Shown piece after piece: positions 1-64,000 of a stretch of 64,000 nt of DNA. The notes below the pieces were generated by a model. The model was given only the letters and a program-made list of their open reading frames with translations. It ran no database searches and was not told the DNA's origin. This stretch comes from Euzebya sp. (GTDB taxonomy: Bacteria > Actinomycetota > Nitriliruptoria > Euzebyales > Euzebyaceae): NCBI RefSeq assembly GCF_964222135.1, contig NZ_CAXQBR010000029.1:1-64000 (forward strand). The letters are read 5' to 3'. The position numbers were made by a program, and so were the translations under genes. Positions within the stretch are counted from its first letter, which is position 1. The number at the start of each line of letters is the position of its first letter.

Positions 1-475
1 CCGTGAGCGCCCACAACACCGACACCGACTTGGGGACGCTGAACGTCAAGTCAAACCCCGCCACCGCACGACGGGACCGCCGCTTCCACTCCTCCGCCGT
101 GATCCGTGCGACGGCGGCCGCGCGGGCATCGTCGTCCAGGTTCGTGTCGAGCCTGGCGACGCGGCCGGCGATCCGCTCCGCCCGAGTGCGGTACTGGGGG
201 TAGGCGCGTCCCAACGGATCGCCTGTGAGCGGATCGCGGCCATGGCCGAGCAGGCGTGCCACCTGCTCCTCGGTGACCACCGCACCTGCTTGCAGCTGCC
301 CGCTGCCCAGGCCGGGCAGCCCTGAGCCGAGCCACCGTCCTGGTGGGCAGCCCTCGACGGTGTAGTAGTCGACCAGCCCACGTCCGGGCTCGCGGACGGC
401 GTCGCCGACGGCGACGGAGTTCAGCAGGTACCGGTAGCCGGCGCCGGCGGTCATCACCCGCATCGACACCGGCAC
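1..475 (-). CDS. MobF (TrwC/TraA-type) conjugative relaxase, N-terminal part
   Basis: The gene reads leftwards off the window, so only about 158 N-terminal residues are visible. Relaxases of this family nick the transfer origin and stay bound to the DNA during conjugation. After the start I read MRVMTAGAGYRYLL, then DYYTVEG with the tyrosine pair expected near the catalytic site, then PPGRWLGSGLPGLG, and finally GFDLTFSVPKSVSVLWAL, the hallmark of the TrwC relaxase domain. I chose the GTG at 475 because a GGGGTGG stretch lies five bases upstream; the ATG at 463 is the alternative. Together with the nearby Xis-like gene and tRNA fragment it marks an integrated conjugative or mobilisable element. 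Whether the rest is intact cannot be seen. Confidence 0.85.
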   Translation of the reverse strand, partial: MPVSMRVMTAGAGYRYLLNSVAVGDAVREPGRGLVDYYTVEGCPPGRWLGSGLPGLGSGQLQAGAVVTEEQVARLLGHGRDPLTGDPLGRAYPQYRTRAERIAGRVARLDTNLDDDARAAAVARITAEEWKRRSRRAVAGFDLTFSVPKSVSVLWALT

Positions 476-826
476 CCGGACCACCCCGAGATGTGTTCCA
501 CACCTCACAGGTGCACCACCGCTCCCTGGCCTCCTCGATCTGCCAGAGGTGTGTCCGGTCGTCAGGAGGTGGGGTGACGCGGTGGGGCCGGGGACCGTGC
601 GCGAGCAGGACAGCGGGCGTCGACGAGGATTCTTCAGATTCGCTGACACAGACGGGGTGGTTGTCCCGTCTGAACAGAGCGTGGAGCGTGAAGACGCCAG
701 GAGCGCAGACCGGCGGCCCAATCCGATCTGCACGGGGGCCCTACGGTGGTGCCAACTGGGCACCCGACGTGCGACCTGCGACACGCGATCCACACATCCC
801 GGACCGGCACGATCAGGAGCACGTGC
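476..826. other. Intergenic region between divergent relaxase and xis genes
   Basis: No convincing gene lies in these 351 bases; the open frames have no recognisable protein pattern. The stretch holds an 8-bp perfect inverted repeat (649-672) and must carry the start signals of the two divergent genes. A transfer origin would be plausible next to a relaxase gene, but I see nothing that proves one. Confidence 0.4.
649..672. repeat. 8-bp perfect inverted repeat
   Basis: Arms CAGACGGG (649-656) and CCCGTCTG (665-672) enclose an 8-base loop. It lies between the divergent relaxase and xis genes, a position that would suit a terminator, an operator or part of a transfer origin. The sequence does not separate these. 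Confidence 0.4.
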
Positions 827-1042
827 ATGACCCCGCCCGACACCGCCAGTCCCGACCGGCTCATGACCATCGCCCAGGTTGCTGACCGCCTTGGCGTCGA
901 GGTCCGCCACATGCGCCGCCTCGTCCACGAACGCCGCATCCCATACATCAAGTGGGGCCACCTCCTCCGCTTCGACCCAGACGACATCGAGACCTGGATC
1001 GACGCCAACCGCCATCACGCCGTCGCACGGCGTGGCCGTTGA
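827..1042 (+). CDS. Excisionase-type helix-turn-helix DNA-binding protein
   Basis: A 71-residue protein of the MerR-like helix-turn-helix 'excisionase family' type. Residues from about 13 onward (LMTIAQVADRLGVEVRHMRR) form the DNA-binding helices, followed by the family's IPYIKWGHLLRFDPDDIETW wing and the typical tail. Such proteins act as Xis, directing the integrase towards excision, or as small regulators of integrated elements. The ATG at 827 has AGGAG seven bases upstream. It points towards the tRNA-derived attachment site 150 bp downstream, where an integrase would normally be expected but is absent. A regulator role unrelated to excision is possible. Confidence 0.75.
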   Translation: MTPPDTASPDRLMTIAQVADRLGVEVRHMRRLVHERRIPYIKWGHLLRFDPDDIETWIDANRHHAVARRGR

Positions 1043-1191
1043 GCACGCCAGCCTGTGGGCCTCTGAACGTCCCGATACGCGTGCCACCTACGTGCCATAA
1101 GCAGTGGTCTACGGGGGTGTTTGGCGGATCGTCGAGGTTCGGCCAAACCTGCTCTGACCTGCACTTTTGCTGTGGGAGCACACCCGTCAGA

Positions 1192-1238
1192 ACTGCCTTA
1201 CAAGCAGGAGGTCGGGGGTTCGAGCCCCTCAGCGCCCA
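1192..1238 (+). other. Attachment-site core: 3' half of a tRNA-Val(TAC) gene
   Basis: These 47 bases match tRNA positions 27-73. The anticodon stem has four pairs closing the loop CTTACAA (anticodon TAC, Val). A five-base variable region AGGTC follows, then a T arm with stem GGGGG/CCCTC around TTCGAGC, then the 3' acceptor strand AGCGCCC plus A. The 5' half (acceptor strand GGGCGCT and a D arm) is missing upstream, so this cannot be a working tRNA. Site-specific integrases that target tRNA genes leave exactly such a 3' duplicate at one end of the element. I read it as the boundary between the element on the left and chromosome on the right. Confidence 0.7.
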
Positions 1239-1277
1239 CTGATGGCATGGCCATCGCTGACCTCCGGCCCCTCCCTG

Positions 1278-1451
1278 CGCCCGCGGTGCGATGGCGGGCA
1301 TCCCTGAGCGGCGACGTCCCCGTCGTGCACCCGCGGTGCGTTGACGGGTCGCTGAATGCCGCTTGCGCTCCCACTGTGCGCCCGCGGTGCGATGGCGGGC
1401 GGCGGCGCTGTACGCGGCCGCACGCGAGGCGCCCGCGGTGCGATCGCGAGG
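1278..1451. repeat. Four spaced hairpin-forming repeats, 50-51 bp period
   Basis: Copies start near 1278, 1328, 1379 and 1430. The core CCCGCGGTGCG is identical in all four. Copies 1 and 3 continue as ATGGCGGGC, giving a small hairpin (arms GCCCGC/GCGGGC, 9-base loop); copies 2 and 4 are degenerate on that side. The array starts about 40 bp outside the attachment core. Confidence 0.65.
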
Positions 1452-1508
1452 TGGCTCCCGGGGGACCCGGCCCTGCGCGCCCGACGCGGTCCCCCCCGGT
1501 TTGATGCA

Positions 1509-1552
1509 CGATCGGGGCCTCCTTCGCCCAGAGGCGATGTAGGCCCCGATCG
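1509..1552. terminator. 12-bp perfect inverted repeat
   Basis: Arms CGATCGGGGCCT (1509-1520) and AGGCCCCGATCG (1541-1552) enclose 20 bases. No T-run follows. The left arm plus two bases recurs at 34719-34732 in the 5' part of hisH, so this may belong to a dispersed repeat family and need not be a simple terminator. Confidence 0.45.
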
Positions 1553-1800
1553 CGCCCACATACGGCGTGCCCACGTGTGCACGGCATCGGGACCACCCGC
1601 GCCCCCTGCGTCGGCTGGATCTCCCACCACCGCCACGTGACCTCGGCCAGGACCTCGCGGAGTGGCTCCTCGAGGTCGCTCGGATCATCAAGAGCTCGGT
1701 CCGAGTCCCGGCCCGCCAGGCCACCGACCCGTCGGCGACCTCGTCGGACGGCGCATGATGAGGTCCTGCGACCAGTCCCCGGGTGTGATGGGAACCAGCG

Positions 1801-2424
1801 ATGCCGACGAACTTCGACGACAGGGCCGAGACCTGGGACGACGATCCCGCCAAGGTCGACCGTGCCCGGGTGGTGGCCGCGGCCATCCGGGCGTCCGTGC
1901 CGCTCACGCCGTCGACGCGGCTGCTCGAGTACGGGGCGGGGACCGGGCTGGTGTCCCAGACCCTGGCCGGCCACGTCGGACCGATCACGCTGGCGGAGCC
2001 GTCCGCCGGCATGCGGAGGGTGATGCTCGCCAAGGTCGCCGCGGGGACGTTGCCGGACGACGCCAGGATCTGGGACCTCGACCTGGCCACCGGTGCGGTG
2101 CCCGACGAGCGGTTCGACCTCGTCGCCACCGTCATGACCCTCCACCACATCCCCGACCTGGCCCCGGTGCTGCGCGGGTTCGCCACCCTCCTGCAGGACG
2201 GCGGGCACCTCTGCGTCGTCGACCTCGAGGCGGAGGACGGCTCGTCCCACTCGACCGACCCGGGGTTCGACGGCCACCACGGCTTCGAGGTCGCTGCCCT
2301 GCAGGACGAGCTGCGCGTGGCCGGCTTCAGCGACGTGCACGTCGAGCGGTGCCACGAGATCGAGAAGGACGGCGCCAGCTACCCGCTGTTCCTCGCCACC
2401 GCCGTGGTCAGATCCGAGGGATGA
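1801..2424 (+). CDS. Class I SAM-dependent methyltransferase
   Basis: A 207-residue Rossmann-fold methyltransferase. Motif I, LLEYGAGTG, is at about residues 41-49; a later strand reads FDLVATVMTLHHIPD, a common motif IV region in small-molecule methyltransferases; and VLRGFATLLQDGGHLCVVD matches the motif preceding the C-terminal strand pair. The N-terminal FDDRAETWDDDP is typical of the family that methylates small metabolites or tellurite/arsenite-like substrates, but the substrate cannot be inferred. A GGGAA lies a few bases upstream of the ATG. The gene stands alone ahead of the DUF2975 promoter; the arsenic cluster downstream is separated by several genes, so a link to arsenic is not supported. 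Confidence 0.85.
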   Translation: MPTNFDDRAETWDDDPAKVDRARVVAAAIRASVPLTPSTRLLEYGAGTGLVSQTLAGHVGPITLAEPSAGMRRVMLAKVAAGTLPDDARIWDLDLATGAVPDERFDLVATVMTLHHIPDLAPVLRGFATLLQDGGHLCVVDLEAEDGSSHSTDPGFDGHHGFEVAALQDELRVAGFSDVHVERCHEIEKDGASYPLFLATAVVRSEG

Positions 2425-2434
2425 CCATCTTCTA

Positions 2435-2468
2435 TTGACAATCGATAGGCAGCTATCGACAATCGATT
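2435..2468 (+). promoter_or_regulatory. Leaderless promoter and palindromic operator of the DUF2975/HTH pair
   Basis: TTGACA (2435-2440), a 17-base spacer and GACAAT (2458-2463) form a good -35/-10 pair. Transcription should start about 7 bases later, at or next to the ATG at 2470. Inside it lie TCGATAG (2442-2448) and CTATCGA (2453-2459) as an inverted repeat, plus AATCGATT (2461-2468) and ATCGAT (2441-2446). A repressor bound here would cover both promoter elements. Confidence 0.6.
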
Positions 2469-2469
2469 G

Positions 2470-2949
2470 ATGGCTACGGCGCATCGGGTGGTCGCCACCC
2501 TCAGGATCCTGCTCGCGCTCGCGTTCGCTGCGTCCCTCCTCGCCCAGGTCGTCGTCGTGCCAGCGGTGTGGGCCCGCGTGGCGGAGCGCACCCCGGAGCT
2601 CGCCTACCTGCGGTGGCCGACCCTCGTCGTCGCGGTGCTGGAGCTGGTCTGCGTCGAGGTGGTGATCGTCTGCACCTGGCGGCTGCTCGCACTGGTCCGG
2701 CGTGACCGCATCTTCGACGAGGGAGCCTTCGCCTGGGTCGACGCGATCGTCGGCGCGGTGGCCGTCGGCTGGGTGCTGATGCTGGCCACGTTCGGCTACG
2801 TGGCGGCCACCTGGGACGGGCCGGGTCTCGTCGCCGCGCTCGGGGTCGTGCTGCTCGCCGGCGCGGTCCTCGGCCTCCTCGTCGTGGTCATGCGCGCCCT
2901 GCTGGTGCAGGCCACGACCCTGCGGTCGGACCTCGAGGGGGTCATCTGA
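2470..2949 (+). CDS. DUF2975 family membrane protein
   Basis: A 159-residue protein with four hydrophobic segments, consistent with a four-helix inner-membrane protein of the DUF2975 type. Visible family features are a charged loop around RRDRIFDEGAFAWVD between helices two and three and the overall length. Its function is unknown. The ATG at 2470 is preferred over the in-frame TTG at 2467 because no ribosome-binding site is present and the promoter places the transcript start there. Its stop overlaps the ATG of the following HTH gene by one base, a pairing well known for DUF2975 and YozG-like regulators, which suggests joint autoregulated expression. Confidence 0.75.
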   Translation: MATAHRVVATLRILLALAFAASLLAQVVVVPAVWARVAERTPELAYLRWPTLVVAVLELVCVEVVIVCTWRLLALVRRDRIFDEGAFAWVDAIVGAVAVGWVLMLATFGYVAATWDGPGLVAALGVVLLAGAVLGLLVVVMRALLVQATTLRSDLEGVI

Positions 2950-3155
2950 TGCCGATCGTCGTGCGCCTCGACGTCGAGCTCGCCAAGCACAAGATGGGGG
3001 TGGGGGAGTTCGCCGAGCGGGTCGGCCTGACCCCCGCGAACGTGGCGGTGCTGAAGAACGGGCGGGCCAAGGCGGTCCGGTTCTCGACCCTCGACGCGAT
3101 GTGCCGCGTCCTGGGCTGCCAGCCCGGCGACCTCCTCGAGTGGGTGGAGGAGTGA
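2949..3155 (+). CDS. YozG-like Cro/CI-type HTH regulator
   Basis: A 68-residue single-domain XRE/Cro protein. The helix-turn-helix runs through MGVGEFAERVGLTPANVAVL, followed by KNGRAKAVRFSTLDAMCRVL and the family ending CQPGDLLEW. It is translationally coupled to the DUF2975 gene and probably represses the shared promoter through the ATCGAT-type half sites at 2441-2468; that link is inferred from position and family habit. The GTG of the next gene overlaps its stop by three bases. Confidence 0.85.
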   Translation: MPIVVRLDVELAKHKMGVGEFAERVGLTPANVAVLKNGRAKAVRFSTLDAMCRVLGCQPGDLLEWVEE

Positions 3156-4267
3156 ACGGCCAGACCGACGTCCTCGTCGTCGGCGCCGGCCTGGCGGGGC
3201 TGCACACCGCGACCCGACTGGCCGAGCTCGGGCACGCCGTCCACCTGGTCGAGCGGCGACCGACGCTCTCCGGGACGATCCGGACGACAGGGATCTTCGT
3301 CCGCCGGACCCTCGACGACTTCGACCTGCCCACCGCACACCTCGGACCGCCGATCCGCCGGGTCGTCCTGTACCCGCCCGACCGGCGACGCCCGGTGGTC
3401 CTCGAGAGCGACCGCGACGAGTACCGCGTCGGCGACATGGGCCCCCTGTACGAGGCGACCGCCGACCGGGCCGCGCGGGCCGGGGTGCACCTCGCCCTCG
3501 GCACCCGGTACGCCGGCCGACACCTCGACACCCACGCGCTGGACACGCCGACCGGCCCGGCCGCCGTCCGGGCGCGGTTCGTCGTCGGCGCCGACGGGGC
3601 TCGCTCGCACGTCGCGCGGCACCTCGGCCTCGACCGGAACCGCCACCTCATCGTCGGGGCCGAGGAGGTGTACGCCACCACCGGCCCCGTCGGCCCGCCG
3701 ACCTTCCACTGCGTCCTCGACCCCTCCCTCGCACCGGGCTACCTGGCCTGGGTCGTCGACGACGGCGCGCACGCCCACGTGGGGGTGGCCGGATACCCCG
3801 ACCGCTTCAGCTGCGGGATGGTGCGCACCCTAGACCGCTTCGCGGCCTCCGCACCGGGCCTGCCGGCGGCGCGCCGCACCGGTCAGGTCGAGCGACGGGG
3901 CGGGCCGATCCCCGTCGGCGGCCTGCTGCGGGGGATCGCCAGCCCGGACGGGCTGCTGGTCGGCGACGCCGCAGGGGCGGTCTCGCCCCTCACCGCCGGT
4001 GGGCTGGACCCCTGCCTGCGGCTGTCCGAGCTGGCCGCAGAGGTGCTGGACGACGCGCTCAGGACCGGCCGACGCGACCGGCTGGCCCGCTACGACGGGG
4101 CTGCCCTGCGCGCTCGGTTCCGCGGTCGCCTGCTCCTGCGGCGGGGCCTGTCGCTGGTCCGCACGCCCGCGCTCGCCAGCGCGTCGTTCGTGCCCCTGCG
4201 CACCCCCGCCGGGCGAGCCGCAGCCCGACGCATCCTGTTCGGGGACCGGTCCTTCCCGACGCCATGA
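3152..4267 (+). CDS. FAD-dependent oxidoreductase, geranylgeranyl reductase-like
   Basis: A 371-residue flavoprotein of the p-hydroxybenzoate hydroxylase / geranylgeranyl reductase superfamily. The N terminus carries VLVVGAGLAGLHTA, the dinucleotide-binding GxGxxG at about residues 11-16, with an acidic residue after the second strand (HLVERR). FVVGADGARSHVAR matches the DG motif, and LLVGDAAGAVSPLTAGG the GD motif that binds the flavin ribityl chain. The substrate is unknown; relatives reduce isoprenoid double bonds or hydroxylate aromatics. The GTG at 3152 overlaps the stop of the HTH gene; GTG 3140 is also in frame. It may share the upstream transcript. Confidence 0.75.
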   Translation: MNGQTDVLVVGAGLAGLHTATRLAELGHAVHLVERRPTLSGTIRTTGIFVRRTLDDFDLPTAHLGPPIRRVVLYPPDRRRPVVLESDRDEYRVGDMGPLYEATADRAARAGVHLALGTRYAGRHLDTHALDTPTGPAAVRARFVVGADGARSHVARHLGLDRNRHLIVGAEEVYATTGPVGPPTFHCVLDPSLAPGYLAWVVDDGAHAHVGVAGYPDRFSCGMVRTLDRFAASAPGLPAARRTGQVERRGGPIPVGGLLRGIASPDGLLVGDAAGAVSPLTAGGLDPCLRLSELAAEVLDDALRTGRRDRLARYDGAALRARFRGRLLLRRGLSLVRTPALASASFVPLRTPAGRAAARRILFGDRSFPTP

Positions 4268-4280
4268 CGGGGCCTCCCCC

Positions 4281-4330
4281 CGACTGACCCCCCCCGACTG
4301 GCCTCACCCCCGACTGGCCTCACCCCCGAC
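4281..4330. repeat. Short tandem repeat between convergent genes
   Basis: CGACTG-type units start at 4281, 4295, 4311 and 4327; the last two full units (CGACTGGCCTCACCCC) are identical and 16 bp long. The array fills the gap between the convergent oxidoreductase and permease genes and overlaps the end of the permease. Confidence 0.65.
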
Positions 4331-5579
4331 CGCTCGCGCCGACCGTCCGGCGTGCGACGGCCCACACCAGGGATCCCGCGGCGAGCAGCGCCGCACCGCC
4401 GACGACCGCCACCGGGGGGAGGGTGAGCGCCAGGACCGCGCAGAGGGCCACGCCCAGGCCGGCCAGCCAGCGTGGCCAGCGGCGCTCGGCACCCCGCAGC
4501 GTGAACGCCGACGCGTTGGCGAGGCCGTAGTAGGTCAGCACGGCGAGCGAGCTGAAGCCGATCGCGCCGCGCAGGTCCGCGACGAGCACGATCGCGATCA
4601 CGATCGCGGCAGCCGCGACCTCGGCGTGGTGCGGGGTGCGGTGGGTGGGGTGGACGGCATCCAACCAGCCGGGCAGCTCGCGGCGGCGGGCCATCGCCAG
4701 CGTCGTGCGGCTGACCCCCGCGAGCAGGGACAGCAGCACACCCCCCGCCGCGACCGCGGCCCCGACGCGCACCACCGGTTCGAGCGCCGACCACCCGCCG
4801 GCGGCCACGACGTCCGCCAGCGGCGCGCGAGATCCCGCCAGACCCTCGGCACCCACCGCCCGCAGGCCGGTGCCCAGCACCACCGCGTACACCGCGACGA
4901 CGATCCCGAGGGCGAGCGGGATCGCCCGCGGGATGGTGCGGGCCGGGTCGGCGACCTCCTCCCCGAGCGTGGCGATGCGGGCGTAGCCGGCGAAGGCGAA
5001 GAAGAGCAGGCCCGCGCCCTGCAGGACGCCCCACGGGCTGGTCGGCGCTGCGCCGGCGGACGACGGCGGGACGGCGTCCCCGCCGACCAGCGCAGCGGCG
5101 ACCACCAGGGCGAGCACCACCAGGACGACTGCCACGATCACGCGGGTCAGCCGGGCGGTCTTCTCCACGCCGCGGTAGTTGACGGCGGTCAGCGCGACGA
5201 CCGCGGCGATGCCGATCGGTCGGGCGAGGTCCGGCGCCACGTAGGCGCCGACGGTCAGCGCCATCGCCGCGAGGCTGGCGGTCTTGCCGACGACGAAGCT
5301 CCAGCCGGCGAGGAACCCCCAGTAGCCGCCGAGGCGCTCGCGGGCGTAGACGTAGGTCCCGCCGGCTTCGGGGTGGAGCGCGGCGAGCTGCGCGGAGGAG
5401 GTCGCGTTGCAGTACGCCACGACCGCGGCGAGGCCGAGGCTGACGAGCACCCACCCCCCGGCCGCCGCGGTCGCAGGACCTGGGGCGGCGAAGACGCCGG
5501 CGCCCAGCATGGCCCCGAGCCCGATCACCACCGCATCCCCCGTGCGGAGGCGCCGCGCCAACCGCGTCACGCCGCTCAC
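4320..5579 (-). CDS. APC superfamily amino acid permease
   Basis: A 419-residue integral membrane protein with about twelve hydrophobic segments. The first helix contains IGLGAMLGAGVF, the glycine-rich unwound segment typical of APC transporters, and EEVADPARTIPRAIPLAL is the conserved loop after helix six. Family members exchange or import amino acids using proton or substrate gradients. The GTG start overlaps the stop of the VOC gene by four bases (GTGA), making it the last gene of the arsenic-type cluster. Its place there is unexplained; it may merely share the transcript. The substrate cannot be read from sequence. Confidence 0.85.
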   Translation of the reverse strand: MSGVTRLARRLRTGDAVVIGLGAMLGAGVFAAPGPATAAAGGWVLVSLGLAAVVAYCNATSSAQLAALHPEAGGTYVYARERLGGYWGFLAGWSFVVGKTASLAAMALTVGAYVAPDLARPIGIAAVVALTAVNYRGVEKTARLTRVIVAVVLVVLALVVAAALVGGDAVPPSSAGAAPTSPWGVLQGAGLLFFAFAGYARIATLGEEVADPARTIPRAIPLALGIVVAVYAVVLGTGLRAVGAEGLAGSRAPLADVVAAGGWSALEPVVRVGAAVAAGGVLLSLLAGVSRTTLAMARRRELPGWLDAVHPTHRTPHHAEVAAAAIVIAIVLVADLRGAIGFSSLAVLTYYGLANASAFTLRGAERRWPRWLAGLGVALCAVLALTLPPVAVVGGAALLAAGSLVWAVARRTVGASGRG

Positions 5580-6007
5580 CCGCCGGCGGCGGCCGGCTGG
5601 AACAGCTCGACGAGGTTGCCGGCCGGGTCCTGGACCAGGATCTGGGAGCCGCCGGGTCCCGTCACCACGTCGTTCCGGAACGCGACACCCCCTCCGCGGA
5701 GACGGGCGACCTCGCGGGCCAGGTCATCGACCACCAGGTGGATCCGGTTCCAGCCGCCCGGCCCGGGGAGGTCGCCGTCCGGCATCGGCCGCCCCGCGGA
5801 GCTCCTCGGCCCGCTCAGCAGCAGCCGCAGGTGGCCGCGCACCGCATCGGCGAAGGCCGGCAGGGCGACGGTGCCGGCGGTGAAGCCGAAGTGGGTGGTG
5901 TAGAAGTCGAGGGCCCGCTCGACGTCGTCGACCATGTAGCGCACGTGCACGGTCGGCCCGGAGATCGGGTCCTGGCGGGTCGGGTCAGCGGACATCTCAG
6001 CGGCCAT
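5576..6007 (-). CDS. VOC (glyoxalase/dioxygenase-fold) protein
   Basis: A 143-residue protein with one vicinal-oxygen-chelate unit pair: VHVRYMVDDVERALDFYTTH at the first strand-helix and WNRIHLVVDDL plus ILVQDPAGNLVELFQP at the second. VOC proteins often accompany ars genes; a known example is the C-As lyase ArsI, which acts on methylarsenite using vicinal cysteines. This protein has no cysteine, so an ArsI role is not supported. The ATG at 6007 has GAGGAGG six bases upstream and overlaps the preceding gene by 11 bp. Metal ligands are not certain; the substrate is unknown. Confidence 0.75.
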   Translation of the reverse strand: MAAEMSADPTRQDPISGPTVHVRYMVDDVERALDFYTTHFGFTAGTVALPAFADAVRGHLRLLLSGPRSSAGRPMPDGDLPGPGGWNRIHLVVDDLAREVARLRGGGVAFRNDVVTGPGGSQILVQDPAGNLVELFQPAAAGG

Positions 6008-6767
6008 CGGGGTCCTCCTCGTCAGCAGGGGTGGAGAGCTCGTCGAGCAGCACGCCGACGCGGTCCTCGAGCTCGGCGGCGGTCCGGGCGAACGCGTCGT
6101 AGCGGTCCGCCTCCTCGGCGTCCGCGGGGTTGGGCGTGCTCCAGTGCGACGCGGTCGCACCCGGCAGCTCGGGGCACACCTCCCGGACCTTGTCGCAGAG
6201 GGTGATCACGCGGTCGACGGGGTGGTCGACCACCTCGTCGAGGTGTCGGCTCGTCGCCGTCGAGATGTCGATGCCGCGCTCGGCCATCACCTGGACGGCG
6301 TAGGGGTGCACAGGCTTCGGGTGGCTCCCCGCGCTACGGGCCTGGACCGCGCCGTCGGAGAGGTGGACGGCCAGGGCCTCGGCCATCTGCGAGCGAGCGC
6401 TGTTGCCGGTGCAGAGGAACAGCACGCGTCGGGGTGGTCCCGTGAAGCGGCGCGGTCCACGGCGGCGGGTCAGGTGCAGCGAGGGCGTGAGCTGCGCACC
6501 GGCCGTGGCCAGCAGCTCACCGCACCGCTGGACCTCGAGGCGGTAGTAGGTGTCGCGCCCGTCCGCGGTGCTCCGGCGGGTGGACACGATCCCGGCGCGC
6601 CGCAGCTGCGCCAGGTGGTAGGAGACCAGGTTCTGGGGGCTGCCGATGCGCTGGACCAGCTCGCCGACGCGCGCATCGGTGCGGGCCAGCTCCTGCAGGA
6701 GGCGCCAACGCCGGTCGTCGCCGAGCAGCCGCAGGGCCGCGGGGCCGGTCACCGTCGTCGCCGTCAT
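5997..6767 (-). CDS. ArsR-type HTH fused to arsenate reductase/LMW phosphatase (fusion 1)
   Basis: A 256-residue two-domain protein. Residues 1-90 form an ArsR-like winged helix (LVSYHLAQLRRAGIVSTRRS is the recognition region). Residues 113-250 are a low-molecular-weight phosphatase/ArsC domain with the P-loop LFLCTGNSARSQMAE. C119, C191 and C198 (LCDKVREVC) match the three-cysteine relay of thioredoxin-coupled arsenate reductases, so this domain looks catalytically competent. The HTH domain lacks the ELCVCDL metal-binding motif of classical ArsR. It may combine arsenic-responsive control with arsenate reduction. The start is ATG 6767 or GTG 6779; neither has a clear Shine-Dalgarno. Confidence 0.8.
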   Translation of the reverse strand: MTATTVTGPAALRLLGDDRRWRLLQELARTDARVGELVQRIGSPQNLVSYHLAQLRRAGIVSTRRSTADGRDTYYRLEVQRCGELLATAGAQLTPSLHLTRRRGPRRFTGPPRRVLFLCTGNSARSQMAEALAVHLSDGAVQARSAGSHPKPVHPYAVQVMAERGIDISTATSRHLDEVVDHPVDRVITLCDKVREVCPELPGATASHWSTPNPADAEEADRYDAFARTAAELEDRVGVLLDELSTPADEEDPDGR

Positions 6768-6786
6768 CCACGCGGACACTACATCA

Positions 6787-6802
6787 ATGCAGATGGATGC
6801 AT
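6787..6802. promoter_or_regulatory. Possible ArsR-type operator
   Basis: ATGCA (6787-6791) and TGCAT (6798-6802) form an inverted repeat with a six-base centre, just ahead of fusion 1 and overlapping the end of the aquaporin gene. ArsR/SmtB proteins bind short imperfect palindromes of this kind. The assignment rests on position only. Confidence 0.35.
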
Positions 6803-7572
6803 CAAGCAGGATTGTTCGGTGGGGGCGGGTGCAGGAGGGTGACCGTGCCGACAGCGAGGAGCGTCCCGAGCAGCTGGGCTGCGACGAACGCCGCGACGTC
6901 GGCGGGGGCGATCCCGGCGAAGGTGTCGGTCAGGGTCCGCGCCAGGGTGATCGCCGGGTTGGCGAAGCTCGTCGACGACGTGAACACGTAGGCACCCGCG
7001 ATGTACCCGCCGACCGCCACCGCGATCGCCGCGAGCGACGCCCGCGCCCGCACGAGGGAGAAGATGATGAGCACAAGCCCGTACGTGGCGACGACCTCGC
7101 CGACCCACTGGCCGACCCCGGACCGCGACGTGGTCGAGATCGAGACCGCCGGTCCGTCGAACATGACGTTGGCCACCACGACGCCCGCGACCGCGCCGCC
7201 GGCCTGGGCGGTCACGTAGGCGGCGGCGGTCGGCCAGCGCATCCGGCCGAGCACCCGGTCGGCCAGGGTCACGCACGGGTTCAGGTGCGCGCCGGAGACC
7301 GGACCCAGGGCCACGATGATCGCCGCCAGCACCGCGCCGGTCGCCACCGCGGCCTCGAGCAGCTGGAGGCCCGCGTCGGCGGGTGAGCGGGTCTCGGCCA
7401 TGATCCCCGACCCGACGATGGCGGCGAGCAGCATCGCGGTGCCGACGAACTCCGCCAGCGCCGCCCGGGGGAGGGGGGTGTGCCGCTCGACGGCCGCGGG
7501 GTCCGGCACGACCGGTGGGCGAGCGGCGACCTGGTCGTCCGCACGGCTGGGCACGGCGCCACCCCCGGTCAC
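6802..7572 (-). CDS. aqpS: MIP-family aquaglyceroporin, probable arsenite channel
   Basis: A 256-residue membrane channel with six helices and two half-helix loops. The pore motifs are GAHLNPCVTLADR (NPC instead of NPA) and SFANPAITLAR (NPA). In Sinorhizobium meliloti the aquaglyceroporin AqpS lies in an ars operon and lets arsenite formed by ArsC leave the cell down its gradient, replacing an ArsB pump. The same arrangement here, with reductase-type domains on both sides and no ArsB or Acr3 in the cluster, supports that role. The GTG at 7572 overlaps the upstream stop by four bases; GTG 7554 is an alternative with GGGGGTGG upstream. General solute permeation cannot be excluded. Confidence 0.8.
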   Translation of the reverse strand: MTGGGAVPSRADDQVAARPPVVPDPAAVERHTPLPRAALAEFVGTAMLLAAIVGSGIMAETRSPADAGLQLLEAAVATGAVLAAIIVALGPVSGAHLNPCVTLADRVLGRMRWPTAAAYVTAQAGGAVAGVVVANVMFDGPAVSISTTSRSGVGQWVGEVVATYGLVLIIFSLVRARASLAAIAVAVGGYIAGAYVFTSSTSFANPAITLARTLTDTFAGIAPADVAAFVAAQLLGTLLAVGTVTLLHPPPPNNPA

Positions 7573-8267
7573 GGTGCGACGACCCGGGGGGCGAGCTGGC
7601 TGATCCGCCGGTCGAGCACGTCGAAGGCGGCCTCGAACGCCTCGGCGTCGCCGGCGGCCACGGGGTCGGGTACCGACCAGTGCAACCGCGGGGCGTCGAA
7701 GGGCACGTCGGCCTCCCGCGCGCGGTCGCAGACGCTGATCACCAGCCCCGGCGACTCGTCCACGGCGCCGTAGCCGCGCGGCGCGGCCGGCTGGATCTCG
7801 AGGCCGTGGCGCGCTGCGGTGGCGACCGCGAGGTCGGCCACCGCGGTCGCGGGGTCGCGGCCCGCAGAGCTCGCCGGGACGGTCGACCGGAGGGCCCACA
7901 GGGCCGCGGCCATCTGGGACCGGGCCGCGTTCGCCGTGCAGACGAACAGCACCGACCCCGCACGCCACCGGCGAGCGTCGACGAGGTGCGCGAGGCGGTC
8001 TCCGCGGAGGATGAGGTACCGCCGGCGCCCATCGCCGTGGGATCGGGTGCGGTCGACGACGCCGGCCCGCTCGAGCACGTTCAGGTGGTGCGCCAGCGCG
8101 TTGGTGCCCACGCCGAGCGCGGCCGCCACCTCGTCGGGGGCGAGGTCGGAGTCCACCAGCGCCTCGACGATGGCCAACCGCACCGGGTCGCCCAGCGCGG
8201 CGTGGACCCGTGCGCGAGCCACCCGGTCGGGGTCGTCGACGTCCGGCAGCAGGTCCCCGCCGCTCAC
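7569..8267 (-). CDS. ArsR-type HTH fused to LMW phosphatase-like domain (fusion 2)
   Basis: A 232-residue relative of fusion 1 with the same domain order. The HTH part (VHAALGDPVRLAIVEALVDS, then LGVGTNALAHHLNVLERAGV) contains no cysteine at all. The phosphatase-like part has the P-loop FVCTANAARSQMAA with C110, and C180 in ISVCDRAREADVP, but the third cysteine found in fusion 1 is replaced. Its thioredoxin-coupled arsenate reductase chemistry is therefore doubtful; it could use another thiol, be a sensor, or be inactive. The GTG start overlaps the stop of arsC by four bases (GTGA), so the two are probably coupled. Confidence 0.8.
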   Translation of the reverse strand: MSGGDLLPDVDDPDRVARARVHAALGDPVRLAIVEALVDSDLAPDEVAAALGVGTNALAHHLNVLERAGVVDRTRSHGDGRRRYLILRGDRLAHLVDARRWRAGSVLFVCTANAARSQMAAALWALRSTVPASSAGRDPATAVADLAVATAARHGLEIQPAAPRGYGAVDESPGLVISVCDRAREADVPFDAPRLHWSVPDPVAAGDAEAFEAAFDVLDRRISQLAPRVVAP

Positions 8268-8683
8268 ACGCCGACCGTCGGGATGCCGAGCTCGGCCATC
8301 AGGGCCTCGACGCGCGTGCGCAGCTGGTCGCGGATCGGCCGGACCGCCTCGACCCCCTTGCCCGCCGGGTCCGGCACGGGCCAGTCCTCGTACCGCGTGC
8401 CGGGGAAGATCGGGCAGCTGTCGCCGCACCCCATCGTGATGACCACGTCGGCGGCTCGGACGACCTCGTCGGTCCAGGGCTTCGGGTGGGCCTCGCGGAG
8501 GTCGATGCCGACCTCGGCCATGGCCTCGACCGCAGCGGGGTTCACCGCATCCGCGGGCTCCGAGCCGCCGGAGAAGACCTCCGCGCCGTCGCCGGCGAGG
8601 TGCGTCAGCCAGCCGGCGGCCATCTGGGACCGACCGGCGTTGTGGACGCAGAGGAACAGGACGTAGGGGATCTGGGGGGTCAT
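8264..8683 (-). CDS. arsC: Arsenate reductase, LMW phosphatase family
   Basis: A 139-residue single-domain enzyme. The P-loop FLCVHNAGRSQMA gives the nucleophile C12 and its arginine; C86 and C90 lie in ITMGCGDSCPIFPG, the usual position of the redox cysteines. It should reduce arsenate to arsenite in the cytoplasm, feeding the aquaglyceroporin downstream. The ATG at 8683 has GAGGA a few bases upstream and is preceded by a promoter with an inverted repeat. It is the first gene of the minus-strand cluster arsC, fusion 2, aqpS, fusion 1, VOC, permease, all with overlapping or nearly touching ends. Confidence 0.85.
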   Translation of the reverse strand: MTPQIPYVLFLCVHNAGRSQMAAGWLTHLAGDGAEVFSGGSEPADAVNPAAVEAMAEVGIDLREAHPKPWTDEVVRAADVVITMGCGDSCPIFPGTRYEDWPVPDPAGKGVEAVRPIRDQLRTRVEALMAELGIPTVGV

Positions 8684-8716
8684 GGGGTCCTCGACCTTCG
8701 CGAGGGGACGGGCGCG

Positions 8717-8746
8717 ACCATATCCACTCACAGTAAATTGAGTCAA
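8717..8746 (-). promoter_or_regulatory. Promoter and candidate operator of the arsC cluster
   Basis: On the minus strand TTGACT (8746-8741) is followed by ATATGG or, one base on, TATGGT as a -10. Inside the spacer lies an inverted repeat ACTCA (8726-8730) / TGAGT (8739-8743). An ArsR-type repressor bound there would block RNA polymerase. Either ArsR fusion in the cluster could be the ligand; this is inferred from position. Confidence 0.5.
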
Positions 8747-8797
8747 GTAGTCCTTCATGAACGCCCGCATCGACGTCCCAAGATTTCGCAAAGTGGG

Positions 8798-8825
8798 TTG
8801 GCACCCGACGTCCAGGCCCTACACT
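8798..8825 (+). promoter_or_regulatory. Possible promoter for the VanW gene
   Basis: TTGGCA (8798-8803), a 16-base spacer and TACACT (8820-8825). It would give an untranslated leader of roughly 150 bases that includes the palindrome at 8950-8968. Confidence 0.4.
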
Positions 8826-8949
8826 CAGCAGCGCTGCCCTGGCCCCGCTGCTGGGTTCCCCCCGTGCTCGGCAGGTCCGTGAGGCCCGGGCAGCACCTCC
8901 CCTCCCCGCCGGCGGTGCCGGCACCTCGGGCATCGACGTGCCGGGAGTG

Positions 8950-8968
8950 CGTGGTCCCGGGGACCACG
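8950..8968. promoter_or_regulatory. 19-bp palindrome upstream of the VanW gene
   Basis: Arms CGTGGTCC (8950-8957) and GGACCACG (8961-8968) flank the three bases CGG. The repeat ends 9 bp before the GTG at 8978. It could be an operator or a small mRNA hairpin; no regulator is implicated by the neighbours. Confidence 0.45.
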
Positions 8969-8977
8969 TGCGATACG

Positions 8978-10834
8978 GTGTCCGGCGTGCGCGACGTGAC
9001 CACCGATGCGGATCACGCCCGCGACCAGGACCAGCGATCAGACGACCCGACCGGTCGACCGCCGCAGCCCCACGGGAGCTCCGCGCGGACCGACTGGCAC
9101 CCCACCCTCACCGTGGAGGCGCGACGGCGCCCGTGGCGGCTCTGGGCGGGGCTGGGGGGAGCGGTCGCGCTGCTCCTGGCGGTGGGCGTGGCCGGTGCGC
9201 TCCTGCTGCCGGGCGGCACGACGCTGGCCGGGACGCGCGTGGCCGGTGCCGGCGACGCCCCGGTCGCGCTGGGTGAGGCCCAGCAGGCGCTCGCCGACGT
9301 GCGGCTCCGGTTCACCACGACGGTCGGCACCGAGGCCACGTTCACCGGTGCAGACCTCGGCCTCGACGTCGACGAGGCGCGATCGGCTGCCGAGATCGGC
9401 CGGGGGCTGCCCTCGCTGCAGGTCTGGGCCGAGCGGATCACCGACGGGCCGGTCGCGGTGCCCTTCACCACCAGACCGCCCGCCCCCGACGTGCTCGACG
9501 ACGTCGCGGAGGCCATCTCGCGGCCGCCCCAGCCGGCTGACGTCGTGGTGACCGCCGCCGGGGTCGAGGTCGCCGACGGTGCCGACGGTGTCACGGTGTC
9601 GACCGCCGCGGTCGACACCGCCGTCGAGGACGCCGTCCGGACCATCGCCACCACCTCCCCGCAGGACTGGCCCGACGTCGTCGACGTCGACGTCGACGGG
9701 CAGGTCGAGCCGCCGGCCGTCGCCCAGGCGGACATCGACGCGGTCACCGCATCCCTCGAGCGGTTCGAGGCCGCCGAGGTGACGCTGGTCGCCACGACGC
9801 CGACGCCGCCGAGCGAGGAGGACGGCGGGACCGCCGCAGCCGACGAGCTCACCCGGACGGCGATCACGCTGACCCCTCGCGAGCTCCGGGCCCTCGTCGA
9901 CGTCGAGCCGGTGGACGGCGCCGCCCCCGGCGAGCGCCTCACCCTGGTCCCGGACCCCCGGACCCCGCCACCGCGGATCGTGGCGCTGCTCGACACCGCG
10001 GCGATCCCCCCGGACGTGGAGGCGACGGTCGTGGACCGCTCGCCCACGCCCGAGCGGGGTGACGACCTGACCGACGTGTCGGAGATCAGCGGCGAGGTGG
10101 TCGTGGAGGGCACCCGCTCCGGCTTCGAACCGGACCGGCAGGCGACGATCGCGGGGATCGTCGATGCCGCCCTGGCCGGCGGGGGGGAGGTGTCGGTGGC
10201 CGGCACCGAGGCGCCCGACGTCGAGCCGGCGGAGCTCGGCATCACCGCGCCGGTGTCGACCTTCACGACCTTCTTCACCGCCGGGCAGTCCCGCAACCAG
10301 AACATCGCCCGGATCGCCGAGATCGTCGACGGGACGATCATCCGGCCAGGCGAGTCCTACGAGCTCAACCACGCGGTCGGCCGGCGCACGGTGGACAACG
10401 GCTTCACCCTCGGCGGGGCCATCCTCGACGGCGAGCTGGTGAGCGACGTGGGCGGCGGGGTCAGCCAGTTCGCCACGACGTTCTTCAACGCGGCGTGGTT
10501 CGCCGGTGTCGAGCTGGTGGACTGGAAGCCGCACAGCTTCTACTTCGACCGGTACCCCGCCGGGCGCGAGGCGACGATCAACTACCCGAACGTCAACCTC
10601 GAGATCCGCAACGACACGCCGCACGCGATCCTCGTCGACACCGACACCGACGCCACCTCGGTGACGGTCACGTTCTGGTCGACGCCCTACTGGGACGTCC
10701 AGACGATAACCGGGCCCTGCGCCTGCGGCGGGTCGTTCTCGATCACGGTCGACCGGATCCGGACCGCGCCGGGTGGCTCGCCGATCGAGGAGTCCTACAC
10801 GACGACCTACACCGTGCCGACCTCCAGCCGATAG
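8978..10834 (+). CDS. VanW family protein, membrane-anchored
   Basis: Up to 618 residues. A short charged cytoplasmic N terminus leads into one transmembrane segment (GAVALLLAVGVAGALLL). A long extracytoplasmic region follows, made of repeated peptidoglycan-binding-like modules rich in Val, Asp, Thr and Pro. The C terminus is a VanW domain: SRNQNIARIAEIVDGTIIRP, SYELNHAVGRRTVDNGF and VSDVGGGVSQFATTFFNAAW are its conserved blocks. VanW domains occur with vancomycin resistance genes and in many Gram-positive surface proteins; their biochemical role is not settled. The start is uncertain among GTG 8978, 8987 and 8996. No van genes are nearby, so a general envelope role is more likely. Confidence 0.8.
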   Translation: MSGVRDVTTDADHARDQDQRSDDPTGRPPQPHGSSARTDWHPTLTVEARRRPWRLWAGLGGAVALLLAVGVAGALLLPGGTTLAGTRVAGAGDAPVALGEAQQALADVRLRFTTTVGTEATFTGADLGLDVDEARSAAEIGRGLPSLQVWAERITDGPVAVPFTTRPPAPDVLDDVAEAISRPPQPADVVVTAAGVEVADGADGVTVSTAAVDTAVEDAVRTIATTSPQDWPDVVDVDVDGQVEPPAVAQADIDAVTASLERFEAAEVTLVATTPTPPSEEDGGTAAADELTRTAITLTPRELRALVDVEPVDGAAPGERLTLVPDPRTPPPRIVALLDTAAIPPDVEATVVDRSPTPERGDDLTDVSEISGEVVVEGTRSGFEPDRQATIAGIVDAALAGGGEVSVAGTEAPDVEPAELGITAPVSTFTTFFTAGQSRNQNIARIAEIVDGTIIRPGESYELNHAVGRRTVDNGFTLGGAILDGELVSDVGGGVSQFATTFFNAAWFAGVELVDWKPHSFYFDRYPAGREATINYPNVNLEIRNDTPHAILVDTDTDATSVTVTFWSTPYWDVQTITGPCACGGSFSITVDRIRTAPGGSPIEESYTTTYTVPTSSR

Positions 10835-10866
10835 AGGCTCAGGGAGTCCAGCCGACGAGGAGCGAC

Positions 10867-13170
10867 GTGCGGGTCCACAACCGGTCATCCAGTGGTGTGG
10901 GGGCGGCGACGGTCGCGGTGTGCACCGCGGTGGTCCTCCTCGGCGCGCCGAGGGCGCGGTGGCTGATCGCCCTCGCAGCCATGGGGCTGTCGGTCCTCGG
11001 CGCGGCGGTGGCCTGGCGCAGGGCCCAGTCGGTGCCCACGGGAGAGGCCGGGCCGTGGCGGATGTTCGCCGTCGGCGGCCTCGTGAGCGCCCTCGCCAAC
11101 AGCGTGTGGCTGTCGAGCGACCTGCCGACCTACCTCGACCAGGCCGCCTCACCGGCCAACCTGCTCGAGCTGGGCATCCACGCCTGCTTCATCGCCGGCA
11201 TGTACGCCCTCGTCAGGCTGCGGGCCTACGGACGGCAGGTGGAGCTGCTCGTCGACGGTGCCCTGGCGGCGTCCGTCCCGGCCACGCTCGCCTGGGAGTG
11301 GGTCGTCCAACCCGCCGTGGAGCGCGGGTTGAACCCCGCAGCCGCCGTCAACACCCTGCTGCTGCTGGCCGCTGCGGCGATGATGCTGTGGCTCACGGGG
11401 ATCCTCGTGGTCCAGGGACGCTCCTGCGCCAGCCTGTGGCTGATCGTGGCGGCGACGACCGGGTTCGTCGTCCAGGGGGTGCTCATGGTCGTCGCGCTGC
11501 GGGGCGCACCGGCCGACGCCGGTGGCGCGGGCCTCGCCGGGGCGATCGGCGCGTCCACACTCGTCGGCGGCGCGCTGGCGGTGGGCGCGGCCCTCCACCC
11601 CTCGGCGGTGGCCCTCACCCGCCCGCTCGATCCGCAGGGACCCTCGCTCACGACCCGCCGGATGCTGGTCCTCGGCGCCTGCCTGTCGAGCATCCCGCTC
11701 GGTCTCGTCATCGGGCCGTGGGGACCGGGGGATCGCTACCACTACGGGCTGTTCACCGTGCTCGCGCTGGCCCTCGGCGGTGTCCGCATCCTCGACGTGC
11801 TCAGCCAGCGCGACGCGGCGATCGGCCGCCACGAGGAGGCCCAGCGGACCTTGGCCCAGCAGGCCACGACGGACCGGGTGACGGGGTTGCCCAACCGGCC
11901 GCACCTGGAGGCCGCCCTCGAGTCGGCGCTCGCGGATCGTGCGGTCGACGGTGGCCGCTGCGCGGTGTTGTTCATGGACCTCGACGACTTCAAGCTGGTC
12001 AACGACAGCTTCGGGCACGAGGCCGGCGACCGGGTGCTCGTCGCCGTGGCCGAGCGGCTCCTCGCCGCACGCCAGGGGGACGAGGTCGTCGCGCGCTTCG
12101 GCGGCGACGAGTTCGTCGTGCTGGTGCCGAGGGTCGACGGTGCGGAGCGGGCGGTCGACGTCGGGCGCCGGTACGTGTCCGCGACCTCGGCCATCGAGAC
12201 CCTCGCCGGCATCGAGGTCCGGGTGCACGCGAGCGTGGGCGTGGCGCTGTCGAGCGACGCGGTCACCACGTCGAGCTCGATGATCGCCGACGCGGATGCG
12301 GCCATGTACCGCGCCAAGCGCGCGGCGGAGCGCGTCGTGCTGTTCAACGACGACCTGCGCACCGCGGCGATCCACCGCCTCCAGGTCGAGCAGGGACTGC
12401 GCCGGGCGATCGAGGAGGGGGCGCTCTCGACGGCGTACCAGCCGGTCGTGGACCTCGACACCGGGATCGTGCAGTCCGTCGAGGTCCTCGTCCGCTGGGA
12501 CGATCCGCGCCTCGGCCCCCAGGATCCGGTGGCGTTCGTGGGGGTGGCGGAGGGCAGCGGCCTGATCCACCCGCTGGGGGAGTTCGTGCTCGAGACGGCG
12601 TGCCGCCAGTGGCGCGAGTGGGCAGACGGCGGCCTCGTCCTGCCCGTCAACGTGAACGTGTCCGCCCGCGAGCTGGTACGCGCCGGCTACGTCCGCGACC
12701 TGCTGGCGATCATGCGGCGCGTCGACATGCCACCGGATCAGCTGACCCTCGAGCTGACCGAACGGGACGCTGCGGATGCCGAGACCCTCGTCGAGGTGCT
12801 CCTGACCCTCCGCACCGCGGGGGTCCGCATCGCCGTCGACGACTTCGGCACCGGCTACTTCTCCCTCGTCCAGCTGCGGCAGATCCCCATCGACGTGCTG
12901 AAGGTCGACCGCGCCTTCGTCACCGACATGATGGACGACCCCGCCGCCGACGCGATCGTCGAGGCCTGCATCCGGATGGCGGCCGGCCTCGGGCTGCACG
13001 TCGTCGCCGAAGGCGTCGAGACCGCAGAGCAGCGGCGTCGCCTGGGGGAGATGGGCTGCCGCCACGCCCAGGGCTTCGCCTTCGGCCGCCCGACCTCGCC
13101 GGCGGGCATCCGCCGCCACGCCGGGGTGGTCGCCCGGCCCGCCGACGAGCTGCTCGAACCCTCACCCTGA
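10867..13170 (+). CDS. GGDEF-EAL protein with N-terminal membrane sensor region
   Basis: A 767-residue protein. About eight or nine hydrophobic segments fill the first 300 residues. A GGDEF domain follows with an intact ARFGGDEFVVL, then an EAL domain with VEVLVRW at the signature (EVL for EAL), VNVNVSAREL, DDFGTGYFSL, KVDRAFV and AEGVET. Both active sites look usable, so it may make or break cyclic di-GMP, or one domain may act as a nucleotide sensor. An I-site RxxD at the normal spacing before GGDEF is not evident. The GTG start has GAGGAG close upstream. Its end overlaps the convergent SGNH gene by nine bases. Confidence 0.85.
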   Translation: MRVHNRSSSGVGAATVAVCTAVVLLGAPRARWLIALAAMGLSVLGAAVAWRRAQSVPTGEAGPWRMFAVGGLVSALANSVWLSSDLPTYLDQAASPANLLELGIHACFIAGMYALVRLRAYGRQVELLVDGALAASVPATLAWEWVVQPAVERGLNPAAAVNTLLLLAAAAMMLWLTGILVVQGRSCASLWLIVAATTGFVVQGVLMVVALRGAPADAGGAGLAGAIGASTLVGGALAVGAALHPSAVALTRPLDPQGPSLTTRRMLVLGACLSSIPLGLVIGPWGPGDRYHYGLFTVLALALGGVRILDVLSQRDAAIGRHEEAQRTLAQQATTDRVTGLPNRPHLEAALESALADRAVDGGRCAVLFMDLDDFKLVNDSFGHEAGDRVLVAVAERLLAARQGDEVVARFGGDEFVVLVPRVDGAERAVDVGRRYVSATSAIETLAGIEVRVHASVGVALSSDAVTTSSSMIADADAAMYRAKRAAERVVLFNDDLRTAAIHRLQVEQGLRRAIEEGALSTAYQPVVDLDTGIVQSVEVLVRWDDPRLGPQDPVAFVGVAEGSGLIHPLGEFVLETACRQWREWADGGLVLPVNVNVSARELVRAGYVRDLLAIMRRVDMPPDQLTLELTERDAADAETLVEVLLTLRTAGVRIAVDDFGTGYFSLVQLRQIPIDVLKVDRAFVTDMMDDPAADAIVEACIRMAAGLGLHVVAEGVETAEQRRRLGEMGCRHAQGFAFGRPTSPAGIRRHAGVVARPADELLEPSP

Positions 13171-14439
13171 CGCCGACGACGCCCCTGCGGTCGGGCCGTC
13201 CGCCGGCACGGCGGCGGCATCGGGGTCGGTGACCACCGGGAGGAGCGGGAACACGAGCTCCGCCAGCCGGTCTGCGCCCGCACGGGTCAGGTGGATCCCG
13301 TCGGGCAGGCGCATCTGCACCAGCCCGCCGTCGGGGTCGGGGAGGTAGTCGGCGTAGCCGCCCTCGGCCGCCTCGAACACGCGCCGGGCGTCGACGTAGC
13401 TCACCAGCGGGCGCTGCGCCGCCTGCGCGCGGTACAGCTCCGACACGTAGGCCATCGACTCGTCGAACCCGGGGTCGCGCATGATCGGCTGGCCGACCCA
13501 GATGACCCCGCGTCCGTCGCGGGTCAGGACGTCCATCAGCGCGCCGATCCGCTCGGTGTAGATCGCCTCCCACTCGTCGCTGCCGATCTGGCGGAAGCGC
13601 CCGTCGGCATCGCGGACGTCCTGGGCGTCGTTGGCGCCGAGCATGACGACCCACAGGTCCGGGTCGAGCTCCTCGGACAGCTGGGCTGCCTCGGCCGGCC
13701 AGTCGTGGAAGTCGGGGCGGCTGAGCCCCGAGGAGTACGTGAAGTCGTGCGTGGTGGTGGCCGGCACTCCCGGACGCGTGGTGCGCTCGATGATCGCCGG
13801 TCCGAGCTGCTCGGTCAGCGAGTCGCCGATCACCGCGATGCGGAGCGGGTCCTCCGCCGTGAAGGTCGCCTGCAGTCGCTCGGACAGCTGCGCGGCGGTC
13901 TCGAGGGCCGGCGCGTCGGGATCGAGGCCGGCGGGGATCGCCACCGCGTCCGCGAGGCTGGGGTCGGCGGCCTCCCGACCGGCCAGGGCGGCCGCGACGG
14001 CGAGGGCGTCGCCTGCGAGCGGGTCGTCGGGGTCCACCGGGGCGCCGCTCGGATCGGCGTCGGCGGCGTCGGCGACCGGGCCGTCGTCGGCGTCAGCGGC
14101 CACGTCCTCACGGCCGAGCCGCTCGGTCAGCAGCTGGCGCGGACGATCCAGGCCGAGGAGGTCGCTGACCTGGCGGAACGGCCAGACCAGCACCATCGCG
14201 ACGTCGCGCTCCACGCCGTTGGGCTGCCGTTCGGCCGCCTCGGTCAGCGACCGGACGTTGAGGAGGCCGCCGAGCAGGAGGGCGATCACCACCACCGCGA
14301 GCGCCTTGCCGGCCGGCATGGTCGCGCGGTGGTACGGCCCGAGCTGCGTGGCCGGTCGCCGGGGCAACCGCGCCGCCCCGCGCGCGGACGCGCCGTCCTG
14401 GCGGCGGTTCCGCCGGGTGTCCACTGCCACGCCCGACAC
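13162..14439 (-). CDS. SGNH-hydrolase, DUF459-like, membrane-anchored
   Basis: A protein of up to 425 residues. One transmembrane segment (ALAVVVIALLLGGLLNV) near the N terminus is followed by an Asp/Ala-rich linker and an SGNH hydrolase fold. Block I is RIAVIGDSLTEQLGP (Ser nucleophile), block III MLGANDAQ (Gly/Asn oxyanion hole) and block V LPDGIHLTRAG (Asp-His). WVGQPIMRDPGFDESMAY is typical of the DUF459 group, probably extracellular esterases or O-acyl transfer partners acting on cell-wall polymers. The start is uncertain: GTG 14439, 14430 and 14424 are all in frame, and ATG 14319 sits just before the membrane segment; none has a strong Shine-Dalgarno. Confidence 0.75.
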   Translation of the reverse strand: MSGVAVDTRRNRRQDGASARGAARLPRRPATQLGPYHRATMPAGKALAVVVIALLLGGLLNVRSLTEAAERQPNGVERDVAMVLVWPFRQVSDLLGLDRPRQLLTERLGREDVAADADDGPVADAADADPSGAPVDPDDPLAGDALAVAAALAGREAADPSLADAVAIPAGLDPDAPALETAAQLSERLQATFTAEDPLRIAVIGDSLTEQLGPAIIERTTRPGVPATTTHDFTYSSGLSRPDFHDWPAEAAQLSEELDPDLWVVMLGANDAQDVRDADGRFRQIGSDEWEAIYTERIGALMDVLTRDGRGVIWVGQPIMRDPGFDESMAYVSELYRAQAAQRPLVSYVDARRVFEAAEGGYADYLPDPDGGLVQMRLPDGIHLTRAGADRLAELVFPLLPVVTDPDAAAVPADGPTAGASSASG

Positions 14440-14551
14440 GGTATCGCCGTCGCCCGGACGACGAGAGCAGGCCCACCGCCCCGCCGTCACCACCAGGTGG
14501 CCCGGAGTGATGGTGGTTTGGGGAAGATCCACGCAGGGTGATCATGTCCGC

Positions 14552-14776
14552 ATGTTGGAGAGGCACACCGATGATGACATCGCGGTGGTCGCCGCCGGCC
14601 TCGTGCGGGTCGTGGGCACCACCGGCGCCGCGGACCAGCTCCGGCGCCTCTACGGCGAGCGGCGGGCCATCGATGCGCTCAGGCCGCTGGCCCGCGACCG
14701 GGTGCGTGGCCGGGTGCGTGACCGGGTGATCGTCCTGCCGGAGACGCGCAGGTCCGAGGTCCGGCTGTCGCTCTGA
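14552..14776 (+). CDS. Small hypothetical basic protein
   Basis: A 74-residue reading frame starting MLERHTDDDIAVVAAGLVRV and ending in an Arg/Val-rich tail. I do not recognise a family. It fills the gap between the divergent SGNH gene and the convergent IMPACT gene, its codon ends are GC-rich like real genes here, and no better frame covers it. No clear Shine-Dalgarno precedes the ATG. It could be a genuine small protein or a chance frame. Confidence 0.4.
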   Translation: MLERHTDDDIAVVAAGLVRVVGTTGAADQLRRLYGERRAIDALRPLARDRVRGRVRDRVIVLPETRRSEVRLSL

Positions 14777-14786
14777 CGGACCGCGC

Positions 14787-15395
14787 TCACCCGGCGCGCG
14801 TCGGCTGCGGCGACACCCGCCCCGCCGTGGCCTCGACGACCGCGGCGGCGAAGTCGTCCGCCCGGTCGGCGTCCACCGCGACGCGCAGGTCGACCGCCGC
14901 GGTGTAGCGCGCCTCCTCGGTCTCCGCGTCGAAGGCCGCCAGCACCCCCTCCACCACGCCGGTCAGGTCGTAGTCGTGGCGCAGCGCGAAGCCGCTGACC
15001 ACGGGGCGCTCGACGACGCCGACGGCGTCGAGCACCGCTGCGGCCGCCGCCCCGTAGGCGCGGATCAGCCCGCCCGTCCCGAGCTTGGTGCCGCCGAACC
15101 ACCGGGTGACCACGACGACCAGGTCGACCAACCCCGACCCCTCGACGTGGCGCTGGATCGGCGCCCCTGCGGTGCCGCCCGGCTCACCGTCGTCGGACGA
15201 CCGCGCCCGTCCCGACGACAGGACGTAGGCCCAGCAGTGGTGGCTCGCCGCCGGCTCGCGCAGACGGATGGCCTCGACGACCGCGGCCGCCGCGGCCTCC
15301 GATGCGGCGGGGGCCACGTCGGCGACGAACCGCGACCCCTTGATCTTGTCGATCTCGACGGTCGCGGGACCGGCGACGGTTCTGATGACGGGCAC
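14787..15395 (-). CDS. IMPACT/YigZ family protein
   Basis: A 202-residue protein of the YigZ (UPF0029/IMPACT) family. The N-terminal domain has IKGSRFVADVAPAASEAAA and HHCWAYVLSSG; the core signature DDGEPGGTAGAPI is present, as are VVTRWFGGTKLGTGGLIRAYG and a C-terminal ferredoxin-like half. The fold is shared with ribosomal protein S5 and EF-G domains; the bacterial role is unclear, with translation control suggested for eukaryotic IMPACT. The GTG at 15395 is the first start giving the expected N terminus (VPVIRTVAGPATVEI). It is transcribed away from the saccharopine-dehydrogenase-like gene. Confidence 0.9.
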   Translation of the reverse strand: MPVIRTVAGPATVEIDKIKGSRFVADVAPAASEAAAAAVVEAIRLREPAASHHCWAYVLSSGRARSSDDGEPGGTAGAPIQRHVEGSGLVDLVVVVTRWFGGTKLGTGGLIRAYGAAAAAVLDAVGVVERPVVSGFALRHDYDLTGVVEGVLAAFDAETEEARYTAAVDLRVAVDADRADDFAAAVVEATAGRVSPQPTRAG

Positions 15396-15454
15396 GCGGG
15401 CAACGGTAGCGACGGCGCACCTAGGCTGGCCGCCCTTCGCAGAGGAGCACAACG

Positions 15455-16666
15455 ATGGCAGACAGGGAGTTCGACCTGATCGTCTACGGCGCGACCGGGT
15501 TCACCGGGCGCCTCGTCTGCGAGCACATCCTCGACCGCGCACCCGAGGGGCTGCGCTGGGCCCTGGCCGGCCGGTCCGAGGACAAGCTGCGGGGTGTGGC
15601 CGACGACCTCGGCACCGACGTCCCCCTCGTGATCGCCGACTCCGACGACCGGGCGTCGGTCGAGGCGATGGCGGCCCGCACGCGCGTGGTGTGCACGACC
15701 GTCGGGCCCTACGCGCTGCACGGCACCTCGCTCGTGGCTGCCTGCGCGGAGGCGGGCACCGACTACTGCGACCTCACCGGTGAGGTCCCGTGGATGCGCG
15801 AGATGATCGACACCCACCAGGACGCCGCCCGGCGGAGCGGTGCCCGGATCGTCTTCAGCTGCGGGTTCGACTCGATCCCCTCCGACCTCGGCACCTGGTT
15901 CGCCCAGCAGCAGATGATGGCCCACCACGCCGTCCACTCCCCGGCGGTGCACATGCGGCTGAAGGCCGCCCGCGGTGCCGCGTCGGGCGGCACCGTCGCG
16001 AGCATGCTGAACCAGGTCGAGGCGGCGACGCGCGACCGCGAGACCCGCAGGGTCCTGTTCGATCCGTGGGCGCTCCAGCCCGCCGGCGAGCGGACCGGCC
16101 CGGGCACGTCCGACGCGGTGATGCCCACCTACGACCGGGACTTCGACGCCTGGACCGGACCGTTCGTCATGGCGATGATCAACCTGCGGGTCGTCCGCCG
16201 GTCCAACGCGTTGCTCGGGTACCCGTGGGGGCGGGAGTTCCGCTACGACGAGGCGGTGCTGCTCGGCGGTGGACCGCTGGGCGCGGTCAAGGCGGGTGCG
16301 CTCACGGGCGCGATGGGCATCGGGATGGCCGGCCTCGCCGTCGGCCCCATCCGGCGGCTCGCGACGCGGTTCCTGCCCTCGTCGGGGGAGGGGCCGTCCG
16401 CCGAGGCGCGCCGCCGCGGGTTCTTCGACATCAGGCTGCTGGCCGAGCACCCGACGGACCGCTCGAAGGACGTCATGGTGCGGGTCCTGGGTGATCGCGA
16501 CCCGGGGTACGGGTCGACGGCGAAGATGCTGGGGGAGTCCGCCCTGTCCCTCGCCGCGGGCGAGAGCGAGGTCGAGGGGGGCATGTGGACGCCCGCCAGC
16601 GCGCTCGGCCAGCCCCTCCGGGACCGGCTCCAGCGGTACGCCGGCGTGACGTTCGAGGTCATCTGA
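15455..16666 (+). CDS. Saccharopine dehydrogenase-like NADP-binding protein
   Basis: A 403-residue protein whose N terminus FDLIVYGATGFTGRLVCEHI is an NAD(P)-binding Rossmann motif, followed by VCTTVGPYALHGTSLVAACA and GTDYCDLTGEVPWMR. Together these identify the actinobacterial saccharopine dehydrogenase-like / trans-acting enoyl reductase group. Mycobacterial relatives reduce enoyl groups during lipid synthesis; the substrate here is not known. GAGGAG lies nine bases before the ATG. The next gene, a Crp/Fnr regulator, begins one base after its stop codon. Confidence 0.85.
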   Translation: MADREFDLIVYGATGFTGRLVCEHILDRAPEGLRWALAGRSEDKLRGVADDLGTDVPLVIADSDDRASVEAMAARTRVVCTTVGPYALHGTSLVAACAEAGTDYCDLTGEVPWMREMIDTHQDAARRSGARIVFSCGFDSIPSDLGTWFAQQQMMAHHAVHSPAVHMRLKAARGAASGGTVASMLNQVEAATRDRETRRVLFDPWALQPAGERTGPGTSDAVMPTYDRDFDAWTGPFVMAMINLRVVRRSNALLGYPWGREFRYDEAVLLGGGPLGAVKAGALTGAMGIGMAGLAVGPIRRLATRFLPSSGEGPSAEARRRGFFDIRLLAEHPTDRSKDVMVRVLGDRDPGYGSTAKMLGESALSLAAGESEVEGGMWTPASALGQPLRDRLQRYAGVTFEVI

Positions 16667-16667
16667 C

Positions 16668-17465
16668 GTGGGCCATGCACCCCGCGGGAGCCCCCGTCGC
16701 ACCCCGCTCAGCATCCCCGAGTCCGACCCCCGCGCCTGCAGCTCGGGCGCGCGCGTGAACGCCCTCGCCCGCGTGCCCTTCTTCGCCGGACTGGACCACG
16801 ACGCGCTGCACCGGGTCGACGAGCGGACCACCATGCGGGGGATGGACGCCGGCCAGGCGATCTACCTGGCCGGCCGGCCCGCCGACCTGCTGTACGTGGT
16901 CGCGACGGGTGGGGTGAAGCTGACCGGCGCCGCACCCGACGGGTCCGAGGTGCTGCTCGACGTCCTCGGTCCCGGCGACTTCCTCGGCACCCTCCCCGTC
17001 CTGGGCGGCGAGACCTACGCCGAGCACGCGTGGGCGTTGACCGCCGGGTGCCTGCTGTCGTTCACCCCGACGAACTTCGACGCCCTCCTGGCCGAGCACC
17101 CCTCGGTGGCCCGCCAAGCGCTGACCGCGGTCGGCGGGCGGCTCCGCGATGCCCAGTCGCGCATCGAGCGGGCGGCTGCGAGCAACGCCCCGGTGCGCAT
17201 CGCGACCACGCTGCTGGTCCTCGCCGAGCGGCTCGGCGTGCGCGAGGAGGATCGCGTCCTGATCGACGTCCCCCTGGCTCGGGAGGATCTCGCCAGCCTC
17301 GCCGGGTGCGCGCCCGAGACCGTCAGCCGCTCGCTGGCGGCGTGGACCCGCGACGGGATCATCGACACCGGCCGGCGATGGGTGGCCGTGCGCGACCCTG
17401 CCGCGCTGGCGGCGGTCGCCGGGGTCGAGACCACGCTGGCGATGGAGGGGCAGGGGAGGGGCTGA
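16668..17465 (+). CDS. Crp/Fnr family transcription regulator
   Basis: A 265-residue regulator. Residues about 30-150 form a cyclic-nucleotide-binding-type beta barrel (YLAGRPADLLYVVATGGVKL, then VLLDVLGPGDFLGTLPVLGG). The C terminus is a winged helix whose recognition helix reads CAPETVSRSLAAW, with the ETVSR pattern seen in Fnr-type proteins. It has no cluster of cysteines for an iron-sulfur cofactor. A symmetrical CTGAC-N4-GTCAG site lies 39 bp downstream of the gene, in front of the metal ATPase operon, so control of that operon is likely. GTG 16668 has GAGGTC upstream; GTG 16755 is a shorter option. Confidence 0.85.
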   Translation: MGHAPRGSPRRTPLSIPESDPRACSSGARVNALARVPFFAGLDHDALHRVDERTTMRGMDAGQAIYLAGRPADLLYVVATGGVKLTGAAPDGSEVLLDVLGPGDFLGTLPVLGGETYAEHAWALTAGCLLSFTPTNFDALLAEHPSVARQALTAVGGRLRDAQSRIERAAASNAPVRIATTLLVLAERLGVREEDRVLIDVPLAREDLASLAGCAPETVSRSLAAWTRDGIIDTGRRWVAVRDPAALAAVAGVETTLAMEGQGRG

Positions 17466-17503
17466 CGGTCCGCGGGAGGCCGCGCGAAGTCGTGTGCGGT
17501 TGT

Positions 17504-17544
17504 CTGACCCACGTCAGGTTCGTTGCGGGAGTCGTCCGTACGGT
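17504..17544 (+). promoter_or_regulatory. Crp/Fnr-type operator at class II position, with -10 element
   Basis: CTGAC (17504-17508), CCAC, GTCAG (17513-17517) is a perfect 5-4-5 palindrome of the Fnr/Crp layout. TACGGT (17539-17544) is a plausible -10, and no good -35 is present. The expected start near 17551 puts the palindrome centre at about -41, the classic position for activator-dependent promoters. Confidence 0.6.
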
Positions 17545-17583
17545 TCGAGTTGCCACCGACCCGGGTGGCCTGAACCAGAAGGG

Positions 17584-17838
17584 ATGACCCAGATGTCCGC
17601 CTCCACCTCCGCCCCGTCGACCACCCGCACCACCCTGCGCGCCGAGGGCTTCTCCTGCCCCTCCTGCGTGGGGAAGATCGAGAAGCAGGTCGGTCGCCTG
17701 GACGGGGTCGTCGACGTCACCGTCAACTTCGCCTCCGCGCGGATCACCGTCGACCACGACCCCGCGGTCGCGAGCGTCGACGACCTCGTCGCCGCCGTCG
17801 CGAAGGCCGGGTACACGGCACGGCCGTCGGCGTTCTGA
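17584..17838 (+). CDS. Heavy-metal-associated (HMA) domain metallochaperone
   Basis: An 84-residue protein with one ferredoxin-like HMA domain. AEGFSCPSCVGKIEKQVGRL carries the metal-binding CxxC, and VVDVTVNFASARITVDHD is the second strand pair. Such proteins bind soft or borderline metals and hand them to a P-type ATPase. The ATPase downstream lacks an N-terminal HMA domain of its own, so this protein probably supplies that function in trans. ATG 17584 and ATG 17593 are both possible. It is preceded by the Crp/Fnr-type site and followed by a hairpin before the ATPase. Confidence 0.85.
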   Translation: MTQMSASTSAPSTTRTTLRAEGFSCPSCVGKIEKQVGRLDGVVDVTVNFASARITVDHDPAVASVDDLVAAVAKAGYTARPSAF

Positions 17839-17860
17839 CGAGGGCCTCTCGGTCCCTCGT
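17838..17860 (+). terminator. Hairpin between HMA gene and ATPase
   Basis: ACGAGGG (17838-17844) and CCCTCGT (17854-17860) pair around nine bases, starting at the last base of the HMA stop codon. With no T-run it may be a partial terminator or an mRNA-stabilising stem that lets the chaperone be made in excess over the ATPase. Confidence 0.5.
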
Positions 17861-17897
17861 CCCCGCATCCCACCCTCGTCCCGAAGGAGCCATCGAA

Positions 17898-19853
17898 ATG
17901 TCATCCGCGTTGCGCACCGGTCGATGGACGGTCCCTGCCGTCTCCGGTGCCCTCATCATCCTCGCCCTCGTCCTCGATCGCCGGGCAGCCCCGGGGGTGG
18001 TGGGCACCGCCGCGATGATCGCCGCGGCGGTGGTCGCCGGGACCCCGATCGTGGTGTCGGCCCTCCGCGCGCTGCGCGCCGGGGTGGTCGGCATCGACCT
18101 GCTCGTGAGCATCGCCGCGATCGGCGCGATCGCCATCGGCGAGCACTGGGAGGCCGCCGCGGTGACCTTCCTCTTCGCCATCGGTCACGCCCTCGAGGCG
18201 GCGACGCTGACGAGGACCCGGTCGGCGCTGGCCGAGTTGGTCGCGGTCGCCCCCGACGTCGCCGTCGTCCTCCGCGACGGCGAGCAGATCGAGGTCCCGG
18301 CCGGCGAGGTCGAGGTCGGCGAGGTCGTGGTGGTGAAGAACGGCGCCAAGGTGCCCGTCGACGGGCGCGTCGTGGCCGGCAGCGGCGCGGTCGACGAGGC
18401 GACGATCACCGGCGAGTCGATCCCCGCGGAGAAGGTCGTCGGCGACGTGGTGTTCGCCGGCACCATCGCCTCGGGCGGTGTCCTGCAGGTGGAGACCACC
18501 GGCGTCGGCGCCGACACGACCCTCGCCCGGATCATCCACCGCGTCGAGGAGGCCCAGGACGCGAAGGCCCGCACCCAGCAGTTCATGGAGCGGTTCAGCG
18601 CCTGGTACACCCCGGGCATCGTCGGGCTGGCCCTGGTGGTCGGGGTCCTGACCGGCGACGTGGTGCTCGGCCTGACCCTCCTGGTGATCGGGTGCCCCGG
18701 CGCGCTGGTCATCTCCATCCCCGTCTCGATCGTCGCCGGGATCGGCCGCGCGGCGAAGGACGGCATCCTGATCAAGGGCGGGGAGTACCTCGAGGCCTCG
18801 GCGCGGATCAGCGCGGTCGCGGTCGACAAGACCGGCACGCTGACCACCGGCCGGCCGGAGCTGACCGACGTGGCCGTGCTGGCCCCCGACGTCGACCGCG
18901 ACGAGGTCCTCACCTGGGCCGCCCGGGCCGAAGCGGGGTCCGAGCACCCCCTCGCCCGCCCGATCATCACCGCGGCGACCGTCGCGAGTGGATCGGCGCC
19001 GACGCTGCCGGACGAGGTGGAGTCGGTGCCGGGCAAGGGCATCACCGCGGTCGTCGACGGCACCCCGGTGCTGGTCGGCAACGCCGCGCTGCTCGAGGAG
19101 TTCGGTGTCGCCGACACCGTCGGTGCGGACCCGGTGGCCGAAGAGCTTGCCGCCGCTGGCCGCACGCCGATGGTGGTCGCGGTCGACGGCCGGGTGCTCG
19201 GGGTGCTCGCGGTGGCCGACGCGATCCGCGCCGACGCTCCGGCGATGGTCGCCGACCTGCACCGCGCGGGGGTGGAGCGCGTGGTGATGCTGACCGGCGA
19301 CGCCCCGCTGGTGGCCGAGGCCGTCGGCCGGGCGACCGGGGTCGACGAGGTCCACGCCGGCCTGCTGCCCGAGGACAAGCTGGCCGCGGTCGCCGAGCTC
19401 CAGGCCGCCGGGCACACCGTCGCGATGGTCGGTGACGGCGTCAACGACGCACCGGCGCTGGCGACCGCCGACATCGGCGTCGCGATGGGGGCCGCCGGGT
19501 CCGCGGTCGCGATCGAGACCGCCGACATCGCCCTGATGGGCGACGACCTGGCCAAGTTGCCGGAGGCGGTGTCGTTGGCCCGCCGGACGGTGGGCACGAT
19601 GCGCCAGAACATCGCGATCGCCCTGGTCACCGTGGCGGTGCTGCTGCTCGGCGTGCTGCTCGGCGGCGTGACGATGGCGGTCGGGATGCTGGTGCACGAA
19701 GCCTCGGTCCTCGTCGTCATCGCCAACGCGATGCGGTTGCTCCGGCGTCGCGCGTCGGCGCGGGCTCCCGGGACCGGGCAGGCGGCATCTGGGGTACCCC
19801 CGGTCCAGGGTGTCGGGGCCGAGGAGGTGGTCTCCGCCCCCGCCGGTCGCTGA
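17898..19853 (+). CDS. Heavy-metal P1B-type ATPase with CPG motif
   Basis: A 651-residue metal pump. TGES is at 171-174 (actuator domain), the membrane metal site reads VIGCPGALVIS at about 264-273, the phosphorylation motif DKTGTLT starts at D310, the HP motif is in GSEHPLARP, and GDGVNDAPAL is near residue 515. About eight membrane segments are visible. The membrane motif is CPG where Cu and Zn/Cd/Pb pumps have CPC and Co pumps SPC, so the metal cannot be assigned by rule. The ATG has AAGGAG eight bases upstream. Unlike many relatives it has no N-terminal HMA domain. Confidence 0.9.
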   Translation: MSSALRTGRWTVPAVSGALIILALVLDRRAAPGVVGTAAMIAAAVVAGTPIVVSALRALRAGVVGIDLLVSIAAIGAIAIGEHWEAAAVTFLFAIGHALEAATLTRTRSALAELVAVAPDVAVVLRDGEQIEVPAGEVEVGEVVVVKNGAKVPVDGRVVAGSGAVDEATITGESIPAEKVVGDVVFAGTIASGGVLQVETTGVGADTTLARIIHRVEEAQDAKARTQQFMERFSAWYTPGIVGLALVVGVLTGDVVLGLTLLVIGCPGALVISIPVSIVAGIGRAAKDGILIKGGEYLEASARISAVAVDKTGTLTTGRPELTDVAVLAPDVDRDEVLTWAARAEAGSEHPLARPIITAATVASGSAPTLPDEVESVPGKGITAVVDGTPVLVGNAALLEEFGVADTVGADPVAEELAAAGRTPMVVAVDGRVLGVLAVADAIRADAPAMVADLHRAGVERVVMLTGDAPLVAEAVGRATGVDEVHAGLLPEDKLAAVAELQAAGHTVAMVGDGVNDAPALATADIGVAMGAAGSAVAIETADIALMGDDLAKLPEAVSLARRTVGTMRQNIAIALVTVAVLLLGVLLGGVTMAVGMLVHEASVLVVIANAMRLLRRRASARAPGTGQAASGVPPVQGVGAEEVVSAPAGR

Positions 19854-19874
19854 TCGGTCGTCTGACGTGCAGGG

Positions 19875-19899
19875 ACCCCGGTCGGTGGACGGCCGGGGT
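19875..19899 (+). terminator. Hairpin downstream of the metal ATPase
   Basis: ACCCCGG (19875-19881) pairs with CCGGGGT (19893-19899) around 11 bases, about 20 bp after the stop; two T residues follow. It is the likely operon terminator. Confidence 0.55.
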
Positions 19900-20031
19900 T
19901 CGTCGTCGGACCCGCTTCTCGCCCGTGGGCGCCTGGCGGGGGAGGGGCGGGGCTGATCGGTGGCCGTTCGTCGCCCGCGGGTGACTCGCGCCGGCCTGGT
20001 AGCTCGACGAAGGGGTGTCACCCCCCTCCGG

Positions 20032-20037
20032 TACTGT
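20032..20037 (+). promoter_or_regulatory. Possible -10 of a leaderless transcript
   Basis: TACTGT ends six bases before the ATG at 20044, which has no Shine-Dalgarno upstream. A start at or near the ATG is therefore likely; a -35 is not evident. Confidence 0.35.
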
Positions 20038-20043
20038 GCGCGC

Positions 20044-20499
20044 ATGACCGAGTGGCAGCTGACCATCGACTGCGCCGACCCCTCCCGCATGGTGGTGTTC
20101 TGGGCGGCCGCCCTCGGCTACGAGGTCGCCCCGCCGCCGGCTGGGTACGGGACCTGGAACGACTGGTACCGGTCGGTGGGCGTGCCGGAGTCCGAGCTCG
20201 ACCCGATCGGTGACGGGGCGGACCGGCTCGTCGACCCGACCGGTCGCGGACCGCGGATCTGGTTCCAGCAGGTGCCCGAGCTCAAGGTCGTCAAGAACCG
20301 GCTCCACCTCGACCTGTTCGTCAGCGGTGGCAGGGGCACGCCGATCGATGAGCGGGTCCGGGTGGTCGCCGCCCGGGCCGCCGAGCTCGTCGAGCTCGGC
20401 GCGACGGTCCTGCACCGCGTGCCCGTGGACGACGGAGTCGTCGGGCACTACGGCGTGACGCTGCAGGACCCCGAGGGCACCGAGTTCTGCGTCACCTGA
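20044..20499 (+). CDS. Glyoxalase-like VOC protein
   Basis: A 151-residue protein of the glyoxalase-like type that is common in actinobacteria. WQLTIDCADPSRMVVFWAAAL is the first beta-alpha unit, RLHLDLFV the strand that usually holds a metal ligand, and VTLQDPEGTEFCV the last strand. The substrate is unknown and there is no cluster to indicate one. The neighbour on the other strand is an ABM-like gene, convergent and six bases away. Confidence 0.8.
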   Translation: MTEWQLTIDCADPSRMVVFWAAALGYEVAPPPAGYGTWNDWYRSVGVPESELDPIGDGADRLVDPTGRGPRIWFQQVPELKVVKNRLHLDLFVSGGRGTPIDERVRVVAARAAELVELGATVLHRVPVDDGVVGHYGVTLQDPEGTEFCVT

Positions 20500-20505
20500 C
20501 CGCGA

Positions 20506-20787
20506 TCACCGCCCGCGTGCGCCCACGATCGCGTACTCCGCCACCGCAGCGGAGCGGATCACCTCGCGCTGTCCGGCCGACGGGCCGCTGCCCCGGAACG
20601 CGTCGAGGGCCTCGGGTGACGTCCACCGCTCGTACACCCAGATGCGGTCGGGCTCGACCGGGTCGCCGGCGATGACGAGGTCGGCGCAGCCCGGCGCCTG
20701 CCGGGCGGCGTGGACGACCGATGGGCGCGCCGGTCGGGGAGGTCTGTCAGCTCCGTTGCGCAGATCGAGACGAAGGTGACAGACCAC
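20506..20787 (-). CDS. ABM-domain monooxygenase-like protein, possibly frameshifted
   Basis: The last 60 residues of this frame (HAARQAPGCADLVIAGDPVE, then DRIWVYERWTSPEALDAFRG and SAAVAEYAIV) match the antibiotic-biosynthesis-monooxygenase fold. The N-terminal part in the same frame is Arg/Pro-rich and unlike the family. A neighbouring frame upstream reads FVSICATELTDLPDRRA, which looks like the missing first strand and helix, so a one-base shift near 20720-20740 is likely. The frame starts inside 19-bp tandem repeats, so no clean start exists; GTG 20787 is a guess. It is either a recent pseudogene, a sequencing error, or a real protein with an odd N terminus. Confidence 0.45.
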   Translation of the reverse strand: MVCHLRLDLRNGADRPPRPARPSVVHAARQAPGCADLVIAGDPVEPDRIWVYERWTSPEALDAFRGSGPSAGQREVIRSAAVAEYAIVGARGR

Positions 20788-20859
20788 TCCCCGACGTGCG
20801 GCCCACTCCCCGACGTGCGGCCCACTCCCCGACGCGCGGCCCACTCCCCGACGCGCGGC
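20784..20859. repeat. Four 19-bp tandem repeats
   Basis: Units CCACTCCCCGACGYGCGGC start at 20784, 20803, 20822 and 20841; the first two have T and the last two C at one position. They sit between the ABM-like gene and dnaE and form the apparent N terminus of the former. Confidence 0.85.
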
Positions 20860-21095
20860 CCACCAGACGGGATCCCCACGGCGCGAGCGGCCGTCTCCGA
20901 TAGGGTTCTGCAGGTGCCCGACCCGACCGAGCAGCCCCGTCCGCCGGACCCCGCTGGGTCTTGTCCCGGACGGAGGCGGGCGCTACCGTGCACACCCTCT
21001 TCCCCACGAACTCCATCGGTGTAGTTCCCGGTCTGTGACCGCGCGGAACCGCACCTCCCGACGCCCGCCCACGGCAAGCTGAAGGGGTAGTCCAC

Positions 21096-24000
21096 ATGGG
21101 CGACTTCGCGCACCTCCACGTCCACACCGAGTACTCGATGCTGGACGGCGCGAGCCGCGTCGGCGAGATGATGGACGCGGTCGAGCGGATGGGCATGCCC
21201 GCCGTCGCGATGACCGACCACGGGGTCATGTTCGGGGCCATCGACTTCCACCGCGAGGCGGCCAAGCGGGGGATCAACCCGATCATCGGCTGCGAGCTCT
21301 ACCTCGCGCCCGGCAGCCGCCGGAACACCACCGACATGACCGTGGAGGGGAAGCGGTACTACCACCTGACGGTCCTGGCGGAGAACCAGGTCGGCTACCG
21401 CAACCTGATGAAGCTGACCTCCCGGGCCTACACCGAGGGGTACTGGTACAAGCCGCGTGTCGACCGCGACCTGCTGGCGGAGCACGCCGAGGGGCTGATC
21501 GTGCTGTCCGGGTGCCTGGGCGGCGAGGTCAACCAGAAGCTCCTCGCCGGCAACGACGTCGATGCCCGCGACACGGTGGGCTGGTACCGGGAGGTCTTCG
21601 GCGACCGGTACTTCATCGAGCTGCAGGACCACGACATCCCCGAGCAGCACCGGACCAACGGCCGGCTGATCGGCCTCGGCCGGGACCTCGACGTCCCCCT
21701 CGTCGTCACCAACGACTCCCACTACACCGACCAGGCGGACTACGACGCCCACGACGCGCTGCTGTGCGTGCAGACCGGCGCGCTCAAGACCGACGTGGAC
21801 CGGTTCAAGTTCCACAACGACCAGTTCTGGGTGAAGCCGGCCGAGCAGATGCAGGCCCTGTTCCCCGACCACCCCGAGACCTGGAAGAACACCCTCCTCA
21901 TCGCCGAGCGGTGCAACGTCGAGTTCGACTTCGACACCATGCACCTCCCGAAGTTCCCCACGCCCGAGGGGCACGACGAGAAGTCCTACCTCCGTGAGAA
22001 GGTGCGCGTCGGGGCGGTCCGCCGGTACGGCGAGGAGGACCGCGCGACCGGCTACGACGGGCTGCGCGACGAGGTCCGGGACCGCATCGAGTACGAGCTC
22101 GGCGTCATCGAGCAGATGGGCTTCAGCGCCTACTTCCTGATCGTCGCGGACCTGATCGAGCACGCCCGCGAGGTCGGGATCCGCGTCGGCCCGGGTCGCG
22201 GGTCGGCCGCCGGCTGCGCGGTCAGCTACTGCACCGGCATCACCGACCTCGACCCCATCGCCCACGGCCTGCTGTTCGAGCGGTTCCTCAACCCCGAGCG
22301 CATCTCGATGCCCGACATCGACATGGACTTCGACGAGCGCCGCCGCGGGGAGATGATCCGCTACACCGCGGAGACGTACGGCCAGGACCACGTCGCCCAG
22401 ATCGTGACGTTCCAGACGATCAAGGCGAAGCAGGCGATCAAGGACGCCACCCGGGTGCTCGGCCTGCCGTACTCCTTCGGCGACAAGCTCTGCAAGATGT
22501 TCCCGCCGGCGGTGCAGGGCAAGGAGGCGCCTCTCGACCAGGCCCTCGAGCAGTCCGGGGAGCTGAAGGAGGCCCGCGACACCAACCCCGACGCCCGCAA
22601 GGTGATCGAGCTCGCCGCCGGGCTGGAGGGGCTGCGCCGCCAGCACTCGATCCACGCCGCCGGCGTGGTCATCGCCGACGAGCCGATCACCGACATCGTG
22701 CCCACCTTGCAGGTGGAGGGGGACGGCGAGGTCGTCACCCAGTACGACGGGCGGCAGGTCGAGGATCTCGGTCTGCTCAAGATGGACTTCCTGGGCCTGC
22801 GGAACCTGACGATCATCTCCGACGCGCTCGACCACATCGAGATGACGACCGGTGAGACCGTCGACATCGACCACCTGCCCCTCGACGACGCCGAGGCGTA
22901 CGCGCTGATCAGCCGGGGCGAGACCGACGGGGTCTTCCAGCTCGAGTCCGCCGGCTACAAGTCGCTCTGCAAGCTGATGAAGCCCGACCGCTTCGAGGAC
23001 ATCACCGCCCTGGGCGCGCTGTACCGGCCCGGGCCGATGTCGGCGAACCTGCACGTCGAGTACGCCAACCGCAAGAACGGCCTGGCGCCGGTCACGTACA
23101 TCCACGAGGACGTCACCGAGATCCTCGAGGAGTCCTACGGCCTGCTGATCTACCAGGAGCAGGTCCAGAAGATCGCCCAGAAGATCGCCGGGTTCTCCCT
23201 CGGCCAGGCCGACATGATCCGGAAGGCGATCGGCAAGAAGCTCAAGGACAAGATGGACGCGCTCAAGGAGCAGTTCATCGACGGGACGGTCGACCAGGGC
23301 TACGACAAGAAGCTCGGCGTCGACCTGTGGGCCCAGATCGAGGGCTTCGCCAGCTACGCGTTCAACAAGTCCCACTCCGCCGCCTACGGGATGGTGACCT
23401 ACCAGACCGCGTGGCTGAAGGCGCACTACCCGGTCGAGTACATGGCCGCGCTGCTGACCAGCGTCAAGAACAACAAGGACAAGCTGCCCGCCGCCCTCCA
23501 CAGCTGCCGGGTCATGGGCATCGAGGTGCTCGTCCCCGACATCAACGACTCGCTCAGCGACTTCGCGCCGGTCGTCACCCCGGAGGGCGACCGGCCCCGT
23601 CAGATCCGCTTCGGCCTGTCGGCGGTCCGCAACGTCGGCGAGGGCGTGGTGGCCGAGATCATCGCCGCGCGACGGTCGAGGGGGGCGTTCACGGACTTCC
23701 ACGACTTCGTCGACAAGGTCCCGATGAGCGTGCTGAACAAGCGCACCATCGAGTCGCTCGTGAAGGCCGGCGCGTTCGAGTCCCTCGGCCACACCCGCCG
23801 CGGCCTGCAGGTCGCGGTCGAGCCGATCGTCGACAACGCGATCGCGATCAAGCGGAAGGAGGAGGAGGGGCAGTACGACCTCTTCGGCGGGTTGGGCGGC
23901 GGCGACGACGACGGCGCGGCGGACACCCGCATCGACATCCCCGACCTCGAGTACGACCGCAAGGAGAAGCTGACCGCAGAGCGGGAGATGCTCGGCCTGT

Positions 24001-24581
24001 ACGTCTCCGACCACCCGCTGATGGGCCTCGAGCGCGCCCTCGCGGACCTCGCCAGCGCGCCGATGCCCCAGGTGCAGGTCATGAAGGGCGGGGCCGACGT
24101 GACGATCGCCGGCCTGCTGACGGGCGTGACGAAGAAGTTCACCAAGAAGGGCGAGTCCTACGTCGTCGGGACGATCGAGGACCTGCAGGGCGGCATCGAG
24201 GTGATGTTCTTCCCGTCCTGCTACGGGCGGTACGCCGACCTGCTCGTCGAGGACGAGATCCTGGTAGTCCAGGGCCGGATCGACGACGGGCGCGACTCCG
24301 TCCAGGTGATCGCCGACCGCGTCAGCCGCCCGGACCTCAGCGAGGCGACCGGCGCGCCGCTGCTCGTCAACCTCCACCCCCGGCAGTGCGCGCCGGAGCT
24401 GATCGTCCGGCTGCGGGAGGTCCTCACCGAGCACCAGGGCACGGTGCCCGTCCGGTTGCGCGTCGCCAACGGCCACGGGCGGGCGACCGAGCTGGCCGTC
24501 CCCGACGCCCTGTCGATCAAGCGGACCCAGGGCCTGTTCGCCGAGCTGAAGATGCTCCTGGGCGTCGAGGCCGTCGGCTAG
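21096..24581 (+). CDS. dnaE: DNA polymerase III alpha subunit
   Basis: A 1161-residue replicative polymerase of the DnaE1 type. The N terminus FAHLHVHTEYSMLDGA opens the PHP domain (metal-binding histidines), PDIDMDFDE near residue 405 contains palm-domain catalytic aspartates, and AFNKSHSAAYGMVTYQTAWL is the conserved thumb/fingers region. A C-terminal OB fold begins around VTIAGLLTGVTKKFTKKGE. The length matches bacterial DnaE1 and it lacks the exonuclease domain of PolC. AAGGGG lies upstream of the ATG. It is the main chromosomal replicase candidate; the window holds no dnaE2/imuB cassette. Confidence 0.97.
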   Translation: MGDFAHLHVHTEYSMLDGASRVGEMMDAVERMGMPAVAMTDHGVMFGAIDFHREAAKRGINPIIGCELYLAPGSRRNTTDMTVEGKRYYHLTVLAENQVGYRNLMKLTSRAYTEGYWYKPRVDRDLLAEHAEGLIVLSGCLGGEVNQKLLAGNDVDARDTVGWYREVFGDRYFIELQDHDIPEQHRTNGRLIGLGRDLDVPLVVTNDSHYTDQADYDAHDALLCVQTGALKTDVDRFKFHNDQFWVKPAEQMQALFPDHPETWKNTLLIAERCNVEFDFDTMHLPKFPTPEGHDEKSYLREKVRVGAVRRYGEEDRATGYDGLRDEVRDRIEYELGVIEQMGFSAYFLIVADLIEHAREVGIRVGPGRGSAAGCAVSYCTGITDLDPIAHGLLFERFLNPERISMPDIDMDFDERRRGEMIRYTAETYGQDHVAQIVTFQTIKAKQAIKDATRVLGLPYSFGDKLCKMFPPAVQGKEAPLDQALEQSGELKEARDTNPDARKVIELAAGLEGLRRQHSIHAAGVVIADEPITDIVPTLQVEGDGEVVTQYDGRQVEDLGLLKMDFLGLRNLTIISDALDHIEMTTGETVDIDHLPLDDAEAYALISRGETDGVFQLESAGYKSLCKLMKPDRFEDITALGALYRPGPMSANLHVEYANRKNGLAPVTYIHEDVTEILEESYGLLIYQEQVQKIAQKIAGFSLGQADMIRKAIGKKLKDKMDALKEQFIDGTVDQGYDKKLGVDLWAQIEGFASYAFNKSHSAAYGMVTYQTAWLKAHYPVEYMAALLTSVKNNKDKLPAALHSCRVMGIEVLVPDINDSLSDFAPVVTPEGDRPRQIRFGLSAVRNVGEGVVAEIIAARRSRGAFTDFHDFVDKVPMSVLNKRTIESLVKAGAFESLGHTRRGLQVAVEPIVDNAIAIKRKEEEGQYDLFGGLGGGDDDGAADTRIDIPDLEYDRKEKLTAEREMLGLYVSDHPLMGLERALADLASAPMPQVQVMKGGADVTIAGLLTGVTKKFTKKGESYVVGTIEDLQGGIEVMFFPSCYGRYADLLVEDEILVVQGRIDDGRDSVQVIADRVSRPDLSEATGAPLLVNLHPRQCAPELIVRLREVLTEHQGTVPVRLRVANGHGRATELAVPDALSIKRTQGLFAELKMLLGVEAVG

Positions 24582-24608
24582 CCCGGCGCGAGCAGGACAC
24601 CTCTCCGG

Positions 24609-24623
24609 GGACCCGGAGGGTCC
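24609..24623 (+). terminator. Short hairpin downstream of dnaE
   Basis: GGACCC (24609-24614) and GGGTCC (24618-24623) form a perfect 6-bp stem with a GGA loop, followed by TTC. It is the best candidate for the dnaE terminator. Confidence 0.4.
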
Positions 24624-24697
24624 TTCGGCACTGGTCACCAGGGCGTGCGGGCGCACGCTGTCGGTGGGATCACGTGACCCATCCAGGAGGTGTGACC

Positions 24698-26077
24698 ATG
24701 TCGAGCACCTACCAGCCCTCACCCCCGACACCGGCGCCCTACCCGTCGTACCAGCCTCCACCGCCGGCCGGACCCGGTCCCCGGCAGCCCGGCGGCCCGA
24801 GCGCCCTCGTGTGGACGATCATCGCCGTCGCGGTCGTGCTCGTGATCGGCGGGATCGTCGCCGCGGTGGTGCTCCTCGGCGACGACGGGCAGGAGGAGGT
24901 CGCCACCACGACCACACCGCCGCCGACAGAGGCGGTCACCCCGACCCCGACCCCGGCCTCGACCCCGGCCGCTGAGGCCGAGGAGGCGGATGACGACAAG
25001 CCGGCCGTCACGGCCGTCCCCGCCGACGGCACCGCCGTGGACGTCACCGCCGCCGGCATCGACTTCAGCTGGCTGACGCTGCCGGACGCCGCCGCGTACG
25101 CCGGAGAGGAGTGGGTGGTCGACGCCTCCGGCGCGATCACCGTGGCGGTCCCCACCGCGTGGGCGGACCGCGACATGGCCCTCAACACCGTTGACGGCGT
25201 GTCCACCCCGTCGATCTGGGCCGCCCCCGACCTGGAGGACTTCCTGGACCGCTGGACCGGGCCGGGCCTCACCGTCGAGCTGTGGACCGGCGCGCCGGCC
25301 AGCGGGTCGGTCGAGGGCGTGCTCGAGCGCCTCGGCCAGGACATCGACGCCGATGGCGCCTGCGCCGAGTCCAGGGCCTACGACTACGACGACGGGTGGT
25401 ACCTGGGCGCGGCGAACCTGTACGCCGACTGCGGGTCAAGCGGGTCGGCGATGCTGCACATCGTCGCCGCCGAGGGGGTCGGCCGGATGTTCACCCTCCA
25501 GGTCCAGATGGCCACGACCGCTGACGTGGCGGCCGCGGTTGGCGTCATCAACACCTTCCAGACCGCTCCTGAGGCCCCGCCGGCGCCCGCACCTGCACCT
25601 GCACCTGCGCCTGCCCCCGCGCCGGCTGCGGCGCCCCGGACGGTCTCAGACCTCGACCCGGGCCTGCTGTGCCGCGACGTCGCGGCGTACGGCTTCGGGT
25701 ACGCCGACGCCGTCGAGTACTGGTACCTCGAGGGGACGCCGAGCCGGATGGACTCCGACGGCAACGGGATCCCGTGCGAGACCGTCTACCCGACCGCCGA
25801 CGTCGACGCCTACTGGGGCACCACACCCGACCAGCCCGCAGACGACGAGTGGATGGACGCGCTGGCCGTCGCCGAGGGCGCCATGTACGCCTGCGGCTAC
25901 AGCCCGACGATGGACTCCTACGTGGACGGGCCGTACGCCGACGGCGGCTACACCGTCACGATGAGCGTCGACGTCGGCTACGACATCATCGACGCGCAGT
26001 TCGAGGTCTTCCCCTGGAGCAGCGAGGTCTACGGCTTCGACTCGGTCGCCGACGCGCTGCTGACCTGCGGGTACTGA
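24698..26077 (+). CDS. Membrane-anchored secreted protein with Excalibur-like motif
   Basis: A 459-residue protein with a Pro/Tyr/Ser-rich cytoplasmic start (about 35 residues), one transmembrane helix (TIIAVAVVLVIGGIVAAVVLL) and a Thr/Pro linker. A central domain of unknown fold follows (residues about 125-285), then an Ala-Pro dipeptide run. The next domain contains DSDGNGIPCETVYP, the pattern of calcium-binding Excalibur-like modules, and the C-terminal domain is uncharacterised. Paired cysteines suggest disulfides outside the cell. AGGAGGTG lies just before the ATG at 24698. The function is unknown; surface binding is a fair guess. The neighbour on the other strand is another envelope protein. 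Confidence 0.7.
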   Translation: MSSTYQPSPPTPAPYPSYQPPPPAGPGPRQPGGPSALVWTIIAVAVVLVIGGIVAAVVLLGDDGQEEVATTTTPPPTEAVTPTPTPASTPAAEAEEADDDKPAVTAVPADGTAVDVTAAGIDFSWLTLPDAAAYAGEEWVVDASGAITVAVPTAWADRDMALNTVDGVSTPSIWAAPDLEDFLDRWTGPGLTVELWTGAPASGSVEGVLERLGQDIDADGACAESRAYDYDDGWYLGAANLYADCGSSGSAMLHIVAAEGVGRMFTLQVQMATTADVAAAVGVINTFQTAPEAPPAPAPAPAPAPAPAPAAAPRTVSDLDPGLLCRDVAAYGFGYADAVEYWYLEGTPSRMDSDGNGIPCETVYPTADVDAYWGTTPDQPADDEWMDALAVAEGAMYACGYSPTMDSYVDGPYADGGYTVTMSVDVGYDIIDAQFEVFPWSSEVYGFDSVADALLTCGY

Positions 26078-26080
26078 CCC

Positions 26081-28690
26081 CTACGGGATGGTGGCCACGG
26101 CCGCGGCGTCGGAGATCGCGGCCGGGCCACCCACGAACAGCGGATCGAGGTCCGCGGCGGCCAGCCACGTGCGCGTCGCCGGGTGCGGAGCCGACCGGCC
26201 CGTGAGCACCAGCGCGGCGTCGAGCGACGCGGCGGCCGCCCCGGCCGCGAGGGCGTCGGGGAAGTCGTCGGCCGAGGCGATGAGCACCCGATCGCGGATC
26301 TCCCGCCGGGCGGTCGCCGCCAGCGCCAGCTCCGCCGGGGACGGCGCCGACAGCAGATCCGCGGCACCCACCACGCCGGCGACGGGCGCCGAGGCCAGGC
26401 GGCCCGCGATCGTCACCGGGTCCGGGTCCCCGCCGAGCTGGAGCAGGCCGGCGATCGTGTCGGCCACCAGGTCGGCGACCTCCTCGGTGAACCCGCCGGC
26501 GTCGCTCAGCAGCAGCGGACGGCCCTCGTCGGCGGCCCAGGGGGCGACGGCGAGGGCGTCGGCGTAGGAGCCGGCGTCCACGACGACCGGCGGCCGTGCC
26601 GGGCCGGGGACCACCGCGTCCAGCGCCTCGGCGACCGCTGCGGCGGTCGCGTACCGGCTGACCCCGCCGATGCGCTCGACCTGGCGGCCACCGCCGCGCA
26701 GGACGTCGACGACCGCGTCGGACACCGCGGCGGTGCCACCGAGCACCACGACCTCGGAGGGGGAGAGGCGGTCGATCGCCGCCGCCGTCGCGGGGGACAG
26801 CTGCGCGGTGGCGGTCAGCAGGACGGGCGCGTCGAGCGCCGCGGCCAGCGGTGCGGCGGACAGGGCGTCGGGGAAGGCGTGGGCCGCGGCCACGACGACG
26901 GTGCCGGCGCCGTCGGGGTGGGTCAGCTCGGCGAGCTCGGCGGCGGTCTCGGTCCGCTCGGCACCGAACACCCGGTCCACGTCGGCGGCCGGCGGCGGAC
27001 CCGCCGGGATGACCTGCAACGGCCCGGTGGCGTACACGCGCTGGCGGGCACCGGCGGGCGTCGTCGCCTCGACGTGGATCCAGGCGGTGCGGATCGTCAG
27101 CCCGCGCGTGTCGATCGGCACGTCCACGGCGCCGTCGGGCCCGACCGGCACGTCGAGGGCCAGCGGGACGCCGTCGAAGCCGGCGGCGTCGACGTCGGCG
27201 AACAGCGACACGGTCGTGCCGGGCACGGCGGCGGCGTCGCGCAGCCTGACGGTGAACCGTCCGTCGCGGGTCTCGTCGTCCGCGCGCAGCGCGATGTGGT
27301 CGATGCTCCAGCGCCGTGCGCCCCGGTCCTCGTTCGGGTCGTAGCGCAGCCGGGTGATCGGCAGGGACGTGCCGAAGCCGGGCTGGGCGAGGTCGTGCTC
27401 CATCACCGCGCGCCGGTCCTGGGTGCCCATCACGACCGTCATCGTGTCGTGACCGGGGTAGTGCACCAGCTCGGCGGTCTGCTGCCAGCGGACCGGTTCG
27501 TCGGCCTGCATCCAGCCGATCCGGCCGTGCGCCCCGCCGCCGGGTGCGTCGCGCAGGTCGAAGGCGCCCTCGTAGCGGGTGGTGATCGTGAACCGGTGGT
27601 AGCGGTCGGTCGTGAGCGGGGGGTGGGACAGGATGACGTACGGGTCCAGCTGGCCGGTCGGGCCGCCGGGCGCGTTGACGGCGTGCAGCGCACCGTCCCG
27701 CAGCTCCCAGCTCGCGTTCCCGACCTCCTCGATGTCCGCCGCGTCGGAGAAGTCCCACGGGTTGCCGCGCACCGCGGTGGCGAAGTCCTCCCCGCCGGTG
27801 ATGTCGGGGTCGAGGATCTGCACCTGCGGGGCGGGGCTCACCGTGATCGGGGCGGACATGCCGCTCAGCAGGCCCGCGCCCGCGAGGCCCAGTCGGTAGG
27901 TGCCCGGTGGCCAGGCCGACGGGTCGACCTGGACGCCCGCGCCGACGGCCGGCAGCTCGGTGGTGCGGCCGAGCGACCAGCGCCCCGGTCGGTCCACGTC
28001 GGCGGGGCCGGCGGCGTCGGCGACGACCAGCTCGGCGTCCGCGGGCAGCCCGCGGGGGAGGGTGACCGCGATCGGGGTGGTCGTGCCGTGCAGGCGCACC
28101 CAGTCGAGGCGGAACTCCGCAGGCGTCTGGGTCGGCAGGTCGATGTGCATGCCGTAGACGGGACGGTCGGTCGGCACCGGGACGGTCAGCACCTGCCAGC
28201 CCTCGTCGGCGATGAACGTCGACTGGGTCTTGCAGCCGGGCGTCGGGTCGTCGAGGTCGACGCAGGTGAGGAACGACACCGCCCCGCCGATGTGGATCGG
28301 GGTGTACAGGTGCAGGCTCACCCGGGAGTGGCGCGTCGGGTCGACGGGGTGCACCGCGCCCTCACGGCCCAGGCGCAACCCGCCCGGGTAGCCCGGCCAG
28401 ATCTGCCAGTAGTGGCTCGGCTGGGCGGCGCCCCAGATCAGCTGCCCGCCGGCCACCTCGAAGCGGGAGGCGTGCATGACCGCCCCGGTCCAGGTGTGCA
28501 CGTCGGTGGCCTGCCCGAAGTCCCACGGGTCGCCGAAGCGCTCGCTGGCGTGGTCCGGCGCCTCGGGGACGGTCGTCAGGCTCGGGATCGGCGGGTCGAC
28601 GACCGCCGCCCCCGCGGGTGCGGCCGACAGACCGGTCGACAGGACGAGGAGCGCGGCGAGGACGGCGGGGACTGCGTGGCGACGGGACAT
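26081..28690 (-). CDS. Secreted protein with C-terminal cell-wall-binding (CWB2) repeats
   Basis: A protein of about 869 residues. MSRRHAVPAVLAALLVLSTG followed by SAAPAGAA is a signal peptide. Two related beta-rich modules follow, each beginning with a PWDF motif (GDPWDFGQATDV and GNPWDFSDAADI), suggesting an internal duplication. The last 280 residues contain CWB2-type repeats (VFGAERTETAAELAEL, DALSAAPLAAALDAPVLLT, RIGGVSRYATAAAVAEAL), which attach proteins to cell-wall polymers. ATG 28690 gives the normal signal peptide; ATG 28732 is upstream in frame. The substrate or partner of the beta modules is unknown. Confidence 0.85.
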   Translation of the reverse strand: MSRRHAVPAVLAALLVLSTGLSAAPAGAAVVDPPIPSLTTVPEAPDHASERFGDPWDFGQATDVHTWTGAVMHASRFEVAGGQLIWGAAQPSHYWQIWPGYPGGLRLGREGAVHPVDPTRHSRVSLHLYTPIHIGGAVSFLTCVDLDDPTPGCKTQSTFIADEGWQVLTVPVPTDRPVYGMHIDLPTQTPAEFRLDWVRLHGTTTPIAVTLPRGLPADAELVVADAAGPADVDRPGRWSLGRTTELPAVGAGVQVDPSAWPPGTYRLGLAGAGLLSGMSAPITVSPAPQVQILDPDITGGEDFATAVRGNPWDFSDAADIEEVGNASWELRDGALHAVNAPGGPTGQLDPYVILSHPPLTTDRYHRFTITTRYEGAFDLRDAPGGGAHGRIGWMQADEPVRWQQTAELVHYPGHDTMTVVMGTQDRRAVMEHDLAQPGFGTSLPITRLRYDPNEDRGARRWSIDHIALRADDETRDGRFTVRLRDAAAVPGTTVSLFADVDAAGFDGVPLALDVPVGPDGAVDVPIDTRGLTIRTAWIHVEATTPAGARQRVYATGPLQVIPAGPPPAADVDRVFGAERTETAAELAELTHPDGAGTVVVAAAHAFPDALSAAPLAAALDAPVLLTATAQLSPATAAAIDRLSPSEVVVLGGTAAVSDAVVDVLRGGGRQVERIGGVSRYATAAAVAEALDAVVPGPARPPVVVDAGSYADALAVAPWAADEGRPLLLSDAGGFTEEVADLVADTIAGLLQLGGDPDPVTIAGRLASAPVAGVVGAADLLSAPSPAELALAATARREIRDRVLIASADDFPDALAAGAAAASLDAALVLTGRSAPHPATRTWLAAADLDPLFVGGPAAISDAAAVATIP

Positions 28691-28774
28691 CGTCCCATCG
28701 ATCGGCTGCCCTGGGGGCCGGCCCGAGGCCATGCGCCGCGCACGACGGGACTAGTCCGTGCGGGCGCGATGGCC

Positions 28775-28819
28775 GGTGTGTCGGGACACCTGTCGGGTTG
28801 ACGGGCGTCCCGACACACC
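28775..28819 (-). terminator. 13-bp perfect inverted repeat, probable terminator
   Basis: GGTGTGTCGGGAC (28775-28787) and GTCCCGACACACC (28807-28819) pair around 19 bases. It lies 12 bp downstream of the stop of the minus-strand gene 28831-29124 and upstream of the CWB2 gene, so it should insulate the two. No T-run is visible. Confidence 0.6.
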
Positions 28820-28830
28820 GCGGGTTGGGG

Positions 28831-29124
28831 TCATGCACCCTCGGGCGCGGACCGGGTGGCCCGTTCCAGCTGGGTGTCGGGGTCGACCAGTCGGAGGCCC
28901 AGCGCGATGAACGCGAGGCCGATCCGCTGGGGCAGGCGGGCACCGGCGATGCGGGCCTGCAGCCGCTCGCGCGGCGGGATCGAGAACCAGAAGCCCGCGC
29001 GGGTGACCGCAGGCCTCGGTATCAGGGGGTGGGAGCGGGTGGCGGCAGCCTCACGCGCGAGGTCGATGCCTCGCAGGCGAGCCTGCTCACCGATCATCAT
29101 CGGGTGCACAGCAGTGCCTTTCAT
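28831..29124 (-). CDS. Small hypothetical protein
   Basis: A 97-residue protein, MKGTAVHPMMIGEQARLRGI onward, with one hydrophobic stretch near the C terminus (IGLAFIALGLRLV). Codon third positions are GC-rich as in real genes here. I do not recognise a family. ATG 29124 or ATG 29100 may be the start. It lies downstream of a 33-codon ORF with a strong promoter, and a palindrome (29132-29150) sits directly before its start, so expression may depend on translation of that leader. Confidence 0.55.
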   Translation of the reverse strand: MKGTAVHPMMIGEQARLRGIDLAREAAATRSHPLIPRPAVTRAGFWFSIPPRERLQARIAGARLPQRIGLAFIALGLRLVDPDTQLERATRSAPEGA

Positions 29125-29131
29125 CGCACAC

Positions 29132-29150
29132 GTGACCCCACCGGGGTCAC
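29132..29150 (-). promoter_or_regulatory. 19-bp palindrome before the small hypothetical gene
   Basis: GTGACCCC (29132-29139), ACC, GGGGTCAC (29143-29150). It ends eight bases before the ATG at 29124 on the minus strand. It could be an operator, or a stem in the leader mRNA that affects access to the start codon. Confidence 0.45.
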
Positions 29151-29268
29151 TCGGTCAGGGGGGACCTGGAGCCGACGGCAGCAGGCCGGGGACGGCCCGC
29201 ACCATCGAGCGGGGAGCGGTCAGCGCCTCAGCGGACGCCGACGGTCGTCAGGGGGAGGGAGGTGGCGG

Positions 29269-29370
29269 CTACGCCGCGGAGCGGAGGTACGCAGCCGAGC
29301 CGCACATCACGACGCAGAGATGATCCGCAGCTCGGACGGCCGGGATCGCGGTGGTGTTCGTCGTAGGCAT
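29269..29370 (-). CDS. 33-residue Cys-containing ORF, putative leader peptide or peptide precursor
   Basis: The ORF encodes MPTTNTTAIPAVRAADH, then LCVVMCGSAAYLRSAA. AAGGAGGT lies about seven bases before the ATG, and a perfect TTGACA is 17 bases from a CAGTGT -10 upstream. These are among the strongest start signals in the window although the product is tiny. It ends 145 bp before the small hypothetical gene on the same strand. Possible roles are a cysteine-sensing leader peptide that controls the downstream gene, a peptide precursor, or a small protein. No maturation enzyme is next to it. It was found from its start signals; the peptide resembles no family I know. Confidence 0.5.
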   Translation of the reverse strand: MPTTNTTAIPAVRAADHLCVVMCGSAAYLRSAA

Positions 29371-29425
29371 CAGTTCGTACCTCCTTCCCTGATCGAGTGA
29401 TGGCCCGGTTGAGGCCAGGCCGGTG

Positions 29426-29454
29426 ACACTGCACGACCCCGATGGCGATGTCAA
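29426..29454 (-). promoter_or_regulatory. Promoter of the 33-codon ORF
   Basis: On the minus strand TTGACA (29454-29449), a 17-base spacer and CAGTGT (29431-29426). This leaves a leader of roughly 50 bases before the AAGGAGGT ribosome-binding site. Confidence 0.55.
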
Positions 29455-29553
29455 GCACGTCTCCCCAGGTCGACCCTGGCCGGGCGGACGACCCTCGCGG
29501 TGTGGCACCGTGGGGGTCTCCAGGACGGCGGGGATCGGGCGGGAGGAGCGCGA

Positions 29554-30315
29554 GTGGGCAGCGACGAGGAGCCGGAGATCGAGGCGCTGGCCCGACAGGT
29601 CGAGGGCCTGCAGGCGGACCTGGCCGACGCCACCCGCCAGCTCGAGCGGTTCGCGTACGTGGCCTCCCACGACCTGAAGGAGCCGCTGCGGGCGGTCACG
29701 GGCTTCGCCCGCCTGCTCGAGCAGCGGCACGCCGACAGCCTGGACGACTCCGGTCGTATGTACCTCGGCTACGTCCTCGACGGCGCCGCGCGGCTCGGGG
29801 CGATGATCGACGCCCTGCTCGACTACAGCCGTGCGGCCCGCCACGAGGTCGAGCCGGGCCCCGTCGACCTCGAGGACCTCACCCGGCAGGTGGTCGCGCA
29901 GCTCGTCGACGGCGGCCGCGGCGTCGACGCGCACATCGAGCTCGGTGACCTGCCGGTCGTCACCACCGACGAGGTCCTCCTCCGCGCGGTCCTGCGCCAC
30001 CTGCTCGACAACGCGCTGCTGTACACCGCGGCCGGGGAGCCCGCGTCGGTGTCGGTGACGGCCAGCACCCCCACCGCGGGCGAGGGCCCGTGGACGATCG
30101 AGGTGCGCGACCGGGGCATCGGGATCGCCCCGGAGGACCAGGACCGCGCCTTCGACCTGTTCACGCGGCTGCAGTCCCGCGAGGACTACCCCGGCAACGG
30201 CATCGGCCTCGGCCTGGTCACCACCGCGGTGCAGCGCCTCGGCGGACGCGTCGAGCTCGAGTCCACCCCGGGTGAGGGCACCGTCGTCCGGGTGCACCTC
30301 CCGGCCACCCCCTGA
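29554..30315 (+). CDS. Sensor histidine kinase
   Basis: A 253-residue kinase core without any visible sensor domain or membrane segment. A short N-terminal coiled coil (ALARQVEGLQADLADATRQL) leads directly into the H box FAYVASHDLKEPLRAV with H39. The N box is HLLDNALLYTA, the G1 box DRGIGIAPED, the F-like region FDLFTRL and the G2 box NGIGLGLV. The H box resembles that of bacteriophytochrome-type kinases. No response regulator lies next to it, so it is an orphan that may act on a distant partner. GTG 29554 has GGAGGAG at good distance. Confidence 0.85.
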   Translation: MGSDEEPEIEALARQVEGLQADLADATRQLERFAYVASHDLKEPLRAVTGFARLLEQRHADSLDDSGRMYLGYVLDGAARLGAMIDALLDYSRAARHEVEPGPVDLEDLTRQVVAQLVDGGRGVDAHIELGDLPVVTTDEVLLRAVLRHLLDNALLYTAAGEPASVSVTASTPTAGEGPWTIEVRDRGIGIAPEDQDRAFDLFTRLQSREDYPGNGIGLGLVTTAVQRLGGRVELESTPGEGTVVRVHLPATP

Positions 30316-30325
30316 CCCGCGCCGC

Positions 30326-30922
30326 TCAGGCGCGGACCGGTGGCACGTGGCAGCCGACCAGGTGGTCGTCGACCCGGCCCATCGCCTGCATGAAGGCGTA
30401 CGCCGTCGTCGGGCCGACGAACCGGGCGCCGGCGCGCTTGAGGGCGCGGGCCAGGGCTGTGGACTCCGGCGTGGTCGCCGGCACGTCCGCCGGGGTCGCG
30501 GGGCGAGATCGAGGACCGTCCGGGGCGAAGCCCCACACGAACGAGGCGAACGATCCGTGCGCCTCCGCGAGGTCGAGGACCACGCCGGCGTTGGCGATCG
30601 CCGCGGTGATCTTGCCGCGGTGGCGGATGATCCCGGCGTCGCCCAGCAGGCGGTCGACGTCCGCGTCGCCGAAGCCCGCCACGACCGTCGGGTCGAACCC
30701 CGCGAAGGCGGACCGGAAGGCCTCCCGCTTGCGGAGGATCGTCAGCCAGCTGAGGCCGGACTGGAAGCCCTCCAGGCAGAGCTTCTCGTACAGCCGCACG
30801 TCGTCGTGGACCGGCCGGCCCCACTCGGTGTCGTGGTAGGCGATGTAGCCCGGATCCCCGCCGGGCCACCAGCAGCGGGCGAGGCCGTCATCGCCGACGA
30901 CCAGTCCGTCCGCGACCGCCAC
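30326..30922 (-). CDS. tag: DNA-3-methyladenine glycosylase I
   Basis: A 198-residue base-excision enzyme that removes 3-methyladenine from alkylated DNA. RCWWPGGDPGYIAYHDTEWG near the N terminus holds the first zinc ligands (Cys and His), and DDHLVGCHVP near the C terminus the remaining His and Cys. EGFQSGLSWLTILRKREAFR is the helix-hairpin-helix-like family block. The length is typical of Tag. The GTG start lies one base after the stop of the LON-domain gene on the same strand, so they are probably cotranscribed. Confidence 0.93.
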   Translation of the reverse strand: MAVADGLVVGDDGLARCWWPGGDPGYIAYHDTEWGRPVHDDVRLYEKLCLEGFQSGLSWLTILRKREAFRSAFAGFDPTVVAGFGDADVDRLLGDAGIIRHRGKITAAIANAGVVLDLAEAHGSFASFVWGFAPDGPRSRPATPADVPATTPESTALARALKRAGARFVGPTTAYAFMQAMGRVDDHLVGCHVPPVRA

Positions 30923-30923
30923 G

Positions 30924-31607
30924 TCAGTTGAGCTGGGCCCCGCCGGGGCCGAGCGGGCGGAAGGAGCCGACCAGGCCGAGGTGCTTGATGATCCCCGACT
31001 CCCGCCGGATGATCCGCGCCGCCTCGGCCATGCGGGCCGCGGGGGTCGGCAGCTCGAGGAGCTGCTGCTGGGCGGCGACCTCGACCTGCAGGGCGCTGCA
31101 GGCGAGGTAGCTCAGCTCGCAGGCGTCCGCGGGCAGCCGGTCGCAGAACTCGTCCGGCACGCCGAGACCCTTCAGGTAGGGCACGAGCAGCTCGCGGAGC
31201 TCGGCCGCGACCGCGTCGTCCTCGGGGGTGCGGGGGTCGTCGATCGGCTCGACGACCGCGTGGAGGTACGGCTTGTCGTGCAGCGGTTCGAGCACGCGGA
31301 AGCGCTCGGCGCCGCGCGTGATGATGTCGAAGCGGCCGTCCGGCCGCTCTGCGACGGTCTTGATCTCGGTGATGGTCCCCACCTCGTGGATCATCGCGTG
31401 CAGGTGCCCGTCGTCGCCCGAGGGATCGCCCGCCACCCGCCAGTCCATGCCGACCTCCCGACCGGCCCGGATGGCGACCACGCCGAAGCGGCCGTCGCCG
31501 TCCAGGCAGTCCCGCAGCATCTGGCGGTACCGCTGCTCGAAGAGGTGCAGGGGGAGCGGACGACCCGGGTAGAGCACCAGGTGGAGCGGGAAGAGCGGGA
31601 GGTCCAC
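30924..31607 (-). CDS. LON substrate-binding domain protein
   Basis: A 227-residue protein consisting of the N-terminal domain of Lon protease without the ATPase and peptidase parts. LPLFPLHLVLYPGRPLPLHLF is the diagnostic start, followed by FEQRYRQML, FGVVAI, VGTITEI and RGAERFRV. The remainder is a helical bundle (LLELPTPAARMAEAARII). Such stand-alone proteins are widespread and of unclear function. GTG 31607 is preferred; a TTG about nine bases upstream is possible. It is divergent from the his operon. Confidence 0.85.
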   Translation of the reverse strand: MDLPLFPLHLVLYPGRPLPLHLFEQRYRQMLRDCLDGDGRFGVVAIRAGREVGMDWRVAGDPSGDDGHLHAMIHEVGTITEIKTVAERPDGRFDIITRGAERFRVLEPLHDKPYLHAVVEPIDDPRTPEDDAVAAELRELLVPYLKGLGVPDEFCDRLPADACELSYLACSALQVEVAAQQQLLELPTPAARMAEAARIIRRESGIIKHLGLVGSFRPLGPGGAQLN

Positions 31608-31698
31608 GGAGCGCAAGGCTAGTGGCCGTCGAAGTGGTTCGCTCGGGCGGGCACCCCATCGACCGCCGCGGCAGGGCTGGCGGCTACCCTCGACCGCT

Positions 31699-33024
31699 GT
31701 GGACACCGCACCGCTCGACCTGCGTCGCATCGACCTCCGGGGCGACCGGACCGACCCCTCGGACCGGCTGCCCCGCCCGTCCCCGGACGCGGTGGCGGAC
31801 GTCCGCGACGTGGTCGCCGGCGTCCTCGCCGACGTCCGCGCCCGGGGGGACGAGGCCGTCGCGGAGCACACCGCCCGCTTCGACGGGTGGGAGGGGACGG
31901 AGTGGGCCGTCGACGAGGCCGACCTGAAGGCCGCGCTCGACGGGATGGACCCCGATCTGCGCGAGGCCCTCGAGACGGCACGTGAGCAGGTCGAGTGGTT
32001 CCACACCCGGTCGAGGCCCCAGGACTGGTCGGGCACCCACCACGGGGCGGAGATGGGCGTCCGCCACGCACCGATCCGTCGCGTCGGGCTGTACGTCCCC
32101 GGGGGGCTCGGCGCGTACCCCTCCACCGTGCTGATGACGACCGTCCCGGCGCGGGTGGCCGGGGTGGGTGAGATCGTGCTGTGCACCCCGCCGGGCCGCG
32201 ACGGCCGGCCGAACCCGACCATCCTCGGCGCCGCGCACCTCGTCGGCGTCGACCGGGTCATGCGCATCGGCGGCGCGCAGGCCATCGCCGCGATGGCGTT
32301 CGGGACCGCCCAGGTGCCGAAGGTCGACAAGGTCGTCGGGCCGGGCAACGCCTTCGTCGCCGAGGCCAAGCTGCAGGCGGCGGCCGCCGGGACGATCGGC
32401 ATCGACGCGATGGCGGGCGTCACCGAGGTGCTGCTGATCGCCGACGACTCCGCCGACCCGACGCTCGTCGCCACGAGCTTGATCGCCCAGGCCGAGCACG
32501 ATCCCCTGGTCACCTCGATCCTGGTGACGCCGTCGCTGGAGCTGGCCGACGCGGTCGCGCCGATCGTCGCCGCCGAGGTGGCGGTCGCCCCGAACCGCGA
32601 GCGCATCACCGCCGCCCTGCGCGGGCAGGGCGCGATCATCCTGGTCGACGACCTGGACCAGGCCGTCGAGGTGTCCGACGCCTTCGCCCCCGAGCACCTC
32701 GAGATCCAGACCCGGGAGCCGCGCCGCCTCGCCGAGCGGGTCGTGACCGCCGGCACGGTCTTCATCGGCGTCCAGACCCCCACCGCGCTGGGCGACTACT
32801 GCGCCGGCCCGAACCACACGCTGCCCACCGGCGGGACCGCCCGGTTCACCGGTGGGCTGTCCACCGCGGACTTCATGGTCCCGATCAACTGGGTCGAGTT
32901 CGGCGCAGACGCCCTCGACCGCATGGCCCCGGTCGTCCGCGCCCTCGGGCAGGCCGAGACGCTGCCGGCCCACGTCCGGTCCCTCGAGGCCCGCCTGGAG
33001 GCCCGTCGTGACGGCCGCCTCTGA
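31699..33024 (+). CDS. hisD: Histidinol dehydrogenase
   Basis: A 441-residue enzyme for the last two steps of histidine synthesis, oxidising histidinol to histidine with NAD and zinc. GLYVPGGLGAYPSTVLMTTVP, AGVGEIVLCTPPG, GPGNAFVAEAK, DAFAPEHLEIQT and YCAGPNHTLPT are the family blocks that supply substrate and zinc ligands. It opens the operon hisD-hisC-hisB-hisH-hisA-hisF. A TACCCT near 31685 could be a -10 for a nearly leaderless transcript, but no -35 is seen. The GTG start has no Shine-Dalgarno. Confidence 0.96.
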   Translation: MDTAPLDLRRIDLRGDRTDPSDRLPRPSPDAVADVRDVVAGVLADVRARGDEAVAEHTARFDGWEGTEWAVDEADLKAALDGMDPDLREALETAREQVEWFHTRSRPQDWSGTHHGAEMGVRHAPIRRVGLYVPGGLGAYPSTVLMTTVPARVAGVGEIVLCTPPGRDGRPNPTILGAAHLVGVDRVMRIGGAQAIAAMAFGTAQVPKVDKVVGPGNAFVAEAKLQAAAAGTIGIDAMAGVTEVLLIADDSADPTLVATSLIAQAEHDPLVTSILVTPSLELADAVAPIVAAEVAVAPNRERITAALRGQGAIILVDDLDQAVEVSDAFAPEHLEIQTREPRRLAERVVTAGTVFIGVQTPTALGDYCAGPNHTLPTGGTARFTGGLSTADFMVPINWVEFGADALDRMAPVVRALGQAETLPAHVRSLEARLEARRDGRL

Positions 33025-34105
33025 GCCGGCGGGGTCCACCGCGACCCGCCCGGCGGTCCGCGACGACCTGCGCGACGTCGAGCCCTACGGCGCCCCGCAG
33101 CTCGACGTGCCGGTCCTGCTCAACACCAACGAGACGCCCTGGTCGCCGCCGCCGGCCTTCCACGCCGCCCTGGCCGCGAAGATCGCCGAGGGGCTGCCGC
33201 TGCACCGCTACCCCGACCGGGACGCCGTCGCGCTGCGGACGGCGCTGGCCGACCGGGAGGGGTTGGCCGTCGACCGGGTGTGGGCGGCGAACGGGTCCAA
33301 CGAGGTCCTCAGCCAGCTGTTCGCCACCTACGGCGGCGCGGGGCGCTCGGTGCTGCTGTTCCAGCCCGGCTACTCCGCCCACCCGCTGCTCGCGACGGTG
33401 ACGGGCACCGGCGTGGTCACCGCGGACCTCGACGACGACCTGCGCCTGACCCCGGACGTGGCGGCCGCGGCCGTGGCGGCGAACCGGCCCGAGCTGATCT
33501 GCGTGGCCTCGCCGAACAACCCGACGGGGATCCCCGTCGCCCCTGACGCGGTGCGGGCGCTGCACGACGCCTCGGAGGGGCTGGTGGTGCTCGACGAGGC
33601 CTACGTCGAGCTGTCCGACGACCCCGGGCAGGGACGTGCGCTGCTCGACTCCCTCGACCGGCTCGTCGTGGTGCGGACCTTCTCGAAGGCCTGGCGCATG
33701 GCCGGGTTGCGGCTGGGCTACCTGCTCGCCCACGACTGGGTGGTGGCCGACCTGCTGAAGGTCCGGCTGCCCTACCACCTGGACACGATCACCCAGACCG
33801 CCGGGCTGGTCGCCCTCGACCTGGCCGACGAGGTGACCGCCCACATCGCCGTGCTCGTCGACGAGCGCCAGCGGCTGCACGAGGCCCTGTCGTCCCTGGC
33901 GCCGGTCACGGTGTGGGAGTCGGCCGGCAACTTCCTGCTGTTCCGCGTGCCCGACGCGCGGGGGGTCTTCGCGCGGTTGCTGGAGGCGGGCATCCTGGTC
34001 CGCGACTTCTCGACCAAGCCCCGGCTGGAGGGCTGCCTCCGCGTCAGCGTGGGCACGCCCGAGGAGAACGACCGCTTCCTCACCGCCCTGCAGGAGTGCC
34101 TGTGA
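33008..34105 (+). CDS. hisC: Histidinol-phosphate aminotransferase
   Basis: A 365-residue class I/II PLP aminotransferase converting imidazole-acetol phosphate to histidinol phosphate. LNTNETPWSPPPAF, ANGSNEVLSQLFATYG, ASPNNPTGIP, VLDEAYVEL and TFSKAWRMAGLRLGY (PLP lysine in FSK) are all present. It overlaps hisD by 17 bases; GTG 33008 has GGAGG six bases upstream. Its stop overlaps the hisB start by one base. Confidence 0.95.
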   Translation: MTAASEPAGSTATRPAVRDDLRDVEPYGAPQLDVPVLLNTNETPWSPPPAFHAALAAKIAEGLPLHRYPDRDAVALRTALADREGLAVDRVWAANGSNEVLSQLFATYGGAGRSVLLFQPGYSAHPLLATVTGTGVVTADLDDDLRLTPDVAAAAVAANRPELICVASPNNPTGIPVAPDAVRALHDASEGLVVLDEAYVELSDDPGQGRALLDSLDRLVVVRTFSKAWRMAGLRLGYLLAHDWVVADLLKVRLPYHLDTITQTAGLVALDLADEVTAHIAVLVDERQRLHEALSSLAPVTVWESAGNFLLFRVPDARGVFARLLEAGILVRDFSTKPRLEGCLRVSVGTPEENDRFLTALQECL

Positions 34106-34695
34106 TGACCCGCGCCGCCCGCATCGACCACACGACGAAGGAGACGACGATCACCGTCGAGGTCGACCTCGACGGGACCGGCACGACCGACATCGCCACC
34201 GGCGTCCCCTTCTTCGACCACATGCTGGACCAGCTGGGCCGACACGGACGGCTCGACCTGACCGTCCACGCCGACGGGGACACCGAGATCGACGACCACC
34301 ACACCGTCGAGGACGTCGGCATCGCCCTCGGCCAGGCCCTCGCGGAGGCGTGGGGCGACCGCGCCGGCGTCGAGCGGTTCGGTGACGCCACGGTCCCCAT
34401 CGACGAGTGCCTCACCCGCACCGCCGTCGACCTCGCCGGCCGGCCGTACCTGGTCTGGGACGTCCCGGTCGCCCTCGACGTGATCGGCACGTTCGAGACG
34501 TCGCTGGTCAAGCACTTCTTCGAGTCGGTGATCGCCAACAGCCGCATGACCCTGCACGTCACGCTGCTCGAGGGCGGCAACACCCACCACGTCTTCGAGT
34601 CGGTGTTCAAGTCCTTCGCCGTCGCGCTGCGCCGCGCCGTCGCGGTCACCGCCCCCGGCACGGCGGTCCCCTCGACGAAGGGCTCCCTGCAGTGA
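34105..34695 (+). CDS. hisB: Imidazoleglycerol-phosphate dehydratase
   Basis: A 196-residue monofunctional dehydratase (no N-terminal phosphatase as in E. coli). Metal-binding blocks PFFDHMLDQLGRHG, DDHHTVEDVGIALGQAL and KHFFESVIANSRMTLHV are clear, with the duplicated His-rich motif in GGNTHHVFESVFKSFA. It overlaps hisC by one base and hisH by four, which suggests coupled translation. AGGAG lies eight bases before the ATG. Confidence 0.96.
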   Translation: MTRAARIDHTTKETTITVEVDLDGTGTTDIATGVPFFDHMLDQLGRHGRLDLTVHADGDTEIDDHHTVEDVGIALGQALAEAWGDRAGVERFGDATVPIDECLTRTAVDLAGRPYLVWDVPVALDVIGTFETSLVKHFFESVIANSRMTLHVTLLEGGNTHHVFESVFKSFAVALRRAVAVTAPGTAVPSTKGSLQ

Positions 34696-35432
34696 GCGGC
34701 GGGCGGCGACCGTCGGCGCGATCGGGGCCTCCCTCGGCTGACGCCGAGGATCGGCGCGATCCCGGGGTCGTGGAGGGGCCTGGGGAGGGGCGGGCGCCGT
34801 CCGCGGCCGTGCTCGACTACGAGGCGGGCAACCTCCGCAGCGCCGAGAAGTCCCTGCAGCGGGCGGGCTTCGACGCGTTCGTGACCGACGACGCGCGCGT
34901 CGCCGCCGACGCCGACCTCGTGGTCGTCCCCGGCGTCGGGCACTTCGGCCAGTGCGTCCGCCAGTTCGACGCCGCCGGGTTCGCGCCCCTCATCCGCGAC
35001 CGGGTGGCCGAGGGCCGCGCCGTCCTCGGCGTCTGCGTGGGCATGCAGATCATGTACGAGGGCTCCGACGAGGACGCGCAGGTGCCGGGGTTCGGGTTCC
35101 TGCCCGGTTGGGTCCGCCGGATCCCCGCCAGCGCCCCGGACGGCACGGCCCAGCGGGTGCCGCACATGGGCTGGAACGTGGTGGTGCCCACGACCGACGA
35201 CCCACTGCTCGACGGCGTCGCGGGCGAGCGGGTCTACTACGTGCACTCCTACTACGCCGACCCCCGCGCGCACGCCCACGTCATCGCCGAGTCGCGCTAC
35301 GGCCTGGCCATCCCCGCGATCGCCCGCGAGGGCAGCGTCGTCGCCACCCAGTTCCACCCCGAGAAGTCCGGCGACGTCGGCCGCCGCCTGCTCGAGAACC
35401 TCCGCGACGAGGTCGCGGCCGGGTTGGGCTGA
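34692..35432 (+). CDS. hisH: Imidazole glycerol phosphate synthase, glutamine amidotransferase subunit
   Basis: HisH supplies ammonia to HisF. The class I amidotransferase triad is visible: the Cys in VLGVCVGMQIMYEGS, and His and Glu in ATQFHPEKSGD. The core begins at VLDYEAGNLRS. GTG 34692 overlaps the hisB stop (GTGA) and gives 246 residues, about 35 more than usual; GTG 34770 or GTG 34809 give 220 or 207. The extra segment is encoded by a sequence with a hairpin (34733-34748) and a 14-mer shared with 1509-1522, so it may be an inserted repeat read through in frame, or untranslated. Confidence 0.9.
   Translation: MSGGRRPSARSGPPSADAEDRRDPGVVEGPGEGRAPSAAVLDYEAGNLRSAEKSLQRAGFDAFVTDDARVAADADLVVVPGVGHFGQCVRQFDAAGFAPLIRDRVAEGRAVLGVCVGMQIMYEGSDEDAQVPGFGFLPGWVRRIPASAPDGTAQRVPHMGWNVVVPTTDDPLLDGVAGERVYYVHSYYADPRAHAHVIAESRYGLAIPAIAREGSVVATQFHPEKSGDVGRRLLENLRDEVAAGLG
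34719..34748. repeat. Dispersed-repeat-like segment in the 5' part of hisH
   Basis: CGATCGGGGCCTCC (34719-34732) is identical to 1509-1522. It is followed by a hairpin CTCGGC/GCCGAG with a TGAC loop (34733-34748). Confidence 0.5.
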
Positions 35433-35462
35433 CGTCGGGCGGCGCCGCTACCGTTCCGCGCC

Positions 35463-36188
35463 ATGACCCTGACGCTCTTCCCGGCCGTCGACATCAAGGA
35501 CGGCCGCGCCGTCCGGCTGACCCAGGGCCGCGCCGACGCAGAGACCGTGTACGACGCCGACCCCGTCGCCGCGGCGCAGCGCTTCGCCGACGCCGGCGCG
35601 GAGTGGCTCCACGTCGTCGACCTCGACGCGGCGTTCACCGGTGAGCCCCGCAACCGCCACATCGTCGCCGACATCGTCGACGCCACCGGCGTGCAGGTGC
35701 AGGCGAGCGGCGGGATCCGCACGATCGAGGACCTCGACGCCGCCATCGGGTTCGGCGCCTCCCGGGTGGTGATCGGCACGATGGCGCTCGAGGCGCCCGA
35801 CTTCGTCCAGGCCGCGCTGGACGCCCACGGGGACAAGGTCGCCGTCGGCCTGGACGCCGAGGGGCGGACCCTCAAGGCCCGCGGCTGGACCAGCGAGTCC
35901 GGCGACCTGTTCGACGCGCTCGCGCTGTTCACCGACATGGGCGTCGCCCGGTTCGTGTTCACCGACATCGCCCGCGACGGGATGCTGAGCGGCCCGAACG
36001 TCGAGCGGCTCCGCGAGGTGGCCGACGCCACCACCGCGGCGGTGACGGCCAGCGGCGGGGTGTCGTCCCTCGACGACCTCCGGACGTTGGCCGGCTGCCA
36101 CGAGCGGGTCGACGCCGCGATCGTCGGCAAGGCCCTCTACGCGGGGGCGTTCACGTTGTCCGAGGCCCTGGCGGCCACGGGTGGCTGA
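35463..36188 (+). CDS. priA: Phosphoribosyl isomerase, HisA/PriA-like
   Basis: A 241-residue (beta/alpha)8 barrel. [18 protein letters not shown] gives the catalytic Asp and the Arg that PriA uses, [14 protein letters not shown] and VQASGGIR follow, [11 protein letters not shown] resembles the Arg-Gly-Trp loop of PriA, and [13 protein letters not shown] holds the second Asp. The C terminus [12 protein letters not shown] and [20 protein letters not shown] closely resembles actinobacterial PriA, which serves both histidine (HisA) and tryptophan (TrpF) synthesis. No trpF is found in the window's trp genes. It certainly serves the histidine pathway; the dual role is inferred. Confidence 0.85.
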
Positions 36189-36963
36189 CGACGGGCTCGC
36201 CGTCCGCGTCATCCCCTGCCTGGACGTCGACGCGGGACGGGTCGTGAAGGGCGTGCAGTTCGTCGACCTCCGCGACGCCGGCGACCCCGTCGAGCTGGCG
36301 CGGCTCTACGACGCCGAGGGCGCGGACGAGCTGGTCTTCCTCGACATCACCGCGTCGTCGGACGACCGCGACACGATCTACGACGTCGTGCGGGTCACCG
36401 CCGAGCAGGTCTTCATCCCCCTCACCGTCGGGGGAGGGGTCCGCAGCGTCGCCGACGCCCGCCGGCTCCTGCGGGCCGGGGCCGACAAGACGTCGGTCAA
36501 CTCCGCCGCGATCGCCCGCCCCGAGGTGCTGAGCGAGATCGCCGACGCGTTCGGCAGCCAGTGCGTGGTCAGCGCCATCGACGCCCGTCGCCGGGACGCG
36601 GACGACCCGGCGGCGGGGTGGGAGGTGTTCACCCACGGCGGGCGGCGACCGACCGGCATCGACGCGGTCGACTGGGCCGCCGAGTGCGCACGCCGTGGGG
36701 CGGGTGAGATCCTCCTCACCTCGATGGACCGCGACGGCTCGAAGCGGGGCTTCGACGTCGAGATGCTCGCCGCCGTCGACGCCGCCGTGCCCGTCCCGGT
36801 GATCGCGTCGGGGGGCGCGGGCACGATCGAGCACATGGTCGAGGGGGTCACCCTCGGCCGCGCCTCGGCCGTGCTCGCCGCCTCGATCTTCCACTTCGGC
36901 GAGCTGAGCGTCGGCGAGGTCAAGGCGGGGATGGCCGCCGCTGGCCTCCCGGTCCGCCGCTGA
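36181..36963 (+). CDS. hisF: Imidazole glycerol phosphate synthase, cyclase subunit
   Basis: A 260-residue barrel that cyclises PRFAR using ammonia from His[21 protein letters not shown] holds the first catalytic Asp, VSAIDARR the second, and [21 protein letters not shown] and [13 protein letters not shown] are phosphate-binding and core blocks. GTG 36181 overlaps hisA by eight bases. It is the last gene of the hisDCBHAF operon and is followed by repeat-rich intergenic DNA. Confidence 0.96.
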
Positions 36964-36974
36964 ACCCCGATGGA

Positions 36975-37151
36975 CCGGATGGAATCGACATCTCCAGGGG
37001 GTCACGGGGGATGGAATCGACATCTCCGTGACCCAAACCCTCTCCCGCATGTGGTCAGAGTTGACCGCTGAGCACCACCGTGGGGTGAGTGGACCCCTTC
37101 CGGCGGCCGACGGTGTGGATTCCATCCACCGACGGTGTCGAATCCATCCGG
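36975..37151. repeat. Nested inverted repeats downstream of hisF
   Basis: The outer arms are 36975-36990 and 37136-37151 (16 bp, one mismatch, core GGATGGAATCGACA). The inner arms are GGATGGAATC (37009-37018) and GATTCCATCC (37118-37127), perfect. GGATGGAATCGACATCTCC is also directly repeated at 36977 and 37009. No coding frame is evident inside. It could be a small palindromic element or a regulatory array. Confidence 0.6.
36999..37034 (+). terminator. Probable hisF terminator hairpin
   Basis: GGGTCACGG (36999-37007) and CCGTGACCC (37026-37034) form a 9-bp stem, 36 bp after the hisF stop; the loop contains the second copy of the direct repeat. No T-run follows. Confidence 0.5.
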
Positions 37152-37212
37152 GGGAGGGGGCGCGACGTCGCCACTCGGAACACCCGCCGGTCCGTCCGCG
37201 TTCGACGAAGCC

Positions 37213-38259
37213 ATGACCGCACCCTCCACCGTCCTCGGCGTCCCCCTCAGCGTGCTCGACCTGGCCACCGTGGCCAGCGGCTCGAGCGAGCGGGAGGCCC
37301 TGCAGCGCTCCGTCACCCTCGCCCGACACGTGGAGGGGTTGGGCTACGGCCGCATCTGGGTGGCCGAGCACCACGGCATGCCCGCCGTCGCCTCCTCGGC
37401 CACCGACGTCGTGATGGCCCACCTCGCGCAGGCCACGTCGACGATCCGCGTGGGCGCCGGCGGGATCATGCTGCCCAACCACGCGCCCCTGGTCGTCGCC
37501 GAGCGGTTCGCCACGCTCGAGGCCTTCCACCCGGGCCGGATCGACCTGGGCCTCGGGCGGGCGCCCGGCACGGACCCGCGCACCGCGTGGGCGCTGCGCC
37601 GTGACCACCAGGCGCCGCAGGGCGAGAACTTCGTCGCCGAGGTGCAGGAGCTGATGGCGTTCTTCGACGGGGACTTCCCGCGCGGGCACCACCTCGAGGG
37701 GATGCAGTCCGTCCCCGGCGCCGGCCTGCGGCCGCCGGTCTGGCTGCTCGGCTCCTCCACGTTCTCCGCCCAGGTCGCGGCTCTGCTGGGGCAGCGCTTC
37801 GCGTTCGCGTACCACTTCGCCCCGACCCACGTGGACGAGGCGCTGGCGCTGTACCGCGAGCGGTTCCAGCCGTCCGCCGACCTCTCCACGCCCTACGCGA
37901 TGGTCGCGGTGTCGACGATCTGCGCCGACACCGAGGCCGAGGCCCGCCGGATGGCGCTCTCCGGTGCGCTGTCCATGGTCCGGCTGCGCAACGGCGACCT
38001 CCGACCCCTCCCCAGCGTCGAGGAGGCCGAGGCCCACGAGTGGGCCGACCACGAGCGGGCCGCCGCCGACGCCGTGATGGCCTCGTGGGTCGTCGGGGAC
38101 CCCGATCAGGTCATCGCCGGGCTGCGGGCCGTCCGCGAGCGCACCGCCGCGGACGAGCTGATGATCGCCGGCCACGTGTGGGACCCCGAGGCCCACCGGC
38201 GCAGCTACGCACTGCTGGCAGAGGCCGCCGGGCTGGCCGAGGGGCGCGCGGCCGCCTGA
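37213..38259 (+). CDS. LLM-class flavin monooxygenase (luciferase-like)
   Basis: A 348-residue luciferase-fold protein. [20 protein letters not shown] at the N terminus, [49 protein letters not shown] (read in two blocks) and [12 protein letters not shown] are the signatures of the MsnO8/alkanal-monooxygenase-like group, and [20 protein letters not shown] is the flavin-phosphate region. It probably uses FMNH2 or F420 as a loose cofactor; the substrate is unknown. ATG 37213 gives the standard N terminus. It is followed closely by the membrane-thioredoxin gene. Confidence 0.88.
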
Positions 38260-38273
38260 GCGCCCGCCACGCC

Positions 38274-39476
38274 GTGGTCATCCCCTGGGAGCTCGTCGCG
38301 TCCGTCGTGGTGGCGGTCGCCGTCGGCGCGGTGGTCGCGCACCGCCGCGGTGGGGCCGTGGGCCCGGTCGCCGACCTGGTGGCCGCGGTCGGGCTGCCCG
38401 CGCTCGTGGCCGCGCGCGCGGCGGTGCTGGTGCGGGACGCGCTGCTGACCGGCACGATCCCGCCCCCGACCGCCTGGCTGACGGTCACGGCCGGCATGTC
38501 GTTCCCCGTCGCGCTGCTGGTCGCCTTGGCCGTGGGTGCGCGGCGGCTGCGGCGCGCCGAGGACCCGGCGGTCGCCACGACGGCGGTCGTCGCGACGTGG
38601 GCGGGCGTGGTGGCGTGGGCCGCGTCCGCCGTCGTCCGGGACGAGGTGGTGGGGATCTCCGCCCCGGTCCCGCTCGGTCTGCCCTGGCCGGGTCATCCGT
38701 CGACCGCGGTCCCGGTTGGCCTGCTCGAGGCCGTGGTCCTCGCCGCGCTGCTGGCCGTCGCCCGCCGCCGGCACCGTCGCGACCCGGCGGGGCTGGGCGC
38801 GTGGCTGGTCGCCTCGCTCGCGGCCGTGGACCTCGTCGGGGACGCGCTCCGGCCGTCGCTGGCCACCGTCGACCGCGACCTCGACGTGCTGATGGGTCTG
38901 GTGGCGCTGATCGCCGCGGTCGCGGCGACCCGACGCCCGTCCCGCACGGCCCTGACCCGCGGCGGCGCGGTCGCCGGCGTGGTGGCGCTCACCCTCGTCG
39001 TCGGCACCCTGACCGGGGCCGCACCGGCGACCGTCCCGTCCGGCGCGGTGGACCCGTCGCTCGAGGGGGCGCTGGTCGCCGACGGGGGCCCGGCGGACCC
39101 CCCGGTGTGGGGAGCCGACGAGCTCGAGGGCCACCTCGCCGGGAGCGACCGGCCCGTCGTGGTCAACCTGTGGGCGTCGTGGTGCCCGCCGTGCCACGCC
39201 GAGGCCCCCGCGCTCGCCAGGGCGGCCAGGGCCCTCGGGGACCGGGCGACCGTGCTGGGCGTGCTGGTCGACGACCGGCCCGAGACGGCACAGGCCTTCG
39301 TCGACCGCTACGACCTGCCCTTCCCCACGGTGGTGGACGGCGGAGCCGCCGCGGCGCTCGGCCAGGTGGGGTTGCCCACGACGGTGGTGCTGGACGCCTC
39401 CGGCCAGGTCGTCGACCGGATCGTCGGCGGGGTCGACGCCGGTTCCCTCGCGAGCGCGATCGCCCGCGCGGGCTGA
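38274..39476 (+). CDS. Membrane protein with C-terminal thioredoxin/TlpA domain
   Basis: A 400-residue protein. About seven hydrophobic segments occupy residues 1-260. The C-terminal 140 residues are a TlpA-like thioredoxin fold with active site [17 protein letters not shown] and the cis-proline block [11 protein letters not shown]. The extracytoplasmic placement suggests disulfide reduction or cytochrome maturation support. The membrane half has [18 protein letters not shown], which faintly resembles the HPTQLYE region of Lgt prolipoprotein transferase, but key Lgt residues are not secure. GTG 38274 lies 12 bp after the LLM gene. It precedes hisI, from which a promoter separates it. Confidence 0.7.
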
Positions 39477-39509
39477 CCCGCACCGGTGGGCCACCGCCCA
39501 CACCCGTCG

Positions 39510-39563
39510 TCGGACACCTCGTCGGACACCCCATCGGACACCCCGGCGGCCACCGCCTACGAT
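39510..39563 (+). promoter_or_regulatory. Triple 12-bp repeat and promoter before hisI
   Basis: TCGGACAC occurs at 39510, 39522 and 39534, exactly 12 bp apart. The last copy provides CGGACA (39535-39540) as a weak -35, 17 bases before TACGAT (39558-39563). The ATG at 39572 is about eight bases further and has no Shine-Dalgarno, so the message is probably leaderless. The repeats could be regulator sites. Confidence 0.5.
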
Positions 39564-39571
39564 CGCCGCCG

Positions 39572-39922
39572 ATGGACGCCGAGACCCTGGCCGCCCGCCT
39601 GACCCTCACCGACGAGGGGCTCATCCCCGCGATCGTGCAGCAGCACGACAGCGGGGAGGTGCTGATGATGGCGTGGATGACCCCCGAGACCCTGGCCGAG
39701 ACGATCGCGCTCGGCCAGACGGTCTTCTGGTCCCGCTCCCGCGGCGAGCGCTGGCACAAGGGCGCGACGTCCGGCAACACCCAGGACGTCAGGTCGATCC
39801 ACCTCGACTGCGACGGCGACGTCCTGCTGATCGAGGTCGACCAGGGTCCCGACGGGGTCGCCTGCCACACCGGCGCGCGGACGTGCTTCACCCCGCTGGT
39901 CGACGTCCAGCCCCGCTCGTGA
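39572..39922 (+). CDS. hisI: Phosphoribosyl-AMP cyclohydrolase
   Basis: A 116-residue monofunctional cyclohydrolase opening the ring of [51 protein letters not shown] (metal ligands) and [10 protein letters not shown] (zinc cysteines) are all present. It is separated from the hisDCBHAF operon and leads the trp gene cluster instead: trpE begins at its stop codon with a GTGA overlap, so histidine and tryptophan genes are coupled here. No hisE domain is fused to it. Confidence 0.95.
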
Positions 39923-41415
39923 GCACCCACACGCCCGATCTGGCCACCTACCGCGAGCTGGCGGCCGACCACGTGCTGGTGCCCGTCGTCCGGGAGGTGC
40001 TGGCCGACCTCTCCACCCCCGTCAGCGTCTTCGGCCGTCTGCGCGCACCCGGGTCCTTCCTGCTCGAGTCCGTCGAGCACGGTGAGCGGTGGGGTCGGTA
40101 CTCCTTCATCGGCCTGTCGCCGCTGATCGAGCTGCGCGCCCGGGCCGGCGCGGTCACCGTGACCGGCGACGTACCCCCAGCCGTCTCCGACGCCGCGGCC
40201 ACCGGTGACCCGCTGGCCACCGCGGAGGCGCTCCTCGGCTGGCTGACCGCACCTGAGCTCGACGGCCTCCCGCCGCTGTACGCCGGCCTCGTCGGCTACC
40301 TCGGCTGGGACGTCGTCCGGTTCATCGAGGACCTGCCCGACGACACCGTCGACGACCTGGGGCTGGACGACGCCCGCCTGGTCCTGCCGGGTCAGCTGGT
40401 GGCCTTCGACCACCTGCGCCAGCGCCTCGTCGTCGTGACGAACACGCTCCCCGGCGACCGCCCCGAGTCGGCCTACCAGCAGGCGGTCGACGCGAGCCAG
40501 GCCCTCGTCGCCTCCCTCGCCGCCCCCGTCGCCGCCCCGGTCATCCCGCCGCCCCGCCCCACCCGGGTCGAGGACGCCGAGGCGAACATGGCGCCGGCGG
40601 ACTACGAGGCCGCCGTCGAGGCCGCCAAGTCCCACATCCGCGCCGGCGACGCGTTCCAGGTCGTCCCCTCGCAGCGCTTCAGCGTCACCACCGACGTGGA
40701 CCCCCTCGCGGTCCACCGGGTCCTGCGCGTCATCAACCCCTCGCCGTACATGTACTGCTTCGACTACGGCGACATCCAGATCGTCGGGTCGTCGCCGGAG
40801 GCGCTGGTGACCGTGCGCGACGGCACCGCGGAGATCTGGCCCATCGCCGGATCGCGACCGCGTGGCGCCACCGAGGCGGAGGATCTGGCCCTCGAACGCG
40901 ACCTGCTGGCCGACGAGAAGGAGCGCGCCGAGCACGTGATGCTCGTCGACCTGGCCCGCAACGACCTGGGGCGGATCTCCGAGATCGGGTCGGTCACCGT
41001 CGACGACCTGATGTCGGTCGTGCGCTACAGCCACATCATGCACATCATCAGCCGCGTCAGCGGCCGCGTCCGCGAGGGCATGGGCCCGGTCGACGTCATC
41101 CGGGCGACGTTCCCCGCGGGCACGCTGTCCGGCGCGCCGAAGGTCCGGGCGATGGAGATCATCGACGACCTCGAGCCGACCCGGCGCGGCATCTACGGCG
41201 GGGGCATCGGCTACCTCGACACGGCCGGCAACGCCGACCTGTGCATCGCCATCAGGACCCTCGTGTTCCACGGCGGCAAGGCGTACGTGCAGGCGGGCGC
41301 CGGCGTCGTCGCCGACAGCGTCCCGCGCACCGAGCACGAGGAGACCCGCAACAAGGCCATGGCCCTGCTGTCGGCCGTCCGCGCGGCGGAGGCGTGGGCG
41401 CGGGACGACGGATGA
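39919..41415 (+). CDS. trpE: Anthranilate synthase component I
   Basis: A 498-residue enzyme making anthranilate from chorismate. [20 protein letters not shown] carries the N-terminal Trp-feedback element (LLES). The C-terminal chorismate-binding half shows [41 protein letters not shown] and [19 protein letters not shown]. The length is standard. It needs a TrpG amidotransferase for ammonia from glutamine, and none is in the window. It overlaps hisI and the next membrane gene by four bases each. Confidence 0.96.
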
Positions 41416-42026
41416 GGCCGGGCACCTTGGCCATCGCGGTCGTCATCGCCGGGCTGGCCATGCTGGGCACGGCGACGGCGACGTGGCTCAGCGCCGAGGC
41501 GCCTGCGGTGGAGGTCGAGGGCGCCGAGCTCCCGCCGACGGTGGCCGAGACCGCCGGCGCGACCGCGGCGCCTGCGAGCGTCCCCGCCGCCGTGGTCGCG
41601 CTGGCCACCTCGTTGCCGCTGGCCGCGGCCGGGCTGGCCGAGCGGACGGCGGGTCCCGCCGGGCGGCGGGCCGCGCTCGGCATCGCGTCGGCGGCAGCGC
41701 TGGCCGTGGGCGTCCTGGCAGCCGTCGCGGTCGCCCAGTCCGGGACCACACCGCACCCGGCGGGGGAGGGGGCTGACGCGCCGGTCGTCCGCTCGGCGGC
41801 CATCGGTGCCTTCGGCCTGGCCGCGGCCGTCGTGGTGGTCGCGACGGCGGTCGCGTGGCGCGCGCCGACCCATGCGGCCCGGTCGGCGGTGGGTCGCGAC
41901 GAGGCCGGTCGCGACGAGGCCCCCTCGGCCTATACCGTCGAGGGGGTGCGCGCAGAGGTGACCGACGACGACGAGTGGGACCTGGCCGTGGCCGACGAGG
42001 ACCGTGCGGGGGGCGAGGGGGCGTGA
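41412..42026 (+). CDS. Trp biosynthesis-associated membrane protein
   Basis: A 204-residue protein with four hydrophobic segments and a charged acidic tail. Its position directly after trpE, the early GTATATWLSAEAP segment and the overall topology match the actinobacterial Trp_oprn_chp family. The role is unknown; some link to tryptophan synthesis is assumed from gene order only. ATGA and GTGA overlaps join it to trpE and ppx. Confidence 0.75.
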   Translation: MRPGTLAIAVVIAGLAMLGTATATWLSAEAPAVEVEGAELPPTVAETAGATAAPASVPAAVVALATSLPLAAAGLAERTAGPAGRRAALGIASAAALAVGVLAAVAVAQSGTTPHPAGEGADAPVVRSAAIGAFGLAAAVVVVATAVAWRAPTHAARSAVGRDEAGRDEAPSAYTVEGVRAEVTDDDEWDLAVADEDRAGGEGA

Positions 42027-42997
42027 CCCGGCTGGCTGCCCTCGACCTGGGTTCGAACTCCTTCCACCTGCTGGTGGCCGACACCCGACCGCGGGGTCGG
42101 ATCAAGCGGGTGCGGACCCGCAAGCTGACCATCCGGCTCGGTGAGCCGGTCGCCCGGACGGGGAAGCTCGGCGCGGAGGCGTACCAGCGCGCCGTCGACG
42201 CGTTCGACGAGCTGGTCCGCATCGCCGACGGCGAGGGTGCGGACCGCATCGTCGCGGTCGGGACCGAGGCGCTCCGCGCCGCCGAGGACGGTGCCGACTT
42301 CATCGCCGAGATGGCCGCCGCGCACGGCACCCCGATCCAGCTGCTGGACGGCCTGGACGAGGGGATGCTGAGCCTGAAGGGGATGGCGTCCGCACTGAAC
42401 CTCGCCCCGGAGGCGCAGGTGCTCGGCCTCGACCTCGGCGGCGGGTCGCTCGAGATCGCCCTCGGCGGCACGGCCGGCATGGACGCGGGCGCGTCCCTCC
42501 CGCTCGGCGGTGCGGTCCTCGTCGACCGGGTCTCCGACCCGCCCCGGCTGGTGGAGCAGGCCGCCCTCCACAGCCACGCCATGGACCTGCTGGTCCCCGC
42601 CGCGGAACGCATCCTGACGCACCGGAGCGACCCGTCGGCACCCCTGACGGCGATCGGCACCGCCGGGACGATCCGCGACCTCGGCCGGCTGGGGCTGATC
42701 CTCGCCGGGGGCTCGGCGCCCGCGAAGGTGCGGGGCCTGATGGTCAGCCGCGAGCAGCTCGAGGTCGCCTACTCGCGGCTGTGCAGCGTCGACGTCCACG
42801 AGCGGATGGACCTGCCCGGCGTGTCCCCGAAGCGCGCCGACCTGCTGCCCGGCGCCGGCGTGGCCGTCCTGGCGGCCATGGAGGCCTTCGGCCTGGCGGC
42901 GATCACGCTGTGCGACTGGGGGCTCCGCGAGGGCGTCCTCCTCGATGTCGTAGGGGCCCACGACGTCGTCGACCCCGACGCGGTGGTGGCCCGATGA
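42023..42997 (+). CDS. ppx: Exopolyphosphatase / Ppx-GppA family
   Basis: A 324-residue member of the actin-like ATPase superfamily. LAALDLGSNSFHLLVADTR is phosphate loop 1, IVAVGTEALRAAEDG the middle block, VLGLDLGGGSLEIALGG phosphate loop 2, and PLTAIGTAGTIRDLGR the adenosine-like loop. It hydrolyses polyphosphate or guanosine pentaphosphate; the short length without the HD domain fits actinobacterial Ppx. Lying between trp genes it is probably cotranscribed with them. Confidence 0.88.
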   Translation: MTRLAALDLGSNSFHLLVADTRPRGRIKRVRTRKLTIRLGEPVARTGKLGAEAYQRAVDAFDELVRIADGEGADRIVAVGTEALRAAEDGADFIAEMAAAHGTPIQLLDGLDEGMLSLKGMASALNLAPEAQVLGLDLGGGSLEIALGGTAGMDAGASLPLGGAVLVDRVSDPPRLVEQAALHSHAMDLLVPAAERILTHRSDPSAPLTAIGTAGTIRDLGRLGLILAGGSAPAKVRGLMVSREQLEVAYSRLCSVDVHERMDLPGVSPKRADLLPGAGVAVLAAMEAFGLAAITLCDWGLREGVLLDVVGAHDVVDPDAVVAR

Positions 42998-43032
42998 GCG
43001 TGCGAGTGGTCGTCGGACAGGCCGGGCTGTGA
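42994..43032 (+). CDS. 12-codon mini-ORF linking ppx and trpC
   Basis: MSVRVVVGQAGL starts with an ATGA overlap on the ppx stop and ends with a GTGA overlap on the trpC start. It contains no Trp codon, so it is not an attenuator peptide of the classical sort. Its likely use is to carry ribosomes from ppx to trpC. It may simply be what remains of a longer ppx end or trpC start. Confidence 0.4.
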   Translation: MSVRVVVGQAGL

Positions 43033-43838
43033 GCGCGAGCTTCCTCCACCGGGTCTGCGACGAGGCGCACGACCGTGTGGCCGCCGACGCCGCCCGCGAG
43101 CCCCTCGACGAGCTGATCGCCCGCGCCCGCGAGGTCCCGCCACCGCCCGGGTTCGCCACCGGTCTCGCCGCACCCGGCGTCCAGCTGATCTGCGAGGTGA
43201 AGCGGGCCAGCCCCTCCCGCGGGCACATGGCGGAGATCCCCGATCCGGCGCGCCTCGCGAGCGCGTACGCCGCCGGCGGTGCCGCGGCCATCAGCGTCCT
43301 CACCGAACCGGTCCACTTCGAGGGATCCCTCGACGACCTGCGCGCCGTCACCGCGACCGTCGCGCTGCCGGTCCTGCGCAAGGACTTCACCGTCGACCCC
43401 TACCAGGTCTGGCAGGCGAGGGCGGCCGGCGCGGCGGCGGTGCTGCTGATCGTCGCGGCGCTCGACGACGACGCGCTCGTCGAGCTGATGGGCGTCGCGG
43501 CCGAGGCGGACCTGGACTGCCTCGTCGAGGCCCACACCGCCGACGAGGTCGCCCGCGCCGCCACCGCCCACGACCGGGCCGAGACCGGCCGGCGCCTGGT
43601 GCTCGGCGTCAACGCCCGCGACCTCACGACCCTCACCGTCGACCGCGCCCACGTCGCCCGCGTCCGGGCTGCCGTCGACCTGCCCGACGGGGCGCTGCTG
43701 GTCGCCGAGAGCGGCGTCGCCGGCCCTGCCGACGTCGGCGAGTACGCGGCCGTCGGCGCCGACGCGGTCCTGGTCGGCGAGCACGTCGCGACCGCCGCGG
43801 ACCCCGAGGCCGCCGTCCGGGCCCTGACCGGCCACTGA
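43029..43838 (+). CDS. trpC: Indole-3-glycerol phosphate synthase
   Basis: A 269-residue barrel forming indole-glycerol phosphate. LICEVKRASPSRG has the catalytic Glu and Lys, VLRKDFTVDPYQVWQARAAGA the next catalytic Lys, LGVNARDLTTL the Asn, and LLVAESGVAGPADV the Glu-Ser block. It is monofunctional, without a TrpF domain fused, which matters for the PriA question. A 75-bp gap separates it from trpB. Confidence 0.96.
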   Translation: MSASFLHRVCDEAHDRVAADAAREPLDELIARAREVPPPPGFATGLAAPGVQLICEVKRASPSRGHMAEIPDPARLASAYAAGGAAAISVLTEPVHFEGSLDDLRAVTATVALPVLRKDFTVDPYQVWQARAAGAAAVLLIVAALDDDALVELMGVAAEADLDCLVEAHTADEVARAATAHDRAETGRRLVLGVNARDLTTLTVDRAHVARVRAAVDLPDGALLVAESGVAGPADVGEYAAVGADAVLVGEHVATAADPEAAVRALTGH

Positions 43839-43913
43839 CCACCTCAGCCCGACACACCCCGCCTGGCCACCGCGTACGGTGGGCGCCGCACCCGAGCAAG
43901 GACCCACCGAGCC

Positions 43914-45131
43914 ATGACGACCCTCGATGACGCCGCCGGCCTGACGCAGTTCGGGCGGTTCGGCGGCCAGTACGGCCCCGAGGCCCTGATGGGCGCCCTC
44001 GACGAGCTCGAGGCGGCCTACGTCGAGGCCATGGCCGACCAGGCGTTCCTCGACGAGATGGAGGAGCTCCGCCGGACCTACGGCGGCCGGCCGACGCCCC
44101 TGTACCGCGCGGACCGGCTGACCGAGCACGCCGGCGGCGCGACGATCTACCTCAAGCGCGAGGACCTGGCCCACACCGGCAGCCACAAGCTGTGCAACGT
44201 CCTCGGGCAGGGCCTGCTGGCGAAGCGGATGGGCAAGCCGCGGCTGATCGCCGAGACCGGCGCCGGGCAGCACGGGGTGGCCACCGCGACGATCGCCGCG
44301 CTGCTCGGCATGGACTGCGTGGTGTACATGGGCGAGGAGGACACGCGCCGCCAGCGCCTCAACGTGGTCCGCATGCAGCTCATGGGGGCCGAGGTCATCC
44401 CGGTGACGTCGGGCACCCGCACCCTGAAGGACGCGATCAACGAGGCGATGCGCGACTGGGTGACCAACGTCGAGGACACCCACTACCTCATCGGCTCGGT
44501 CATGGGCCCCCACCCGTTCCCGACGATGGTGCGGGACTTCGTCAAGGTGATCGGCCAGGAGATCAAGGGCCAGCTCCACGACGTGGAGGGGCGGTTGCCG
44601 GACGCCGTCGTGGCCTGCGTCGGCGGCGGCTCGAACGCGATGGGCGCGTTCTACGAGTTCATCGGCGACGTCGACGTCCGGCTGGTCGGCGTCGAGGCCG
44701 CAGGGTCCGGGATCTCGAGCGGCCGCCACGCCGCCACCATCGGCGGTGGCAGCGAGGGGATCCTCCACGGCGCGCGCACGATCGTGCTGCAGGACGACTA
44801 CGGCCAGGTGGTGCCGACCCACTCGATCTCGGCCGGCCTGGACTACCCGGGCATCGGTGCCGAGCACGCCTGGCTCGCCGACACGGGCCGTGCGGAGTAC
44901 CTGTCCGCCACCGACGACGAGGCGTTGGACGGGTTCCGCCTCGTGTGCGAGCTGGAGGGGATCATCCCGGCGCTCGAACCCTCCCACGCGGTGATCCCGG
45001 CCCTCCGCCTGGCCCGCGACCTCGGTTCCGACGGCGTGGTGGTCATCAACCTGTCCGGCCGTGGGGACAAGGACGTCGACGAGGTCGCGCGGATCCTCGA
45101 GATGACCGCCGCGGGGGAGGGGGAGCGGTGA
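43914..45131 (+). CDS. trpB: Tryptophan synthase beta chain
   Basis: A 405-residue PLP enzyme (TrpB1 type) joining indole and serine. [13 protein letters not shown]-like start ([17 protein letters not shown]), [19 protein letters not shown] with the PLP lysine, [35 protein letters not shown] (phosphate loop) and GRGDKDV near the C terminus are all present. AAGGA stands about ten bases before the ATG. Its stop overlaps the trpA GTG. Confidence 0.97.
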
Positions 45132-45931
45132 CCGTCGCCGAGCACATCCGCGCCGTCAACGACACCGGACGCGCGGCGCTGATCATCTACCTCCCGGCCG
45201 GCTACCCGGACATGGAGACCTCCCAGGAGTGCCTGGAGGCCGCCGTCGAGGGAGGTGCCGACGTCCTCGAGATCGGGTTCCCGTACTCCGACCCGCTGAT
45301 GGACGGGCCGGCGATCCAGGCGGCCAACCAGGTCGCCCTCGACGCGGGGTACACGCCGGAGGACGACTTCGCGATGTGCGAGCGGCTGACCGGCGGGATC
45401 GACGTGCCGGCGCTGGTGATGACCTACTACAACATCGCTTGGCACTACGGCCACGCCGACCGGCTGGGGGACTTCGCCGCCGCCGCAGCCGCCTCGGGGC
45501 TGGCCGGCGTGATCCTGCCGGACCTGCCGGCGGCGGAGGGCGGTCCGTGGCGGGCCATCGCCGCCGAGGCCGGGCTCGACACGGTGTTCCTCGCGTCCCC
45601 GACGTCGACCGACCCGCGCATCGCCGCGGTGGCGGAGGCGTCCACGGGGTTCGTGTACGCCACCTCCACCCTCGGGGTCACCGGGGTGCGCCAGTCGCTG
45701 TCGGCCGCGGCCGCGCCCCGGGTCGAGCGGATCCGCGCGGCGACCGACCGTCCCGTGTGCGTCGGGATCGGCGTGTCCACCGCGGACCACGCCCGCGAGG
45801 TGGCGGGTTTCGCCGACGGCGTCATCGTCGGCTCCGCCGCGGTCCGCGCCGCCGGTGAGGACGGCCCCAAGGGCGTCAAGCGGCTCGTCGAGCAGCTCGC
45901 CGCGGGCGTGCGCGAGGCCGCCCGGGCCTAG
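45128..45931 (+). CDS. trpA: Tryptophan synthase alpha chain
   Basis: A 267-residue barrel cleaving indole-glycerol phosphate and passing indole to Trp[20 protein letters not shown] holds the catalytic Glu and Asp, [12 protein letters not shown] and [12 protein letters not shown] are core blocks, and [15 protein letters not shown] is the phosphate-binding loop. It is coupled to trpB by GTGA and ends the trp cluster just before a duplicated hairpin element. Confidence 0.96.
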
Positions 45932-45934
45932 CGG

Positions 45935-46078
45935 GCGCCGGACCGCGATCCCAGATCTGAGGATCAGCTCCGCATGGGTACCCAGCCCTCGGATCTGAGC
46001 GGCGCGGCGCCGGACCGCGATCCCAGATCTGGGGATCAGCTGCGCCGGCGCACCCAGGGCTCAGATCTGAGAGCCGTG
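45935..46078. repeat. Two 72-bp repeats with hairpins, probable bidirectional terminator
   Basis: GCGCCGGACCGCGATCCCAG begins both copies (45935 and 46007). In copy 1, CAGATCTGAGG (45952-45962) pairs with CCTCGGATCTG (45987-45997) with one mismatch; copy 2 can form a similar stem ending in the palindrome TCAGATCTGA (46061-46070). The pair sits between the convergent trpA and channel genes. Confidence 0.65.
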
Positions 46079-46102
46079 GCAGGACCGACCCCGGACCCGG
46101 AC

Positions 46103-48079
46103 CTAGCCCTCGGCCAGGACGATGACCCGGTCCTCGGGGCCGAGGGTGACCGGCGCGGACTTCGGCGGGTTGACCACCACGCCGTGCTGGGCGGTCGCGT
46201 CCCCCGCGAGTGCGGCCAGGCGGTAGCCGATCGCGGTCTCGCCACGTCCGGACGCGGACGCCACGACGGTCGAGAACGGCGTCGCCCGGCCCGGCACGAC
46301 GTAGGCGTCCGCCGGCCGCAGGTAGATCTCGGACCCCTCGGGGTCGAACAGGGCGGTGAAGACCGTGGCAAGCTCGGCGTTCTCCGACACCTGGGCGAGC
46401 AGCAGGCTGATCAGCTGGTCGGACACGATGAAGTCGTCCGCCGACGTCGTGGTGAGGAGCTCGCGGTTGCGGCTGTCCAGCACCTCGGTGACCACCCCCA
46501 CGGCCAGGCCCCGGCGCGCGGCGAGGTCCCGCAGGTGCAACAGCGTGACCAGCGTGTCGGTGTCGGCCTCGTCGCGGGACTCCGCGGCCTCCTCGGCCAG
46601 CAGGATGATGTGGTCGTAGCGCTCCAGGGCGAGGGACTCGAGGACCGCGCGCCGCGTGATCGCCGCCTCGGTGGCCACGACCGCGGTGTGGGCCAGGGCG
46701 CCGGTGACCTCCGCGAGGTCCTCGCCGAGCCCGGGGTGGGCGGCGACCACGTCGACGGTGGACCCGGGCGACACGTACGCGTCGAGCTGCCGCAGCACCA
46801 CGCCGCCGCGCGCGTTCCACCCGAGGACCAGGGTGTGCTCGGGGGCGGGCGGCGCCTCCGGGGCGTCCCGGACGTCGGCGGGGACCGGTGGGGCGACGGG
46901 GTCGACGGCCAGCCTGACGGTGTCGTCGTCCTCGCTGATCGCGATCACGTGGTCGTCCGCGGCGAGCACCGTCGCCGCTGGCGGGTTCAACAGGATCGTC
47001 CCGTCCGCGCGGCGCAGCCCCATGACCGTCGACGTCTCGTACGCCAGCTGCGCGTCGGCGTAGGTGCGGCCGTCGAGGCGCGGCTCGGGGTGGAAGTAGA
47101 TCTCCGCGCCGTCGAAGTCGAGCAGCTCCGCGTAGACGACGCTCAACCCGGACTGGCGGCAGGTCTGCGCGGTGATCCGGGCGATCAGGTCCCCGACGCC
47201 GAGCACCCGGACGTCGTCGCCGGCGATGATGTCGGCGACCTCGGCGCTGGCCGGCTCGACCAGCGTGGCCACGACGTGGTTGCGGCCTGGCGTGCGGACC
47301 GAGGGGTCGGTCAGCGCGAGCAGCGCGCGCAGGACGAACCGGTCGGTCGTGTCGTCCTCGGGGGCCAGCAGGATGACCGACCGCGCCTCCTCGATGTTGG
47401 CGATCTGCAGGTCGACGACCGACAGCGGGCTGCCGGAGCGGCAGATCACCTTCGTCGAGCCGAGGCGGTCGCCGACCTGGTTGCGGATCTCGTCCTCCAT
47501 CTCGACCTTGTCGCGGTCGGCCAGCACCACCACCCGCGGTCGGGGCGTGTTGGCGTTGGCGACCGCCAGCTCGGTCAGGACGGTCATGATCTTCGGGGAC
47601 CAGCCGAGCACCACGGTGTGGCCGGACTCGAGCACCGCCGACCGGCCCTTGCGGAGCTGCTCGAGCTGCCCCTCGATGCCCGCGGTCAGGACCCCGATCA
47701 GGGTCGAGACGATGAACAGGCCGCCGATCGTGACCAGCAGCATGATCGCCCGGAACGGCCAGCCGACGTCGGCGCCGACGCCGCCGGCGTCGAGGGCGCG
47801 CATCATCGACTGCCAGGCCGCCTCCGGTGCGGACAGCGGCCCGCCGTCGGTGGGGGCGAGGTCGAGCAGGACGATCACCGCCGCACCGGTGACGACCACC
47901 ACCAGCGACAGCAGTGCGAGCCACCCGATCAGGGCGATCGGCCCTCGGGACAGGCTCGAGTCGAAGGCGTAGCGGACGCGGTCGCCCAGGCCGGGTCGAC
48001 GGCGCGTGGGACCCGGAGCCCGGGTGAAGGACGAGGGGGAGCGGAGGCGCCGACGGGCGCGGGCGGCGTGGGTGGCCAA
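46103..48079 (-). CDS. CASTOR/POLLUX-like ion channel with RCK/TrkA-N domains
   Basis: A protein of about 658 residues. An Arg-rich N terminus precedes two membrane helices (ALIGWLALLSLVVVVTGAAVI and a second around IMLLVTIGGLFIVSTLIGVL) that flank a pore loop without a TVGYG filter. Two Rossmann-like regulatory domains follow: TVVLGWSPKIMTVLTELAVA and TLVLGWNARGGVVLRQLDAY. The GW-containing motif and the domain layout match the CASTOR/POLLUX family, ion channels known from plant nuclear membranes with bacterial homologues. The start appears to be TTG 48079, with AAGGA about nine bases upstream. The ion selectivity is unknown. Confidence 0.78.
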   Translation of the reverse strand: MATHAARARRRLRSPSSFTRAPGPTRRRPGLGDRVRYAFDSSLSRGPIALIGWLALLSLVVVVTGAAVIVLLDLAPTDGGPLSAPEAAWQSMMRALDAGGVGADVGWPFRAIMLLVTIGGLFIVSTLIGVLTAGIEGQLEQLRKGRSAVLESGHTVVLGWSPKIMTVLTELAVANANTPRPRVVVLADRDKVEMEDEIRNQVGDRLGSTKVICRSGSPLSVVDLQIANIEEARSVILLAPEDDTTDRFVLRALLALTDPSVRTPGRNHVVATLVEPASAEVADIIAGDDVRVLGVGDLIARITAQTCRQSGLSVVYAELLDFDGAEIYFHPEPRLDGRTYADAQLAYETSTVMGLRRADGTILLNPPAATVLAADDHVIAISEDDDTVRLAVDPVAPPVPADVRDAPEAPPAPEHTLVLGWNARGGVVLRQLDAYVSPGSTVDVVAAHPGLGEDLAEVTGALAHTAVVATEAAITRRAVLESLALERYDHIILLAEEAAESRDEADTDTLVTLLHLRDLAARRGLAVGVVTEVLDSRNRELLTTTSADDFIVSDQLISLLLAQVSENAELATVFTALFDPEGSEIYLRPADAYVVPGRATPFSTVVASASGRGETAIGYRLAALAGDATAQHGVVVNPPKSAPVTLGPEDRVIVLAEG

Positions 48080-48161
48080 GCGTGGCGGTCCTTCGAGGGC
48101 TCCCAGGGCTGGAGCGGACGAGCCAGCGTACCCGATCGGCCGCGCCCGACGGCCAGCGGGC

Positions 48162-49061
48162 TCAGCGGTCGAGCACGTGTCGGAGCGCGCCCTCGATGTC
48201 CGGGTGGGCGAAGGTGAACCCCTCGGCCTGCAGCCGCGCGGGCACCGCCCGCAGGGACGTCATCAACAGGACGTCGGCGAGCTCGCCGAGCAGCAGCCTG
48301 GGCCCGACCGCCGGGAGGGGGATGATCGCCGGCCGGCCGAGGACCCCCGCCAGCGCACGGGTGAACTCCGCGTTCGTGACCGGGTTCGGGCTGGTCGTGT
48401 TGTACCCGCCCTCCGCGGTGGGGGTCTCGATCGCCCAGCGGATCGCGGCGGAGACGTCGTCGATGGCGATCCACGGCCACCACTGCCTGCCCGACCCGAA
48501 CCGGCCGCCCAGCCCGAGCTTGAACAGCGGCACCATCCGGGCGAGCGACCCGCCGGCGGGGTCCAGGACCTGGCCGAACCGCAGGTGCGCCACCCGGACG
48601 CCCGCCTGGCGCGCGGGGTCGGCCGCGGCCTCCCAGGCCCGCACCACCTCGGCGAGGAAGTCGGTGCCCGGCGGGGTGTCCTCGGTCACCACCTCGTCGC
48701 CGTGGTCGTCGAACAGGTTGATGCCGCTGGCGCACACCAGCACCTGCGGCCCGTCGGCGGCGGCGACCGCCTCGGCGATCGCCGCGGCGACCGTCCGGGT
48801 CCCCGATCGACGGCTGCGCATGATCCGCTCGCGCTGGGCGTCGGTCCAGCGGCCACCGGCGATCGGCTCACCCGCGAGGTGCACGACCGCGTCCACGCCG
48901 CGGAGCGACGCCGGATCGAGGTGCCCCTCGGGATCCCAGGCGATGTCGGACCCCGATGCGTCGCCGCGGACCACGCGCACCACCCGGTGCCCGGCCGCGT
49001 GGAGGTCCGCCACCGCCCGCTGGCCGATCAGCCCGGTCGACCCGGTCACGGCGATGGTCAT
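48162..49061 (-). CDS. TIGR01777-type NAD(P)-dependent epimerase
   Basis: A 299-residue extended SDR protein. MTIAVTGSTGLIGQRAVADL is the nucleotide-binding start; VVHLAGEPIAGGRWTDAQRE, RSRRSGTRTVAAAIAEA, RFGQVLDPAGGSLARMVPLF and the C-terminal RLQAEGFTFAHPDIEGAL define the TIGR01777 family (SulA/YfcH-like). The substrate is unknown. ATG 49061 gives the standard N terminus; ATG 49079 is also in frame. It diverges from the tRNA gene downstream of its start. Confidence 0.88.
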   Translation of the reverse strand: MTIAVTGSTGLIGQRAVADLHAAGHRVVRVVRGDASGSDIAWDPEGHLDPASLRGVDAVVHLAGEPIAGGRWTDAQRERIMRSRRSGTRTVAAAIAEAVAAADGPQVLVCASGINLFDDHGDEVVTEDTPPGTDFLAEVVRAWEAAADPARQAGVRVAHLRFGQVLDPAGGSLARMVPLFKLGLGGRFGSGRQWWPWIAIDDVSAAIRWAIETPTAEGGYNTTSPNPVTNAEFTRALAGVLGRPAIIPLPAVGPRLLLGELADVLLMTSLRAVPARLQAEGFTFAHPDIEGALRHVLDR

Positions 49062-49166
49062 GTCCTGCGTGGCGCCCATGACCGGAGGGATACCCTCCGC
49101 GCGTCCCCATCACGCCGCGTCCCTGCGCGGACACCGCCACCGGCGGTACGATCGACGACCCGACAC

Positions 49167-49240
49167 GCCCCTGTAGTCCAACCGGCAGAGACACACGACT
49201 CAAACTCGTGCCAGTGTGGGTTCGAATCCCACCGGGGGTA
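49167..49240 (+). tRNA. tRNA with Leu anticodon CAA and short variable loop
   Basis: The acceptor stem is GCCCCTG (49167-49173) with CGGGGGT (49233-49239), one G-T pair at the end, and A as discriminator. The anticodon stem CACGA/TCGTG closes the loop CTCAAAC, anticodon CAA. The T arm is GTGGG-TTCGAAT-CCCAC. The D stem has three pairs and a C-A mismatch. The variable region has only five bases (CCAGT), whereas leucine tRNAs normally carry a long variable arm. CCA is not encoded directly after the discriminator. Charging identity is therefore uncertain. Confidence 0.8.
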
Positions 49241-49266
49241 CCCAGCACCCCGGCGCCGACCGCCCG

Positions 49267-50379
49267 TCACGGCGTCAGGTCGGGCTCCAGGTCGACGTCC
49301 ACGTCGGGGTCGCGGTCCTCGTGGCCCCGGACTTGGTCCCTGCCGCCACCCTTGGCCAGGTAGAGCGCGGCGTCCGCACGGCGCAGCAGCCCCCACGCGG
49401 AGTCGCCGGGCTCGTGGGTCGCCACGCCCATGCTGGCCGTGACACGGCCGACGGCGGGGAACATCGTCGAGGCGAGCGCCATCCGGCACCGCTCGGCCAG
49501 CGCGACCGCGTCGCCCATCGCCGTCGTCGGCGCGACCACGAGGAACTCCTCCCCGCCCCACCGGCCCAGCAGGTCGGTGTGCCGCACGGTCGTGCCGAGG
49601 ACCTGCGCCACCTCCCGCAGCACCGCGTCCCCGGCCTCGTGGCCGTGGGAGTCGTTGATCCGCTTGAAGTGGTCGATGTCGAGCAGGATCACGGCGAGCG
49701 GCGCGTCCTCGTCCTGTGCCTCGGCGAGCTGGGACTCGAGCTCGGCGTGCAGGTGGCGCCGGTTCGGCAGCTGGGTGAGCACGTCGGTGTGCGCCAGCGC
49801 GGTCATGGTCTCGGCGTGGCTGCGCGCCTCCGCGGCCTGCTCCTTGGTCTGCGCGAGCACGTGCAGCAACCCGACGGCGGCCACCAGGGCGATGATCGGG
49901 GGGAGGAAGTCGACCGCGTCGGCCGGCAGCCGACCCGCGATCGCGTCCGGTGCCAGCCTGGCGGCCAGGATGCCCACGTAGGCGGCGACGATCGCGAGGG
50001 CCAGCCGCAGCGCCCGGTCGGTCTCGAACGCGACGTACGCGAGCATCATCATCAGCGTGATCGCGAGGAGGGACTCGGCGGACATCTCCTCGCGGACCCC
50101 GGCGAGGTCGGCCGCCCTGATCATCCCGCCGGCCACCACGACCAGGTACGTCACGACGACCCCGACCAGGACGACCCGCTCCGCGGTCCGCACCCCCATC
50201 CGCCGGCGGAGCAGCCCGATGGCGACGACGAGCTGGACGGCGATGTGGGGTGGGTAGAGGATCGCGATGACCGGGTCGTCGCCCTGCTCCACGATCCACG
50301 AGGCGGCGAGGACGGGGAGCCCGATCGCGAGGCACAGCAGGTAGATCCGCCGGCGCAGCTCGTCGCGGCGGTCGATCAC
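49267..50379 (-). CDS. Membrane-bound GGDEF diguanylate cyclase
   Basis: A 370-residue protein with about six hydrophobic segments in residues 1-175, a short helical linker (EQAAEARSHAETMTALAHTD) and a GGDEF domain with LGRWGGEEFLVV as active site. RHTD lies five residues before it, a good match to the RxxD inhibitory site, so product feedback is likely. DIDHFKRINDSHGHEAGD and SMGVATHEPGD are further family blocks. It should synthesise cyclic di-GMP in response to an unknown membrane signal. GTG 50379 has GAGG eight bases upstream. Confidence 0.88.
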   Translation of the reverse strand: MIDRRDELRRRIYLLCLAIGLPVLAASWIVEQGDDPVIAILYPPHIAVQLVVAIGLLRRRMGVRTAERVVLVGVVVTYLVVVAGGMIRAADLAGVREEMSAESLLAITLMMMLAYVAFETDRALRLALAIVAAYVGILAARLAPDAIAGRLPADAVDFLPPIIALVAAVGLLHVLAQTKEQAAEARSHAETMTALAHTDVLTQLPNRRHLHAELESQLAEAQDEDAPLAVILLDIDHFKRINDSHGHEAGDAVLREVAQVLGTTVRHTDLLGRWGGEEFLVVAPTTAMGDAVALAERCRMALASTMFPAVGRVTASMGVATHEPGDSAWGLLRRADAALYLAKGGGRDQVRGHEDRDPDVDVDLEPDLTP

Positions 50380-50523
50380 CTCATCATCCTCGGAGCCATC
50401 TCCACGTCCTGGTCCTCGTCGTCACGGCGCGAACAGCTCATGATCACCATCGGCGGTCGGTCACGCCACCTGAGCGGCGTGTAGCGTGACCCCTCGACGG
50501 ACGACGGCGAGGGAGGTGGCGCG

Positions 50524-50817
50524 ATGATCTTCCGGTCTGCGGACCGCACCCGCCGTCGTCTGGCCGCGCTGCACGCGGAGATCGGGGACCTCCGCGGCCG
50601 CCTCAGCGTCCTCGAGGAGCAGGTCACCTTCCTCGTCCAGGTCGAGGCGGATGCGGAGACCGAGGCGGTGGTCGGCGACACGCCGGTGCACGTCCGCGAG
50701 CACCGCACCGCCAGACGGGACCTGCAGCGCGCGCAGCGCGAGCGCGACGAGGTGCGACGCGCGATCGAGCAGCGCGTCGCCGAGCAGGACCGCCTGCTCG
50801 AGCAGCTCCTCGAGTGA
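50524..50817 (+). CDS. Small coiled-coil protein
   Basis: A 97-residue protein rich in Arg, Glu, Leu and Ala. Residues 10-45 (LAALHAEIGDLRGRLSVLEE) and 60-97 (ARRDLQRAQRERDEVRRAIE) have clear heptad patterns, so it should form a two-segment coiled coil. I know no function. GGAGGTGG precedes the ATG at good distance, which supports it as a real gene. It lies between the GGDEF gene (divergent) and the ANTAR regulator (same strand, about 90 bp away). Confidence 0.7.
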   Translation: MIFRSADRTRRRLAALHAEIGDLRGRLSVLEEQVTFLVQVEADAETEAVVGDTPVHVREHRTARRDLQRAQRERDEVRRAIEQRVAEQDRLLEQLLE

Positions 50818-50904
50818 CGCCGGCGGCCGGCGGACTTCAAGGCCGTCGTCCGCACCGCTAGATTGACCCCCGTCCCAGCGCCCCGACGTGGAAGGAAGCC
50901 CCGC

Positions 50905-51498
50905 ATGACCGACGCCGCAGCCGCCCCCATCCGCGTCCTGATCGCCGAGGACGAGGCGCTGATCCGCCTCGACCTCAAGGAGATGCTGGTCGAGGAGGGC
51001 TTCGAGGTGGTGGCGGAGGTCAGCGACGGGGCGACCGCGGTCCGCATGGCGCGCGAGCTGCGCCCCGACCTGTGCATCCTCGACCTCAAGATGCCGGTGA
51101 TGGACGGCATCCAGGCCGCGGAGCAGATCACGAACGAGCGGCTGTCGGCGGTCCTCATCCTGACCGCCTTCAGCCAGCGCGACCTGATCGAGAAGGCGCG
51201 CCGCGCCGGGGCGATGGCGTACCTGGTCAAGCCCTTCCAGAAGCACGACCTGCTGCCCGCCATCGAGATCGCCGCGGGCCGCTTCAAGGACCTGCAGGGG
51301 CTCGAGGCAGAGGTCGGGACCCTGACCGACCGGCTCGAGGCCCGCAAGGTCGTCGAGCGGGCGAAGGGGCTCTTGATGGAGCACGAGGGCATGACCGAGC
51401 CCGCGGCGTTCCGCTGGCTGCAGAAGGCGGCGATGGAGCAGCGGCTGACCATGAAGATCATCGCCGAGCAGGTCATCGCCGACCACGAGGCGCCCTGA
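50905..51498 (+). CDS. Response regulator with ANTAR RNA-binding output domain
   Basis: A 197-residue regulator resembling mycobacterial PdtaR. The receiver domain has RVLIAEDEALIRLDL (acidic pair), CILDLKMPVMDGI (phospho-accepting Asp), LILTAF and YLVKPFQ (Lys). Residues 130-190 form an ANTAR domain (RLEARKVVERAKGLLMEHEG, then EPAAFRWLQKAAMEQRL), which binds tandem hexaloop hairpins in mRNA and prevents termination. AAGGA precedes the ATG. No cognate kinase is adjacent. The two amino acid importers downstream are possible targets, but I did not find a clear ANTAR hairpin pair. Confidence 0.92.
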   Translation: MTDAAAAPIRVLIAEDEALIRLDLKEMLVEEGFEVVAEVSDGATAVRMARELRPDLCILDLKMPVMDGIQAAEQITNERLSAVLILTAFSQRDLIEKARRAGAMAYLVKPFQKHDLLPAIEIAAGRFKDLQGLEAEVGTLTDRLEARKVVERAKGLLMEHEGMTEPAAFRWLQKAAMEQRLTMKIIAEQVIADHEAP

Positions 51499-51575
51499 GC
51501 GCCGCACGTCCCGTCCCGCCTGCCTACGACCACGGTAGTATCCAACGCCCACCCAACCGACAAGGGGTTCCCGTC

Positions 51576-52502
51576 GTGAAGATCACACGTTTCACCTGGC
51601 TCGTCGCGCTGATGGCCGTCCTCGCCCTGGGGGCTGCCGCCTGCGGATCGGACGACGGGGGTGATGCTGCCACCGACGACACCGAGGCGATCGAGGACGT
51701 CGCCTCCGAGGCCGGTGACGCCGTCGACGAGGTCGCCGACGGGGCCGAGGACGCGCTCGGGGAGGCCGAGGCGTCGGCGGAGGAGGCCGCGGACTCCGGT
51801 GACCTGGGTCTGGCCGCCGAGGGGCAGATGGTCGTCGGGTCGGACATCGCGTTCGAGCCGTTCGAGTCGATCGTCGACGGCGAGCCGGTCGGCTTCGACA
51901 TCGACCTGATGGACGAGATCGCAAGCCGGATCGGTGTCGAGGTGGAGTACCAGAACACGCCGTTCGACACGATCTTCACCCAGCTCGCGAGCGGGGCGTT
52001 CGACGCCATCATCTCCGCCATCACGATCACCGACGAGCGCGACGAGACGATCGACTTCTCCGAGCCGTACTTCGCCGCGAACCAGGCCCTCGCGACCCCT
52101 GAGGGCTCGGACATCACCGGTGTCGCCGACCTCGGCAGCGAGACGGTCCTGGCCGTCCAGGCGGCAACCACCGGCGCGGACTACGCGTCGGAGACCTTCA
52201 CCGACGCCCAGATCCAGGAGTTCCCCACCTCCATCGACGCGTTCACCGCGATGGCCGCCGGCCAGGTGGACGCCGTCTTCATCGACCTGCCCGTCGTCGG
52301 CGAGCAGGTCGAGCAGGGCAACGCGGTGCTGGCCGAGGAGGTCGACACCGGCGAGCTCTACGGCATCGGCGTGCAGGAGGGCAACACCGCCCTCGTGACC
52401 GCGATCAACGGCGCGCTCGAGGAGATCATCGCGGACGGCACCTACGCCGAGATCTACGGCGAGTGGTTCGAGGGCGACGTCCCCGAGCAGTTCGCCAGCT
52501 GA
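51576..52502 (+). CDS. Polar amino acid ABC transporter, substrate-binding lipoprotein
   Basis: A 308-residue binding protein. A signal peptide ends at the lipobox LGAAAC, followed by an unusually acidic Ala/Asp/Glu stretch of about 55 residues. The SBP family 3 fold then begins at MVVGSDIAFEPFESIVDGEP and continues with GFDIDLMDEIASRIGV and TDERDETIDFSEPYF. Such proteins deliver glutamate, glutamine, arginine or similar substrates. GTG 51576 has AAGGGG upstream. A terminator-like hairpin separates it from the permease, which would give excess binding protein. Confidence 0.9.
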   Translation: MKITRFTWLVALMAVLALGAAACGSDDGGDAATDDTEAIEDVASEAGDAVDEVADGAEDALGEAEASAEEAADSGDLGLAAEGQMVVGSDIAFEPFESIVDGEPVGFDIDLMDEIASRIGVEVEYQNTPFDTIFTQLASGAFDAIISAITITDERDETIDFSEPYFAANQALATPEGSDITGVADLGSETVLAVQAATTGADYASETFTDAQIQEFPTSIDAFTAMAAGQVDAVFIDLPVVGEQVEQGNAVLAEEVDTGELYGIGVQEGNTALVTAINGALEEIIADGTYAEIYGEWFEGDVPEQFAS

Positions 52503-52513
52503 CCCAGCCGCAC

Positions 52514-52542
52514 GCACCCCCCGCCGCTCCGGTGGGGGGTGC
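52514..52542 (+). terminator. Intercistronic terminator-like hairpin
   Basis: GCACCCCCC (52514-52522) and GGGGGGTGC (52534-52542) form a 9-bp stem around 11 bases, 12 bp after the binding-protein stop. Partial termination here would lower permease and ATPase levels relative to the binding protein. Confidence 0.6.
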
Positions 52543-52668
52543 TCGCGTTCCGCGGCCCCTGGGTTCTGCGACTCTGCGCTCCGTGATCCTGCGGCCACCC
52601 GGCAGCCACTTCGCCTCCGCGCGGCAGAACATGTGCGAACATGACCGGCCATCGATCACAGCGAGGCC

Positions 52669-53832
52669 ATGACGGACACCACCGACGCTCGCGACGCGGT
52701 GCCGGCGGCGACCCCGCCGACGACCGGTCGGACGACCCCAGAAGCCGGCGACACGGCGCCCACGGCGGCGCTGGTCCTCGGCCTGCTCGCCCTCGTGGCG
52801 GCGCCGGTCGTGCTGTGGGTCGTCGACGTCGGGATCGCCGGTCTCGCCGTGCCGGTCGTCGGGTACGCCGCCAACGCACTGGCAAGGTCCTACGCCGCCC
52901 GGATCGACTACAGCCCTCCCGGCGACGGCGTGATGCGCCGGGCGCAGACCGGGCGCCTGGCCGGGATCGCCGGTGCCCTGGTGTTCGCCCTGGGCGGGCT
53001 CGTCACCTGGGTGGTCGGCAACGACCAGCTGGCCAGCCTGGGCACGCTGCTGTTCAACCCGGAGTTCTTCACCGAGGCGTTCCCCACCCTCCTGGCCGAG
53101 GGGCTGCGGATCACGCTGATCGTCTGGGTGGTCGCCGTCGTCCTCGGCCAGGTCCTCGGCGTGGTGCTGGCCCTCATGTCGATCTCGCGGCGGTTCCTGA
53201 TCCGGGCGCTGGCGAGCGTCTACATCGACATCTTCCGCGGCCTCCCGGCCATCATCACGATCGTCCTGGTCGGCTTCGCCCTGCCGCTCGCCGGCCTGCG
53301 GCCGTTCGGCCGCAACCAGATCTGGTACGCCGCGTTCGCCCTCGGCCTCGTCGCCACGGCCTACATCGGCGAGATCGTCCGCGCCGGCATCCAGTCGATC
53401 GAGGGCGGGCAGATGGAGGCAGCCCGGAGCCTCGGCATGCCCCACCAGCTGGCGATGCGGCTGATCGTGATCCCCCAGGGCATCCGCCGGGTCGTCCCGC
53501 CGCTGACGAACGAGTACATCGCCCTGCTGAAGGACACCTCGCTGATCTTCATCATCGGGCTGCCCGCCAGCTCGGGGTCGTTCTTCCAGGGACGGGACCT
53601 CTTCAGGGTCGGCCAGAACCTGGCGCAGCAGTACGGCAACTACTCCCCGGTCGTGCTGGCCGGCATCTTCTACCTGGTCCTCACCATCCCGCTGACGCGG
53701 CTGACCAACTACCTCGACCGGCGCCTCCGCGAGGGCCGGTCGGCGGAGGAGCGGTCGGTCGCCGCCGACGACGACGTGGTCGACGTCGGTGCCACGCACG
53801 GCCACGGCGGGGCGATCGGGGGCGGCGCGTGA
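52669..53832 (+). CDS. Polar amino acid ABC transporter, permease
   Basis: A 387-residue permease. The first 120 residues are extra to the family core: a Thr/Ala-rich start and two hydrophobic segments ([21 protein letters not shown] and [20 protein letters not shown]). The HisM/GlnP core begins near [20 protein letters not shown] and has [32 protein letters not shown] (EAA loop), [20 protein letters not shown] and SLIFIIG. The His-rich C-terminal tail is unusual. Its stop overlaps the ATPase GTG. Confidence 0.9.
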
Positions 53833-54566
53833 CGGCCACGCCGCGGGTCGAGCTGCGGGACCTCCGGAAGTCCTTCGGGAACCTCGAGGTCCTCACCGGC
53901 ATCGACCTCGCCATCCAGACCGGTGAGGTCGTCGTGGTCGTCGGACCCTCCGGGTCGGGGAAGTCGACCATGCTGCGCTGCGTCAACCTGCTCGAGGAAC
54001 CGACGGGCGGGGCGGTCCTGCTCGACGGCATCGACATCACCGAGGAGGGGGTGAACGTCGACCGGATGCGCCAACGCGTCGGGATGGTCTTCCAGCAGTT
54101 CAACCTCTTCCCGCACATGACGGTCCTGCAGAACGTCACCGTCGCCCTCCGCAAGGTCAAGCGCATGGCGAAGGCGGAGGCGAACGACATCGGCCTCGCC
54201 CGGTTGCGCGAGGTCGAGCTGGCGCACAAGGCCGACGTCCGGCCGGCGCAGCTGTCCGGCGGCCAGCAGCAGCGGGTCGCGATCGCCCGAGCGCTCGCGA
54301 TGGCACCCGAGGTGATGCTCTTCGACGAGGTCACCTCCGCCCTCGACCCCGAGCTGGTCAAGGGCGTGCTCGACGTGATGGGCGACCTCGCCTCCCGCGG
54401 GATGACGATGATGGTCGTCACCCACGAGATGGGCTTCGCCCGCGAGGTCGCCGACCGCGTGATCTTCATGGACGGGGGCGTCGTCGTCGAGGACGGCCCG
54501 CCCGCGCAGATCATGGAGGACCCGCAGAGCGAGCGCCTGAAGGTCTTCCTGAGCCAGGTGTTGTGA
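53829..54566 (+). CDS. Polar amino acid ABC transporter, ATP-binding protein
   Basis: A 245-residue GlnQ-type ATPase. Walker A is GPSGSGKST, the Q loop [17 protein letters not shown], the signature [15 protein letters not shown], Walker [16 protein letters not shown] and the H loop VTHEMGFA. It powers import with the preceding permease, to which it is coupled by a GTGA overlap. The gene for the LivH-like permease begins 37 bp after its stop, suggesting that both importers share a transcript. Confidence 0.95.
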
Positions 54567-54603
54567 GTCCCGTCCTGTGACAACCCCCGATCGAGGAGTG
54601 ACC

Positions 54604-55950
54604 GTGCGATCCACCGCGTCGAGGAGAGGACGCTGGGCCTGGCTGGTGGTGATGACCGCCGTGCTCGCCGCCGCGCTGCTGGTGCCCTCCGCCGCGGGGG
54701 CCCAGGACGAGCAGGGCGAGCGGGCCCTGGGTCGGGTCTTCAGCGGCACCGGTCAGGATCAGGAGCGCCACGCCGGGGTGACGATCACGGTCACCGACGC
54801 GGAGGGGGCCGAGGTCGGGTCGGCCGAGACCGACGACAACGGCGAGGTGCTGATCGACCTGCCCGGCCCGGGGGAGTACACCATCGCCCTCGACCCGGCC
54901 ACGCTGCCGGAGGGGCTGCTGCCCCGCGACGACGTCACCGAGCGCACCCAGACCGTCCAGGCGGGCCGTCAGGCGAACGCGCTGTTCCCGCTGGTGGAGG
55001 GGGACGGCACGGGACAGCCGGTCGCCGGCGCGGGGGACCGCGGGCGCTCGTTCACCGACCAGCTCGGCAGCGTCCCCCAGCTGACCCTCGACGGCATCAA
55101 GCTCGGGTCCATCATCGCCATCACGGCGATCGGCCTGTCCCTGATCTTCGGCACCACCGGCCTCATCAACTTCGCCCACGGCGAGCTGGTCACCCTCGGC
55201 GCGGTCGTGGCGTTCTTCTTCAACGCCTCGGCGGGCGGGCCCCGCTGGCACCTCCTCCTCGCCGTCGTCCCCGCGGTGCTGGTCGGCGCGCTGGGCGGCG
55301 CGACGCTCGAGACCGCCGTGTGGCGGCCCCTGCGTCGCCGCGGCGTCGGCCTGATCTCGATGCTGGTGATCTCGATCGGCCTGATGTTCGTGATCCGGAA
55401 CGTCATCCTGATCGTCTACGGCGGCGGGACCCGACCGTTCGCCGACTACAACATCCAGTCCGCCATCCGCTTCGCGGGCGTCGCCATCCCCCCGCGGGAC
55501 CTGGCGATCATCGTCATCTCCCTGGTGGTCCTCGTCGGCGTCGGGCTGATGCTGAACCGCACCCGGATCGGCAAGGCGCTCCGCGCCGTCGCGGACAACC
55601 GCGACCTGGCGGAGTCGTCCGGCATCGACGTCGAGCGGGTCATCCGCTTCGTGTGGCTCCTCGGCGGGGGGCTGGCGGCCTTCGGGGGCGTCCTGCTGGG
55701 GTCGACCGAGCAGGTCAACCAGAACATGGGCTTCAACCTGCTGCTGCTGATGTTCGCCGGGATCATCCTCGGCGGGATCGGGACCGCTTACGGCGCCATG
55801 GTCGGATCGCTGATCGTCGGGATCGTGAGCCAGGTGTCCACGGCGTTCTTCAGCGTCCAGCTCAAGTTCGTGTGGGCGCTGCTGATCCTCATCATCGTCC
55901 TGCTGATCCGGCCACAGGGCCTGCTCGGCCGTCGAGAGCGCTTCGGGTAG
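54604..55950 (+). CDS. livH: Branched-chain amino acid ABC transporter permease (LivH) with extra N-terminal domain
   Basis: A 448-residue protein. A signal-peptide-like segment (LVVMTAVLAAALLVPSAAGAQ) is followed by about 100 residues containing a predicted beta-sandwich (HAGVTITVTDAEGAEVGSAE, then TDDNGEVLIDLPGPGEYTI), of carboxypeptidase-regulatory-like type. The LivH membrane core starts near LTLDGIKLGSIIAITAIGLS and shows TTGLINFAHGELVTLGAV, RTRIGKALRAVADNRDLAES and GIILGGIGTAYGAMVGSLI. Usual LivH proteins have about 290-310 residues and lack this front part. GTG 54604 has GAGGAG five bases upstream. Confidence 0.88.
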   Translation: MRSTASRRGRWAWLVVMTAVLAAALLVPSAAGAQDEQGERALGRVFSGTGQDQERHAGVTITVTDAEGAEVGSAETDDNGEVLIDLPGPGEYTIALDPATLPEGLLPRDDVTERTQTVQAGRQANALFPLVEGDGTGQPVAGAGDRGRSFTDQLGSVPQLTLDGIKLGSIIAITAIGLSLIFGTTGLINFAHGELVTLGAVVAFFFNASAGGPRWHLLLAVVPAVLVGALGGATLETAVWRPLRRRGVGLISMLVISIGLMFVIRNVILIVYGGGTRPFADYNIQSAIRFAGVAIPPRDLAIIVISLVVLVGVGLMLNRTRIGKALRAVADNRDLAESSGIDVERVIRFVWLLGGGLAAFGGVLLGSTEQVNQNMGFNLLLLMFAGIILGGIGTAYGAMVGSLIVGIVSQVSTAFFSVQLKFVWALLILIIVLLIRPQGLLGRRERFG

Positions 55951-55963
55951 CGGGAGAACTGCG

Positions 55964-57001
55964 ATGGAGCTCACCAACGTCCTGTACGACGGCCTCCGCG
56001 CCGCGATCGGCCTCGAGGCGGTCGTCTACGCGCTGGCCGCGATCGGCCTGAACATCCACTTCGGCTACACCGGCCTGCTGAACTTCGGGCAGGTCGGGTT
56101 CATGCTGCTCGGCGCCTACGGCGTCGCGATCACCGCACGGCCGTGCGCCGACGTGGCGGCGACCCAGACCGCCGCGGAGCAGATCGGCCCGTGCGGGCAG
56201 CCCCTCGCCCTCGGCGTCCTCGTCGGCATCGGCCTGGCCGTGGTGCTGGCCCTGCTGCTCGGGGTCCCGACCCTCCGCCTGCGGGCGGACTACCTCGCGA
56301 TCACGACGATCGCGGCCGGGGAGATCCTGCGGTTCGTGTTCCGCTCGGATTCCGCGCAGGCGCTGACCAACTCGGTGTTCGGCATCCAGCAGTTCGCCGG
56401 CGACATCTACGCGATCAACCCGATCCCGGACGGCCGCTACTTCGGCCAGCTGAACTTCTCCGAGCGCCAGCTCTGGGTGATGGTGCTGGGCTGGGGGCTC
56501 GTGGCGCTGCTGTGCGCGTGGACGTGGCTGCTCATGCGCTCGCCGTGGGGACGGGTGCTCAAGTCCATCCGCGAGGACGAGGACGCCGCCCGCGCCCTCG
56601 GCAAGAACGTGTTCAGCTACAAGATGCAGGCGCTGGTCCTCGGCGGCGTGTTCGGCGCCCTGGGCGGGATCTTCCTCGCCATGGGCACCCAGGCGGTCAA
56701 CCCCGACACCTACATCCCCATCCGGACGTTCTTCGCCTACGTCATCATCATCCTGGGAGGGACCGGCACGATCCTCGGGCCCGTGGTCGGCACGTTCCTG
56801 TTCCTGTTCCTGACCGCCGGCCTCGAGACGCTCATGCGCGAGCTGATCACCGGCGGCGTGATCAGCGAGGCGGTGATCGGCCTGCCCGAGGTCGGCCCCA
56901 TCCGCTTCATCATGGTCGGCCTGATGCTCGCGCTGCTCATGGCGTTCAGGCCGCAGGGCCTGCTCGGCAACCGAGAGGAGATGCTGCTCGATGCCCGTTG
57001 A
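55964..57001 (+). CDS. livM: Branched-chain amino acid ABC transporter permease (LivM)
   Basis: A 345-residue permease with eight to ten membrane segments. ALAAIGLNIHFGYTGLLNFG is the family's early block, TLRLRADYLAITTIAAGEIL the next, and RVLKSIREDEDAARALGKNV the cytoplasmic coupling loop, with GTGTILGPVVGTFLF near the end. An extracytoplasmic loop has two cysteines (PCADVAATQTAAEQIGPC), probably a disulfide. It begins 13 bp after livH, and livG starts before its end. Confidence 0.94.
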   Translation: MELTNVLYDGLRAAIGLEAVVYALAAIGLNIHFGYTGLLNFGQVGFMLLGAYGVAITARPCADVAATQTAAEQIGPCGQPLALGVLVGIGLAVVLALLLGVPTLRLRADYLAITTIAAGEILRFVFRSDSAQALTNSVFGIQQFAGDIYAINPIPDGRYFGQLNFSERQLWVMVLGWGLVALLCAWTWLLMRSPWGRVLKSIREDEDAARALGKNVFSYKMQALVLGGVFGALGGIFLAMGTQAVNPDTYIPIRTFFAYVIIILGGTGTILGPVVGTFLFLFLTAGLETLMRELITGGVISEAVIGLPEVGPIRFIMVGLMLALLMAFRPQGLLGNREEMLLDAR

Positions 57002-57929
57002 GGAGACCGAGCCCACGTCGTCGTCGCGGGTCGCGGACCCGTCCGCACCGTCGCGTGCCGCAGCGGCACGGGCGGCGCTCGCGGACGTGCCGGCCGAGCC
57101 GGGGGTCCCCAAGCCCGACCCGGTGCTGATCGTCGACGGGGTCACCCGCCGCTTCGGCGGACTCACCGCCGTCGACGTGGAGCACCTCGAGATCCAGCGC
57201 GGGCTGATCACCGCGCTGATCGGCCCGAACGGCGCCGGCAAGACCACCTTCTTCAACCTGATGACCGGCTTCGACCGGCCCGACGAGGGGACCTGGTCCT
57301 TCGACGGCCACGACCTGGGTGGCGTGCCGGCGCACAAGGTCGCCCAGTACGGGATGGTCCGGACCTTCCAGCTGACGAAGTCCCTCAACCTGATGAGCGT
57401 CATCGAGAACATGCGGCTGGCTGGCACCGGCCAGACCGGTGAGCGGTTCCTCCCCGCGATCATCCCGGGGATGTGGCGGTCCCAGGAGCGGGCGATCACC
57501 GAGCGGGCGGACGAGCTCCTCGCGCGCTTCAAGCTGGACGCGAAGCGCGAGGACCTGGCCGGGACGCTGTCCGGCGGGCAGCGCAAGCTCCTCGAGATGG
57601 CCCGGGCGCTGATGGTGGAGCCGGAGCTCGTGTGCCTGGACGAGCCGATGGCGGGGGTCAACCCGGCGCTGGTCCAGTCCCTCCTCGGCCACGTGAAGGG
57701 CCTGCGGGACGAGCTCGGCATGACCGTCGTCTTCGTCGAGCACGACATGGACGTCGTCATGGACATCTCCGACTGGGTCGTCGTGATGGCGGAGGGACGG
57801 GTGATCGCCGAGGGCCCGCCGGCATCCATCGGCACGAACGAGACCGTCGTCCGGGCCTACCTGGGCGGTTCGGAGGGGGAGGGCGAGATGTCCCTCGCCG
57901 ACATCGAGGCAGCGGAGGACACGCCGTGA
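56991..57929 (+). CDS. livG: Branched-chain amino acid ABC transporter ATPase (LivG)
   Basis: A 312-residue ATPase. Walker A is GPNGAGKTT, the family insertion VRTFQLTKSLNLMSVIENMR follows, the signature is LSGGQRKLLEMARAL, Walker B LVCLDEPMAGVNPAL and the H loop VFVEHDMDVVMD. An Ala/Ser-rich N-terminal extension of about 40 residues precedes the ABC core, longer than usual. It overlaps livM by 11 bases and livF by four. Confidence 0.94.
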   Translation: MPVEETEPTSSSRVADPSAPSRAAAARAALADVPAEPGVPKPDPVLIVDGVTRRFGGLTAVDVEHLEIQRGLITALIGPNGAGKTTFFNLMTGFDRPDEGTWSFDGHDLGGVPAHKVAQYGMVRTFQLTKSLNLMSVIENMRLAGTGQTGERFLPAIIPGMWRSQERAITERADELLARFKLDAKREDLAGTLSGGQRKLLEMARALMVEPELVCLDEPMAGVNPALVQSLLGHVKGLRDELGMTVVFVEHDMDVVMDISDWVVVMAEGRVIAEGPPASIGTNETVVRAYLGGSEGEGEMSLADIEAAEDTP

Positions 57930-58783
57930 GCGACCAGCCCACCCCGGACGCCCCCACCCACGACCAGCAGATCGCCGCGGAGCGCCAGCGCGTCGTCGAC
58001 GAGGCCGCCGGCCACCACGGCGCCGAGGCGCTCAGCGAGGCCGGCCGGCCGCCCAGCCCCGAGGAGTCGATCCTGTACGCCGAGGAGGTGGTCGCGGGCT
58101 ACGTGCCCGGCGTCGACATCCTGACCGGCACCAACCTCCACGTCCGCGAGGGCGAGCTGGTCGGCATCATCGGCCCGAACGGCGCGGGCAAGTCCACGTT
58201 GATCAAGGCGATGTTCGGGCTCGTCGACATCCGCAGCGGCCGGGTCGTGCTGCGCGACGACGACATCACCGGCCTGACGGCCCACGAGCTGGTCGACAAG
58301 GGCGTCGGCTACGTCCCCCAGACGAAGAACGTGTTCCCCTCGCTGACGATCGAGGAGAACCTCCAGATGGGGATCTACCTGCGGCCCAAGCAGTTCGCGG
58401 AGCGGTTCGAGTTCGTCGCCGGCCTGTTCCCCAAGCTGCTCGATCGCCGCAAGCAGCGCGCGGGGTCGCTGTCGGGCGGTGAGCGCCAGATGGTCGCGAT
58501 GGGCCGCGCGCTGATGATGGACCCCGGCGTGCTGTTCCTCGACGAGCCGTCTGCCGGCCTCTCACCGGCCAACCAGGGCGTGGTCTTCCACCGCGTGAAG
58601 CAGATCAACGACGCCGGCGTCACGATCGTGATGGTCGAGCAGAACGCCCAGCAGTGCCTGCGGATCTGCGACCGCGGCTACGTCCTCGACCAGGGACGTG
58701 ACGCGTACACCGGCACCGGGGACGAGCTGCTCCACGACCCGAAGGTCGTGGAGCTCTACCTCGGCACGCTCGTCAAGGCCTGA
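57926..58783 (+). CDS. livF: Branched-chain amino acid ABC transporter ATPase (LivF)
   Basis: A 285-residue ATPase. About 50 acidic, Gln/Ala-rich residues precede the core. Walker A is GPNGAGKST, YVPQTKNVFPSLTIEENLQM is the LivF Q-loop region, LSGGERQMVAMGRAL the signature, VLFLDEPSAGLSPAN Walker B and IVMVEQNAQQCLRICDRGYV the H-loop region (Q-N in place of His is normal for LivF). GTG 57926 overlaps livG. It is the last gene of the importer array; no LivK-type binding protein follows. Confidence 0.94.
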   Translation: MSDQPTPDAPTHDQQIAAERQRVVDEAAGHHGAEALSEAGRPPSPEESILYAEEVVAGYVPGVDILTGTNLHVREGELVGIIGPNGAGKSTLIKAMFGLVDIRSGRVVLRDDDITGLTAHELVDKGVGYVPQTKNVFPSLTIEENLQMGIYLRPKQFAERFEFVAGLFPKLLDRRKQRAGSLSGGERQMVAMGRALMMDPGVLFLDEPSAGLSPANQGVVFHRVKQINDAGVTIVMVEQNAQQCLRICDRGYVLDQGRDAYTGTGDELLHDPKVVELYLGTLVKA

Positions 58784-58787
58784 CGGG

Positions 58788-58805
58788 GGAGGGGCCTACC
58801 CCTCC
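58788..58805. terminator. Convergent-gene hairpin
   Basis: GGAGGGG (58788-58794), CCTA, CCCCTCC (58799-58805). It lies just after the livF stop, and its loop contains the stop codon of the minus-strand thioredoxin gene, so it could end transcription from both sides. Confidence 0.5.
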
Positions 58806-59530
58806 TCCGCTGGCGCCGGCTCCTCGCCCGCAGCCAGGGCGGTCGCCTGCTCGAACTGCTCGGGCTCGATCCGGCCCGCGTAGCGGGCGACGACCTCGCC
58901 CTCGGCGTTGACGAAGGTCCACATCGGGGTGCCCTGCAGACCCCAGGCGTCGGCGATCGCGTCCTCGGAGTCGACGATCACCTGGCCCGGCCAGCCCTCG
59001 CGCTCCAGCCACTCGTCCGGCGGCCAGTTCGGGCGGGACGGGTCGTGGAACGTCGACACCGCGACGATCTCGACGCCGTCAGCGACCAGGCCCTCCTCGA
59101 CCCAGTCGGCGACCAGCGGCGCCTCCTCCTGGCAGTGGGGGCACCAGTGCGCCATGAACGCGATGGCCTGGGCCTGCCCCTCGGCGCCGATCGTGATCGG
59201 GTCGCCCTCAGGCGTGAACCCGGTGGCGTCCGGGGCGTCCATCCCTACCGCGGCGTCGTCAGCCCCCGCGGAGGTGGCGGGCGGCAAGGCCGTCTGGCCC
59301 TCCTCGATCGTGGCGGCCTCGACGCCGAGGCTGGCGTCGCTGCCCTGGATCAGCAGGTAGCCGATGCCGCCGACCAGGGCGACGCCGACCAGGACGGCCA
59401 GGACCATGAAGACGGTCCGCTGGGCGCCGGCCTTGCGCTGCTGCTGGGCCTCCCGGTCCAGGCGCTCCTGGCGTCGGGCCTTCTGGCGCTCCCGCTTGGA
59501 CATCTCATCGGGGTTCATGTCTGTGCTCAT
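58796..59530 (-). CDS. Membrane-anchored thioredoxin-like protein
   Basis: A 244-residue protein. A highly charged cytoplasmic start (SKRERQKARRQERLDREAQQ) precedes one transmembrane helix (VFMVLAVLVGVALVGGIGYL). An extracytoplasmic TlpA/DsbA-like domain follows, with active site FMAHWCPHCQEEAPLVADW and cis-Pro block WGLQGTPMWTFVN. WCPHC resembles DsbA-type oxidoreductases. The next gene on this strand, upstream, is DsbB, with a four-base ATGA overlap, so the pair probably forms a disulfide-generating relay. Confidence 0.88.
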   Translation of the reverse strand: MSTDMNPDEMSKRERQKARRQERLDREAQQQRKAGAQRTVFMVLAVLVGVALVGGIGYLLIQGSDASLGVEAATIEEGQTALPPATSAGADDAAVGMDAPDATGFTPEGDPITIGAEGQAQAIAFMAHWCPHCQEEAPLVADWVEEGLVADGVEIVAVSTFHDPSRPNWPPDEWLEREGWPGQVIVDSEDAIADAWGLQGTPMWTFVNAEGEVVARYAGRIEPEQFEQATALAAGEEPAPAEEG

Positions 59531-60072
59531 CGGACGAGCTCCTCCTTCGTGGCCTCGCGACCGCTGCCCGCCGTCGCGGAGGACCGGGCGGCCCAGGCCA
59601 GCGCGATGATGGCGATGAAGCCGGCACCGGCCATGGTCGGGATGGTGATGAAGCCGAACCGCTCGACCCAGATGGCCGAGCAGGGGTTGTTCGGGTCGCA
59701 GAACTGCGCTGACGTGTCTGCCGGCAGCCGCTGGATGATGACGTGCCAGATGCTGGTGACCACGCCGAAGAGGGCCAGGGGCAGCGTGTACGCGAGCGCG
59801 TCGGTGCGACGTCGCAGCAGGGCCGTGGTGGAGATCACCGCGGTCGAGTACATGAAGATCCGCTGCCACCAGCACAGCTCGCAGGGCACGTAGCCGGCGA
59901 TCTCGGAGAGGTACAGGCTGCCGACCGTCGCCGTGCCGCTGATCGCCGCGGTCGCGCCGACCGCGTGCGGGCGCATCCACGCGCGGAACGGCGCGGACAC
60001 GACCAGTGCGACGGCCCCGACCACGGCCACGAGGGCCAACAGGGCGAAGAGGGTGGTCAGGGCGAGCGTCAT
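59527..60072 (-). CDS. DsbB-family disulfide bond formation protein
   Basis: A 181-residue protein with four main hydrophobic helices. PCELCWWQRIFMYSTAVI is the DsbB quinone-linked CxxC motif, and QFCDPNNPCSAIWVERFGF the second, extracytoplasmic cysteine pair. DsbB reoxidises a thioredoxin-like partner and passes electrons to quinone. Coupling to the WCPHC protein supports a two-component oxidative folding system. An extra N-terminal helix is present compared with the E. coli protein. Confidence 0.88.
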   Translation of the reverse strand: MTLALTTLFALLALVAVVGAVALVVSAPFRAWMRPHAVGATAAISGTATVGSLYLSEIAGYVPCELCWWQRIFMYSTAVISTTALLRRRTDALAYTLPLALFGVVTSIWHVIIQRLPADTSAQFCDPNNPCSAIWVERFGFITIPTMAGAGFIAIIALAWAARSSATAGSGREATKEELVR

Positions 60073-60205
60073 GAGGGCATCTTCGGGGGTCGCTGCAGCA
60101 CGGGCGGCATGGTCCTCGACGGGGTCAAAGGCACACCACGGCCGTGGTCAGGACACGGCCGAGGTCGATGATAGGTGGCCGTCCGGCCGTCAGCCGTGGA
60201 ACGGG

Positions 60206-60211
60206 TAGCCT
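60206..60211 (+). promoter_or_regulatory. Possible -10 of a leaderless transcript
   Basis: TAGCCT ends nine bases before the ATG at 60221, which lacks a Shine-Dalgarno. A transcript starting at or just before the ATG is likely. No -35 is evident. Confidence 0.3.
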
Positions 60212-60220
60212 CACCGCCCG

Positions 60221-61423
60221 ATGTCGACGGTCGTGCTCGGCCGCGTGCTGCTCGTCGTGGCGGTGGTCGGGATGGTCGCACCGCCGTGGCGGCTCCCGCG
60301 CTCCGCCGCCCCGGTCGCGGGTGCGCTCGTCGCCGCCGCGCTCGGCCTGGTGTCCTGGCCCGGTGCGGTGGACGCCGCCCGTCCTCTGTGGCCCGCGCTG
60401 GCCTTCCTCGTGGCGGCGGTCCCCCTGGCGCTGCTGCTCGACCGCACCGGGGTGTTCGACGCCGTGGCCGCGCGGGTGCGGGGGCAGCGCGGCCTGCTGT
60501 GGCGCGCGTGGGCGGTCGCCGCCGTGGCCACCGCCCTGTTGAACCTCGACGCCGCGGTGGTCCTGCTGACCCCGCTGTACGTCCGGATCGCCGACCGCAC
60601 GGGCGTGGACCGCATGGCGCTGGCGGTCATCCCGGTCCTGCAGGCCTCGCTGGCCTCGTCGGCGCTGCCGGCCTCCAACCTGACGAACCTCATCGTGGTG
60701 GGGGCCGCGCAGGTGCCCGCGTCGGCGTTCCTCCGCGAGCTGGGGCCCGCGACGGTGGCGGCCGTCGTCGTCGGCGGCCTCGCCCACCGGCGGTGGGCCG
60801 GGCAGCCCCCGCCTGCACCTGCGCCGATCCCCGACGCCGGCGACGCGCAGCACCGCGGACAGGTGGTGCTCGGCGCGGTCGTCGCGATCGCCTGCGCCAT
60901 CGGCTTCAGCACGGGTGAGCTGGTCGGCGTGGCACCGTGGCAGGTCGCCGCGGTCGGGGTGCTGGTCCTTGCGGTCGGCACCCGACACGTCCCGCTGCGG
61001 GCGCTCCCCGTCGACGCGGCGCTGCTGGTGCTCGCGATCGGGATCCTGGTGGCGGCGGTCCTGCCCGTGCCGCGCGCGGTGGACGCGGACCTCCTCGGCC
61101 AGGTGGCGGCCGTGGTCGGCGGGGTGGGCGGGTCGGTCGTGGCGAACAACCTGCCGGCGGTCCTCGCGGCGCTCCCGGCCGTGTCCTTCGACCACGGCGG
61201 CACCGGGTTCGCCATGCTGCTCGGGGTCAACGCCGGTCCGGTCCTGGCGCTGTGGGCCTCGTTGGCGGCGCTGCTGTGGCTGCAGGCGTGCCGCGGGCTG
61301 GGTCTCGACGTCGACGCCCGCGCCTACCACCGGGTGGGCTGGCAGGTCGGCGGACCAGCTCTGCTGGCGGCCACCGCGGTCCGGCTCGCTCAGGTGGCGC
61401 TGACGGGCACGCCGAGCGCCTAG
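60221..61423 (+). CDS. ArsB/NhaD (SLC13-like) permease
   Basis: A 400-residue transporter with about eleven membrane segments of the ion transporter superfamily. TALLNLDAAVVLLTPLYVRI and SSALPASNLTNLIVVGAAQV form the first half-repeat signature, and VGGSVVANNLPAVLAALPAV the second. Members export arsenite or antimonite or exchange sodium for protons. It is 52 kb from the arsenic-type cluster and sits next to iron-siderophore genes, so an arsenite role is only one option. The start ATG 60221 seems leaderless. Confidence 0.8.
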   Translation: MSTVVLGRVLLVVAVVGMVAPPWRLPRSAAPVAGALVAAALGLVSWPGAVDAARPLWPALAFLVAAVPLALLLDRTGVFDAVAARVRGQRGLLWRAWAVAAVATALLNLDAAVVLLTPLYVRIADRTGVDRMALAVIPVLQASLASSALPASNLTNLIVVGAAQVPASAFLRELGPATVAAVVVGGLAHRRWAGQPPPAPAPIPDAGDAQHRGQVVLGAVVAIACAIGFSTGELVGVAPWQVAAVGVLVLAVGTRHVPLRALPVDAALLVLAIGILVAAVLPVPRAVDADLLGQVAAVVGGVGGSVVANNLPAVLAALPAVSFDHGGTGFAMLLGVNAGPVLALWASLAALLWLQACRGLGLDVDARAYHRVGWQVGGPALLAATAVRLAQVALTGTPSA

Positions 61424-61464
61424 GTCCTTGGTTGCATGGGTCCTGGGTTGCAGGTTGCACGGCC

Positions 61465-61483
61465 AACTATGGTTCACCTAACT
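61465..61483. promoter_or_regulatory. Possible iron-regulator (IdeR/DtxR-like) half-site
   Basis: The minus strand reads AGTTAGGTGAACCATAGTT; the TTAGGT half matches IdeR/DtxR boxes well but the other half is poor. It lies about 35 bp before the FecCD permease gene. Three GGTTGCA heptamers (61430, 61446, 61453) are just upstream. Confidence 0.35.
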
Positions 61484-61486
61484 TCG

Positions 61487-61522
61487 ATGGGGATGCCTGC
61501 CCCCGCCCCGCGCCGCGCGTGA
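61487..61522 (+). CDS. 11-codon mini-ORF before the first FecCD gene
   Basis: MGMPAPAPRRA ends in a GTGA overlap with the GTG start of the permease. It may load ribosomes for the weakly initiated permease gene. It has no Shine-Dalgarno of its own and could be chance. Confidence 0.25.
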   Translation: MGMPAPAPRRA

Positions 61523-62598
61523 CCGTCGACGTCCGGTCTGTCGACACCGCGCCCGCGCCCGTAGCCGCCGAGCCGTCGCGCCGCGACGGCCTCGCGCGCC
61601 TGGGCGCGGTGCGCGCGGTGGGCCTCGTGCTGATCCTCGTCCTGCTGGGCGTCGTGGTGGTGGCCAGCCTCGCCTACGGGGCCCGGCCCATGGCGGTCTC
61701 GGAGGCCTGGGAGTCCTTCCTCGCCTTCGACCCGGCCTCCCAGGACCACCAGATCGTCCGGACCCTCCGGGTGCCCCGCACGCTGATCGGGCTGGCCGTC
61801 GGCGCGGCCCTCGGGCTGGCCGGCGCCGTCATGCAGGGCATCACCCGCAACCCCCTCGCCGACCCGGGGATCCTCGGCGTCAACGCCGGCGCCGCCGTGG
61901 GGGTGGTCCTCGCGATCTACCTCCTCGGCATCGGCTCGGCCGTGGGCTGGATGGCCTTCGCGATGACCGGGGCGTTGGGGGCCTCGGTGCTGGTCTACGG
62001 GCTGGCGAGCCGCGGGCGTGGCGGCGCGACGCCGGTCAAGCTGGCGCTGGCCGGGGCGGCGACGCAGGCCATGCTGCAGGCGGTCACCTCGGCGGTGATC
62101 CTGCTCGACGTCCGCACCCTCGACCAGTTCCGCTTCTGGGTGGTGGGCTCGTTGACCGGCCGCGACCTGGACATGCTGGTCCGGATCCTGCCGTTCCTCG
62201 CCGCGGGCGTCGTGCTGGCGCTCGGCATGGGGCGGACGATGAACGCCCTCAGCCTGGGCGAGGACGTGGCCGCCGCGCTCGGGCAGCGCGTGGCCCACGC
62301 CCGGCTCGCCGGCGTGGCGGCGGTGATGCTGCTGGTGGGATCGGCGGTGTCGATCGCCGGTCCGCTGTGGTTCGTCGGCCTGGTCGTCCCGCACGTCGCG
62401 CGGGGCATCGTCGGACCGGACCACCGCTGGATCCTCGTGTACTCCGCCGTCCTCGGACCTGTGCTGCTGCTGATCGCGGACGTGCTCGGCCGACTGGTCG
62501 TGCGGCCCGGTGAGCTCCAGGTCGGCATCGTCACCGCGCTGATCGGCGCGCCGCTGTTCATCGCCCTCGTCCGCCGCCGACGCCTGGTGGCCCTGTGA
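61519..62598 (+). CDS. FecCD-family siderophore ABC permease 1
   Basis: A 359-residue permease with about nine or ten membrane segments. LRVPRTLIGLAVGAALGLAG, AVMQGITRNPLADPGILGVN and GAAVGVVLAIYLLG are the FecCD signatures, with SIAGPLWFVGLVVPHVAR and GELQVGIVTALIGAPLF near the end. With permease 2 it forms a heterodimeric ferric-siderophore (or similar) importer. GTG 61519 is the most likely start. No binding protein is visible in the window. Confidence 0.92.
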   Translation: MTVDVRSVDTAPAPVAAEPSRRDGLARLGAVRAVGLVLILVLLGVVVVASLAYGARPMAVSEAWESFLAFDPASQDHQIVRTLRVPRTLIGLAVGAALGLAGAVMQGITRNPLADPGILGVNAGAAVGVVLAIYLLGIGSAVGWMAFAMTGALGASVLVYGLASRGRGGATPVKLALAGAATQAMLQAVTSAVILLDVRTLDQFRFWVVGSLTGRDLDMLVRILPFLAAGVVLALGMGRTMNALSLGEDVAAALGQRVAHARLAGVAAVMLLVGSAVSIAGPLWFVGLVVPHVARGIVGPDHRWILVYSAVLGPVLLLIADVLGRLVVRPGELQVGIVTALIGAPLFIALVRRRRLVAL

Positions 62599-62614
62599 GC
62601 CCCCGGAGCGCACG

Positions 62615-63673
62615 GTGAGCGCGCCAGCGATCACGCCGCTGGCCGGGGGGCGGCGGGCGGTGTCGCTCGGTCCCCTCAGCACGGTCGTCGAGCCGCGGCT
62701 GCTCGTGGTCGTGTCCGGGCTCGCCCTGGTCCTCGTGGGCCTCCTCGCCGCGGCGCTGTCCATCGGCGACTTCCCCATCGCGCTCGACCAGGTCCTCCCG
62801 GCCGCGCTCGGTCGGGGCGGCCCGGACGCCGACTTCATCGTCCGCACCCTCCGCCTGCCGCGCGCCCTCACCGGTGTCCTGGTGGGCGCGGCGTTCGGGC
62901 TCTCCGGGTCGCTCTTCCAGCGGCTGAGCCACAACGTGCTGGCGAGCCCCGACCTGATCGGCATCACGGCGGGGGCGTCGCTCGGGGCGGTGCTGGTCAT
63001 CGTGACCGGCGCGACGCTGGCGGTCGGCGTGGCGACGGGTGCGCTGCTGGGCGCCGTCGCCACCGCGACCGCCATGTACCTGCTCGCCTGGCGACGCGGC
63101 GTGACCGGGACGCGCCTGGTCCTGGTCGGGATCGCGTTGACCGCCGTGCTGACCGCCGGCACCCAGTTCCTGCTGACGCGCGCGGACATCACCGACGTGG
63201 GGCAGGCGACGGTGTGGCTGACCGGCAGCCTGAACGGCCGCAGCTGGGATCACGTCGTCCAGGTCGGCGTGGCGTTGGCCGTGGTGGTGCCCCTCACCCT
63301 CGCCAACGGCCGCGGTCTGCGGACGCTCCAGCTGGGCGACGAGGTCGCGCGCGGGCTGGGCGTGCGGGTGCAGGCGACCCGGACGGTCCTGATCGCGCTC
63401 GCCGTCGCCCTGGCCGCGATCGCCACGGCTGCGGCGGGGCCGATCGGGTTCGTCGCCCTGTGCGCCGGCCCGATCGCACGACGGCTGACCGCGACCGGCG
63501 GGGTGGCAATGGTGCCGGCGATGCTGGTCGGCGCGTGCATCGTGCTCGGTGCCGACCTCGTCGCCCAGCACCTGCTCGGCGGGCTCCCCGTCGGGGTCGC
63601 GACCGCGCTGGTCGGTGCGCCCTACCTCCTGGCCCTCCTGGCGCGGGCCAACCGGATCGGATCAGACGGATGA
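62615..63673 (+). CDS. FecCD-family siderophore ABC permease 2
   Basis: A 352-residue partner of permease 1. LRLPRALTGVLVGAAFGLSG, SLFQRLSHNVLASPDLIGIT and GASLGAVLVIVTGA repeat the family blocks; VWLTGSLNGRSWDHV and AGPIGFVALCAGPIAR follow. GTG 62615 has GGAG six bases upstream and starts 16 bp after permease 1. Its stop overlaps the ATPase start (ATGA). Confidence 0.92.
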   Translation: MSAPAITPLAGGRRAVSLGPLSTVVEPRLLVVVSGLALVLVGLLAAALSIGDFPIALDQVLPAALGRGGPDADFIVRTLRLPRALTGVLVGAAFGLSGSLFQRLSHNVLASPDLIGITAGASLGAVLVIVTGATLAVGVATGALLGAVATATAMYLLAWRRGVTGTRLVLVGIALTAVLTAGTQFLLTRADITDVGQATVWLTGSLNGRSWDHVVQVGVALAVVVPLTLANGRGLRTLQLGDEVARGLGVRVQATRTVLIALAVALAAIATAAAGPIGFVALCAGPIARRLTATGGVAMVPAMLVGACIVLGADLVAQHLLGGLPVGVATALVGAPYLLALLARANRIGSDG

Positions 63674-64000
63674 CCGCCGTGCGAGACCACTCCACCCACG
63701 TGGCACCCCCTCCTCAGCCGCGCAGCCCGCTGGGCGCCACGGGGCTGCGGCTCGGCTACGACGACCGCCTGATCGTCGACGGGCTCGACGTCGCCATCCC
63801 GGGTGGGGCGGTCACCGTGATCGTCGGGGCGAACGCGTGCGGCAAGTCGACCCTCCTCCGCGGCCTGGCCCGGCTGCTGCGGCCCGTGTCGGGGACGGTC
63901 CACCTCGACGGCCGGGACATCCACCGCATGCCGACCAGGGAGGTCGCCACGCGCCTCGGCCTGCTGCCGCAGTCGCCGACCGCCCCCGAGGGCATCAGCG
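63670..64000 (+). CDS. Siderophore ABC transporter ATPase, N-terminal part
   Basis: Only the first 110 residues are in the window. LGATGLRLGYDDRLIVDGLD opens the domain, Walker A is VGANACGKST, as usual for FecE/FepC, and LARLLRPVSGTVHLDGRDIH with ATRLGLLPQSP (Q loop) follow. It should power the two FecCD permeases. The Walker B, signature and H-loop regions lie beyond the window end. Confidence 0.92.
   Translation, partial: MTAVRDHSTHVAPPPQPRSPLGATGLRLGYDDRLIVDGLDVAIPGGAVTVIVGANACGKSTLLRGLARLLRPVSGTVHLDGRDIHRMPTREVATRLGLLPQSPTAPEGIS

Follow-up and report, generated by a model that had tools for sequence, protein, structure and literature searches.

The window analyzed here is the whole 64,000-nucleotide stretch of Euzebya sp. 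contig NZ_CAXQBR010000029.1. On its minus strand, to which all elements of the unit described below belong, a short ORF precedes a gene for a small basic protein. A promoter-like element, TTGACA-N17-CAGTGT (29426..29454), lies before the ORF and was assigned from the sequence and by comparison with related loci. The perfect TTGACA (29454-29449) and the 17-bp spacing reported in the initial annotation are present, but the accompanying -10 hexamer CAGTGT (29431-29426) is poor, matching TATAAT at two of six positions, which explains why an automatic scan reported no sigma-70 site. Three congeners carry the similar TTGACA-N17/18-CAnnnT, and eight further loci have TTGnnn-N16/17-TAnnnT before the short ORF. 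The Shine-Dalgarno (SD) sequence AAGGAGGT (29379..29386) is found 8 nt 5' of ATG 29370, and a near-perfect SD occupies the same place in 16 of the 17 complete homologous loci. The upstream ORF itself (29269..29370) comprises 33 codons and a stop, and its translation from ATG 29370 to the end at 29269 reads MPTTNTTAIPAVRAADHLCVVMCGSAAYLRSAA. Both the ribosome-binding site and the 33-residue product with a CVVMC segment were thereby confirmed; CVVMC corresponds to codons 19-23, with Cys codons at 19 and 23. A histidine kinase gene with HisKA and HATPase domains and without a recognized sensor domain (29512-30315) is divergent from the short ORF.

The downstream gene had been described as encoding 97 residues. 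A 97-codon ORF does exist (28831-29124) when read from ATG 29124, but an AAAGG SD (29121-29117) falls within its first codons, on the 3' side of that ATG, and the alignment places the starts of three congeneric homologues at GTG 29109. Therefore, the small gene probably starts at GTG 29109 and not at ATG 29124, and encodes 92 residues (28831..29109). Members of this family, termed MHP, have 58-92 residues, 13-22% Arg and a pI of about 12. No member matched Pfam or NCBIfam above the cut-offs, DUF1127 from Pfam matched none of 13 members, and the small protein had no match above the cut-off in the PDB. An AlphaFold model of low confidence (mean pLDDT 71, pTM 0.28) consists of two helices and a loose linker. 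Between one pair of congeners, the changes at the three codon positions of the small gene are 12/4/25, with 17 synonymous and 13 non-synonymous codons; by this measure, the small protein is under purifying selection between congeners. A perfect 13-bp inverted repeat, GGTGTGTCGGGAC / GTCCCGACACACC, with a 19-nt loop (28775-28819) is situated between the small gene and a gene for a CWB2-domain protein, and may serve as a terminator or as an operator.

Distribution of the unit and conservation of the peptide

The genus sample consisted of the window genome and three congeners. Homologues of the small gene are present in all three congeners, with E-values of 5e-8 to 2e-7, and are preceded by AAAGGAG(G), an ORF of 26, 36 or 38 codons and a spacer of 144-167 nt. 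Profile searches identified further, more distant MHP homologues across the class, in a second family with per-genome E-values down to 1e-29 and in a few others. When genome contigs were searched with profiles, the genus alignment found nothing and the second-family alignment found one locus, which is cut off by the contig end. We defined an upstream ORF strictly by a 6-nt match to AAGGAGGTGA, a distance of 3-12 nt, a start codon and a length of 18-60 codons. Such an ORF is present in 16 of 19 homologous loci, some of which are closely related and hence not fully independent, and in 16 of the 17 with complete upstream sequence; its length is 24-44 codons. Of the three misses, two lie at contig ends; the remaining one may have an ORF that starts with TTG. 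Dinucleotide-shuffled upstream regions (300 sets) yielded a mean of 0.29 of 19 loci and a maximum of 2, and the reverse strand of the 19 upstream regions contained three such ORFs. The unit adjoins dnaE/hisD in the window genus; in the other family it adjoins a gene resembling gltB (both assignments by eye from the translations). Neighbors in the window encode the CWB2 protein, the histidine kinase and a DNA glycosylase. Despite these changes of surroundings, the ORF and the small gene remain together. The existence of a leader ORF 5' of the small gene is thus well supported by comparative evidence.

In one genome (G045), the small gene occurs twice, and the second copy (L168, G045:C211:4700-6100) has no upstream ORF, which indicates that the small gene can exist without it. 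Upstream of a small gene that begins with MHRDF, locus L159 of a more distant genome (G103) contains, at about 1200-1340, TTGACA, AAAGGAG and a possible ORF with TTG as its start codon; this is perhaps an ORF and small gene unit outside the class. Weaker MHP relatives in other actinobacteria (E about 1e-4 to 1e-10, for compositionally biased sequences) lack the upstream ORF. Distant relatives at L122, L148, L154 and L156 are divergent from genes encoding CGNR zinc-finger proteins, of which three have ABATE as well, and MHP-like small genes at L147 and L160 are divergent from DJ-1/PfpI-domain genes resembling GlxA-type regulators. Such divergent arrangements suggest that the MHP small gene is a regulated gene.

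The peptide sequence behaves differently from the ORF. When searched in 100 relatives, the 33-residue peptide retrieved only itself, the other matches being at chance level. In the same congener pair as above, the reading frame of the ORF is kept with one 6-nt gap, the changes at the three codon positions are 7/6/7, and there are 4 synonymous versus 10 non-synonymous codons; ORF pairs in the other family are similarly without codon-position bias. A C-terminal motif is common within a genus (RPGCxAAA; RPxVxARxGV). Across genera, similarity between the peptides is slight or undetectable, and they can hardly be aligned beyond chance. Presence of the ORF is therefore conserved and the peptide sequence is not, which suggests that the peptide itself matters little and argues against the peptide precursor that the initial annotation had offered as its alternative. 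A related possibility is that the short ORF stands alone as a highly expressed gene, ended by a terminator of its own, for a small functional peptide (a signal, a partner of the basic protein or a modified peptide), and that the small gene is transcribed by read-through or from a separate promoter. The strong promoter and SD, the motifs common within genera and the terminator-like hairpin directly past the ORF in one family (see below) would fit such a gene. However, it would leave the divergence between genera, the substitutions without the codon bias seen in the neighboring small gene and the constant linkage to that gene amid varying neighbors to be accounted for, and genes for peptide processing, modification or export were not recognized nearby in the window. 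We consider this possibility unlikely.

Elements between the ORF and the small gene

A C-rich, G-poor tract (29243..29268) directly follows the ORF stop. Ranked by C minus G among local 50-mers, the 50 nt past the stop belong to the top 2.5% in the window and to the top 0.06-7% in the congeners, with values of 9 to 21 across the genus. We regard the tract as a candidate Rho-loading (rut-like) region. The genome has a Rho gene (E 3e-112, best match under a strict curated cut-off).

The longest perfect complement to the SD region of the ORF, GGAGGTACG (29384-29376), is the 9-nt CGTACCTCC (29283..29291; shuffle P=0.007), and pairing between the two could mask initiation of the ORF. The duplex of the window SD region has a z of -3.8 against a control-gene mean of -0.27. 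Self-pairing between SD and ORF was stronger than expected: the mean z is -1.41 for the 16 ORFs and -2.57 for the window genus, compared with -0.27 for 19 control genes, single-locus z-scores being mostly weak. Within the window genus, the SD region can pair either with the last ORF codons or with the stretch past the stop. In two congeners, CAGCCCG can pair with CGGGCTG, which is not significant alone.

The palindrome noted previously 3' of the short ORF was verified as a 19-nt hairpin, GTGACCCC-GGT-GGGGTCAC, with 8 perfect base pairs (29132..29150). It is located 10 nt 5' of the small-gene SD, and two congeners have hairpins of different sequence at exactly the same distance (read by eye). 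The spacers of two congeners can also form alternative hairpins, CTCGTC/GACGAG versus CGAGCCG/CGGCTCG, which were not found in the window. Rfam covariance models gave no match at or above the gathering score.

In the second family, a GC hairpin follows the ORF. Its usual form is GAGCCGGCGG-loop-CCGCCGGCTC, followed by a T-containing TyTTCG or TCTCGTCG. The hairpin begins 18-32 nt past the ORF stop in 11 loci and is absent from the leaders of the window genus. In its alignment, 90% of the cells are paired and formal covariation is slight. With 0-5 occurrences of its core per genome, the hairpin is not a generic terminator of the second-family genomes. Several of these hairpins have poor T-tracts (TCTCGTCG), and we treat them as candidate terminators. 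The ORF end can pair with the 5' arm of the hairpin better than in shuffled leaders, with a combined z of -4.8; the strongest locus is in G034 (-3.6) and single loci are mostly weak.

These elements bear on the possibility that the ORF and leader act on translation or mRNA stability of the small gene only, for example through the hairpin before its SD, without premature termination. In three of the four genus members, a hairpin stands exactly 10 nt 5' of the SD, its sequence unrelated from one member to the next, and the automatic scan found no intrinsic terminator in the window leader, both of which are compatible with such a mechanism. On the other hand, the related family has a terminator-like hairpin immediately past the ORF, and the predicted access to the small-gene SD in the window leader hardly changes with and without the ORF (0.67 vs 0.69), without a clear switch. 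This explanation appears even less likely than an independent peptide gene.

Proposed control of the small gene

The loci share a recurrent ORF with a strong SD, a hairpin or C-rich tract and the small gene, and constraint is on the protein and not on the peptide. We think it somewhat probable, on these comparative grounds, that the 33-codon ORF acts as a regulatory uORF and that its translation controls transcription of the gene for the small basic two-helix protein; we infer co-transcription, premature termination and the involvement of Rho, as well as the signal and the way in which the gene responds to it. The ORF and the small gene would be read from one promoter before the ORF, and translation of the ORF would determine if RNA polymerase continues as far as the small gene. 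With normal ribosome initiation and movement, transcription would stop between the ORF and the gene. The related family would use its terminator-like GC hairpin for this; in the window genus, Rho would probably act at the C-rich tract. Slow translation or scarce ribosomes would cause the leader to refold, by pairing of the SD region with the last ORF codons or of the ORF end with the terminator arm; transcription would then proceed into the small gene. The small gene may, however, have its own promoter, which would count against control by the ORF.

Because the peptide sequence seems to matter little, the signal is probably the general translation status and not cysteine. The initial annotation had read the locus as a cysteine-responsive leader peptide and had looked to conservation in relatives to decide. 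The leader ORF is conserved in relatives; its cysteines are conserved only in part. The window ORF has two separated Cys codons and the three congeners have one each, whereas Cys is absent from 3 of the 16 class ORFs, one ORF has three scattered Cys and none has a Cys run. In total, 16 of 501 residues are Cys versus 12.9 expected in stop-free nucleotide shuffles (P=0.22), and 13 ORFs have at least one Cys versus 9.1 in shuffles (P=0.044). The lack of enrichment in the total, together with the three ORFs without Cys, removes the main support for cysteine sensing, and the downstream protein, matching no known family, provided no link to cysteine metabolism. Cysteine sensing as a rule of the family was consequently rejected, since Cys is as frequent as base composition predicts. 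For the window itself, ribosome stalling at Cys codons 19 and 23 under cysteine limitation with induction of the downstream gene would draw on the position of these codons near the ORF end and on the one Cys codon toward the C terminus in each congener, but we find it highly improbable given the absence of Cys runs, which precede cys genes in known actinobacterial cysteine leaders (PMC1262725).

Comparison with known leaders

The closest experimental model for the proposed translation-dependent control is the DUF1127 leader of Sinorhizobium meliloti (RNA Biol 2025, PMC12218461), by analogy of its parts. This 279-nt leader has a 29-residue uORF close to the start site, an RBS that can pair with codons in the first third of the uORF, C-rich elements and no intrinsic terminator, with Rho as the probable factor, and was found by experiment to sense translation inhibition (PMC12218461). 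It resembles the window leader in the short uORF, RBS-uORF pairing, C-rich elements and small downstream gene, and, like the window genus, lacks an intrinsic terminator. It differs in belonging to another phylum and in its downstream family, as MHP proteins do not match DUF1127 in Pfam; moreover, the window pairing involves the last ORF codons instead of the first third. In actinobacterial cysteine leader peptides, runs of Cys codons are placed before cys genes (Seliverstov 2005, PMC1262725), and polycysteine sORFs of mycobacteria are attributed to Canestrari 2020 in PMC9094748. Our leaders share with the actinobacterial cysteine leaders a short ORF with Cys codons near its end and the missing terminator in some species, but they have no Cys runs, lack Cys in several relatives, precede no cys gene and have a strong SD in place of leaderless initiation. 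The related family, with its leader ORF, terminator-like hairpin and possible alternative pairing, is also reminiscent of the trp and ilv leader-peptide attenuators. The whiB7-type leader, in which a leader ORF precedes a terminator, offers another comparison for this family. Unlike in these systems, there is no run of a regulatory amino acid here, and the downstream gene is neither biosynthetic nor whiB7.

On a broader reading, the unit would be a translation sensor found throughout a class of deep-branching actinobacteria: a freely varying uORF would gate a new family of small, strongly basic two-helix proteins, an intrinsic terminator in one family and Rho at a C-rich tract in the other would have replaced each other between lineages, and the small protein would act as a stress protein when ribosomes are short or stalled. 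We put this forward as a tentative possibility. The element joins a conserved leader ORF that lacks annotation to a small-protein family not described before, in an actinobacterial class that has received little study. Should attenuation prove true, it would offer a natural comparison of one control circuit built with either an intrinsic terminator or Rho. It would also parallel the DUF1127 leader in an unrelated phylum, which would suggest that small basic proteins have repeatedly come under the control of translation-sensing uORFs.

Follow-up and report, generated by a model that had tools for sequence, protein, structure and literature searches.

A LivH-type importer permease of Euzebya with an exported-looking beta-sandwich domain at its N terminus

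Binding-protein-dependent importers are usually described as a binding protein, a permease pair and ATPases. We were particularly interested in a LivH-type permease of Euzebya sp. that carries a further domain in front of its membrane core, and in what such a domain might do in the importer. The open reading frame lies on the plus strand at exactly 54604-55950 of the 64,000-nucleotide stretch of contig NZ_CAXQBR010000029.1 that was analyzed (the window), and runs from a GTG start to the stop over 448 residues. A Shine-Dalgarno-like GAGGAG (54593..54598, plus strand) is located 5 bases upstream of GTG 54604. Four parts follow each other on the same strand: a signal-peptide-like segment with a basic start, a hydrophobic helix (6-26) and an AGA end followed by Q (residues 1-33, 54604..54702); a beta-sandwich domain of the CarboxypepD_reg / SdrD_B / transthyretin-like fold (residues 35-133, 54706..55002); a poorly conserved linker of low identity and low pLDDT (residues 134-156, 55003..55071); and the LivH-type permease core covered by PF02653 (residues 157-448 and stop, 55072..55950). 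The sequence-only reading had proposed this anatomy, with a signal segment, a carboxypeptidase-regulatory-like beta domain and a LivH core, and both sequence and model supported it. The extra N-terminal beta-sandwich of this LivH permease is confirmed.

Internal starts that would remove the domain were inspected. GTG 54994 (residue 131) is the sole in-frame candidate that would cut away most of the domain; its preceding 20 bases contain no Shine-Dalgarno-like sequence, and the domain stands. A full-length profile search, with a query that favours extended forms, returned at least 80 named loci. Among the matches listed, 78 of 80 had a start codon 110 or more codons ahead of the first core motif, including two (L166 and L167) whose chosen start fell inside the domain; L172 ends at a contig edge and L175 escaped the motif, with domain residues visible in both. 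Pairwise identity was 0.375 over the domain and 0.564 over the core, versus 0.17 over residues 131-158. The dN/dS values, which are rough because some pairs are near saturation, were 0.08-0.51 for the domain (12 usable pairs of 13) and 0.03-0.34 for the core (13 pairs), and exceeded 0.8 for the linker in 5 of 12 pairs. The domain is under purifying selection. A start-codon artefact was ruled out by the start positions in relatives, the dN/dS values and the start-site inspection.

The core was matched by PF02653 (BPD_transp_2) at residues 162-433 with 158.4 bits against a Pfam cut-off of 26.8. It scored below the curated cut-off of the E. coli-type LivH model NF008011 (128.7 vs 379 bits), and its best NCBIfam match, UrtB of urea importers (TIGR03409), was also below cut-off (167.1 vs 250.3 bits), so that a urea permease was rejected. 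Proteobacterial UrtB probably also bears an exported N-terminal extension. No UrtB over the cut-off was found in four plasmid records. The best structural match of the core was BtuC (1l7v; Z 15.3, rmsd 5.0, 253 aligned), a resemblance of moderate weight because helical bundles reach Z of about 13 by common arrangement. Partner subunits are encoded in one operon with livH, in an order common to relatives: a livM-type permease (55964..57001; PF02653, 153.5 bits), a livG-type ATPase (56991..57929; ABC_tran and BCA_ABC_TP_C) and a livF-type ATPase (57926..58783; ABC_tran, best NCBIfam match LivF, GTG start picked by eye), all on the plus strand. The window protein shares with LivH of LivKHMGF systems (PF02653, NF008011) the permease core, the LivM, LivG and LivF partners and, in relatives, the linkage to LivK. 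It differs in the exported-looking N-terminal beta-sandwich and in its score below the curated LivH cut-off.

The whole protein was modelled by AlphaFold2 with a mean pLDDT of 89.6 and a pTM of 0.84, pLDDT falling to 57 near residues 141-150 of the linker. Eight strands lie within residues 39-133 of the model, and the domain predicted alone gave a well-modelled all-beta sandwich (pLDDT 91.0). Its top structural neighbours were SdrD B-domain chains, followed by pilin, CnaB2 and transthyretin-like proteins (8vdk, Z 13.2, rmsd 2.3, 98 aligned; 8bdw, Z 11.3, rmsd 2.4, 94 aligned). These matches extend over most of the predicted domain and place it in the SdrD B / CnaB / transthyretin-like fold. 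The window sequence alone scored 19.6-23.1 bits with CarboxypepD_reg (PF13620), under the Pfam cut-off of 32.3, and other beta-sandwich families also matched ahead of the permease below cut-off. For alignments, 64 of the 80 named loci were combined with the window (A2; 16 near-duplicate, partial or unresolved loci were dropped), and 62 of these 65 rows formed A4. At E<=0.01, CarboxypepD_reg matched 61 of 62 aligned domains (best 1.8e-12), SdrD_B 50 and SpaA 40; DUF4198 was matched by 30 of the 62. A smaller alignment of the window and 20 hand-picked orthologs (A1) matched adhesins and other beta-domain proteins among PDB sequences at E<=1, and no permease. The pieces and the fold are already known. 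A description of this LivH fusion was not found among the open-access papers searched, a set that lacks most subscription journals.

G80, Y92 and P102 are invariant in A1, and the conserved domain columns are mostly Gly, Pro and hydrophobic, with few polar ones at >=70% (T76, D97). No Lys or Asn column reached >=70% among the 65 rows. The domain shares fold and sequence family with SdrD B, CnaB and CarboxypepD_reg modules, but it is fused to an importer permease and has no conserved isopeptide Lys or Asn column; an isopeptide-forming CnaB or pilin-type module was rejected because the residues for the bond are not conserved. Wall sensing had also been suggested in the sequence-only reading. Modules of cell-wall-anchored adhesins and pilins head the structural matches, and the domain could resemble the stalk-like units of SdrD and pilins and bind or sense a wall polymer. 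However, a single module is presumably too short for a stalk, the Pfam scans matched no wall-binding family and the fold serves many other purposes, which makes wall contact improbable. Some proteins of transthyretin-like fold bind small molecules, and the domain could likewise trap a substrate or metal close to the entrance. The DUF4198 matches and a weak match of the window domain to NikL (19.3 bits vs a cut-off of 100) are in line with this, but the scarcity of conserved polar columns and the presence of LivK argue against it, and we give ligand binding a slim chance. The earlier suggestion of substrate capture agrees with the transthyretin-like fold and with nothing beyond it.

Permeases with fused substrate-binding domains include GlnPQ and OpuA. 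Like these, the window LivH would have a permease-tethered outside domain; unlike them, it has a separate LivK, and no binding-protein fold was found in its domain, which matched beta-sandwich families only in the Pfam scans and was modelled as all-beta. NikK and NikL of nickel/cobalt importers are described as additional components replacing NikN (PMC2667541). They resemble the present domain as importer accessory subunits, but they are separate proteins of ECF-type metal importers and the NikL match is far under cut-off.

The modelled helix 6-26 is followed by AGA and QD around residues 31-35, and A33 is nearly invariant in the 21 rows of A1, which share a plan of hydrophobic start segment, AxA-type end, domain, linker and core. 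The N terminus looks exported, with a signal-peptide-like segment and an AxA end ahead of the domain. A signal-site scan was positive for 65 of 65 rows, but under a permissive rule whose chosen sites frequently lay within the hydrophobic stretch, and it was given no weight. Basic residues cluster at 243-251, at 320-343, which we take to be the coupling region, and at the C terminus; if the modelled helices alternate, these clusters would place the N terminus on the outside. The argument is only moderate because loop 273-297, expected outside, is also fairly basic (2.34 basic residues on average). The domain itself is strongly acidic, with 17.7 acidic vs 6.5 basic residues. From sequence and model, an extracytoplasmic position of the domain is probable. 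All seven loci of the Nonomuraea group (L146, L147, L151, L158, L160, L163 and L177) have a Cys pair, with one residue preceding the domain and the other close to its end. Such a pair would possibly suit a disulfide joining the domain ends outside the cell.

The same fusion was searched for in relatives. When only the core was searched against 396 phylum genomes at E<=1e-50, 68 matches were obtained from 65 genomes. The domain was present in 56 of 67 classified matches and missing from 9, with 2 cut by contig ends; G041, outside the 67 classified, also carries it, so that 57 of 68 close permease matches have the fusion. A tree of core columns, rooted on seven other LivH-family rows, united the 56 rows that have the domain, together with one cut row and a single domain-less row, G183, in one clade with SH-aLRT 98; the tree was a quick one made without bootstrap, with 26 of 71 inner branches open. 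The other domain-less rows fell outside this clade. The simplest reading seems to be one gain and one loss of the domain. In the G183 lineage (L261, L286-L289) the beta-sandwich is missing and a signal-peptide-like start stands directly before the first core helix. Within the G183 family, 4 of 150 genomes had the permease at E<=1e-60, all matching the domain-less query nearly full-length, and three of the four were examined as sequence. In family f15, whose sister forms lack the domain, the protein begins just ahead of the first core helix.

The loss in G183 allows a domain that is merely tolerated as a passenger without function, and the domain had a higher dN/dS than the core in 10 of the 12 usable pairs. 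However, the clade shows a single loss among 58 rows despite wide divergence, and domain dN/dS stayed at <=0.51; a passenger is very improbable. At E<=1e-8, a profile of the domain had matches in 60 of the 396 genomes, some hits being very long non-LivH frames, and within the window's own genome it matched LivH and, weakly, a 2,320-residue frame. In a look beyond actinobacteria, 13 plasmid records were matched, and >=80% query coverage was reached only in the two actinobacterial ones (Nonomuraea and Arthrobacter). Two extended LivH copies each were present in G042 (L091) and G039 (L078/L079). The copies pair across genomes on the tree, indicating that a second extended paralog exists.

The sequence-only reading had also noted that the importer genes lack their own LivK. 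This holds inside the 64-kb window, where no LivK was found in or outside the importer operon, but not genome-wide. The genome has 12 Peripla_BP_6 matches, 10 over cut-off, including a LivK ortholog on another contig (G000:C109:64294-65676) of the type that is convergent just past livF in many relatives' neighbourhoods. Among the matches listed, a LivK relative (BLAST E<=1e-8) was found at 67 of 80 named loci, downstream and convergent in 63 of these 67, and at 61 of the 62 loci with >=5.6 kb downstream. In the sister genomes G001, G002 and G003, livH and the ortholog share a contig, the ortholog lying 14.6-18.3 kb downstream and convergent, and in G002 genes of this contig's right end neighbour genes near the C109 LivK. 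Local displacement combined with an assembly break would fit this synteny better than relocation of LivK far away, which was rejected. The C109 LivK would then be the partner of this importer. No LivK match at E<=1e-20 was found in G005, a 160-contig draft with an extended LivH, or in G004.

With a LivK ortholog in the genome and LivK beside the operon in most relatives examined, the domain as a LivK stand-in was rejected. The retention of LivK beside the operon suggests that the domain works alongside LivK, not in its place, and the domain appears to have been added to an already complete importer. The ortholog LivK starts with LLAIVAAACA, a lipobox-like motif. On the other hand, the same broad LivK type adjoins domain-less sister permeases (L084, L085, L268-L271), indicating that LivK does not need the domain.

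An exploratory test compared domain distances with partner distances, with the core and the remaining subunits as controls, on 50 of 64 loci and then on 36 thinned loci. Co-variation of the domain with LivM was significant (0.228, p 0.001 for 50 loci; 0.203, p 0.006 for 36 loci), raw correlations being low and one of four partners tested being significant. Co-variation with LivK was not significant (0.092, p 0.086; 0.101, p 0.11), and LivG (-0.025) and LivF (-0.005) gave no signal in the 50 loci. The LivM signal speaks for contact at the outward side of the two permeases. The earlier idea that the domain docks a binding protein is possible but weakly supported, as its significant co-variation was with LivM and not with LivK.

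These observations would fit the following scheme. LivH of a complete LivKHMGF-type importer may have gained, once, a signal peptide and an SdrD-B/CnaB-like beta-sandwich. The signal peptide would carry the N terminus across the membrane, with probable cleavage after residue 33, and the domain would then stay outside, tethered to the first membrane helix through about 20 linker residues. There it may serve as a scaffold on the extracytoplasmic side of the LivH/LivM pair, positioning or retaining lipid-anchored LivK. The fixed architecture across classes, the single clade and the purifying selection count for this scaffold, as do the basic-residue pattern, the acidic domain, the Nonomuraea Cys pair, the LivK kept beside the operon with its lipobox-like start, and the LivM co-variation. 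Against it count the non-significant LivK co-variation, the LivK beside domain-less sisters and the loss in one lineage. A LivM-contacting scaffold that helps to seat LivK is tentatively put forward, at somewhat less than an even chance.

Its main rival is a role in biogenesis or stability, in which the signal peptide and the folded outside domain would orient the first helix of LivH and stabilise LivH/LivM with no partner outside. In the extended clade the signal-like segment accompanies the domain, and the f15 sisters without the domain start just ahead of the first core helix; the co-variation is with LivM. The signal-like start retained in the domain-less G183 lineage also agrees with such a role. 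However, plain LivH permeases manage without the domain, and a selected, specific fold of 100 residues seems more than an insertion aid requires, so that we regard this role as unlikely, though well above the other alternatives.

For the scaffold reading, the broader form, that the LivH module touches LivM and controls the engagement of lipid-anchored LivK as a widespread actinobacterial importer design, is doubtful at present. If true, an accessory element absent from E. coli-type LivKHMGF would stand between the binding protein and the channel. Many actinobacteria retain, beside a normal binding protein, an outside module that was apparently joined to one permease in a single event; should this module steer either the binding protein or the partner permease, a control point has been overlooked in importers of single-membrane bacteria. 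The question can be tested with the natural lineage that lacks the domain and retains a signal-like start.

The genes around the operon were also recorded. A response regulator with an ANTAR domain, presumably PdtaR-like, is encoded at 50863-51498. Among the matches listed, a relative of it (>45% identity) was near extended livH at 26 of 72 named loci with >2.5 kb upstream, and it occurs near extended livH in many further relatives too. Between this regulator and livH, at about 51580-54566, lies a polar-amino-acid-type importer with an SBP_bac_3 binding protein and a BPD_transp_1 permease (Pfam) and an ATPase assigned by eye; relatives of all three parts are likewise placed at L065, L070 and L101, and not in most other relatives. 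Directly past livF, a redoxin/thioredoxin-like and a DsbB-like protein are encoded next to each other on the minus strand (58796-60072), an arrangement also present in G002.
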